Below, piece by piece: positions 1 to 37,928 of a stretch of 37,928 nucleotides of DNA. How positions within the stretch are numbered: position 1 is the first letter of the stretch; each line of letters opens with the position of its first letter. This stretch comes from Planctomycetaceae bacterium (GTDB lineage Bacteria; Planctomycetota; Planctomycetia; Planctomycetales; Planctomycetaceae), in contig WFTL01000006.1 of assembly GCA_015485495.1 (NCBI GenBank), forward strand, positions 1 to 37,928, given 5' to 3'. The notes below the pieces were generated by a model that ran no database searches, was not told where the DNA came from, and saw only the letters and a list, made by a program, of their open reading frames with translations. The translations under genes were made by a program, and so were the position numbers.

Positions 1-14
1 CCCGAGATCTCCAC

Positions 15-983
15 GTGACGGACAGTGAAGGGACAACCAGACGACCATCTGTCGCAGACGGTTCCGCTGCCTGTGAGCGGAATCGTTCTGAACACGCATT
101 GAGGTCCGGGCCGACGGCGCCCACGAGTTCGTCATCAGGGAAAGGGTCTTTATCCCTTCTTTCCGGCAGCCGGCCGATCTGGGCAGGCACGACGGCGCTG
201 AGCTGGTATCTGTCGCTGCTGCTGCACACCACGGGATACGGAGTGGCGACAGTGGCGTTCGGATGGGTGGGAATGGCTTTGCTCCCCAGGGACGTGGACC
301 GGGAAACCATTCCGATTCGGGCCACTCTGGCGGACGACACGGTGAGCGACGATCTTCCGGCCCTGGAAATCCCGCCTCCTGCGGCAGGGTCAACGTCGGA
401 TCCGACGCACAGCACGCTGGAACAACTGGCGAGGGAACTGGCCGTTTCGGAAGAATCTCCTTTGAAAACCGCTCGGGCGGACGCGGAACTGGCTTCGATC
501 AGCGGCATGGAAACCGACACGATCGACAGCGAGTCGACTCCGTTTTTTCGTGTTCCGGAAAGCGGTCTGGCGGTCACCCGCGGCAGTTTCACGGCCTGGA
601 CCGATCCGGCCCGTCCGCTTCCTGGACAGGCGTATCAGATCATTATTGAAATCCGTCTGCCGAAACGCATGCGGGTGTATCGTCTGAGCGATCTGTCGGG
701 ACGCGTCGTGGGGACCGACGGATACGAACAGAATCTGCCCTGGGATTCCCGACCGAAGTTTCGCTATGCGGCCCGGGTGACCGGTGGTGCGGAACCGCAG
801 GTCATCGACAGCCGATCGATGAAAGTCCGGGTGACCGGGCAGAAACTTCAGCTGGTCATCCAGGTCCAGGGAGCCGATCGTCTGGTGAAGGACACGATTT
901 ACATTCGCTCCCGCCGGCTGAAAGAAAAACAGAAACTCGTTCTCGTATTCGGATCGGACAGTGGCAGCGATTCGGATCCGTGA
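15..983 (+). CDS. Hypothetical membrane-anchored protein, start uncertain
   Basis: I do not recognise this protein. From the GTG at 15 it is 322 aa. The first 55 residues are polar and Ser/Thr-rich. A hydrophobic stretch at about residues 56-90 should form one or two membrane segments. An acidic, Pro-rich linker (about 95-190) follows, and the last 120 residues are beta-rich with many basic residues, probably a folded domain on the far side of the membrane. The frame stays open to the left edge of the window, and no clear ribosome binding site precedes the GTG, so the real start may lie upstream. The stop at 983 is well supported because the frame is long and has normal composition for this genome. 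It converges with the minus-strand gene ending at 1123. Confidence 0.7.
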   Translation: MTDSEGTTRRPSVADGSAACERNRSEHALRSGPTAPTSSSSGKGSLSLLSGSRPIWAGTTALSWYLSLLLHTTGYGVATVAFGWVGMALLPRDVDRETIPIRATLADDTVSDDLPALEIPPPAAGSTSDPTHSTLEQLARELAVSEESPLKTARADAELASISGMETDTIDSESTPFFRVPESGLAVTRGSFTAWTDPARPLPGQAYQIIIEIRLPKRMRVYRLSDLSGRVVGTDGYEQNLPWDSRPKFRYAARVTGGAEPQVIDSRSMKVRVTGQKLQLVIQVQGADRLVKDTIYIRSRRLKEKQKLVLVFGSDSGSDSDP

Positions 984-1122
984 TCGGAAATGTCTGTTTG
1001 GGGGGGCATCGAGGATTCACGGGCGCAACGCTTCAGGACAGTCCGTTCTTCCGGGTCGGTGTCGCTCCGCCCCTGGATCCGGCCTGCGGACTCACGAACC
1101 ACCGACCGTGCACATCACCCGT

Positions 1123-2181
1123 CTAAGCCTCGCTTTTCTTTCTGCGGTACCACACGCTTAGAAAGAACGCGGCGGCGCTGACGTTCAGAGCGATGAACCA
1201 CCAGAGCATCGTTCGGCGGGACCGCGGAACGCCCTGCAGAGGCATCTCGGGCAGGCCGTAGGCCGCCAGCGTGAAATCTTCCGGAGAAACCGTACCCAGA
1301 GAAATCGTGTGGAACTCGATGTGTTCGATCGACACAGTATCGAACTCGTCATCATGCACGTCTGAAGCCGCGGGGACTGCTTCGTAGCGGATCGTGACGC
1401 TTTTCGGAAAAATGACCGTCTCGCCCGCTGCTGTCATCCATTCCTGGCTTTCGACGGTTCCTTTCGTCACTTCGACCCAGGCCTGTTCGGGGACATCGTT
1501 GGTCAGCGTGTATTCGCGAATCGTCCAGCCGAAATCCGGGTCGAGCGTCACCGATGCGGTGTCGTAGAACCACCACGGGTCTTTGCCCAGCCGCAGGTCG
1601 ACCGTGACGGTATTGTCATCACCCGGTCGAACGGACAGGATGTCGCAGGTCGATCCGTCGAACAGTTCTTCGAACGGGACTTCACGAACCGCATGGGTCG
1701 CATCCACGAAATTCCTGCAGTAGGTTCCAACGAGCACCATGGCCATTTCCATATCGCGCTTGCTGGCGGAGTGGGCACGAACCGTCCAGGGGCTGTTTTC
1801 CGCAGAACGCTGCAGGTGAAACATGTACCGGGGCGTTTCGCATCCGACCTCCGTTTCGAACGGGAGCCGTGGAGCGGAACGGTCGCCGACCATGTCCGGA
1901 CGACGTTCGACCAGGCCGAAGCCGTCCAGAATCCTGCAGTTGATTTCCCACCGCCGCAGCGACGTTCTTTCTCCTTTGACGAGCTCGTAATCCTCCATCG
2001 TTCCGGTGCACTCGAAGTTCTTCAGGATGAGTTTTTCGAGTGCTTTCGGGTATTCCTCAAGCAGTCTTTCGTAGAGTGCCCGTTCGGAATCGGGAAGATC
2101 CGCCACACCGCCGTACGCACATGTCAGCGTCAGCATTCCCAAAAGAATCATTCGCTCAGCGGTTCGCAGCAGGATGGTCAT
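1123..2181 (-). CDS. Hypothetical exported protein with C-terminal membrane anchor
   Basis: 352 aa, starting at an ATG. An N-terminal hydrophobic segment (about residues 1-27) looks like a signal peptide. The body is mixed alpha/beta with many Asp and Glu residues. One transmembrane helix near the C-terminus (about 325-345) is followed by a short basic tail. This layout places the body outside the cytoplasm, anchored at the C-terminal end. The gene at 2690-3904 has the same plan: signal, early segment rich in Leu/Tyr/Glu, beta-rich body, C-terminal helix plus basic tail. The two may be distant paralogues, but this rests on architecture rather than alignment. No catalytic motif was recognised. 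The three minus-strand genes 3904-1123 could form one transcription unit, with gaps of about 125-140 bp. Confidence 0.75.
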   Translation of the reverse strand: MTILLRTAERMILLGMLTLTCAYGGVADLPDSERALYERLLEEYPKALEKLILKNFECTGTMEDYELVKGERTSLRRWEINCRILDGFGLVERRPDMVGDRSAPRLPFETEVGCETPRYMFHLQRSAENSPWTVRAHSASKRDMEMAMVLVGTYCRNFVDATHAVREVPFEELFDGSTCDILSVRPGDDNTVTVDLRLGKDPWWFYDTASVTLDPDFGWTIREYTLTNDVPEQAWVEVTKGTVESQEWMTAAGETVIFPKSVTIRYEAVPAASDVHDDEFDTVSIEHIEFHTISLGTVSPEDFTLAAYGLPEMPLQGVPRSRRTMLWWFIALNVSAAAFFLSVWYRRKKSEA

Positions 2182-2318
2182 AACAGACAGCCGTTCACGA
2201 AACGTGACAAACAGAGGAAGTGGTGGTTCCGCCCGGCGAACTCATGTGGCAGTCCCTGCGTGAATCGGGACCGCAGATCAACAGGAACCTCCATTCTGAA
2301 GTTCATATTGTCAGGACA

Positions 2319-2564
2319 CTACTCCGGACACACGTTCACACCATGATCCGCCTTACAAATGATGGTCGAACAGGTCGATCCAGGAACGCACGCTGCGCCT
2401 GCCGCCGTGCCATTGCAGGTCAGGCCCGAACCGTTGTCGTCAGCAATTGCCGGTGCCGTGCCCGCAAACAGCAGTCCGGCCACGGCATACCGCAGTTGAT
2501 TCCAGCCGAAAGGCCTCTGCGTGGCCGCTCGTTCTTCAGTCGGTTCGTGATTCCGCCCTGGCAT
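2319..2564 (-). CDS. Small secreted cysteine-rich protein
   Basis: 81 aa from an ATG. A polar N-terminal region of about 24 residues precedes a hydrophobic core (AVAGLLFAG) and a good signal-peptidase site (PAIA, then DD). The mature part would be only about 40 residues, rich in Gly, Thr and Ser, with five cysteines in the pattern C-x8-C-x5-C-x4-C-x9-C. A purine-rich stretch (GGAAGGAAA) lies upstream of the start. The gene sits between two exported, tail-anchored proteins on the same strand, and both mature proteins nearby also begin with Asp-rich sequence. Function is unknown: a secreted peptide or small disulfide-linked partner of the neighbours is possible. A chance frame cannot be excluded, but the clean signal peptide and regular Cys spacing argue for a real gene. 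Confidence 0.6.
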   Translation of the reverse strand: MPGRNHEPTEERAATQRPFGWNQLRYAVAGLLFAGTAPAIADDNGSGLTCNGTAAGAACVPGSTCSTIICKADHGVNVCPE

Positions 2565-2689
2565 CAGCCGCGATTTCCTTCCGCCGCACGGGTGAGCTTA
2601 CAAGGATAAAACGACTCCGGTTCGCATCTCATGCTTCCCGCGCATCGCCGCGGCTCCCTGGATCCGAACTGTCGCTGCAGCGAAACCGT

Positions 2690-3904
2690 CTACCGCGCCC
2701 GCCACCAGCGGACCAGCAGCACCACACCGATCACGGCCAGCACACCGGCGTTCAGAATGAACAGCCGACGGACCCGAGGTTTCATCATTTCTATGCGCTT
2801 CCGCTGCCTCGCTTCCCGAGCTTCGTCTTCCGCAATGATCTGTTCTTCGATTTCAAGAACGGCGGCTTCCAGTTCGTGCAGCTTCGCTTCCGTCAGCACG
2901 ACGTCTTCTGTCAGCCTGTACCTGCTGGTCGTTGCATGTTCCACCAGAACGGTGTGCCCTTTTTTCGCCTTCAGCCCCAGCGACACCGGATCGATGTCAT
3001 CCGGTTTGCTCAGTTCCGTCACTTCAAACAACGCAACGTTTTTCGTTTTCCTGTTGTTACGCAGCCGCCACAGGATCCGAACACCGGTCTTCGGGAACGG
3101 CAGGCCATAGGGAGATTCCTGATATTCCGTAAAAAAGCCCGTAGACCCAGGCTGTGCATCGTCTTCCGCCAATGCGAAGTAGTCGATTCGTCTGAGCAGC
3201 ATCATGCCGAATACATCCGATTCCGCAAAGTAATACACCAGTCGATTTGCCGGCGGTCCTTCAAGAAACACTTCCACCCGGACGGAACGGTCCGGTTTCC
3301 CGTCGCCGTCCACGTCGGTTGAATCGTCATACGCCGCCGTCGCGTTCCCGTCCGCGTCAGCCACACGAATCATCTTGTGGACGCTCAGCCTTTCCGTACC
3401 GAATTCGTGAGCCGTCCCGCCCATCATCCCGATGGACACCGGTGTAAAATTCGGTCCCCAGCCTTCCTTTTCGTAGTTCCCTTCGGAACCGATACTCATC
3501 ACCGCGAAGTTTTCACTGTAGTCCACTCGTATCCGCGGCGTCGACAGATAGGCCTCCGTGGTATCTCGGATGAACTGAATGCTTCCGGTGTATCCTTTCG
3601 GCGGGTCAACCGGTTCCGGGTCGTACCGTGGCGTCAATGTGCACATCACCGTGCCCTGTTTCGCAATATACAGTCCATCGGTGATGTACGCCCGGCTGTC
3701 TTTGTCCCGGGCAGGAGGCATCGTGTCCACGCGGCTCGCTTCATAGAGCGTAAACACGTACCGGCACACCAAATTCCGGTGCTGTTCCAGCAGCCACGCG
3801 TACTGTTCCGCCAGCAGCCGGGGATCCGGCGCATCCGCATCATCGGCCACCGCCTGCGTGCACCCCATCACGGCGATCGCGGCCGCAAGTCCGGTCCTCA
3901 CCAT
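2690..3904 (-). CDS. Hypothetical exported protein with C-terminal membrane anchor
   Basis: 404 aa from an ATG preceded by a purine-rich site (GGGAG, then GAGGA). The N-terminus is a signal sequence. The stretch AVMGC could be a lipobox with Cys15, or the protein could be cut after AVA a few residues later. The body (about 30-360) is beta-rich. Near the C-terminus there is a charged, probably coiled-coil segment of Glu, Ala and Arg (about 340-375), then one transmembrane helix and a basic tail. A short Asp-rich stretch near residue 190 (DSTDVDGDGKPD) resembles a calcium-binding DxDxDG loop. I do not recognise the family. The protein shares its overall plan with the 352-aa product encoded at 1123-2181. 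It heads the minus-strand group and is divergent from the sulfatase gene. Confidence 0.75.
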   Translation of the reverse strand: MVRTGLAAAIAVMGCTQAVADDADAPDPRLLAEQYAWLLEQHRNLVCRYVFTLYEASRVDTMPPARDKDSRAYITDGLYIAKQGTVMCTLTPRYDPEPVDPPKGYTGSIQFIRDTTEAYLSTPRIRVDYSENFAVMSIGSEGNYEKEGWGPNFTPVSIGMMGGTAHEFGTERLSVHKMIRVADADGNATAAYDDSTDVDGDGKPDRSVRVEVFLEGPPANRLVYYFAESDVFGMMLLRRIDYFALAEDDAQPGSTGFFTEYQESPYGLPFPKTGVRILWRLRNNRKTKNVALFEVTELSKPDDIDPVSLGLKAKKGHTVLVEHATTSRYRLTEDVVLTEAKLHELEAAVLEIEEQIIAEDEAREARQRKRIEMMKPRVRRLFILNAGVLAVIGVVLLVRWWRAR

Positions 3905-4362
3905 TCCTCAGTCTCCCGCAGTCACCAGGTCACTGCGTGCCCGTCAGCGATGCGGACGCAGGTGCCGGTGCATTCTCAGTGGTCCTGGTATCGCACTTCA
4001 GAATTGGCGGCTCCAGCCGCTGAAACACGTCCGTGACAGGTGACCCGCCGGTCGCGCGAATCCGTCTGGCATTTTTCGAAAAACGAGGTCACCCGCGCGT
4101 GATGGAGTGTGTTGTCCAGAGACGCATGGTTCATCCGGCGGTGGAAAGAATCGACGCGGAGGGATGATCGGTTCGCATGTTCAGCAGCCGTTTTCCGAAA
4201 AGTCGGGCGGCTGTGTCGTTGACGGACGTTCCTGCTGCGGCCATCGTGCGGTGTTCCGGCCGGATGCCCAGGCACAGGATTTCGTCAGACGTTCCTCCCC
4301 GGGGCAATGGCCGGCATCCATAACACAAGTTCCGTTCGTCTGATCGACTGTGAGGCAGACTG
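3905..4362. other. Divergent intergenic region
   Basis: 458 bp between two divergent genes, so it should hold both promoters. I see no convincing gene. It contains a 12-bp perfect palindrome (TTTTTCGAAAAA, 4072-4083), the most AT-rich spot in the gap. It also contains an inverted repeat CAGCCG...CGGCTG near 4187-4215 with a second TTTTCCGAAAA inside it, and CGCAGT...ACTGCG at 3917-3937 just upstream of the minus-strand start. Any of these could be regulatory; none was matched to a known regulator. Confidence 0.4.
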
Positions 4363-5730
4363 ATGACATGCCGGTTTCCTGTTTGTGTTCTTCTGTTGGG
4401 AATCTGGATGGTCCCGGCCCCTGTGTCGGCCGGGAGTCGGCCGAACATCGTTTTGATCATCAGCGATGACCAGGCCTGGACCGATTACGGGTTCATGGGG
4501 CATCCGGTGATCCGCACGCCTCACCTGGACCGGCTGGCCGAACGCAGTGCCGTATTTCGCCGCGGCTACGTTCCCACGGCTTTGTGCCGCCCCTCTCTGG
4601 CAACTCTGATCACCGGCCTGTATGCATCGCAGCACGGAATCATCGGAAATGATCCGGCACATCTGTCGGACGATGCGGAAGACGACGCGCGGCGGCGGGC
4701 GGCCCTGATTGCGAAAATCGATGCCTGCGAAACACTTCCGCGTCTTCTGGGAGCAGCCGGCTATCGGTCTCATCAGAGCGGCAAGTGGTGGGAAGGCAGT
4801 TTTCGTCGAGGCGGTTTTACGGATGGAATGACGCGCGGTTTTCCGGAACCCGGCGGACGACATGGCGATGACGGTCTGGCAATCGGCCGGAAGACGATGG
4901 AGCCGGTTCTGCAGTTCATTGACCAGGCGGCTGCGGACGATGTCCCGTTTTTCGTGTGGTATGCACCGTTTCTGCCGCACGAACCCCACAATCCTCCGAA
5001 GCGCATTCTGGACAGATACCAGACTCCCGGCTGTCCGCCGGAACTCGCGCGGTACTACGCCTGCTGTGAATGGTTCGACGAAACGTGCGGCACGCTGCTG
5101 GACCATCTGGAACAGCACCGTCTGACCGAGGACACGCTGGTCGTCTATGTCACCGACAACGGCTGGATTCAGCGCACGGCGGACACTCCTGTCGGACCGG
5201 GCTGGCGCAGCCGCTTCGCCCCGCGTTCCAAACAGTCGCCGTATGAAGGCGGTGTTCGGACACCGGTGCTGCTTTCATGGCCGGGACACATCGTTCCCTC
5301 TGAACAGACAGCGGTGGTCAGCAGCATCGATCTGTTTCCCACGATTCTGGCCGCTGCCGGACTGGAACCTCCGGCCGAGTGCCCGGGCCGCAGTCTGCTG
5401 CCCTTCCTGGACGGAAACGCTGCCGTTCCGGAACGTCCGGTTTTCGGAGAAGGCTTTGCCCATGATGTGATCGACCTGAATGATCCTCAGGTCACCCTGC
5501 TGTCCCGCTGGATGATCGACGGCCGCTGGAAGCTGATTCTCAGCTACAACGGCCGTGCGGTGCGATACCGTTTCGTTCATGAAAACGCCCGCCAGGGACC
5601 GCAGTTGTACGATCTGATGGCTGACCCGCACGAAACGACGAACCTGGCCGATCAGCATCCTGATCGCGTGGCGCGGATGGCCAGGCAGATCGCCGCATGG
5701 TGGTCCGTCGATCACCCTCCGATTCCCTGA
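4363..5730 (+). CDS. Exported sulfatase with atypical active-site signature
   Basis: 455 aa. Signal peptide at residues 1-23 (cut after VSA), then a type I sulfatase (alkaline-phosphatase fold). Visible landmarks: NIVLIISDD with metal-binding Asp35-Asp36; the nucleophile region TALCRPSLATLITGLY with Cys75; SGKWW with a conserved Lys; LPHEPHNPP with a conserved His; and VTDNGW with the Asp-Asn metal pair. Known sulfatases use formylglycine made from Cys (or Ser) in a CxPxR motif. Here the fifth position is Leu79, not Arg, although the LTG-type element follows. The substrate cannot be read from sequence; planctomycete sulfatases usually act on sulfated algal or animal polysaccharides outside the cytoplasm. 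GAGG precedes the ATG by eight bases. The gene converges on the porin gene and could serve polysaccharide use together with the BMC locus, but that link is inference. Confidence 0.93.
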   Translation: MTCRFPVCVLLLGIWMVPAPVSAGSRPNIVLIISDDQAWTDYGFMGHPVIRTPHLDRLAERSAVFRRGYVPTALCRPSLATLITGLYASQHGIIGNDPAHLSDDAEDDARRRAALIAKIDACETLPRLLGAAGYRSHQSGKWWEGSFRRGGFTDGMTRGFPEPGGRHGDDGLAIGRKTMEPVLQFIDQAAADDVPFFVWYAPFLPHEPHNPPKRILDRYQTPGCPPELARYYACCEWFDETCGTLLDHLEQHRLTEDTLVVYVTDNGWIQRTADTPVGPGWRSRFAPRSKQSPYEGGVRTPVLLSWPGHIVPSEQTAVVSSIDLFPTILAAAGLEPPAECPGRSLLPFLDGNAAVPERPVFGEGFAHDVIDLNDPQVTLLSRWMIDGRWKLILSYNGRAVRYRFVHENARQGPQLYDLMADPHETTNLADQHPDRVARMARQIAAWWSVDHPPIP

Positions 5731-5763
5731 ACCGATCTGACGTTTGCACGTTCATCGGCCGAA

Positions 5764-5788
5764 GCTCCCGGTCTTCGCGACCGGGAGC
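5764..5788. terminator. Bidirectional hairpin between convergent genes
   Basis: A perfect 10-bp stem (GCTCCCGGTC / GACCGGGAGC) closes a TTCGC loop, 34 bp after the sulfatase stop and 54 bp before the end of the convergent porin gene. No T-run follows on either strand, so a U-tract mechanism is not supported. Its position between two converging stops makes a shared terminator or mRNA 3'-end stabiliser the best reading. Confidence 0.6.
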
Positions 5789-5841
5789 CGACAGTCGGCA
5801 GAAGCCGGATTCGTGTCCGGAGTTGCCGGAACGTGGGACTG

Positions 5842-7443
5842 TCAGAACGTGAAGGTGGTCATCATGTACAGCTGGCTGGCGTCGGGACGCGCCGCCGGGC
5901 CGGCATTGATGGCCTGGCCGTACCAGAACCAGAAGTAGCCGAACTGCAGCGACAGGGATTCGCTGTGTTTCCACGTGGCGACCAGATCCAGTTCGTTGCC
6001 GATATGACGTCCTCGATTCGCCACTGAAAACGGGGCGCCGGCGATGTTGTAAACCGCATCGCTCTCGGTCGCCCGGCCGAACCAGTGGAACGTCGCACTC
6101 AGACTGAGCTTCTCGTGCGGGCTGACCGAACCGCTCACACCGAAATCCAGCAGGTTCTGTCCGGAAAAGTTGTCGATGAGTCCCCACCAGGCGTGTCCCA
6201 GAGGATACAGAGTGTACACCGTATTGATCGTTCCGTCGTTCGGATTCGTATCGCCGGAACCCCAGTACGCAATGCCGCTCAGTTTCGGAGTCCACGCGCG
6301 GTCATTGTACGTGTAGCTGAAGATTCCTGAAAAGAATCCGGCCAGAACGTCCTGGGCGAGTCCTCCGGGAGCGACCGCAGTGAAGTCATCTTTGCCGAAC
6401 TGGATGGCTCCTTCCACATCCCAGGCCCAGGTGCCCACGACCCGGCTGCACTCTCGGATCGGCCACTTCCCGTCCACGCGCATGCCGATCGTGTGCCGGC
6501 TGCCGTCCTGCCGGTTGGCAGCCTGCCCGGCCACATCGGACCAGATCCAGTAGATGTCGACGATGTCGCTGCCGGACCCCGTCCAGGTCCCGTAGATCCC
6601 GTGTACCTGACGGTCGGAATCCACCGTATCGAACGCGCTGGGAGCATAACCGGCTCCGCCGGCCGCATTGTTGACACTGGCCATCGAAAACGCGTCGACC
6701 GTCCAGTCGCCCGACTTCCAGATCAGTTTGTGCCCTTCGAAGTTTCGGAACGTGTTGGACCAGCCGAGCGGCGAAAGGAGATGCTGAGAACCGTACTTCA
6801 GGAACTGCCGACCATACCGATATCGCAGACTGCCTCCGGCCACGTCTCCCAGGTTGATTTCACCGTAATAACGCAGCAGATCGCCTCGGTTGACATCGAT
6901 GCCCAGCGGAAACAGGGGGGCATCGTATCCGAAGGCCGATGCATCGATGGCTTCCACATAGCCGGTGATCAGGTTGTCCCACGTCACAGACACATGGGGC
7001 GTCAGACGCCACAGGTCATATGTGGAACTGGCCGGTCCCCCGGGCCGCAGGCGGTTCCGCTCATCCATGAACCGATAGCGGATGCCGCCGCCGACCGAAT
7101 AGGTCACGTCATCGCTGAAGGATGCCGGTCGGTTTTTCAGACCGTCCAGAACACTGACAGCACATTCGCTGCACTGTCCGCCGCATGTGCCGTCTTCGGT
7201 ACATCCGGAAACGCAGCCGCTGTCGACACAGGCTGCGGCCGAAACCGGCTGATACAGGGACGCAGACGGGCCGGGCACTGCCGGCCGGAACGTCAGCGGA
7301 GCGGTCATCGATTCGGGTGCCGAGACGCCGGTCAGCCCCGGATAACGGCCGCCCGTATAACCCTGAGCGGATGCCTCACTGACCGGAAGAACCAGCAACA
7401 ACAATGCGAACAGACTTCCTGGCTGCTTCATGGCAGAATCCAT
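5842..7443 (-). CDS. Outer-membrane porin, alginate-export family
   Basis: 533 aa with a signal peptide (MKQPGSLFALLLLVLPVSEA; cut near ASA-Q). The true start may be the ATG at 7431, which begins directly at MKQ; neither start has a strong ribosome binding site. Residues about 70-95 hold seven cysteines in a short stretch (ACVDSGCVSGCTEDGTCGG, then CSEC). The rest is a run of alternating beta-strands with aromatic girdles ending in a final strand that closes on Phe (MMTTFTF), typical of outer-membrane barrels. The motif YRYGRQFLKYGSQHLLSP and repeated W-x-D segments match the alginate-export (AlgE-like) porins common in planctomycetes. It would sit in the outer membrane and pass anionic sugars or small solutes. 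Substrate unknown. The Cys-rich N-terminal plug is unusual for a porin. Confidence 0.88.
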   Translation of the reverse strand: MDSAMKQPGSLFALLLLVLPVSEASAQGYTGGRYPGLTGVSAPESMTAPLTFRPAVPGPSASLYQPVSAAACVDSGCVSGCTEDGTCGGQCSECAVSVLDGLKNRPASFSDDVTYSVGGGIRYRFMDERNRLRPGGPASSTYDLWRLTPHVSVTWDNLITGYVEAIDASAFGYDAPLFPLGIDVNRGDLLRYYGEINLGDVAGGSLRYRYGRQFLKYGSQHLLSPLGWSNTFRNFEGHKLIWKSGDWTVDAFSMASVNNAAGGAGYAPSAFDTVDSDRQVHGIYGTWTGSGSDIVDIYWIWSDVAGQAANRQDGSRHTIGMRVDGKWPIRECSRVVGTWAWDVEGAIQFGKDDFTAVAPGGLAQDVLAGFFSGIFSYTYNDRAWTPKLSGIAYWGSGDTNPNDGTINTVYTLYPLGHAWWGLIDNFSGQNLLDFGVSGSVSPHEKLSLSATFHWFGRATESDAVYNIAGAPFSVANRGRHIGNELDLVATWKHSESLSLQFGYFWFWYGQAINAGPAARPDASQLYMMTTFTF

Positions 7444-7775
7444 TTCGTTTCACGCGGACGCGCCCGGACGACGCTTTCGGTGTCCTTCGGCAGATTCAGC
7501 CGGCCGCCGCCCCGCATTCCGGTGCGGCTGTATCGACCGTACTGATCGTGCCGATCCTGTCAGTCGACGTCGTCCGTTCCGGGAAATGGATGCAGCCTGG
7601 CTGGCGGAAACCCGGTTGCCCGACCGCAGAACATTCCGCCGAGCCGGTCAGGTTTCGCTGAATTATGCAACCGGCCTGTGCAGCCCTGTGCCTTTTCGCA
7701 CGCAGAAGGAAAGAAGGTGGAGTTTCTGCTCCAGCGCCGGTCGGTGGCGGGACAGCCCGATCGCAGCGCACACCG
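7444..7775. other. Intergenic region upstream of the porin gene
   Basis: 332 bp between the end of the reductase gene and the porin start, both on the minus strand. It must hold the porin promoter and leader. A minus-strand CATAAT near 7662-7667 could be a -10 element, but there is no good -35 partner. No gene or terminator was recognised. Confidence 0.3.
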
Positions 7776-9431
7776 TCAGAACAGACGATTTCTCATCGTC
7801 GCCCCGCCGCTCAGATTGATCACTTCGAAGCCATGCTGCTTCAGGATGCGGCAGGCGATATGGGCCCGCGCTCCGACAGCGCAGGATACTGTCACCGGAC
7901 GTTCCGGATCCAGTTCCTCCAGACGTTCCCGCAGTTCGTCCACGGGGATGTGGATGACGGAATCCGTTCCGCCCAGCGGCTGCCGTTCCACTTCGGCCGC
8001 GGTGCGCACGTCGAGTACCTGGCGGCCCGACAGATCGGCGTCGGACCGTTCGAACGATTCCAGACGGTCGCATTCGTTTCCTGCCACGAAAGCCGCCAGG
8101 TGCACGGGGTCTTTGGCCGATCCGAACGGAGGCGCGTAGGCCAGATCGAGCCCGGCCAGATCGCGAATCGTGCCCTGGAAATGCATGGCGGTGGCAATCA
8201 CATCGATGCGTTTGTCCACGCCGGCTCCACCGACACACTGAGCCCCCAGAATGCGTTCGGTGTCCGGATCGTACACGACGCGCAGCGTGATCATTTCGGC
8301 TCCTGGAAAATAGCCGGCGTGATGCCGGGAAATGATCGTGGCGCTGCGAGCTGTCTGGTTCTGCCGCCGGGCAGCCGCTTCGGTCAGACCGGTCAGACCG
8401 GCGCTCACACCGAACACACGGACAATCGCGGTTCCCATTACCGGAGCCATCGGCTGACAGCGGCCGGTCGCCGCATGTTCCCCAGCCAGACGCCCGGCCC
8501 GATTGGCCGGACCGGCCAGCGGCACCCGCTGCGGGCTGCCTGTGGGACCATAGATGTATTCGCAGGCATCCCCCACGGCATAGATGTCCGGATCGCTCGT
8601 CTGCTGAAACGCGTTGGTGGCGATCCCGCCGGTCGGACCGATTTCCAGCCCGGCATCCTCCGCGAGCGACACGTTGGGGCGGACACCGATTCCCAGGATG
8701 ATCAGGTCCGCCGGGACGCTCGTACCGTTCTGCAGAACCACACCGACGGCGCGGCCGCTGTCATCACAGCGAATGGCATCCACGGCGGTGCCCAGGTGCA
8801 GCGCAACGTCCCGGTCCCGCAGTTCCTGTTCGATGATGCGGGCCATGTCGAAATCCAGCAGCGGCAGAACCTGCGGCTGCAGTTCGACCAGCGTTGTGGG
8901 AATGTCCCGGCGGGCAAGCTGCTCCACCATTTCCAGACCAATGAAACCGGCTCCCACGACCACGGCCGACCGCGTTTCCGTGCTGTCGACGATCGCTTTG
9001 ATCCGATCGGTGTCCTGCAGATTGCGCAGAGTCAGCACGTTGGGCGCGTCGACGTTGTCCAGTGGAGGCACGAAAGGCGATGCACCAGGCGCCAGAATCA
9101 GCCGGTCCCAGGACTGTTCCGTGATTTCGTCTCCACTGCGCACCCGCACGATGCGGCGTTCACGGTCGATGGAAATCACTTCCGAGTTCACACGGACATC
9201 GATCCGAAACCGCTTCTTCAGAAACTCAGGCGTGGCGACCAGCAGGGAACGGCGTTCCGGAATTTCCTCCCCGATGTAATACGGCAGACCGCAGTTGGCG
9301 AATGAGACATGTGCGTCCTTTTCGAACAGGATGATTTCGGCCTGTTCGTTCATGCGGCGGGCCCGAGTCGCTGCGGACGCCCCACCGGCCACACCGCCGA
9401 CAATCACGATCGTGGGTGAATGTTCTGTCAT
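7776..9431 (-). CDS. CoA-disulfide reductase-like FAD oxidoreductase fused to rhodanese
   Basis: 551 aa from the ATG at 9431, with AAGGA nine bases upstream; a GTG three bases earlier is also possible. Domains in order: FAD-binding fold (residues 8-16, VIVGGVAGG), redox-active Cys47 in SFANCGLPYY, NAD(P)H-binding fold around VVVGAGFIGLE, second FAD motif (YAVGDAC), a dimerisation domain, and a C-terminal rhodanese domain (about 460-551) with the active loop CAVGAR. A single Cys in the SFxNCGLPY context is the mark of CoA-disulfide reductases and NAD(P)H persulfide reductases; the fused rhodanese makes the persulfide/CoA-thiol role most likely. The protein is cytosolic, uses FAD and NAD(P)H, and would reduce CoA disulfide or CoA/glutathione-type persulfide, or polysulfide. 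The rhodanese Cys is present, so the domain should be active. Confidence 0.93.
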   Translation of the reverse strand: MTEHSPTIVIVGGVAGGASAATRARRMNEQAEIILFEKDAHVSFANCGLPYYIGEEIPERRSLLVATPEFLKKRFRIDVRVNSEVISIDRERRIVRVRSGDEITEQSWDRLILAPGASPFVPPLDNVDAPNVLTLRNLQDTDRIKAIVDSTETRSAVVVGAGFIGLEMVEQLARRDIPTTLVELQPQVLPLLDFDMARIIEQELRDRDVALHLGTAVDAIRCDDSGRAVGVVLQNGTSVPADLIILGIGVRPNVSLAEDAGLEIGPTGGIATNAFQQTSDPDIYAVGDACEYIYGPTGSPQRVPLAGPANRAGRLAGEHAATGRCQPMAPVMGTAIVRVFGVSAGLTGLTEAAARRQNQTARSATIISRHHAGYFPGAEMITLRVVYDPDTERILGAQCVGGAGVDKRIDVIATAMHFQGTIRDLAGLDLAYAPPFGSAKDPVHLAAFVAGNECDRLESFERSDADLSGRQVLDVRTAAEVERQPLGGTDSVIHIPVDELRERLEELDPERPVTVSCAVGARAHIACRILKQHGFEVINLSGGATMRNRLF

Positions 9432-10027
9432 CACCGGAATTCCTTACTGAATGAAGTCAGATGCACAACGGCAGCCGTCCTGCCGGGCAGCCAGGGTCAG
9501 ATTGATTGGTCTGTGCTGCCGGACAATCGAAGCAGAACAGGTCGACGGCGGACCGGCCCGGGCCGGTCATGTCAGAAAACGACGGTCTGCACAGAACATC
9601 ACGTTCTGCCGATGCGGTCCGACACGCCGGCAGCAGTTCCGAAAGCGCCGGTGTTGAGGGATGAACGAACCACATCGCAGCATCGGCTGCAGATATTCAG
9701 AAGCCACGCTGTCCGGTTCGGCACAGTCTTCGGTCGGACAGTCTTTTACCATCCGCCGGACCGGACGGCGGTTGAACAGACAAAACGGTACGAAATCCGG
9801 CCGCACCGCACGTCCCGATGTCCGCAGAGATGCAGAACTCTGCCGAAAGCTGTCTGCGATTCCGTCCGGCCGCTGTGCCGCGCTTTCACGCAATGAACGA
9901 TGCATCATGAATCGGTTTCCACGATGGCAGCATATCGCGATCTCCGCGGAATACCAGGCGACCAGGCAGTCGGACGTCCCGGTAAAAAACGAATGGACGA
10001 GCCGGCCTCAACCTTCGGGAGAACTGT
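9432..10027. other. 596-bp gap with an 18-bp perfect palindrome
   Basis: No frame here looks like a protein. The main structure is GACCGGCCCGGGCCGGTC at 9551-9568, an 18-bp perfect dyad with no spacer, about 120 bp upstream of the reductase start. It may be an operator or simply GC-rich sequence that happens to be self-complementary. No RNA gene was recognised. Confidence 0.35.
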
Positions 10028-11743
10028 TCAGTCGGCCGGCGATGCATCGGGAGACGGGTCGCCGGACGGGGCATCGCCCAGCCCCAGCTCCTGGACGGCG
10101 ATTTCGCGGATGCGGTATTTCTGAATCTTGCCGGTGACGGTCGTGGGAAAACGGTCGACGAATTTCCAGTACCGCGGCACCTTGAACCGGGCCAGGCGTT
10201 CTCCGCAAAAAGCCCGCAACTGATCTTCTGTGGCCGTTGTGCCGCTGCGCAGGCGAACCCACGCGAGCACCTGTTCTCCGTAGCGGGGGTCCGGAACTCC
10301 CACTACCTGAACGTCTTCAACGGCCGGGTGTGCGTACAGGCATTCTTCGATTTCGCGGGGGTAAATGTTTTCGCCGCCGCGGATGATCATGTCGGTCAGC
10401 CGTCCTGTGATGCGGTAGTATCCGTCGGGAGTCCGCACGGCCAGGTCTCCCGTATGCAGCCAGCCGTCTGAGTCGATTGCTTCGGCCGTTTTGTCGGGCA
10501 TGTTGTAATACCCGATCATGATGCCATGTCCCCGCCCGCAGAATTCTCCCTGTTCGTTGTCTCCCAGGACCTTCCCGGTTTCCGGATCGACGATGCGGGC
10601 TTCGCATCCGGGCAGCGTCCGCCCTACGGTTTCGGTTCGCAGTTCAATGGAATCGTCCGGACGGGTCTGCGTGATCAGAGGCGATGCTTCTGTCTGTCCG
10701 TAGCCGATCGTGATTTCCGATGCGCCCATGCGATGCATGACTTTTTTCATCAGTTCCACGGGGCACGCGCTGCCGGCCATGATGCCGGTCCGCAGTGAGG
10801 ACAGATCGAACGACGAAAATTCACTGTCTTCGAGCTGAGCGATGAACATCGTGGGAACGCCGTAGATGGCCGTGATGCGTTCCCTTTCGATGGCCGCCAG
10901 AACCTTTCGCGGATGGAATCCTTCCGACGGGAAGATCATCGCGGAGCCGTGCGTGACGCAGCACAGTGTTCCCAGCACACATCCGAAGCAGTGATAAAGA
11001 GGCACCGGCAGTCCCACTCGATCTGTTTCCGTGAGACGCTGACATGATCCGGCGTACCAGCCGTTGAGCAGAATGTTGCGGTGCGACAGCATGGCGCCTT
11101 TGGGGCTGCCCGTCGTCCCCGACGTGTACTGGATGTTGACAGGATCCGCTGCCGACAGACCGGATTCGGCTGCGGCCAGATGGTCCGGCGGAACGGAGTG
11201 TCCCGACTGCAGAAACTGTTTCCAGGACACCATTCCGGCTGTCGGTTCGCCGCGCAGCAGAATCACGTGCTGCAGCCGGGGGAACGTTCGGCTGGACAGT
11301 CTCTGCGGAGCCGGGGCATCGATTTCCGGACAGATTTCTCTCAGCGTGTCCACAAAGAAACTGTCGCGGAACTGATCGATCAGCGCCAGGCCGCGGATGT
11401 CGGCCTGCTGCAGCGTGTACTGCAGTTCGGCCGGACGGTATCCCGGGTTGATCGTGACCAGCACAACGCCGATCCGCGCGGTGGCGAACTGCAGAATGAC
11501 CCATTCCGGGACATTCGTGGCCCAGATTCCGAAATGATCACCGCGCTGAAAGCCCAGGTGCAGCAGGGCCCGGGCGGCCTGGTCGACGTGTTCGTCGAGC
11601 TGCTGCCATGTGAGCCGGACGCCCGGTTCGCAGAACACGCACGCATCGCGATCAGGAAACCGGCGGGCCGTTTCCCGCAGGACGTCGCCGATCGTCCGAC
11701 CGTCTACCCAGGGACGGTCCGCATCGTCGGATTTTGCTGCCAT
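10028..11743 (-). CDS. Acyl-CoA synthetase (AMP-forming)
   Basis: 571 aa, cytosolic, ANL superfamily. It activates a carboxylic acid to an acyl-adenylate and then to acyl-CoA. Visible motifs: P-loop-like A3 motif YTSGTTGSPKGAMLSH; GYGQTEASP (A5); HTGDLAV (A7) followed by GRLTDMIIRGGENIYP (A8 hinge); and the C-terminal catalytic Lys in TVTGKIQK (A10). Length and motif set are those of medium/long-chain fatty-acid or FadD3-like synthetases; the natural acid cannot be predicted. The product and the neighbouring CoA-disulfide reductase both concern CoA, but the 596-bp gap between them makes a shared operon doubtful. The protein ends in an acidic, disordered tail of Asp, Pro and Ser. Confidence 0.93.
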   Translation of the reverse strand: MAAKSDDADRPWVDGRTIGDVLRETARRFPDRDACVFCEPGVRLTWQQLDEHVDQAARALLHLGFQRGDHFGIWATNVPEWVILQFATARIGVVLVTINPGYRPAELQYTLQQADIRGLALIDQFRDSFFVDTLREICPEIDAPAPQRLSSRTFPRLQHVILLRGEPTAGMVSWKQFLQSGHSVPPDHLAAAESGLSAADPVNIQYTSGTTGSPKGAMLSHRNILLNGWYAGSCQRLTETDRVGLPVPLYHCFGCVLGTLCCVTHGSAMIFPSEGFHPRKVLAAIERERITAIYGVPTMFIAQLEDSEFSSFDLSSLRTGIMAGSACPVELMKKVMHRMGASEITIGYGQTEASPLITQTRPDDSIELRTETVGRTLPGCEARIVDPETGKVLGDNEQGEFCGRGHGIMIGYYNMPDKTAEAIDSDGWLHTGDLAVRTPDGYYRITGRLTDMIIRGGENIYPREIEECLYAHPAVEDVQVVGVPDPRYGEQVLAWVRLRSGTTATEDQLRAFCGERLARFKVPRYWKFVDRFPTTVTGKIQKYRIREIAVQELGLGDAPSGDPSPDASPAD

Positions 11744-11807
11744 CGACGAATTCCCAGAAGCGGTTCGCGTTTCGTCGGTCTATTGTTTCTGCGGACATCC
11801 GGCCGCG

Positions 11808-13148
11808 TCAATCCGGCCGGCGTTCCAGGGGGTTCGGTCCGCAGAACGGTTTCAGCATCGGGGACAGGAGCACCGCGAGGCCATGGGCGGCCGGCACATG
11901 GACCGCAAACAGCAGGGGAACCACGAAACGCCCTTCCACAGACCAGGTGGCAGCGATGGCCGATGCGTTGATCAGGTGCAGCAGCAGAATGACGCGGATG
12001 TCGCGCCGGCGGAAACCGGCAGCGGCCCCCAGCACGGCGGCTGTTGTGATCACCCAGGCGGTCAGGCTGCGCGGCCGGTATTCCTGGACGCACTTCCACA
12101 CAGCCAGCTCGACCGTCTGCCAGGGATGCTGTCGAATCCACCGGACGGCCCGCCGCCGGCTTTCGTCGGCCAGCATCCGTTCGGCGTCCAGACGTGTGGC
12201 CGGTTTCAACGGCAGTTCGCGTTTGAGTTCCTTCTGGGCTTCCAGAGTCCACACGCCGCGCTGCTGCACGGCGTGGTCGCTGAACCCGGCGTAAAGCTGC
12301 GTCATCCCCTGGGCTCCCAGCGGCATCATCCGCCCCAGAACAGTGATGTTGCGAATCGACCAGGGCAGCAGGCAGACCACGACACATCCCAGAAAGACGG
12401 CCGCATGGCCCAGGCGGCGTGTCAGTCGCACCGGCGGCTCGGGCGGAACGCTGCCTGTGAGACGATCGGGCCAGATCGTCAGCAGAGTCAGCCCCGGCAG
12501 CCACAGAACGAACATGGTTCGGTCCAGGATCAGCAGAGCGAACAGGATTCCCAGAGCGGCAAAGAGCCATCGGGACGAATCGGCTCGAATTCGGAACAGA
12601 ATGAGCGTGATGACTGTCAGCAGAAGCGCGGCCGTGGCTTCCGTAAGAATCGCCCGGCCGTACAACCGGATGCGCGTGTCCACCACAAGAAACAGGGCGG
12701 CGGCGGCCAGAACCACGGGCAGCCGGTATCGGCGGGACAGGTACCACACGAGCAGACCGCCGACGGCGGCCATCGCCAGCGCATTCCAGATCCGCGCCAC
12801 ATAGAACTGCCGGCCAAACAGACGGCTGGCGGCGCTGAGCAGAAACGGAAACAGAGGAGGCCGGTAGGTGACCGGTTCCGGAGGATCCGGAGTCGGTCCG
12901 GCCGCCGGCATGAGGTCCGGAAACGCCTCCCGGTACGGCTGACGAAATTCCGCGTCCTGGCCTCCTTCGGAAAACCCGTTCCCGCGACTCAGATTCCAGC
13001 CGATGATGTCGTAGGAAATTTCATCGCCGGTCGGAGACGGAGCCACATTGAGTCCGTATTCGACCGCATAGTGCGTGATCAGAACGACGGCGAAGACCAC
13101 ACCGGCGGCCACACCGAACCACCGGGCCCGACGATCGGCGTCAGGCAT
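11808..13148 (-). CDS. GT-C membrane glycosyltransferase (ArnT/PMT-like)
   Basis: 446 aa from the ATG at 13148, which has AGGCGG eight bases upstream; a GTG nine bases earlier lacks a spaced site. Multi-pass membrane protein: one helix at about 10-30, a first periplasmic loop with GDEISYDIIGWNLSRGNGF and RPPLFPFLLSAASRLFG, then about seven further helices and a soluble C-terminal part. The acidic pair after the first helix and the RPPLxP motif are hallmarks of the GT39/GT83 (PMT/ArnT) families, which transfer a sugar from a polyprenyl-phosphate donor to lipid or protein on the outer face of the membrane. Acceptor unknown. The gene follows the metallophosphoesterase gene by about 35 bp and is probably co-transcribed with it. 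Confidence 0.82.
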   Translation of the reverse strand: MPDADRRARWFGVAAGVVFAVVLITHYAVEYGLNVAPSPTGDEISYDIIGWNLSRGNGFSEGGQDAEFRQPYREAFPDLMPAAGPTPDPPEPVTYRPPLFPFLLSAASRLFGRQFYVARIWNALAMAAVGGLLVWYLSRRYRLPVVLAAAALFLVVDTRIRLYGRAILTEATAALLLTVITLILFRIRADSSRWLFAALGILFALLILDRTMFVLWLPGLTLLTIWPDRLTGSVPPEPPVRLTRRLGHAAVFLGCVVVCLLPWSIRNITVLGRMMPLGAQGMTQLYAGFSDHAVQQRGVWTLEAQKELKRELPLKPATRLDAERMLADESRRRAVRWIRQHPWQTVELAVWKCVQEYRPRSLTAWVITTAAVLGAAAGFRRRDIRVILLLHLINASAIAATWSVEGRFVVPLLFAVHVPAAHGLAVLLSPMLKPFCGPNPLERRPD

Positions 13149-13183
13149 ATCCGGCACCGCCTGCGTCGATATCGAACGGCCGG

Positions 13184-13930
13184 TCAGCGCCCTTCACGAA
13201 GCCGGTTGCCCAGAAAGTTGTCCAGATCGGGGATTTCGTAGATTTTGAGAGCCGTCCTGTCCACATCGTATTCGACTCGATGAAATTCCAGCACGTTGCC
13301 GTCGACGGTGACATAAGATGCCCGCGGGTCGTTGTCGCGCGGCTGCCCCACCGATCCGACATTGACCATGACCCGGGTGTCCCCCAGTTCCCAGCGGTAA
13401 TCGATTTCCTCCGGCGCACGGAATTCATGAGCTTCCGTGAACACTCCGGGAATATGCGTGTGTCCCTGGAAACAGTACTGAGGAATCTGGGCGAAGATTT
13501 TTTCCATCTTCACCTGATTGAACACGTCATCGGGGAACACGTATTCGTTGAGCGGATTGCGGGCTGATCCGTGAACGAAGATCGTTTTGCCGTCATCGGC
13601 TTCCGCCCGGCGTTCCAGTTCTCCGAGAAATTCCCAGCGTTCCGAAGCGTGTTCGTCGGTCGCATTTTCCAGAACCGAACGGGTCCAGAAAATCGCCCGC
13701 TCGGCACCGGCATTGAAACCTTCGGGGTCGAACAAAGCCGCCTGGTCGTGATTGCCCAGCAGGCACACGTCCAGTTCGCGGACCAGGTCGATGCATTCGC
13801 ACGGATTGGGGCCGTAACCCACGACATCCCCCAGACAGTAGATCTCGTCGACCGGTTTCGATCGAATGTCTGCCAGCACGGCTTCCAGGGCTTCGAGGTT
13901 GCCGTGGATGTCACTGATGATTGCTCTCAA
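13184..13930 (-). CDS. Calcineurin-like metallophosphoesterase
   Basis: 248 aa. The start is a TTG at 13930, chosen because GGAAGG lies nine bases upstream and the protein then begins [11 protein letters not shown], the family's usual first strand. All metal-site motifs are present: D-x-H (SDIHGN), GDVVGYG, GNHD, VHGS, and GHTH near residue 172. This is the YfcE/MJ0936-like class of small cytosolic di-metal phosphodiesterases. Substrates differ between members (cyclic nucleotides, phosphodiesters, bis-nucleoside polyphosphates) and cannot be assigned. It is the first gene of a two-gene unit with the membrane glycosyltransferase and divergent from hemC. Confidence 0.9.
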
Positions 13931-14258
13931 CCCGATCTTCCTTCCGTCCCGCCCGGCCGATGCGTCCGCAGAATCGGAACGGTCGAACCTGATGTCCGCC
14001 GTTCACACCATCTTTTTGCCAGGGAAAGACGGCCGAGTCTAGGAGTGAATTGGACGTTGGGCAAGTTCAGCATGATCCGCTACCCTGCGTTCTTCCGACT
14101 GGAAATCCCGTCTGGTCAGGCCGGTTTCGTGTGTTCATCCGACCGGTGATTCCGCCGGGATCGGCCGTCCCGGCGGTCTGTCTGCCCGGTTTCCGGCGCC
14201 GCCCGCCGGATGATTTTCCGTTCCCGGTTTCCGTGGAACCTCTGCCTCCCCAAGCCCC
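13931..14258. other. Divergent intergenic region upstream of hemC
   Basis: 328 bp holding the promoters of hemC (plus) and the phosphoesterase (minus). TTGGAC at about 14049 followed by CATGAT about 15 bp later is the nearest thing to a plus-strand promoter, with a short spacer. No gene was recognised. Confidence 0.3.
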
Positions 14259-15185
14259 ATGCCGCTGATCCGCATCGCGACCCGAACCAGTCCCCTGGCC
14301 CGATGGCAGGCGCGTTTCGTCGCCGATCGTCTTGCTGCGTCCGCTGCGGACATTCGTGTGGAATTCGTGCCGGTCCGGTCGGGTGGCGACCGGGATCGCA
14401 CGACGGCCCTGAAGGATTTTGGGGGCATCGGAGCCTTCACGTCGGCCGTTCAGAATGAGCTGCTGGAAGGACGGGCCGACGTGGCCGTCCACAGCCTGAA
14501 GGATCTGCCCACCGAACCGGCGGAGGGACTCGTTCTGGCCTGCGTGCCGAAACGAGCTGCCTGCTCGGATGTCCTCATTCTTCCCGCGGACCGCCCTGTC
14601 ACGGCCGCCGGTCTGGATGTTCTGCCGCACCAGGGCCGTGTGGGAACCGGCAGCCCCCGCCGTCAGGCTCAGCTCCTGCATGCGCGTCCGGATCTGGTGA
14701 TGAAGGAAAACCGGGGCAACGTGGAAACACGCATCGCCCGTCTGGATGCCGGGGATTTCGACGCCATTGTTCTGGCAGAGGCCGGGCTGCAGCGCCTGGG
14801 ACTGACCGAACGCATCCGTGTGCGGCTGAATCCTCCGATCATGCTGCCGGCGGTGGGCCAGGGAGCACTGGGGATCGAATGCCGTTCAGACGATTCCCGC
14901 TGCCGCACGCTGCTGAAACATCTGATCGATGAACCGACCTGGCAGGCCGTGCGGGCCGAACGCCGTCTGCTGCATGCCCTGCGAGCCGGATGCCACGCAC
15001 CGGTGGGGGTCTACACGCAGTATGAAGATTCCGGTCGGACCCTGTCCCTGACCGCCGTGCTGCTCAGCCCGGACGGCCGTCGGCGTCTGGAAGCGACCGC
15101 CCGCGGTCCGGCCGAAAATCCGGAAGCCGTGGGCCAGGCGGCCGCCGACGATCTTCTGGCCGCCGGCGGAGACGATCTGCTGTGA
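14259..15185 (+). CDS. hemC: Hydroxymethylbilane synthase (porphobilinogen deaminase)
   Basis: 308 aa, the normal family length. It joins four porphobilinogen molecules into hydroxymethylbilane in the cytosolic haem pathway. Diagnostic residues: catalytic Asp82 in HSLKDLP (Asp84 in E. coli), the substrate-binding arginines in GTGSPRRQAQL and NRGNVETR, and Cys245 in LRAGCHAPVG, which carries the dipyrromethane cofactor (Cys242 in E. coli). It appears as a single-gene unit, facing away from the phosphoesterase and converging on the last gene of the BMC locus. Nothing in its sequence departs from an active enzyme, and no other haem gene is in the window. Confidence 0.97.
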   Translation: MPLIRIATRTSPLARWQARFVADRLAASAADIRVEFVPVRSGGDRDRTTALKDFGGIGAFTSAVQNELLEGRADVAVHSLKDLPTEPAEGLVLACVPKRAACSDVLILPADRPVTAAGLDVLPHQGRVGTGSPRRQAQLLHARPDLVMKENRGNVETRIARLDAGDFDAIVLAEAGLQRLGLTERIRVRLNPPIMLPAVGQGALGIECRSDDSRCRTLLKHLIDEPTWQAVRAERRLLHALRAGCHAPVGVYTQYEDSGRTLSLTAVLLSPDGRRRLEATARGPAENPEAVGQAAADDLLAAGGDDLL

Positions 15186-15198
15186 GGCCACGGCGGCC

Positions 15199-15213
15199 GC
15201 CCGCGAAACGGGC
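15199..15213. terminator. Possible hairpin between hemC and the BMC locus
   Basis: A 5-bp stem (GCCCG / CGGGC) with a CGAAA loop lies in the 37-bp gap between two convergent stops. There is no T-run. Position supports a terminator; strength does not. Confidence 0.3.
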
Positions 15214-15222
15214 TGCATCCCG

Positions 15223-16152
15223 TCAGCTTCCCAGCACTTTGTCGATCGTCTGACGCAGCACACTGCCGCTCCGCACCAGGGCGGCCTGTTCTTTCGCCCA
15301 CAGTTCCACTTCGATGTGTGTTCTCACCCCCCGCCGACCGACCACCGTGGGAACCGACAGACACACATCGCGCAGACCCCAAGCACCGTTCTGCAGACTG
15401 CTGACCGGCAGAATGCGGCCGGCGTCCAGGGCGATGCAGTGAATCACATCGGCGATGGCGACTCCCACGGCGAACCCGGCGCCTCCTTTGAGCCGAATCA
15501 CTTCCGCGCCGCTGCCGCGCGTCTGTTTTTCGATGTCTGCGATCAGGGCCGGAGTGACGCCGGGATACCGATCCAGCGGCAGTCCGGCGATCTGGGCCTG
15601 AGACCACACCGGGACCATGCTGTCGCCGTGTTCGCCCAGAATGGTCACGCTGACCTGAGTGGCGGGCACATCCAGCCGCATCGCCAGCAGACTGCGCAGC
15701 CGCGTCGTGTCCAGCGCCGTGCCCAGTCCGATGACCTGAGATGCCGGCAGCGGCAGTTCCTGAACGGCCAGGTACGTCAGCACGTCCACCGGATTCGACA
15801 CGACGAATACGATCGCATCCTGCCGCAGACCATGCTGCCGGATGTCTTCCAGAATGCTGCGGAACAGGGCGACGTTTCGGCTGATCAGATCCAGACGGCT
15901 TTCATCCGGTTTGCGCCGCAGGCCGGCGGTGATCACCACAACATCACTGTCCGCAACGTGCTCGGTGCTTCCCGACGAAATTCTCTGGTCGGCCGTCAGA
16001 GCCGCTCCGTGCAGCAGGTCCAGAGCCTGGCCTGCACAGAGATCCTGGTTGACATCGATGAGTGTGATATCGCGGACGATCCCGCCGGCCTGCAGGGCAA
16101 ACCCGGCACACGATCCGACCAGTCCGCCGCCGCCGATGATGCTGACTTTCAT
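15223..16152 (-). CDS. BMC-associated LDH/MDH-family dehydrogenase, LDH scaffold with Arg102
   Basis: 309 aa from the ATG at 16152 (AGAGG five bases upstream); a longer frame adds 30 residues with no family match. NAD-binding fold begins IIGGGGLVGS, and Asp33 after strand two points to NAD rather than NADP. Catalytic set: Asp148, Arg151 and His175 (Asp168, Arg171, His195 in LDH numbering), in GTALDTTRLR and ILGEHGDSMVPVWSQ, which are LDH-like. At the specificity position the loop reads AGLRRKPDESR: Arg80 stands where lactate dehydrogenases have Gln102 and malate dehydrogenases Arg102. By that rule oxaloacetate/malate is the better substrate guess. In PVM compartments a gene of this kind is thought to recycle NAD for the aldehyde dehydrogenase. 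No targeting peptide is visible. Last gene of the BMC locus, 104 bp after the aldolase. Confidence 0.93.
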   Translation of the reverse strand: MKVSIIGGGGLVGSCAGFALQAGGIVRDITLIDVNQDLCAGQALDLLHGAALTADQRISSGSTEHVADSDVVVITAGLRRKPDESRLDLISRNVALFRSILEDIRQHGLRQDAIVFVVSNPVDVLTYLAVQELPLPASQVIGLGTALDTTRLRSLLAMRLDVPATQVSVTILGEHGDSMVPVWSQAQIAGLPLDRYPGVTPALIADIEKQTRGSGAEVIRLKGGAGFAVGVAIADVIHCIALDAGRILPVSSLQNGAWGLRDVCLSVPTVVGRRGVRTHIEVELWAKEQAALVRSGSVLRQTIDKVLGS

Positions 16153-16256
16153 GGAATCCTCTGTCGCTGTTCCGGCTGCCGGGCAGCCGCTGCTGTCGAA
16201 TGGGAAATCGGCCGGCCGATCGGCCGGTGGAATCGGATGCACTCAGAAATCGGCCG

Positions 16257-17147
16257 TCAGGAAGCCTTTTGCAGAGCGGCCAGGACCTGATCGGTCACAA
16301 GCTGCACAAGGCGTTCATCGACATCCGCCGCCGACGGTTCGCATGCGGCCCCGCACGGTTCCTGCAGATAGCCGGGAAATTCGGGAGCTTTCGGGAATGC
16401 CCGCTGAACAGGAATCTGTTCGCGGTATCCCTCACGAAACGCACTGTTGCCGCACAGATCGCAGTTTTCGTTGTGAAACCGCGGATCGTCGAAACCCAGT
16501 CGCTTTTTCAGGTCCAGCAGTTCACGGTTCTTCTGTTCCGACAGATAATCGACATCGCCCATCTGGCGGGCCAGCAGCAGAATGCGGCAGTAGGCATCCA
16601 GAATTTCCGTTTTCCAGTACGCTTCGGTCAGATCTTTGCCGAAGCTCACGGTGCCGTGATTTTTCAGAATGATGGTGTTGGTCGACTGCAGAAACGGCGT
16701 GACGGTTTCAGCGAACTGCTGGTTTCCCGGAGTTTCATAGGGGGCAATGGGAACTTCTCCCATGAACACTTCCACTTCCGGAAGAATGCACTGCGGAATG
16801 GGTTCTCCCACGACGGCGAATGCCGTGGCGTGCGGCGGGTGACAGTGAACCACCGCTTTCACATCCGGACGATGCCGCATGATTTCCAGATGCAGGAGCA
16901 CTTCGCTGGTGCGTTTGCGCTTCCCGGCAATCTGGTTGCCTTCCATATCGACCGCACAGATGTCTTCGGGTTTCATGAACCCTTTGCAGATCATCGTCGG
17001 CGTGCACAGAACTTCGTTGTCGCCTGTGCGGATGCTGATGTTGCCGTCATTGGCGGCGGCAAAGCCCTTGTTGTAGATGCGTCGGCCGATTTCACAGATT
17101 TCTTCTTTCAGAGACCGACTGTGAATTCCGCTGTTCCAGCTTACCAT
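16257..17147 (-). CDS. Class II (FucA-like) sugar-phosphate aldolase with C-terminal BMC targeting peptide
   Basis: 296 aa from the ATG at 17147, which has AGGA upstream; an 18-codon extension in frame looks non-coding. The zinc site is clear: Glu82 (TSEVLLH), His101 and His103 (HCHPPHA), His164 (KNHGT). The spacings 19, 2 and 61 equal those of Glu73, His92, His94 and His155 of E. coli fuculose-1-phosphate aldolase, so this should be an active Zn aldolase splitting a ketose-1-phosphate (fuculose- or rhamnulose-1-P) into DHAP and lactaldehyde. After about residue 220 it has an extension absent from FucA: Cys229-x2-Cys232, a Pro-rich linker, Cys265-x3-Cys269, then a terminal amphipathic helix (DVDERLVQLVTDQVLAALQK) typical of encapsulation peptides. 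It would therefore act inside the compartment. Confidence 0.95.
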   Translation of the reverse strand: MVSWNSGIHSRSLKEEICEIGRRIYNKGFAAANDGNISIRTGDNEVLCTPTMICKGFMKPEDICAVDMEGNQIAGKRKRTSEVLLHLEIMRHRPDVKAVVHCHPPHATAFAVVGEPIPQCILPEVEVFMGEVPIAPYETPGNQQFAETVTPFLQSTNTIILKNHGTVSFGKDLTEAYWKTEILDAYCRILLLARQMGDVDYLSEQKNRELLDLKKRLGFDDPRFHNENCDLCGNSAFREGYREQIPVQRAFPKAPEFPGYLQEPCGAACEPSAADVDERLVQLVTDQVLAALQKAS

Positions 17148-17200
17148 GGGACAAATCCTGTTGTCTGAAGACGCACCGGCACGACACGCGCCGATGCACA

Positions 17201-17479
17201 CTAAAGGTTGATCTGATCGAGAATGGCGGCGTTGTAGCCGTCGACGGGTTTTGTCTGCGGATGGAACGGGGCGGCCGCTTCCGCGCTTTCACTGACAGCC
17301 ACGCGACTGCCGATCCCGGCCCCCAGTTCATCGCAGATGACGACCGGTTCCTCCCGCCCGGATGCCTGGCCGGCCAGACCGTCGCGGGTCAGCGGTACAG
17401 CCACTTTCCACACGAGCGAGTCCAGAGACGGATGGCATCGCGACAGCGTGACCGTGCCGATGATGTCCATGATTCTCAT
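17201..17479 (-). CDS. BMC-P shell vertex protein (EutN/CcmL family), copy 1
   Basis: 92 aa from the ATG at 17479, with AAGGAG five bases upstream; the nine-residue longer form is unlikely. The start MRIMDIIGTVTLSRCHPSL and the core VVICDELGAGIGSRVAVSES match the pentameric BMC-P fold, which caps the twelve vertices of the shell. The usual DxxGAGxGxxV core is present as DELGAGIGSRV. The ATG overlaps the stop of the upstream 219-aa gene by four bases (ATGA), so the two are probably translationally coupled. This copy differs from the other two in the locus by Cys17 and by an unusual C-terminal tail (PVDGYNAAILDQINL) in place of the GIVD ending. Confidence 0.93.
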   Translation of the reverse strand: MRIMDIIGTVTLSRCHPSLDSLVWKVAVPLTRDGLAGQASGREEPVVICDELGAGIGSRVAVSESAEAAAPFHPQTKPVDGYNAAILDQINL

Positions 17480-18135
17480 GACAGCTCCTTCCAGTGCGCC
17501 GGACACTCAGCATCGCGGCCGCCGAACTGCCGCACCAGATGCAGAAGCGACACGAATGTCCAGTTCTGCGGATTCAGGCAGAGAATGTCAGGGGCCATCT
17601 CCGAACACAGTTCCGAAAGGCAGGTGGTGCGGCTGACAACCGCGGCGCGGCGATCGGAACAGCGGTTCAGAAGACAGGCGGTGACAGACGGCTGCCGGCA
17701 GCAGCAGATGGTTCGACACGTCCCGTCCGCGGCTGCCAGCCGGGCCGCGGCGAATGCGTCCTCGGCGGCCACCACCTTCCAGCCGGCCGTGCGTGCCGCT
17801 TCGGCTGCCGTCCCCGCCGTGTCCGTCACAATCATCCGGCCGGAGGCGGGCGGCGCGCCCTGAGAATCGGGAGAATCTGTGCTGCGGATCAGCCGGATGC
17901 CGTGCCGATGGATGTAGTCGCGGCCGGACGGAGTCACCACCGCCGCGGGAAGGATCCGGACGATCCGGCCGGCTGCTTCCCGGCGCTGAAGCAGTTCTTC
18001 GGTAATCACCTGGTCGGAAAGGGACAGAGCATCTGCCGCGGCCGGCGCAGACGAACCGGCCGATGATGCGGGACGATTCAGTTCCCGCATCACGTTCTGC
18101 ACCACAGTGTCGATGAATTCCGGAGTAAACATCAT
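17476..18135 (-). CDS. Unknown BMC-locus protein with N-terminal targeting peptide and Cys-rich C-terminal half
   Basis: 219 aa (218 if the second ATG is used). I do not know its function. Residues 1-20 (MMFTPEFIDTVVQNVMREL) form an amphipathic helix like those that direct cargo into compartments, followed by an Ala/Ser-rich linker. Residues about 40-85 contain ITEELLQRR and VVTPSGRDYIHRHGI, a motif resembling the ITPxARDYxxxxGI segment seen near the N-terminus of several BMC cargo proteins. The last 90 residues hold ten cysteines, including a CCC run near residue 148. The segment from about 110 to 205 vaguely resembles an RpiB-like alpha/beta domain (ILCLNPQNW near the end), a weak reading. 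It shares four-base ATGA overlaps with the BMC-P genes on both sides, so it is made together with vertex proteins. Confidence 0.85.
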   Translation of the reverse strand: MMFTPEFIDTVVQNVMRELNRPASSAGSSAPAAADALSLSDQVITEELLQRREAAGRIVRILPAAVVTPSGRDYIHRHGIRLIRSTDSPDSQGAPPASGRMIVTDTAGTAAEAARTAGWKVVAAEDAFAAARLAAADGTCRTICCCRQPSVTACLLNRCSDRRAAVVSRTTCLSELCSEMAPDILCLNPQNWTFVSLLHLVRQFGGRDAECPAHWKELS

Positions 18136-18395
18136 GATGACCGGTCGAGAATTCCCTGAACGGCGTATCGAACGGGACTGTCCGGTCGTCCCATCTGTTC
18201 TCTCACGGCGCTGCCGTCGCTGGTGAAGAACACGGTGTCTCCCCGTCCGGCGCCGAGATCATCGATCGCCAGAATCGGGCAGCCGTCAGCCGCCCCGTGA
18301 ATGTCCAGCGGCTGCAGACACAATAGACGCCATCCTTCCAGTGCCGGATGGCGGACGGTGGCGTGAGCGTTTCCCAGAACAACAGCAGACTGCAT
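18132..18395 (-). CDS. BMC-P shell vertex protein (EutN/CcmL family), copy 2
   Basis: 87 aa from the ATG at 18395. Classic BMC-P sequence: VVLGNAHATVRHPALEGWRL, then AIDDLGAGRGDTVFFTSDGS, and the ending PVRYAVQGILD. This is the copy closest to the family norm. Its stop overlaps the start of the 219-aa gene by four bases (ATGA), and it follows the aldehyde dehydrogenase gene by 68 bp. It would form pentamers that close the shell vertices. A longer open frame runs upstream through the dehydrogenase gene, but only this last part is coding. Confidence 0.94.
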   Translation of the reverse strand: MQSAVVLGNAHATVRHPALEGWRLLCLQPLDIHGAADGCPILAIDDLGAGRGDTVFFTSDGSAVREQMGRPDSPVRYAVQGILDRSS

Positions 18396-18463
18396 GTGAA
18401 ACCTGTGTGGAATTCGAAAAAGGACCGCCGCAGCGACCGGTTGTCTGTTCGGCCGGCCGGAAT

Positions 18464-19897
18464 TCAGATGATCCGCAGGCCGTCCGCCATGGCACAGCGC
18501 CGCTGGCGGGTGAATGTGAGCGGACTGGTGACGCCTTCTCCGGTCGGAGTCGCGATACTGAAGGACGGATAGCCTTCTCCGCCGATTCCCAGTCCCGCCG
18601 TGCAGGGACCGTTTTTCACATAAAGTGTGGTGTTCATGATGCGGCCCATGCGGGTGATGTTCCGGACGCTGTTGGAATGGATGATGGCCGTGTGACCGAA
18701 TCCGTGTTCGTACTTCTGTGCCATGGCGATGGCGGCGTCCACATCCGGCACACGGACGAACGGGACGAACGGCATCATCTGTTCTTCCGACACGAACGGG
18801 CTGTGTTCGTCGGTTTCTCCGAACAGAATCTGAACGTTCTGCGGAATCGACAGGCCGATGCGATCCGCCAGCCACGCCGCGTCCTGACCGATGAAATCGC
18901 GGTTCAGGACCGGATGCCCGTTCGGTTTCTGCGGCGGCGAAAAGGCCTGCGATGTCAGTTGAGCGATCTGGCCGGCGTTCAGCCGGTATCCGCCGTGCCG
19001 TGAAACGGATGTCATCAGCGAATCGAAGATCGAGGACACCGCGAACACTTCCTTTTCCGCGATGCACAGCAGGTTGTTGTCGAACGCAGCACCGGTCACG
19101 ATGGAACGGGCCGCGTTGTCGATGTCGGCCGTTTCATCGACGACGACGGGCGGATTGCCGGGGCCGGCCACGATGGCCCGTTTGGGGCTTTTCAGAGCCG
19201 CACGGGCCACAGCCGGTCCGCCGGTGACCACTGCCACCCGCACTCCGCGGTGATCGAAAATCGCCTGAGCCGATTCGATGGTCGGGGTGCCGATGATCGT
19301 CACGAGATTCTTCAGTCCGGTGGCCTCGAAAATCGCTTTGTTGAATCGGCGGACTCCTTCGGCTGCGATACCGGCTCCCGACGGATGAGGATTGACGACG
19401 ATCGTGTTGCCGGCCGCCACCATGTTGACGAAATTGCCCGCCAGCGTCGGCAGAGAATGCGTCACCGGGGTGATGGCACCGATCACTCCGAACGGAGCGT
19501 ATTCCGTGACCGTCAGCCCGTGGTCTCCACTGACCGCGTCGGACCGCAGGAATTCCGTGCCCGGAATGCTGCGCACCAGACGCAGTTTGGCGATCTTGTG
19601 GTCCAGACGGCCAATGCCCGTTTCTTCCAGTTCCAGCCGTCCGAGTTCTTCCGCCTGTTCGTCACAGATCCGCTTCACGATGTCCACGGCCGTTGCCCGC
19701 AGGGAGACGGGAGATTCGCTGAGCTGCTCGAAGGCGGTCTGAGCAGCATCCACGGCCGCGTCGACGTCATCGAACACGCCCCAGTCGCCACGATCGGCAG
19801 CAGTCGGAACAGTCGGTATCACCGGGGAGCGGCGCTGTCCGAGCTGACTGAGGACCTCTTCGACAACCTGTCGGATTTCCTGTTCTGTGGCCTGCAT
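18464..19897 (-). CDS. CoA-acylating aldehyde dehydrogenase (PduP/EutE-like)
   Basis: 477 aa, ATG with AAGGGA upstream. It oxidises an aldehyde (by context lactaldehyde) to the acyl-CoA with NAD. Residues 1-20 ([20 protein letters not shown]) are an amphipathic targeting helix, followed by a Pro-rich linker. The ALDH fold covers about 40-477, with nucleophile Cys278 in [13 protein letters not shown]; PduP and EutE usually have Pro where Leu277 stands. [23 protein letters not shown] and [11 protein letters not shown] match the cofactor-binding region of CoA-acylating members. The catalytic Glu of hydrolytic ALDHs is not seen in this context, fitting CoA rather than water as acceptor. It is core cargo and the source of NADH that must be recycled within the compartment. 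Confidence 0.96.
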
Positions 19898-19967
19898 GAT
19901 GAATCCCTTTTCGGTGTGAAGTGCGGTTTCCGGGTGAAGACGGAAGGCTGCGGAAACGGGCGGCCCG

Positions 19968-20513
19968 CTACCGGAATTTCATTTCGAGCTGTTCTCGGGT
20001 CTGACGCATCCAGTCGCTGATTCGGCCTGTTGTGGGGAATTTCAGCAGCAGCAGCCCCGCCAGAACGACGCCCGCTGCCAGATTCGTTTTCGCGGGGGCC
20101 ACGAAACACAGGACCAGATTCAGCATGGCACCGCCTTCCAGCAGCGCACACCCGGTGAGATGACCGGCCTGATAGACGGGAAAAAGCTGCGTGAACCAGC
20201 CCGATTCCGGAATGTCCTGGAAGTCTTCGGCACGCAGCTGTTCGAGCTGATATCGGCGAATCAGTCCGGGAACAAACAGGTGCGAAAACCAGACGAACAC
20301 GACGACCGCCATTCCGATGCCGGACAGCAGTCCGGCATCGCCCGGGATGTCTCCTTCCTGCAGAAACAGTACGGCGGCATACATGACCAGAACCCCCACG
20401 GCCATGCCGACGGTCAGCATCTGAAGCCGCAGCACATCCGCCCGCTGCTCCGGCGGCAGGCGGATTGCTTCACTGTCGGAAAAGCGGCTGTCGAATGACG
20501 GTTCCGATGTCAT
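19968..20513 (-). CDS. Four-helix membrane protein embedded in the BMC locus
   Basis: 181 aa from an ATG with GGAGG nine bases upstream. Family not recognised. Hydrophobic segments at about residues 30-51, 60-85, 114-138 and 143-160 predict four transmembrane helices; both ends are hydrophilic and probably cytosolic. A loop between helices two and three ([20 protein letters not shown]) is charged and well suited to a protein contact. Its ATG overlaps the stop of the upstream BMC-P gene by four bases (ATGA), so it is coupled to a shell gene rather than a stray insertion. No transporter signature is visible. It could hold the compartment at the membrane, help sugar or product transport, or be unrelated to the shell; sequence alone does not decide. 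Confidence 0.85.
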
Positions 20514-20827
20514 GCCACCTGGCCTCCGGAAAAGATGGTTCGGTCATGCACGGTGACCGTGTCGATGATGCCCACAATGGCCGCATCCACCGGAAGTGTT
20601 TTCGTGTCGGCTGTGAAGCGGGCGCTGCTTCCCTGCACGCACAGGACGACTTCCCCTTCGCCCGCTCCCACCGTGTCCACAACCACGAAGGAACGGCCCG
20701 TGGGCTGCAGATCGCTCTGGTCTTCTTCGTTCACGCGCAGCGGTTCCACAATGAGCAGTTTTCGGCCCGTCAGTTCGCGGACTTTCTGAGTGGAAACCAC
20801 ACTGCCGGTAATTCGTCCCAGAAACAT
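20510..20827 (-). CDS. BMC-P shell vertex protein (EutN/CcmL family), copy 3
   Basis: 105 aa. MFLGRITGSVVSTQKVRELTG, KLLIVEPL and FVVVDTVGAGEGEVVLCVQGSSAR are close to the canonical CcmL/EutN sequence, and the ending IVGIIDTVTV matches the usual last strand. It has a longer C-terminal tail ([11 protein letters not shown]) than copy 2. AGGCAGG lies just upstream of the ATG. The stop overlaps the start of the membrane-protein gene, and the acetate-kinase gene ends 46 bp upstream. Three different BMC-P genes with two BMC-H genes and no BMC-T gene is the shell set described for PVM compartments. Confidence 0.95.
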   Translation of the reverse strand: MFLGRITGSVVSTQKVRELTGRKLLIVEPLRVNEEDQSDLQPTGRSFVVVDTVGAGEGEVVLCVQGSSARFTADTKTLPVDAAIVGIIDTVTVHDRTIFSGGQVA

Positions 20828-20873
20828 GTTGCCTGCCTGTCACTGTCGGTCTGGCGATGCGGGCGGCGGCCCG

Positions 20874-22073
20874 TCATCCTCCCTGTGATGTCAGAAGGTC
20901 GGCCGTCTGACGGGCCACCACGAGTTCTTCGTTCGCAGGAATCACCCACACTTCCGTCTGGCTGGTGTCCGTGCTGATCCGCTGTTCCTGTCCGGGCCGC
21001 ACGGCCGCGTTCCTCTGCGGGCACAGATCCGGTCCCAGCCACTGCAGGTCACGGCACACCTGACTGCGGACCCGCACGCTGTGTTCCCCGATTCCTCCCG
21101 TGAACACGAGCACATCCAGGCCGCCCAGCAGGACCAGATAGGAGCCGATGAAGGAACGTACAGACGCCTCGAACAGTCTCAGCGCCAGTTCCGCTCGTTC
21201 GTGACCTTCGGCGGCCGCCTGTTCCAGATCGCGGCAGTCGCCGCTCAGTCCGCTGATTCCCAGCAGGCCGCCGCGGACCGACATCTCCTGCAGGACCTCT
21301 TCGAACGACAGGCCGGTGGACTGCATGACCAGAGGAATGGCATAGGCATCGAAATCGCCGACGCGGTTTGCATTGGGCAGCCCTCCCTGGGGACTCATGC
21401 CCATCGATGTGGCCACGCTTTTCCCGTCCCGAATCGCACACACCGATGCACTGCCGCCCAGGTGACAACTGATCACCCGCAGGTCATCCCGGCCGCACAG
21501 GTCGGCCGTGCGGCCGGCCACCCAGCGATGACTGGCTCCGTGATAACCCCAGCGCCGAATTTCCCCGTCCGTGTACCATTCCCAGGGAACCGCGTAGGCC
21601 CGGTGTTCGAAAGGAATCGTTTCGTGAAATGCGGTTTCCAGGGCCGCCACCAGAGGAACTTCGGGGAACGCTTCCTGAAGCTGACGCATGGCGCGGACAT
21701 ACGGAGGATTGTGAGCCGGAGCGATCACGGACAGCCGCTCCATGGCATCCAGAAGTTCTTCATCCACCAGACGGACACCGCTGAGCCGGCCGGCGAACAC
21801 GGCTTTGAAACCGATTCCGCCGACGTCCGCCGCCGAATCCAGACACCCGCGGTCCGGACAGGTCAGCCGGTCCAGACAGATCTGCACGGCCGCCGCATGA
21901 TCCGCAACGTGCCGACGGCATTCCTCCGAGTGGGAGCCGATGACCGTCCGACAGAGGCTTTCCGCGCCCCCGATCCGGTCGATGGCTCCGCGCGCCAGTT
22001 CCGTTTCGTCCGACACATCGAACAGCCGGTACTTGAAACTCGTGGAACCCAGGTTGGCAACCAGAATCTTCAT
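20874..22073 (-). CDS. ackA: Divergent acetate-kinase homologue of the BMC
   Basis: 399 aa, full family length, ASKHA fold. Expected role: acyl-phosphate (by context lactyl-phosphate) plus ADP to acid plus ATP. Recognisable landmarks: [29 protein letters not shown] with His178, Arg237 in [15 protein letters not shown] and PANEELVVA. Several signature positions are changed compared with the well-studied Methanosarcina enzyme: RVVHGG reads KAVFAG (Arg91 to Lys90), FDTAFH reads LETAFH (Asp148 to Glu146), HLGNGAS reads HLGGSAS, GTRxGD reads ANRVGD, and GIGEN reads GIGEH. Several of these positions line the phosphate and substrate site, so altered substrate or rate is likely. The start has AGGAG about a turn upstream. 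No targeting helix was seen, so it may act outside the shell. Confidence 0.93.
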
Positions 22074-22148
22074 TCCGTCAGGCGTCTCCTGTCCGCTGCC
22101 GGTCCGCTCCGCCGTCTGAACCGGCGGTGGAGCGAACGGAATCGTCCG

Positions 22149-22415
22149 TCACACGAACTGGTCGAGCACGGTGGCTTCCGGGCGGGGGATCAGATGAGCG
22201 CTGATCAGTTCGCCGGAACGGGATGCGGCCGCAGCGCCCGCATCGACGGCCGCACGGACCGACCCCACGTCGCCGCGGATGATCGTGGTGACGAATCCTC
22301 CGCCGATCTGGACCTGCCGCACCAGGCTCACATTGGCGGCCTTGAGCATGGCGTCGGATGCTTCGATCTGGCACACCAGACCGCGCGTTTCAATCATTCC
22401 GATGGCTTCTGACAT
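22149..22415 (-). CDS. BMC-H shell protein, copy 1
   Basis: 88 aa, single BMC domain that forms hexameric shell tiles. [26 protein letters not shown] is the standard first half; [19 protein letters not shown] the standard second half; [10 protein letters not shown] the closing strand. The pore loop reads GGGF (about residues 38-41) where many BMC-H proteins have GSG, so the central pore should be wide and uncharged apart from backbone. There is a weak ribosome binding site. It lies 99 bp after the second BMC-H gene and 75 bp before the kinase. Confidence 0.97.
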
Positions 22416-22514
22416 CTGTCTGCTTTCTGTTGTCTCGGTTCTGTCGGTCGGTCGTTTTCAGGAAAGGAGCCGGCAGGATCGTTTCGTCCCGCGGATCGGT
22501 ATGTTCCCGTCATG

Positions 22515-22814
22515 TCATTTGGAAGATCGTGTGGTGCGCTTCGGCAGGACTCCGCTGAGTTCTTCGTGGGGGCGGGGAATCACATCGACGCTGATGACTT
22601 CCCCCAGCCGGGATGCGGCCTGAGCGCCGGCGTCCACGGCCGCCTTGACGGCCGCCACATCCCCCACCACGAAGGCGGTCACCAGGCCGCTGCCGACCTT
22701 GTCCCATCCGATCATTTCCACGTTGGCTGCCTTGAGCATCGAGTCCACGGCTTCCACCAGACAGACGAAACCTTTGGTTTCGATCATTCCCAGTGCTTCC
22801 ATCGCTTTGGCCAT
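22515..22814 (-). CDS. BMC-H shell protein, copy 2
   Basis: 99 aa from the ATG at 22814, which has GGGAG nine bases upstream; six extra upstream codons are unlikely. Standard BMC-H sequence: [28 protein letters not shown], pore loop [34 protein letters not shown]. After the domain comes a short basic tail (PKRTTRSSK) that could reach the shell surface. It differs from copy 1 in the pore loop and the tail, so the two tiles probably pass different solutes or make different contacts. It is transcribed just before copy 1. Confidence 0.97.
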
Positions 22815-22926
22815 TTCTGTTGTCTCCCGCATCCGTCACCGGTGTCCTGCCGGTGCATCAGCGATTTCGTAAGGCGACGTTCCCTTGTCGCCGGAGCTGT
22901 TTCGTGTCAGGGATTCTGAAAAACGT

Positions 22927-23700
22927 TCATGAATGACAGGCACAGGGCACCGCTTTGAACAGTTCCACCTTCGTGGCCTGCTCGATGTTGATCGCATTGC
23001 CTTCGTCCGTATCCAGGTGCACCTCCAGACGAATGTTGTCTCCTGATCGGACCACCAGGTCTTCCAGAACCGTCGTGCAGCCGGGAGATTCCACACGCAG
23101 ATGCATCGTGTGGCCATCGGCCACGCCGTAGTGCGCCAGATCGTCCGGACCCATGTGGACGTGACGCATGGCACGAATCACGCCCTGCTGCAGTTCCACG
23201 ACGCCGTGCGGGCCGACCAGAACGCAGCCGGGCGTCCCCTGAATGTCGCCGCTGATGCGGACCGGCAGGTCGATCCCCAGAGAAATCCCGTCGGTAAAGG
23301 CCAGCTCGACCTGCGATTCCTTCCGGCAGGGGCCCAGGACCCGGACATTGGGAATCATCCGCCGCCGAGGACCGACCACGGCCACCGTTTCCCGGGCCGC
23401 GTAGTATCCGTCCTGGTAGAGATCCTTTTCCGGCGTCAGAGTGCGGCCGGGACCAAACAAAGTTTCCACGTCGTCGGCCGTCAGATGAACATGACGGGCC
23501 GAAATGTTGACGACGAGCGGATTGCGGGACGGCGCGGCGACAGCGGCCGCCGCAGGATCCGGAAACGAACCGACCTGCTCGTTTCGCAGCACCGGGATGT
23601 CGGCGGACGGACGGCCGCTCTGCACGGCAGACTGACGCCTCAGCACGTCCCGCACGACACGTTCAATGTCAGATCGACGAATTTCAGCAGTGGATACCAC
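22927..23700 (-). CDS. pduL: PduL-type phosphotransacylase
   Basis: 257 aa from a GTG with AGGGA six bases upstream. It converts acyl-CoA to acyl-phosphate, freeing CoA inside the compartment. Residues 1-23 ([17 protein letters not shown]) are an amphipathic targeting helix followed by a long Ala/Pro linker to about residue 58. Two beta-barrel PduL repeats follow. Metal-site histidines: His70 and His72 (SARHVHL), His180 and His182 ([10 protein letters not shown]), and His228 ([12 protein letters not shown]). The sequence is unrelated to Pta phosphotransacetylases, as expected. With the aldehyde dehydrogenase and kinase it gives the acyl-CoA to ATP step of the pathway. The gene lies directly after the regulator with an 83-bp gap. 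Confidence 0.96.
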
Positions 23701-23783
23701 GGACTGTCCCTGAATCGTTCTGTGGACACGTCCGTGTGACCGGTGAAGCTGCCATCCCGACAGCCATTCCGCCGCCGCTGCAG

Positions 23784-24590
23784 TCAGCTCCGTGCGGAAC
23801 CGACTTCATCGACGTGACTGATACTGTTGTCGTCCTTTCCCCCCGCCCGTCGGACAACAATCCCGCGCCGGCTGAGCGCATCCTGCCATTCCTGACCAAG
23901 CCGGTCGTCCGATACCACCTGATCGACCTCTTCAAGCGGACACAGATGCGACAGGGCCCGCTGGCCGAACTTGGAATGGTCGGCAACCAGAGTCACACAC
24001 TCGGCCGAACGCATCATCTGACGTTCCGTATCGACCAGCAGAGCGTTGCTGTTGAACAGGCCTTCTTCCGTAATGCCGCCGGCACTCATCACCAGCCGCG
24101 AAACATAGATTTTCCGCAAAGCCTCTACAGCCTGATCCCCCAGCGCCACCCCGGTTTTCGGATACACATAGCCGCCGATGAAAATCAGTTCGATCAGAGA
24201 CTGATTCATCAGCAGACCGGCAATCGGCAGCGAATTCGTCACCACCTGCAGACGTCGGTGCGTCAGATGACGCGCCACCTCCAGCGTCGTCGTCCCGCCA
24301 TCCAGCAGAACCGTTTCCCCATCGGCAATCAGAGACGCCGTCAGCCGGGCGATTGCCTGCTTTTCCGCCGATGCCTGAGTGCGGCGAACGGACAGGTCCG
24401 TCAGCGACTCCCCGGCATAGGCCGCACCACCCCGCGTCCGCTGTATGTGCCCCTGGCCGTGCAGTTGCTCCAGATCCCGCCGGACCGTCGATTCGCTGGC
24501 GCCGACCGCCGCTGCAAGCTGCTGGAGTGGGGCGAACCCATTCCGCTCAACAATCTCCAGAATTTTTCTGCGTCGCTGTTCCGCAAGCAT
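23784..24590 (-). CDS. DeoR-family transcriptional regulator of the BMC locus
   Basis: 268 aa, ATG with GGAGAAGG upstream. N-terminal winged helix-turn-helix (about residues 1-57): [39 protein letters not shown] is the DeoR signature. The C-terminal effector domain has the phosphosugar-sensing marks [34 protein letters not shown] and VADHSKFG. Proteins of this class are usually repressors released by a sugar phosphate, here plausibly a fucose/rhamnose pathway intermediate. It is the first gene on the minus strand of the locus, and 130-160 bp upstream of its start there are three tandem 10-bp repeats that could be its operator. Confidence 0.95.
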
Positions 24591-24669
24591 CGATGACAGC
24601 CTTCTCCCGACTCAGGACGCCGCCATAACCGGACACCCCCAACGCGCCGCCCTGTGAACGATTGGATTC

Positions 24670-24698
24670 CAATTACCACCATATTTGTTCTGTGTCAA
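24670..24698 (-). promoter_or_regulatory. Candidate promoter of the BMC locus
   Basis: On the minus strand TTGACA (24698-24693) is followed after 17 bp by TAATTG (24675-24670), about 80 bp before the DeoR start. The -35 is a perfect match to the general bacterial consensus, the -10 is poor. The region is far more AT-rich than its surroundings, which supports a promoter. Confidence 0.4.
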
Positions 24699-24719
24699 TC
24701 AATTTCATTCATAAGATAC

Positions 24720-24749
24720 TCATATTCTGTCATATTCTGTCATATTCAG
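24720..24749. repeat. Three tandem 10-bp repeats, candidate DeoR operator
   Basis: TCATATTCTG at 24720-24729 and again at 24730-24739, then TCATATTCAG at 24740-24749. One base differs in the third copy. The period equals one helical turn, so a protein binding the repeats would contact the same face each time. They lie just upstream of the TTGACA of the candidate promoter. DeoR-family regulators often bind tandem or inverted AT-rich repeats near their own gene. Confidence 0.6.
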
Positions 24750-24984
24750 GCAGGCTGCTGGTCGGGGTGCGGGGAGGAATCGGCAGGATCAGACGGCTCC
24801 TCAATCGTCGAAAATCGCCACACCGTCGGTGCGAAATGCGTCAGTCGGTCGACCGGAGACCGGGCAGCAGGCGGGAAAAACGGGGCGTCGGAAAAAAATG
24901 AACTCCGGCACGCGACGTGCTTTCACGGTCTGCACGGGTGTCGTGGGCAGCGAGCAATGGCCCGCCTTGCTGTTCCGACATTGC
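24750..24984 (+). other. Non-coding stretch ending in a plus-strand terminator; possible small RNA
   Basis: No plus-strand protein frame here looks real, yet the stretch runs into a perfect intrinsic terminator. A small RNA starting somewhere between the AT-rich repeat region and about 24900 would explain it. No known RNA family (SRP RNA, tmRNA, RNase P RNA, 6S) was matched by eye. Confidence 0.3.
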
Positions 24985-25020
24985 AGCGTCCCCGGGAAAC
25001 CGGGGACGCTATTTTTTTTT
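24985..25020 (+). terminator. Strong rho-independent terminator, plus strand
   Basis: An 11-bp perfect stem (AGCGTCCCCGG / CCGGGGACGCT) with a GAAA tetraloop is followed at once by A and nine T. The minus strand has no T-run after the hairpin, so it is directional. No plus-strand gene precedes it for more than 9 kb. Confidence 0.85.
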
Positions 25021-25338
25021 GACGCCGCCGGGAAAACCTTTCTGCGCTTTTCGTTTGGTCAGCAGCGCGTGCCCGCCTCGCTCCCCCCGCCCCGCTCAAA
25101 TGCGTTCAGGAAAATGGGAACAAAGCGGGCCTCGGAAAACACGTTGCTCGAAGGGCGTTTCGAAAGCTGCCCCGTGCTGAACACGCCCCAGTCCTGAAGC
25201 CTGCGGGGCAGCAGGGAGACCCGTTTGGAACGTTTCAGGAAGCAGCGAGCAGGCACCGGACCGGCGTGACCGTTTTGTCCGATACGGGGCAACGACTGCA
25301 ACAGACGCCAGGGGACGCTCCGTTCTTTGTTGCGCAGC
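25021..25338. other. Non-coding remainder of the gap
   Basis: About 320 bp with no convincing gene on either strand. A minus-strand frame (25059-25340, 93 aa) is open and basic but lacks a ribosome binding site or any recognised motif, so it is not called. The sequence GGGGACGCT of the terminator stem recurs near 25313. Confidence 0.3.
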
Positions 25339-25378
25339 AAAACGTCTCGACGGCCTCCCGGGGGACCGCCGAGACGTT
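25339..25378 (-). terminator. Terminator of the amidotransferase-like gene
   Basis: The inverted repeat AACGTCTCG / CGAGACGTT (341-349 with 370-378) continues, after one mismatch, with CGG / CCG. On the minus strand the hairpin runs into TTTT. It lies 79 bp after the stop at 25457, and so fits the end of that transcript. Confidence 0.55.
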
Positions 25379-25456
25379 ATTGTACGTTCGTCGGATTCGA
25401 ACGCCCTTGTGGGTCGCACCGCTTCTCAGGCGAACCCGCACCGGGCCGGTCGAAGG

Positions 25457-26236
25457 TCAGGCCGCGGCCCGGCGCATGTAGGCGGACATCGGTACCACTG
25501 TGATGTTCTGCCGGCGACCGGCCGCATCGACCAGCGATTCGATGATCTGGACATCCAGGTCGGAGGCCGTCCGGTTTTCCGGATGCCACTGCACTCCCAT
25601 GCAGTACCAGTCGTCTGATGTGGTTTCGTAGGCTTCGATGATGCCGTCCGGACACGTGGCACAGACGCGGAACGGACGGGCCAGTTCCTTCACGGCCATG
25701 TGGTGATGGCTGTTGACGCGGACTTCCCCCGGACCGTAGATGCGATCCAGCATGGTTTCCGGCACGATTTCCAGCACATGCCGCAGATCGTTTTCCACGG
25801 CATCCCGATGGTGGAGCGCCCGCGGCACTTCTTCCGGAATATCGACATACAGCGAACCGCCGCACAGCACGTTGATCAGCTGCATACCCGACCCGATGCC
25901 CAGAAGAGGCAGCTTCATGTCGATCGCCATTTTCACGATCCGGCGGTCGAAGTCTTCTCGGCGCCGCGGCATGCAACGGACGGACGGATGCGGATGAAGT
26001 CCCATGCGCACGGGGTCCAGGTCGAGATGGGATCCGGCAATCACCAGGCCGCCGAGATGTTCGAGCGCCAGACGGACATCCTTGTCGGAATCCATGGGCG
26101 GGATCAGGAACGGCAGGCCTCCGGCATCCAGGACACTTTCGTAATAACCGGCATTGAACCAGCTCAGTGCTTCCGCGTTTTGCCGTTCCGGCCGATAGTC
26201 GCCCGTGATTCCGATGGTTGGCTTTGCAGAACTCAT
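25457..26236 (-). CDS. Class I amidotransferase-like (PuuD family) protein lacking the catalytic Cys
   Basis: 259 aa from the ATG at 26236, with GGGAGGG eight bases upstream; a 33-codon extension in the same frame is not supported. The fold is that of the gamma-glutamyl-GABA hydrolase (peptidase C26) group: IGITGDYRPE start, AGSHLDLDP near residue 68, nucleophile elbow near residue 113, SHHH at about 177, and the QWHPE motif with His218 and Glu220. In active members the elbow reads GICRG; here it reads GIGSG, with Gly115 in place of Cys. Hydrolysis of a gamma-glutamyl amide by the usual route is therefore not possible. A binding, scaffolding or changed catalytic role is likely. The gene is monocistronic in appearance, with its own terminator. 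Confidence 0.9.
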   Translation of the reverse strand: MSSAKPTIGITGDYRPERQNAEALSWFNAGYYESVLDAGGLPFLIPPMDSDKDVRLALEHLGGLVIAGSHLDLDPVRMGLHPHPSVRCMPRRREDFDRRIVKMAIDMKLPLLGIGSGMQLINVLCGGSLYVDIPEEVPRALHHRDAVENDLRHVLEIVPETMLDRIYGPGEVRVNSHHHMAVKELARPFRVCATCPDGIIEAYETTSDDWYCMGVQWHPENRTASDLDVQIIESLVDAAGRRQNITVVPMSAYMRRAAA

Positions 26237-26585
26237 CACAGATACCCTCCCTGGTAAAAAACAGACTGGTCGCAGCAGCAGCGGCGACCGAAGAAAACGC
26301 CATGCCGGCTGCGTCGGAGCGGCCGACGGCAGCATTCATGCGAAAAACCGAAATTCCCTTCTCGGGACCGCAGCGAAAATCTGTTTCAGCCGCGATCGTT
26401 CATGACCACATCCTTTGGTCAGGCAACGGCAAAAGCCCGTTGCAACGCCCGTGCGGATGCCCCAAAGGCACTCGAAATCGGCTCCGCCGATCCAGCAGGG
26501 CGGACCCTATCTCAGGCAGATTCTGCTGTAAAGCAGATCGCTCATTTTGTGGCTCTGTCCAGGCGGCCACCACAATATCGTGTGG
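26237..26585. other. Intergenic region
   Basis: 349 bp between two minus-strand genes. It contains the inverted repeat GCAACGG / CCGTTGC (26423-26429 with 26437-26443), without a T-run, which may mark the end of the hydrolase-like transcript. A plus-strand frame from 26402 shows no recognised motif and overlaps the neighbouring gene, so it is not called. Confidence 0.3.
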
Positions 26586-28910
26586 TCATCGGTGTCGAAA
26601 CCGGACCTGCATGTGGCACTGCCGGATCCGTTCTCCCGTTTCCCGGTAGTGTTCCAGCAGATCGCGAAGCCGCGGGACGAATTCCACAGTCTGCCGGCCA
26701 CGCCCGGTTCGCACGACGAACGGTTCATCCGGACGGAAACCGGGCAGATCGGGGGACAGAATCACGACGCCGTCGGACGGGGCCTGCGACACATGGATTC
26801 CGCCGCCGGGCAGACAGCGGGCCCGCACGCGTCCTCCGCCCTCCGTCGGGCTGCGGGGATCGATTCCCTGTTCCAGAGTCTGCCGCGACGGGGGCAGGGA
26901 ATCGAATCGGATCCAGTGCCAGCTCAGATCCGTCGAGCGGAGCATTTCGGCACTGACGGCTTCCGGCCAGGGATCGCGTTCCGTGACCTGCATCCATTCG
27001 AACAGGGCAGGCGTTTCTTCATAGAACGATTCGAACCCGCGATTCTGATAGCGGACCACCAGCGCATCGCACGGTCGGCCGGCCCCGGTCACGCGGCTGA
27101 ACAGCCGTTTGATCAAAGGAGTCAGACGCGGATACCAGAAAGCCTGACGATCACCGAACACAACATACCAGCCCATATCAGCCGAATTGTGGGCCGTTCG
27201 AAGAACGTGACGACGTCCTGTTCCCGCGATGGAAATGACACCGGCGAACAATTCGCAGTGACTGCTGGCCATGTCCATGGCGACATCGCCCCCTGTTCCG
27301 TGTCCGGCGATGAACAGTCGGTTGTCGTTCACGGGCAGGCCGAGTTTCAGGGTGCGAATGAGGTCCAGGCAGCGGCGATGGTCTGCCGCGGTGCCCGCAT
27401 AGTTTTCGGAATCGGGGGGCAGAAACGCGGCAGCCGCGACGATGAATCCGAAACGGTCGGCCGGAACGGACCACCAGGCGAGCGTGTCTTCCAGAGAAAC
27501 GCCCTGGCGCGGCACAACCAGCAGCAGCGGATAATGCCAGACGGATGAAAAGTCGGGCGGCACACGTCCCAGACAGCGGATCCCGAGAGATTCTTCTGTC
27601 AGCTCGAAGTGCGCCGCCCCTCCGCTGGTCGGTTTCAGCGTCAGCGGCCGAGGCGGGGGCATGTGGCGAATGATGGCGGCTGTCCGGGCGACGGAAAATC
27701 CTTCCTGAGCGCGGATGGACTGAAGAAGTTCGTCCCGCTGCGCCTGTTCATCCGCTTCGGTCAGCACGTAATCGCGCACCAGCCGGCGGATCTGCAGCAG
27801 TCCGAAGGTGTCCGTAAACTGCTGAATGGCTTCGTCGGGACCCAGCAGCCAGCCGGAAACAGCCAGCGCCACTTTTTCTTCGGGAGAAACCGTTTCGTCA
27901 TCCGCCAGAAATTCCCAGGCATCCAGGCGGGAGACGCTGTGGATGTCCAGTTCACGAATGAGGGCGGTGGTCATATCGCGAGCCTGCTGCCGACGCTGCC
28001 CGTCTTCGATGGCATCGACGGTTGTCTGCAGGCTGACGGCCGCCTGAGTGACACGGCGCATGCGATCTTCATGGCTGCGGATGAGATTCTGCAGGGCCAC
28101 CTGGGCGGCCGCCGTCAGTTCGATCTGAGGAAAAATGCGGGCGGCCGCAGCCGCCCGGCCCGGCTGCCCGACCTGCTGCCGAAGCCTCAGTTCATCCAGA
28201 ACGCGGGTTGCGATCTGCTGCTGCAGTTTTTCTGTCTGTTGTTCGATCTGCGGCAGCAGGTCGGGGAATCCGCTGCGCAGGTCTGTCAGCAGACGCTCAG
28301 CGGGGCGGACGCGGCCGGCCTCAATGAGCATGCCGGCGATGTTCAGACGGACCAGTCCGTCATCGAAACCTTCGACCTGTTCCAGCAGACCGGGATACAG
28401 CGAGGTTTCCGGGACCGATGACAGGGCCATGCTGAACGTCCAGCGATGAGTCAGCCCCGTCAGTTCCACGCGATCTCGATCGATTTCAGTTACCCCCAGC
28501 GACACATGTTCGGTTTTTCCGTTCTGCAGGACCAGGCGCGCGCTGGCCAGACCTTCCGGACTGACCGGAGACAGGTTCGGGACTCCGATGGCATCCGGAA
28601 TCCGCCGGTGTCCGCGTTTTCGGGGAATGCGAAACACGAGCGACGGAAGGACAGACGGATCCGGAACAATGGCCTGACTGCGTGTCCGCGGAACGTAGTA
28701 GCGGCGAAACTGCTGATCGATGCTGCGGTGGGCGACCTGTTCGTTGCCGTATTCCGGAAACAGGTCGGATGTCCGCAGGCAGATTCCTTCCAGAATGATG
28801 CCGTTGTGCAGACGAACGGCTCCGGGAACCCGGGTGTCGCGCGGGATCTGTACAGGGTCTGCCTGCAGCAGAGCGGCCAGCATTGCTGAAAACAGGACAG
28901 CAGAAATCAC
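26586..28910 (-). CDS. Large exported alpha/beta-hydrolase-like protein lacking the catalytic Ser
   Basis: 774 aa from the GTG at 28910, which starts directly at a signal peptide (ISAVLFSAMLAALLQA); a TTG 36 bases upstream gives a longer but less likely form. Residues about 20-190 are beta-rich. A helical region (about 190-410) with many Gln, Arg and Glu looks like TPR or coiled-coil. The C-terminal part (about 430-640) is an alpha/beta hydrolase fold: YPLLLVVPRQG, FGFIVAAAAFLPP, and the nucleophile elbow IAGHGTGGDVAMDMA. The usual GxSxG is GHGTG here, so the serine is Gly538. A final beta-rich domain follows. The role is unknown; it is probably periplasmic. The neighbouring amidotransferase-like protein also lacks its nucleophile. 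Confidence 0.85.
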   Translation of the reverse strand: MISAVLFSAMLAALLQADPVQIPRDTRVPGAVRLHNGIILEGICLRTSDLFPEYGNEQVAHRSIDQQFRRYYVPRTRSQAIVPDPSVLPSLVFRIPRKRGHRRIPDAIGVPNLSPVSPEGLASARLVLQNGKTEHVSLGVTEIDRDRVELTGLTHRWTFSMALSSVPETSLYPGLLEQVEGFDDGLVRLNIAGMLIEAGRVRPAERLLTDLRSGFPDLLPQIEQQTEKLQQQIATRVLDELRLRQQVGQPGRAAAAARIFPQIELTAAAQVALQNLIRSHEDRMRRVTQAAVSLQTTVDAIEDGQRRQQARDMTTALIRELDIHSVSRLDAWEFLADDETVSPEEKVALAVSGWLLGPDEAIQQFTDTFGLLQIRRLVRDYVLTEADEQAQRDELLQSIRAQEGFSVARTAAIIRHMPPPRPLTLKPTSGGAAHFELTEESLGIRCLGRVPPDFSSVWHYPLLLVVPRQGVSLEDTLAWWSVPADRFGFIVAAAAFLPPDSENYAGTAADHRRCLDLIRTLKLGLPVNDNRLFIAGHGTGGDVAMDMASSHCELFAGVISIAGTGRRHVLRTAHNSADMGWYVVFGDRQAFWYPRLTPLIKRLFSRVTGAGRPCDALVVRYQNRGFESFYEETPALFEWMQVTERDPWPEAVSAEMLRSTDLSWHWIRFDSLPPSRQTLEQGIDPRSPTEGGGRVRARCLPGGGIHVSQAPSDGVVILSPDLPGFRPDEPFVVRTGRGRQTVEFVPRLRDLLEHYRETGERIRQCHMQVRFRHR

Positions 28911-29289
28911 GGGATCCCCGTTCACAGGCGGAAATTCGAACCTCAAAAGCAGTGTGGTTCCTGCGGTGGCAGACGACGGCGGCCTCCCCCCAGGACCGTT
29001 TGCGGTTCAGTGTAGCAACAACGTCTGTCTCGGCAGTGTTTCAGTGTCATGACAACGGCCGGACGCTTCAACAGCGGTTCTGTCCGGCAGGTTCTGCCGG
29101 TTTTCGCGGCGAATGTCTCCTGGAGACGGTTTCGGCGGCCGGTCCCTCCGGAATCTCCCGTCCCGAAATCGACCGGACCTGCCACACTGCACGCGTCCTG
29201 CCCGGCGGGCTGCCTGGAGGTGATCGTGTGTGGTTTCGCCCCCCGGTGTCCGGACCGGAACCAATCGCAAATCGCAGAAGGGATGAGTG
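28911..29289. other. Divergent intergenic region upstream of glmS
   Basis: 379 bp between the hydrolase-like gene (minus) and glmS (plus). A hairpin CCGGCAG-GTT-CTGCCGG (29084-29100) followed by TTTT lies about 190 bp before glmS and could be a leader attenuator or the terminator of a short transcript. I saw no glmS ribozyme core. No gene was recognised. Confidence 0.35.
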
Positions 29290-31152
29290 ATGTGCGGCAT
29301 TGTCGGATATGTGGGGTTTCGCAGCGCTGCGGATTTTCTCATGGAAGGCCTGCACCGTCTGGAGTACCGCGGGTACGACAGCGCCGGGATTGCCGTGCAG
29401 CAGGGCGACCGGATCGTTGTTCGCCGACAGGTCGGACAGGTTCAGGAACTGTCGGACCTGCTGACCCGGAAGCCGGTCAGCGGTTCGGTGGGAATCGGCC
29501 ACACCCGGTGGGCGACTCACGGTGAAACGACGGAAACCAACTGCCACCCGCACGTCGGCGGCGATGGGCATGTGGTCGTTGTGCACAACGGCGTGATAGA
29601 AAACCACGACACCCTGCGCGACTGGCTGCAGCAGCTGGGATACGTGTTCCACTCTCAGACGGACACGGAAGTCGTGGCTCACCTGATTGCCCATCATCTG
29701 GACGAACAGCAGCGTCTGAACGGCGATTCCGATCTGCCGGCCGTATGCCTGAATGCCGTTCGGGCGGCCCTGCAGCAGATCCACGGCACTTACGGGCTGG
29801 GCATTCTGTTTCGCGACTGTCCCGACATGATCCTCGCCGCCCGCTGCGGCAGCCCCCTGGTGATCGGGGTGGGAGACGATGAGTATTTTCTGGCCAGCGA
29901 TTCCGGTCCCCTCGTGGGATACACGAAGGAAGTCGTCTATCTGTCGGACAACGAGCTGGCTGTTCTGCAGAAAGACCGCCTGCAGATCGAACATCGCACG
30001 ACAGGAAACGTGGCTCCCGCCATCCAGACGCTGGAACAGGTCGCTTCCGACATCGAACGAGGCGATTTCGAACACTACATGCTCAAGGAAATCTACGAAC
30101 AGCCGCACACGATCGAGAATGCGCTGCGGGGCCGCCTGGACGAAGACGAGGCCACGGCCGTCATCGGCGGACTCAACCTGACCGCTCAGCAGCTTCGGCA
30201 GATCGATCGCGTGGTTCTGACGGCCTGTGGAACAAGCTGGCACGCCGGCCTGGTGGGCGAGTATCTGCTGGAAGAATTTGCGCGTCTGCCGACGGAAGTC
30301 GAATACGCCAGCGAACTGCGTTATCGGAATCCGCCCATCAGCGACCGGACACTGGTGTTCGCCATCACGCAGAGCGGAGAAACGGCTGACACACTGGCCG
30401 CCATGAGGGAATGCCGTCGCAAGGGACATCCCACTCTGGCGATCTGCAACGTGGTTGGTTCGACGATCGCCCGGGAGGCGGACGGAGGCATCTATCTGCA
30501 TGCCGGTCCGGAAATCGGCGTTGCGTCCACCAAGGCCTTCACATCGCAGGTCACGGTCCTGACTCTGCTGGCCCTGTATCTGGGCCGCATGCGGCACCTG
30601 TCTCATCCGGCCGGAAAACGCATCATCCGGCAGCTTCAGGAAATGCCGGAGACCATCGAAAAGACGCTGCGCTGTCACGAACAGGTCCAGGAGATCGCCG
30701 ACCGCTACTGGCAGTTCGACAACTATCTCTATCTGGGACGCCTGTACAACTTTCCCGTAGCCCTCGAAGGGGCCCTGAAACTCAAGGAAATCAGCTACAT
30801 CCATGCAGAAGGGTATCCGGCCGCCGAAATGAAGCACGGACCAATCGCCCTGGTCGACGAAAAAACGCCCAGCGTGTTTGTGATTCCCCGGGGCGGCATT
30901 CATCCCAAGGTGGTCAGCAACATGGAAGAAGTGAAAGCCCGCCGCGGTCCGGTGATCGCCATTGCCTGCCAGGATGATGCGGAAGTGGCCCGGATCGCCG
31001 ACGACGTCATCTGTGTGCCGGATGTCGAAGAATACCTGCAGCCTCTGGTCTGCGCGATTCCCCTGCAGCTTCTGGCTTACCATGTGGCGCTGCTGCGCGG
31101 ATGCAATGTCGACCGCCCGCGCAATCTGGCCAAAAGCGTCACGGTGGAATAA
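29290..31152 (+). CDS. glmS: Glucosamine-6-phosphate synthase (glutamine-hydrolysing)
   Basis: 620 aa. The start is the ATG at 29290, not the GTG three bases before, because the mature enzyme must begin with Cys (MCGIVGYVG) as nucleophile; AAGGGA lies upstream. It makes glucosamine-6-phosphate from fructose-6-phosphate and glutamine, the entry to UDP-GlcNAc, in the cytosol. Glutaminase domain (1-240): HTRWATHG, NGVIEN, SDTEVV-type SQTDTEVV. Two SIS sugar-isomerase domains follow: TACGTSWHAGL, ITQSGETADT, GPEIGVASTKAFTSQ, and EGALKLKEISYIHAEGYPAAEMKHGPIAL. The C-terminus ends DRPRNLAKSVTVE as expected. All catalytic motifs are intact. It converges on the MscS gene. Confidence 0.98.
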   Translation: MCGIVGYVGFRSAADFLMEGLHRLEYRGYDSAGIAVQQGDRIVVRRQVGQVQELSDLLTRKPVSGSVGIGHTRWATHGETTETNCHPHVGGDGHVVVVHNGVIENHDTLRDWLQQLGYVFHSQTDTEVVAHLIAHHLDEQQRLNGDSDLPAVCLNAVRAALQQIHGTYGLGILFRDCPDMILAARCGSPLVIGVGDDEYFLASDSGPLVGYTKEVVYLSDNELAVLQKDRLQIEHRTTGNVAPAIQTLEQVASDIERGDFEHYMLKEIYEQPHTIENALRGRLDEDEATAVIGGLNLTAQQLRQIDRVVLTACGTSWHAGLVGEYLLEEFARLPTEVEYASELRYRNPPISDRTLVFAITQSGETADTLAAMRECRRKGHPTLAICNVVGSTIAREADGGIYLHAGPEIGVASTKAFTSQVTVLTLLALYLGRMRHLSHPAGKRIIRQLQEMPETIEKTLRCHEQVQEIADRYWQFDNYLYLGRLYNFPVALEGALKLKEISYIHAEGYPAAEMKHGPIALVDEKTPSVFVIPRGGIHPKVVSNMEEVKARRGPVIAIACQDDAEVARIADDVICVPDVEEYLQPLVCAIPLQLLAYHVALLRGCNVDRPRNLAKSVTVE

Positions 31153-31245
31153 CACGGTGGAACAACCGGTCACGTCACCGGACGGACCGAGACAGCCCGC
31201 ATCAGGCGGCATTCGAAAATCCGGCCGCCCGGCGGACGTGTTCTG

Positions 31246-32988
31246 TTACGCGGATGCCGGCCGGACGCTGCCGTCGTCAATGGTGTCATTCGAAGGGGGC
31301 GGCAGCAGGCTGACAACCGGCAGAGAAAACGGGATGCCTTCCGCGGCGAACTGTTCGCACATTTCCAGCGTGACGCGTTCACTGAAGGCCAGAAACTTCC
31401 AGTAGTCCGGCGGGTGATACCAGTACGTCATGTAGATCCCGACAGATCCGTCATTCACATCGCGCAGATACACCCGGGGCGGCAGATCCTTATTCATGCC
31501 TTCATGATCGGCCAGGATGTTTCTGAGAATATCAAGGGCCCGCTGAACCTGATGCGCGGGCGTCGACGATGGCAGAGGAATGGTGGCGGTTCGGCGGATG
31601 TACGGCCGCCGGCCGATGTTTTCGATCTGCGAACGCGCCAGGATCTCATTGGGAATGGACACCTGGTGACCGGACAGCAGCCGCAGCCGGGTCGATCGCA
31701 GGCCGATGTCTTCCACGGTGCCGTCGTAACCGGACACCACAACGCGTTCACCGATACGGAACGGCTTGTCGAACATGATCATCATGCTGCCCAGGATGTT
31801 CTTCAGGGAATCCTGAGCGGCCAGAGCCACCGCCAGACCGCTGACACTTGCTCCGGCCAGCAGAGTCGTCAGAGGAATACCCAGACGCTGACCGCCTTCC
31901 AGAATGATGACCGCGGCCAGGGCGATGCTGATGCAGCGGAACGTCAGGCGGATGAGCTGAGCGTCCAGGCCGGCCGGATGAATCCACGGCACCGAAATGA
32001 GCACTTCCGCCAGGCGGCTGCCGATGCTCATGACAAGCACCGTCAGAGCGGCCAGCAGGACCACATGGACACCGAATGTCACTGCCAGAGCCAGTTGCCC
32101 GTAGATGTGGAGCTGATCGGTCACCAGATAGCGGACGAGCAGAGGAATCAGAGCGGCACTGACGGGAAACGCAATGGACACCAGATACCGGATGACGCCT
32201 GATCGTGTGTCACGGCGCAGGAAGCGCCTTCCCAGAAGATAAATGAGCCCCATCACCAGCAGTCCGGTCAGCAGAACAACAGTCAGTCCGAACCACTGCC
32301 AGATCGCCTGACCAAACCAGCGTGTGCGGGACCATTCGGGAATCCAGCGTTCCGGGATCATCCAGCCGGGATGGGAGATGAACCAGGAATAGAAATTCGG
32401 TGTGACCCATTCGCGATCGATGTAGTCGGCCGACCGGATGATTTCGTAAAACTCACTGGCCCGGTCCACGGTTTCGCTGCTGAACAGGTATTCCCCGCGC
32501 CGGGGACCGGATTCCATTCGGCTGATGACGATTTCCGTATTCGGAATCGTCCAGCGCGTGGTTTCCCGATCCGCCATGTCCTGTTCATCCGGCCATTCCG
32601 ATTCCGGTGGCAGTTCGATGCGGTCGAGGGTTTCTTTGAGACAGACGGCCGCTTCCCGCATCAGACTGTCCTGCACAGCTTCCGGAAGCTGGCTGCCGTC
32701 GAGACAGCGTCCCACCTGCCGGACAAGAACGGCGAGTCGGGACCCCGGTTCCTCGAAGGCTCGCTCACCGCGGGGCAGGTCATAAATGGCCTTCATGCCC
32801 GTAAGAAAACTGCGCAGTGTGGCCCGCGGACTGGATGTGTCGGCGGCCTTCAGCGGATGGAATTCGCTGGCTGAGACCGACAGCCCCGTTATCACCCACA
32901 GGATGGCCGGAACGACCGATGCCGTGACGCATAACCGGCGCTGTCCAATCGGACGGCGCAGTTGTTCAGGGCGGAAGGTTCCTGTCAT
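31246..32988 (-). CDS. MscS-family mechanosensitive channel with long N-terminal extension
   Basis: 580 aa. A hydrophobic N-terminal segment (about 22-42) acts as signal or first anchor. A domain of about 170 residues without membrane helices follows, likely periplasmic. Four to five transmembrane helices lie between about 230 and 370. The pore helix and beta domain carry the family signature: GASVSGLAVALAAQDSLKNILGSMMIMFDKPFRIGERVVVSGYDGTVEDIGLRST, here split by eye into pore helix (about 380-400) and beta domain (400-460). A C-terminal alpha/beta domain closes the vestibule. Such channels open under membrane tension to release solutes during osmotic down-shock. The Gly/Ala packing of the pore helix is preserved. 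The gene faces glmS tail to tail. Confidence 0.93.
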   Translation of the reverse strand: MTGTFRPEQLRRPIGQRRLCVTASVVPAILWVITGLSVSASEFHPLKAADTSSPRATLRSFLTGMKAIYDLPRGERAFEEPGSRLAVLVRQVGRCLDGSQLPEAVQDSLMREAAVCLKETLDRIELPPESEWPDEQDMADRETTRWTIPNTEIVISRMESGPRRGEYLFSSETVDRASEFYEIIRSADYIDREWVTPNFYSWFISHPGWMIPERWIPEWSRTRWFGQAIWQWFGLTVVLLTGLLVMGLIYLLGRRFLRRDTRSGVIRYLVSIAFPVSAALIPLLVRYLVTDQLHIYGQLALAVTFGVHVVLLAALTVLVMSIGSRLAEVLISVPWIHPAGLDAQLIRLTFRCISIALAAVIILEGGQRLGIPLTTLLAGASVSGLAVALAAQDSLKNILGSMMIMFDKPFRIGERVVVSGYDGTVEDIGLRSTRLRLLSGHQVSIPNEILARSQIENIGRRPYIRRTATIPLPSSTPAHQVQRALDILRNILADHEGMNKDLPPRVYLRDVNDGSVGIYMTYWYHPPDYWKFLAFSERVTLEMCEQFAAEGIPFSLPVVSLLPPPSNDTIDDGSVRPASA

Positions 32989-33138
32989 ACTCGCAGCTCA
33001 CTGCTCTGGACGGATTTCCTTTTTCGCGGCCCGTTTGCCGGGTCCGCATTCTAGGCCGGCCACGGCTGTTCTGACGAGCCGCTCTGCGTGCCACCGGCCG
33101 CTCTTTCGGCGGTTTCTTCGGTTTTGGAGACTTGCTCA

Positions 33139-35271
33139 ATGGTATTCCGAATCTTAGCAGCGACGGTTGTTCTGCCGCTTGTGCTGTGTGTCCGTGTGGA
33201 ATTCAGCGGCGCCGGGGAACCGGGGCTCTGCGATGCGGTGCTGAGGCTGCGTCGGGAGGGCATTCGAGCCAAATCGCGCGGTGATGTGCGACGTATGGAA
33301 ACCGCCGGCTTCAATCTCGTGCTTCCATGGGGCGGTCAGCTTCTGGAAGGGGCCGGGAAATCTCAGCCTGCGGATTCCGATATCCTGCTCACGCCCGAAG
33401 ATTTTTCTGAAGAGGCGATTCGGGAACTGCGACAGTGGGCTGCAGACGCCCACCGCCACAATCAGCTTCTGATGCCCATGATCTACGTCGCCGGTGAATC
33501 ATCGATCCGGTTTCTGACAGGACTGGACGGCGATCTGCGGCAATATGTTCGTACGGGAAACGGCGCAAAACGGCTCTGGCCGCGTCACAACCTGCGCCGC
33601 ATCGTCGACTGGAACGGACACAGGGCCCGCTGGGCCCCCTGTCCGCTGGATCGCCGCTACTGGTCGGGATTTATTCAGCCACAGCTCGAACAGGTCGCCC
33701 GCACGCTGAATGAAACCGGTGCCTGTGGTGGAGCGGCCCTGGAGCTGGAAACCTATTGTTTCTTTTCCATTTACCCGGGCGTGTCCAGTCAAAAGGCTGC
33801 TTACTGTTTCTGCGATGAATGCTTTGGAGGATTCCTGAGGGAACAGCAGACTCCCGGGCAGAACGGTCTGCCGGAACCCGGCCGGCGTTTCGACTGGCTG
33901 ACCCAGCGAGGACTGCTGCCGGATTATGAGCAGTCTCTGGAAACGCGTCTGGCGGACAGGATTCGTGAAATGATCGGTCGGGTCCGCAGGATCCGTTCTG
34001 ATTTTCTGTTCGGGTTCTATCCGTATGCGCCGTCCTGGTACTGTGACGGGCTCATTCGCGGAGCGTCCACCGACAGGCTCCCGTGTCTGCTGTTTCCATC
34101 AGCGGAATACGACGGAGGCTACACGACGGAACCGATTTCCACGTTCTTTGGAGACGTTTCGACTTCGGATGCTCTGCGGCACCTGCAGCACCACCGCCTG
34201 TCGATTCTTTATGCCGGCGGCCTGTGGACCCGGGCGATGGGCTCTGCCCCCGCCGTCGCCACAGCCATGGACCGTCTGCTGCGGGAAGCCGATGGATACT
34301 GGGTCTACGACCGGCCGACGAACGAACTGTGGGAAATGGCCGGTCGGATGAATGCGTGGTCTTCGGAACATGGCTCGGCAGACGGACAGCCGCTCGTTTC
34401 TCATGACGCCCGGGATGTCATTCGGGTCGATCTGCTGCCCGATGCGGCCGTTCAGACGAAGGCGGAACCCGGATGGCGCTCCACCGCCGACGGCCTGACA
34501 GCCGGATACATCGGGGAAGGCACGGCGGTCTGCCTGTGGGGAAATGTCGACGGGCGAACGCCGCAGCCGTCCGTTCGGTTCACCGGACGCGGACAGCTTC
34601 CCGCACAGGATGGCACCGTGTGCCATGATGACGGGGCGTCTTTGCGGTTCGAGCCGGCGGCCGCATCCGACGGACCGGTCAGCCCCTATGTGGACATCCA
34701 GGTTCCGGCCGAAGCGGCTGCTGCAGGACAGAAGTATGAACTCTGCTGGCACATGCGCTGCCGGGCATCGGAACCGGTCCGGGTCTGGGTCGGCCAGGCG
34801 GATCAGCAGCAGTATCCGGGAGTCCTGTATTATCACAACTTCATGCTGTCTCCGAAGACGGACTGGGTTCGCAGGAGGATCGAAGTGCGTCTGCGGAAGG
34901 CTCCTCCCCTCATGCTGCGGTTCTGGGTTCCGCCGACAGACGGGACGGTCTGGGTCGATGACGTGATCCTGCGGCCGGTTCATGAGAAACAACTGTCGGT
35001 TCCCCTGACCTGTCCGCCGGGCGCGGACGGCTGGGGAACGGTCCACTGGAAGCTGGCCCCGCCGGATGCCCGCTGCGAAGCCGCGGTGGTCGATCCGGAC
35101 AGCGGCGAGGTGCTGATGACGCGACTGAATTCGGGAGACAGCCTGGCGGCTCTGGAAGCCATCACGGATTCCCGTCAGGTGACGCTGCAGCTTCAGGTGA
35201 CGCCGGGACCGGACGCCCCCGTGACATTCACTCAGTTGTCAGTCCGATTCCCTCGTGATTCCTCTCAGTGA
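33139..35271 (+). CDS. Exported putative glycoside-hydrolase-like protein with C-terminal carbohydrate-binding-like region
   Basis: 710 aa from the ATG at 33139 (GGAGA upstream); a 17-codon extension is not supported. Short signal peptide (VFRILAATVVLPLVLC, cut near FSG). The first about 420 residues look like a TIM barrel: a strand/helix rhythm with FNLVLPWGG, LLMPMIYVAG, GGAALELETY (possible acid/base region), the Cys pair segment AYCFCDECFGGFL seen in several uncharacterised hydrolase-like barrels, FLFGFYPYAP and LSILYAGGLW. The remaining about 290 residues are beta-rich with YVDIQVPAEA and VWVDDVILRP, like a jelly-roll carbohydrate-binding module. The exact family is not recognised and no catalytic pair is certain. 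It is probably secreted or periplasmic, acting on polysaccharide. Confidence 0.82.
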   Translation: MVFRILAATVVLPLVLCVRVEFSGAGEPGLCDAVLRLRREGIRAKSRGDVRRMETAGFNLVLPWGGQLLEGAGKSQPADSDILLTPEDFSEEAIRELRQWAADAHRHNQLLMPMIYVAGESSIRFLTGLDGDLRQYVRTGNGAKRLWPRHNLRRIVDWNGHRARWAPCPLDRRYWSGFIQPQLEQVARTLNETGACGGAALELETYCFFSIYPGVSSQKAAYCFCDECFGGFLREQQTPGQNGLPEPGRRFDWLTQRGLLPDYEQSLETRLADRIREMIGRVRRIRSDFLFGFYPYAPSWYCDGLIRGASTDRLPCLLFPSAEYDGGYTTEPISTFFGDVSTSDALRHLQHHRLSILYAGGLWTRAMGSAPAVATAMDRLLREADGYWVYDRPTNELWEMAGRMNAWSSEHGSADGQPLVSHDARDVIRVDLLPDAAVQTKAEPGWRSTADGLTAGYIGEGTAVCLWGNVDGRTPQPSVRFTGRGQLPAQDGTVCHDDGASLRFEPAAASDGPVSPYVDIQVPAEAAAAGQKYELCWHMRCRASEPVRVWVGQADQQQYPGVLYYHNFMLSPKTDWVRRRIEVRLRKAPPLMLRFWVPPTDGTVWVDDVILRPVHEKQLSVPLTCPPGADGWGTVHWKLAPPDARCEAAVVDPDSGEVLMTRLNSGDSLAALEAITDSRQVTLQLQVTPGPDAPVTFTQLSVRFPRDSSQ

Positions 35272-35291
35272 ATCCGGCAGCGTCTCTGTAG

Positions 35292-35324
35292 GCTTCAGAC
35301 GGCGCCCTGCCGGCCGTCTGAAGC
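35292..35324 (+). terminator. Hairpin after the barrel protein gene
   Basis: A perfect 12-bp stem (GCTTCAGACGGC / GCCGTCTGAAGC) with a nine-base loop starts 21 bp after the stop at 35271. There is no T-run after it, as with the hairpin at 5764-5788. The position fits a terminator or 3'-end stabiliser, and it separates this gene from the RidA-like gene. Confidence 0.6.
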
Positions 35325-35368
35325 GGCCGTCGGCAGGATGATCCCCGATACGACAAAGGAACCCGTTC

Positions 35369-35851
35369 ATGAAACGATTCGGTCAGATGACTTTTCTGCT
35401 GGTGTTTCTGGCCGGCACGGCCGGACTGCTGTCGGGACCACCGACGGCTGCTTTCAGTTCGTCTCGATCCCGTTCCGGGCCGGATTTGGAAACCATTCGA
35501 AATCTGCCGTTCAGTCCGGCGCGGCGGGCCGGGAATCTGATTTTCCTGAGCGGTCAGATTCCCATGAAACCGGACGGAACCCTGGAACAGGGCAGCACGG
35601 CCGATCAGACGCGGCAGGCCATGAACAACCTTCAGAAGGTTCTGGCCGACCACGGCTGTTCGTTCGATGACGTCGTCCAGGTGACCGTGTATCTGAAAAG
35701 CATGGATGACTACTCGGAAATGAACAGCGTCTACCGCACCTTCTTTTCGGGACCGTTTCCCGCGCGGGAATGCGTGGGTGGTCTGGAAATCGCATTCGGC
35801 AGCGATCTGGAAATCAGCGCCGTGGCGTGCTGTCCGGAACAGAATCCCTGA
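35369..35851 (+). CDS. Exported RidA/YjgF-family protein
   Basis: 160 aa, ATG with AAAGGA eight bases upstream. Residues 1-28 form a signal peptide (MKRFGQMTFLLVFLAGTAG, cut near TAA). The rest is a complete RidA domain: NLIFLSGQIPMKPDGTL, TRQAMNNLQKVLADHGCSFDDVVQVTVYL, FPARECVGG and LEISAVAC. The Arg of the PAR motif and the Glu of EISAVA, which in RidA bind the carboxylate and activate water for imine hydrolysis, are both present. Cytosolic RidA deaminates reactive enamines made by PLP enzymes, so an exported copy must have another job or substrate. It sits between two exported proteins of the same strand but has its own start signals. Confidence 0.92.
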   Translation: MKRFGQMTFLLVFLAGTAGLLSGPPTAAFSSSRSRSGPDLETIRNLPFSPARRAGNLIFLSGQIPMKPDGTLEQGSTADQTRQAMNNLQKVLADHGCSFDDVVQVTVYLKSMDDYSEMNSVYRTFFSGPFPARECVGGLEIAFGSDLEISAVACCPEQNP

Positions 35852-36083
35852 TGCCGGGAATGGACGTCGACAGCACGATCGGTGCCCGAAATCCGTGACC
35901 GATGCCGGCAGCACGGGAGACCGTTCGGGCCGTTCCATGACGATATCGATCCTCCGGTACCGGGGATTGCCGCTGTGTAATCGCAATCACCACTGTGTGA
36001 TCACATGACAACAGAACTCGTTATTCAGAAACTGGCGGTGCGGCATCCTGTTCACGAAACCATCTGCTTTCGGAGTTCCTTTC

Positions 36084-37787
36084 ATGATACGTCTGACTGC
36101 AGCGGCCGGTCGTCTCATCGTGATCTTTATCTTTCCGGGGGCATCGGCTGATGCTGATGACGGTCTTCTGGCTCACTGGCCTCTGACTCATGACGCACGT
36201 GATGTCAGCGGTCACAGCCTGCATGCTCAGGTGCACGGTGTCCGCTTTCGGGCATCGGATGGCGACAATCGGGCAGCGGCAGTTTTCGACGGGGAATCGG
36301 CCTGGCTGGAGATTCCGGCCGCCCGCCTGCGTGCCGTGGCCGGCACGTCTTCGGACTTCACCCTGTGCTGTGATCTGTTCGTTCCTGCGGACGCGGACGA
36401 TCTGCCGGGGGGGCTGGTCAGTCATTACGATGCGAAAGCCCGCCGAGGCTATCAGCTGAGTCTGAAGACGGCAGCCGGCGTGACGTGTTCTCAGTCGTGC
36501 TGGCGGCAGCTTCATTTCGGCATCGATGACCGGCAGTCCGCCGAACGGTGGACGGATCGGGGACGGCCGGGAAACGCCCTGCTGGCGTTTTCTCTGTGCA
36601 CCTTCGACGGGCATCTGTATGCCGCGACCTGCGAACCGGGGGCCGGAGAAACCGGGCGCGTGTGGCGTCTTCAGGAAACAGATGAATGGATCGACTGCGG
36701 GGCGCCGGATACGGCCAATGCCGTGATGGCTCTGGCGGAATACAACGGGCATCTGTGGGCCGGCACGGGGCGGTACCGCCTGAGAGGATCGTCACTGGAA
36801 GAATCGCCGAATACGAATCCCGGCGGGCGCGTGTTTCGGTACGAAGGCGGCCGCCGCTGGACGGACTGCGGAAAGCTTCCCGGTGCGGAAGCTGTCGGAG
36901 GCCTGGTTGTGTACCGCGGACATCTGTACGCATCGTCCCTGTACCGACCGGCCGGATTCTGGCGCTACGACGGATCGGACCGCTGGATCGACTGTGGTGT
37001 CCCGCCGCGTCCGAAGGATCTGCCGGGCGACACGGACCGCATGCGCGTGGTCGCTCTGACCGTCTACAACGGATACCTGTGGGCGTCTTCGTATGACGGC
37101 GGACGCGTGTTTTGCTGGGATGGCCGAACGTGGGAAGACTGCGGACAGGTGGGCGACAACACACAGACCTATTCATTCGCGGTCAGCGACGGGCATCTGT
37201 ACGTGGGAACCTGGCCCAGTGGAAAGGTCTATCGCCGTGGCCAGAACGGACAGTGGGTGTCGGCAGGACGGCTGGGACAGGAACGGGAAGTGATGGGGAT
37301 GTGCGTACACAATGGCCGTCTGATCGCCGGTTCTCTGCCTTTGGCTCAGGTCTATCAGTATGAAGGCGGCACCACGTGGTCTTTGCTGGACCGTCTGGAT
37401 CGGACTCCGGACGTTCGCTATCGACGGGCCTGGACGATGGCCGAATACGCCGGACAGGTCTTCTGTTCGACTCTGCCGTCCGGACGCATTTTTTCCTGGC
37501 GGGCCGGGCGTACGGCGATGGCCGACCGGTCGCTGGCAGCCGGATGGCATCACGTGGCGGCCGTGCGTTCAGCAGACAGCCTGATGCTGTTCACGGACGG
37601 GCGGCTGACGGCCCGGGAACATCTGCCGCAGGATGAAACCTATCGGGTGTCGGCTGTGACGACCGATGCACCGATCCGGATCGGCCGTGGTTCGGGCGAT
37701 TTCTTCTGCGGCCGTCTGCGAAATGTGCGCATCTACGAGCGGGCTTTGTCGAGTGACGAAATCGCATCGCTGGCAGGAAAGCGATGA
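36084..37787 (+). CDS. Exported LamG-like protein with a seven-bladed propeller inserted in the LamG domain
   Basis: 567 aa, ATG with GGAG eight bases upstream, signal peptide 1-22. Residues 28-147 are the first half of a LamG/concanavalin-like jelly roll (LAHWPLTHDARDVSG, AAAVFDGESAWLEIP, FTLCCDLFV, GYQLSLKT, LHFGIDD). Residues about 155-475 hold seven repeats of about 40-55 residues of the form YNGHLYAGT...GRVFRY...W-x-DCG, a beta-propeller with Cys in four DCG turns. Residues 482-564 complete the LamG (GWHHVAAV, LMLFTDGRL, IRIGRGSGDFFCGRLRNVRIYERALSSDEI). Thus the propeller is inserted between two strands of the jelly roll. LamG domains bind carbohydrates; propellers usually bind partners. 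Function unknown, probably surface-exposed. Confidence 0.88.
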   Translation: MIRLTAAAGRLIVIFIFPGASADADDGLLAHWPLTHDARDVSGHSLHAQVHGVRFRASDGDNRAAAVFDGESAWLEIPAARLRAVAGTSSDFTLCCDLFVPADADDLPGGLVSHYDAKARRGYQLSLKTAAGVTCSQSCWRQLHFGIDDRQSAERWTDRGRPGNALLAFSLCTFDGHLYAATCEPGAGETGRVWRLQETDEWIDCGAPDTANAVMALAEYNGHLWAGTGRYRLRGSSLEESPNTNPGGRVFRYEGGRRWTDCGKLPGAEAVGGLVVYRGHLYASSLYRPAGFWRYDGSDRWIDCGVPPRPKDLPGDTDRMRVVALTVYNGYLWASSYDGGRVFCWDGRTWEDCGQVGDNTQTYSFAVSDGHLYVGTWPSGKVYRRGQNGQWVSAGRLGQEREVMGMCVHNGRLIAGSLPLAQVYQYEGGTTWSLLDRLDRTPDVRYRRAWTMAEYAGQVFCSTLPSGRIFSWRAGRTAMADRSLAAGWHHVAAVRSADSLMLFTDGRLTAREHLPQDETYRVSAVTTDAPIRIGRGSGDFFCGRLRNVRIYERALSSDEIASLAGKR

Positions 37788-37794
37788 CGCCCTC

Positions 37795-37814
37795 CCCTGC
37801 GGCTGTCCGCAGGG
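37795..37814 (+). terminator. Hairpin after the LamG-propeller gene
   Basis: An 8-bp perfect stem (CCCTGCGG / CCGCAGGG) with a CTGT loop starts seven bases after the stop at 37787. No T-run follows directly. The rest of the window to 37928 shows no gene. Confidence 0.5.
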
Positions 37815-37928
37815 AATCTGAGCAGAAACGGGGAGGAACCGGACACGGCCCGGGGCGGGGAGGGGCTGCCCCGTGTTCTCTTTCTTCGTCTTCCGGCTTC
37901 TCATTCACCGGATTCCTCAGAGAACAGC

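Follow-up and report, generated by a model that had tools for sequence, protein, structure and literature searches.

How is a planctomycete microcompartment operon switched on, and does the short run of tandem repeats in front of its first gene take part in that control? In Planctopirus limnophila the first gene of the microcompartment cluster encodes a DeoR-type regulator, PvmA, and expression from the PvmA/promoter pair is induced by rhamnose (PMC11958385). Here we analyze a stretch of 37,928 bases from a Planctomycetaceae bacterium (hereafter the window), in which a preliminary description had placed three 10-bp repeats upstream of a DeoR-type regulator gene and proposed them as its operator.

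The regulator gene and its operon

The gene at 23784–24590 on the minus strand encodes a PvmA-like regulator of 268 aa with an HTH_DeoR domain and a DeoRC sensor domain. Profile matches to both (PF08220, 1.3e-14; PF00455, 3.8e-47) lie over their cut-offs and place the protein in the DeoR family, while 15 NCBIfam models matched it, none at its cut-off. The next gene, on the same strand, encodes a PduL-type phosphate propanoyltransferase (22927–23700), and the remaining operon (15223–22832, minus strand) was assigned from Pfam and NCBIfam matches. It comprises two BMC-domain shell proteins (22515–22832 and 22149–22415), an acetate-kinase family protein (20874–22073), EutN/CcmL proteins (20510–20827 and a frame ending at 18132), an aldehyde dehydrogenase (18464–19897), a class II aldolase (16257–17201) and a lactate/malate dehydrogenase (15223–16242); the minus-strand frames 19968–20513 and 17476–18135 had no Pfam or NCBIfam match. 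This set of DeoR regulator, PduL, shell, kinase, dehydrogenase and aldolase genes on one strand matches the gene content of PVM clusters in planctomycetes. The same pairing, with PduL behind the regulator and in the same orientation, recurs in 99 of the 100 orthologous loci described below; for the hundredth, L010, just 1,131 nt of downstream DNA are available.

A repeat array at the regulator promoter

Upstream of the regulator gene, TCATATTCTG occurs on the plus strand at 24720–24729 and again at 24730–24739, followed by TCATATTCAG at 24740–24749, so that three 10-bp units adjoin head to tail (24720–24749; CTGAATATGA CAGAATATGA CAGAATATGA on the regulator strand). Tandem Repeats Finder reports the same array at 24720–24747 (period 10, 2.8 copies, 100% matches), and its score of 56 is the highest among the 12 rows returned for the whole window. 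The preliminary description, which had one sequence present twice and another once, is thus confirmed on this point. A single further copy of the unit with at most one mismatch is present within the 37,928 bases, at 18824–18833. A count of four is unremarkable on its own (the shuffled mean is 1.52, and four is reached in 8 of 100 shuffles); the unusual feature is the uninterrupted head-to-tail order of the three exact copies.

The array extends further when viewed on the regulator strand. Units beginning with TGA start at 24742, 24732, 24722, 24711 and 24701, with steps of 10, 10, 11 and 10 bp; the sequences are TGACAGAATA at 24742 and 24732, TGAGTATCTT at 24722, TGAATGAAAT at 24711 and TGATTGACAC at 24701. 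With a degenerate TGC unit, TGCCTGAATA, at 24752, the whole array covers approximately 24692–24752. The units at 24711 and 24701 lie beyond the three originally described and are in phase with them after the single 11-bp step. We divide the array into a putative distal operator cluster (24713–24752, minus strand), composed of the units at 24742, 24732 and 24722 and the degenerate unit at 24752, and a putative proximal pair, TGAATGAAATTGATTGACAC (24692–24711, minus strand), composed of the units at 24711 and 24701. The top motif score of the window, 29.3 bits at 24721–24746, falls inside the distal cluster.

The proximal pair overlaps the −35 box of the regulator promoter, TTGACA (24693–24698, minus strand), which is contained in the last unit and starts 108 bp before the regulator ATG. 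The TTGACA box mentioned earlier as a neighbor of the repeats is therefore real and reads on the regulator strand (24698–24693). A putative −10 box, TAATTG (24670–24675, minus strand), follows at 17-nt spacing; it matches the consensus poorly, and two consensus promoter scans reported no promoter at the TTGACA/TAATTG site. The array has the arrangement that defines DeoR-type rhamnose-regulator operators, at least two direct repeats at a 10–11-bp period in the promoter of the regulated operon.

Conservation upstream of orthologous regulators

We collected orthologous upstream regions from 22 named loci and from 83 of the 85 regulator-matching genomes among 99 searched, own genome included, leaving out G010 (a 90-residue fragment) and G094. 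The resulting 108 rows gave 100 distinct upstream regions after removal of seven duplicates and of L110 (20 bp upstream), and 97 of these were scored, L019, L049 and L061 having been dropped with <250 bp upstream. Because some loci are closely related to one another (for example L004, L006 and L007), the locus counts that follow are not independent.

Across the 100 regions we counted 99 pairs of TGA triplets at a 10-bp distance on the same strand (13.9 in shuffles) and 67 such pairs of TCA (10.5 in shuffles), an excess of 6–7 times for either triplet. Spacings of 20 bp are also enriched, as are those of 4 and 14 bp, the latter two because of words such as TGATTGA. Expectation maximization (EM) returned a motif 26 bp long that approximates AATATGACAGATTTTGAYTGATTTTG; it carries 18.9 bits, compared with 8.2–8.7 for three shuffled sets. 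The seeds were picked after the repeats had been seen, and the control was limited to those three shuffles, with one seed and 25 iterations versus 40 for the real set. Site scores from the EM run are in natural-log units and all subsequent motif scores are in bits. The information in the motif resides mostly at the TGA and GA positions, the A/T positions being variable, and the unit can be written TGAnnGAnnn.

Leave-out scoring placed 81 of the 97 regions above the 99th percentile of shuffles and 93 above the 95th; against regulator coding 250-mers, a stricter control, 60 and 75 of the 97 exceeded these percentiles. In both comparisons the scored sequence and its look-alikes were removed from the model while the site positions from the full model were retained. 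The window scored 28.8 bits, exceeding all values of both controls. Each of the four regions below the shuffled 95th percentile belongs to a locus at 48–53% protein identity, and G094, which stood outside the model and the counts, scored 16.5 bits. Runs of at least three units are found in 49 of the 100 loci, compared with 1.4% of shuffles. By the 99th percentile of either control, a site of this type is conserved upstream of most orthologous regulators, and similar repeats at other PVM loci, proposed in the preliminary description as a check, are present at most of them as a 10-bp tandem motif. The best sites over the 100 loci are divided between the gene strand (63) and the opposite strand (37). 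Upstream of the regulator in L038 we also observed a five-unit 10-bp run by the script's rule, with the best site 13 bp from the start codon.

Register of the sites to the promoter

TGATTGA occurs on the gene strand in 33 of the 100 loci. When these loci are aligned on this word, their columns show a −35 element, TTGAWW, inside the repeat, then a 17-nt spacer and a −10 element, YANANT, so that the −35 box forms part of the repeat unit. The register of the TTGACA box in the window is the one common to TGATTGA-containing orthologues, and the proximal pair keeps it.

Promoters were called by a rule demanding a score of at least 9 (12 hexamer matches are possible, with a half-point added for 17-nt spacing). 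This rule recognized a promoter in 40 of the 100 regions and in 6.9% of shuffles, with 17-nt spacing in 33 of the 40. A motif site overlaps the −35 to −10 interval in 31 of these 40 loci, although part of that overlap is built in since the rule requires TTG, a triplet within the motif; the −10 element at 17 nt is not built in. Among the gene-strand best sites of these loci, 12 of 25 begin precisely 17 nt ahead of the −35 box.

Closer relatives differ in arrangement. In both same-genus relatives the top-scoring site lies on the opposite strand and covers the −10 side of the promoter; by eye, the units in L001 (same genus) and in L011 lie on the opposite strand over a −10 box, CATAAT. Conservation therefore extends to the type of site but not to its strand or precise location. 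This shifting of strand and position inside one genus is, in our view, the most interesting feature of the array.

Specificity and extent of the regulon

The two-unit pattern TGANWGAWWWTGANWGA, allowing at most one mismatch, has three sites in the 4.67-Mb genome (two exact, one with a single mismatch), all of them in the array promoter, and its reversed control at the same tolerance has zero over the whole genome. That the pattern is found nowhere else in the genome, together with the presence of the motif upstream in most of the 97 loci and of PduL behind the regulator in 99 of 100, strengthens the earlier proposal that the product of the first gene, the DeoR-type regulator, has its operator here. 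Among the 99 genomes, exact two-unit matches number 26 in 18 genomes, and those of the reversed control 2. Ten of the 26 (in 8 genomes) fall directly in front of the regulator gene, in regions that make up a tiny fraction of the DNA; an exact match at that position is absent from the other 77 of the 85 regulator-matching genomes, both same-genus genomes included. The other 16 lie away from the regulator, in G004, G022 and G047 for example, and may be further targets, paralogue operators or chance.

Other candidate targets were scored with the full model. Upstream regions of eight paralogous DeoR genes (a ninth place, G039:C1:302205, was left out) ranged from −5.1 to 13.8 bits, and as two of the eight exceed the 13.1-bit threshold, with two more at 12.6, the paralogues may be served by operators of a related type. 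Outside the window, an 18-mer search gave as near matches L025 (two mismatches, 15.8 bits), which we rejected as an operator as it falls inside a long open frame, and L026 and L027, with three mismatches each.

A rhamnulokinase-like gene is present in genome G000 (C170:13320-14804), and the 128-bp gap upstream of it holds motif matches of 12.3 and 9.8 bits. We rejected rhamnulokinase as a conserved second target: in the best 30 of 59 genomes, one of 30 upstream regions, that of G000 itself, exceeded the shuffled 95th percentile, and those of both congeners scored −6.1 and 0.5 bits. A rhamnulokinase site confined to G000 may exist. The isomerase models RhaA, Fucose_iso_C and L_rham_iso_rhiz (PF06134, PF02952 and TIGR02629) were unmatched in G000, which is 98% complete. 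The earlier suggestion that the same repeats might recur at fucose and rhamnose genes thus did not hold for rhamnulokinase, and sites at other rhamnose/fucose genes are not a required feature of this operator class. Given the uniqueness of TGANWGAWWWTGANWGA in the genome and the lack of conservation of the rhamnulokinase site, the regulon looks local, and the comparison suggests that it may consist of one promoter.

Within the window, a motif scan of the pvmA–pduL gap gave no notable match, and the best match anywhere outside the array has 9.6 bits. Control of the whole locus by the array is plausible, since every gene from the regulator through the lactate dehydrogenase has one orientation and the best outside match is this low.

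A candidate small RNA beyond the array

On the far side of the array from the regulator, the region 24907–25020 contains a candidate small RNA on the plus strand (~24932–25018, about 87 nt) that reads away from the regulator. Ahead of it stands a GG-N10-GC box (24907–24920) that resembles a sigma-54 promoter, and it ends in a strong intrinsic terminator (24985–25010). The candidate is conserved at 84–86% in both same-genus genomes searched, GG-N10-GC box included, and its predicted fold is much stronger than that of shuffles (z −5.8 here and −4.2 in G001), the terminator explaining part of this difference. Rfam at gathering thresholds gave no match in the whole window, the candidate included. 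A 24-base core, at up to three mismatches, was found in 7 of 99 genomes, exactly in the three of the genus and with three mismatches in four others; its reversed control had two matches at the same tolerance, and inspection by eye of L128, one of the four three-mismatch genomes, revealed no small RNA element. Our literature search on planctomycete sigma-54 small RNAs found nothing. Farther along, an inverted repeat, AACGTCTCGACGGCC...ACCGCCGAGACGTT (25343–25380), was seen by eye and is unlisted in the scan; it lies after the peptidase C26 gene (25457–26335, minus strand) and is perhaps its terminator.

A model for PvmA control and its alternatives

The array is most likely the operator of the PvmA encoded immediately downstream. 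We consider it highly probable that this operator has two clusters, and that PvmA represses its own operon through them until a sugar intermediate releases it. The operator would consist of two clusters of TGAnnGAnnn units, the distal one at 24713–24752 and the proximal pair at 24692–24711 over the −35 box, and this spacing of one unit per helical turn would allow the winged-helix domains of an oligomeric PvmA to line up along one face of the DNA. When no inducer is present, PvmA on the array would cover the −35 region and exclude RNA polymerase, keeping pvmA and the microcompartment genes that run in the same direction silent; an early intermediate of rhamnose or fucose breakdown would then release it. 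Binding by PvmA, repression as opposed to activation, read-through across the whole operon and the nature of the inducer are the parts of this model that we infer. Weighing against it are the smaller number of regions that pass the stricter coding control, the four regions below the shuffled 95th percentile, the scarcity of exact two-unit matches at other regulators (8 of 85 genomes), the incomplete separation from paralogues, the changed layout in same-genus relatives and the weak −10 box, and a site that ends at the −35 box would suit an activator too.

The turnover of strand, unit number and place, even within the genus, could be read further, as a freely rearranging ladder in which selection acts on the 10-bp step and the promoter register only, and PvmA would therefore be an oligomer of variable length that binds in either direction; we hold this reading tentatively and think it rather doubtful. 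Alternatively, PvmA could activate transcription, occupying the −35 box and the DNA directly ahead of it once inducer is present. Sites on the gene strand frequently terminate close to the −35 box at a fixed register, a geometry that activators also use; the −10 box is weak, and the NCBIfam model for a DeoR-family L-fucose operon activator matches the regulator at 98.5 bits, far under its cut-off of 259. Set against this, the repeats of L001 and L011 overlap the −10 box by eye, as fits repression, and the P. limnophila reporter is strongly active in E. coli even when rhamnose is absent, which in its authors' view might strengthen the case for a repressor (PMC11958385). Activation is in our judgment unlikely.

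That the repeats are bound not by PvmA but by a different regulator, such as a catabolite-control protein, seems very unlikely. Glucose is reported to lower expression of the pvm reporter (PMC11958385), and some second regulator may therefore be involved at some point; a global regulator, however, should have many sites, whereas the two-unit pattern at up to one mismatch has no second match elsewhere in the genome, and across genera the motif follows the PvmA-type regulator's own promoter. The preliminary description had further raised a divergent transcript under the same operator, and the conserved, terminator-ended element at ~24932–25018 would be the candidate for a plus-strand transcript that the array additionally drives or controls. 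We find no support for this: the element has its own sigma-54-like GG-N10-GC box, which lies ~155 bp beyond the array and has counterparts in both same-genus genomes, and the distance of the element to the regulator is 534–549 bp in same-genus relatives versus 346 bp here, making such control highly improbable. Least credible of all is an array with no bound protein, either a chance minisatellite, given that slippage can yield perfect 10-bp copies, or a phased bend, given that the island around the array looks AT-rich. Several results speak against both forms: most of the information resides in TGA and GA while the A/T positions vary, relatives keep the 10-bp step though the strand and positions of their units differ, and runs of at least three units far exceed shuffles (49 of 100 against 1.4%). 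Repression by PvmA through the two-cluster operator remains our preferred model.

Relation to known systems

The array provides a concrete operator sequence for the regulator family behind the native rhamnose-inducible system built in Planctopirus limnophila, as presented in the main text of that work (PMC11958385), and its motif could be used to predict and engineer the control of planctomycete microcompartments. It leaves knowledge of DeoR-family operators in general unchanged. Our searches, with most subscription journals outside their coverage, found no published operator of PvmA or of any planctomycete DeoR regulator, and a search for DeoR structures with operator DNA found nothing directly on PvmA-type regulators. 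The words "operator" and "repeat" are absent from the main text of the P. limnophila report (PMC11958385), as is the word "planctomyc-" from the main text of a study of rhamnose regulons (PMC3870299).

Within the DeoR family at large, the array belongs to a familiar kind. The operators of the DeoR-family regulators IolR and AgaR have repeated half-sites about one turn apart, with sequences and targets that differ from those of the array, and the regulator matches the AgaR protein model at 143.5 bits, far under its cut-off of 260. The array is very probably an operator of a known kind and, within the reach of our searches, apparently the first described for a PvmA-type regulator.

Two other systems are also close. 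The P. limnophila pvm cluster likewise has a DeoR-type gene as its first gene, and it differs in a second promoter predicted between pvmA and pvmB, a position where the window has no notable motif (PMC11958385). The rhamnose regulon study describes DeoR-family regulators of rhamnose catabolism (RhaR) with direct repeats of 10–11 bp, most of whose regulons are local, with one to several operons; for the repressor RhaR of Chloroflexus aurantiacus, an electrophoretic mobility shift assay on a 38-bp array of four sites demonstrated binding that L-rhamnulose abolished (PMC3870299). The array described here resembles those operators in regulator family, in an apparently local regulon and in tandem repeats of 10–11 bp within the regulator's own promoter, and it differs from them in its unit, which is TCGAAA there and TGAnnGAnnn here (PMC3870299).
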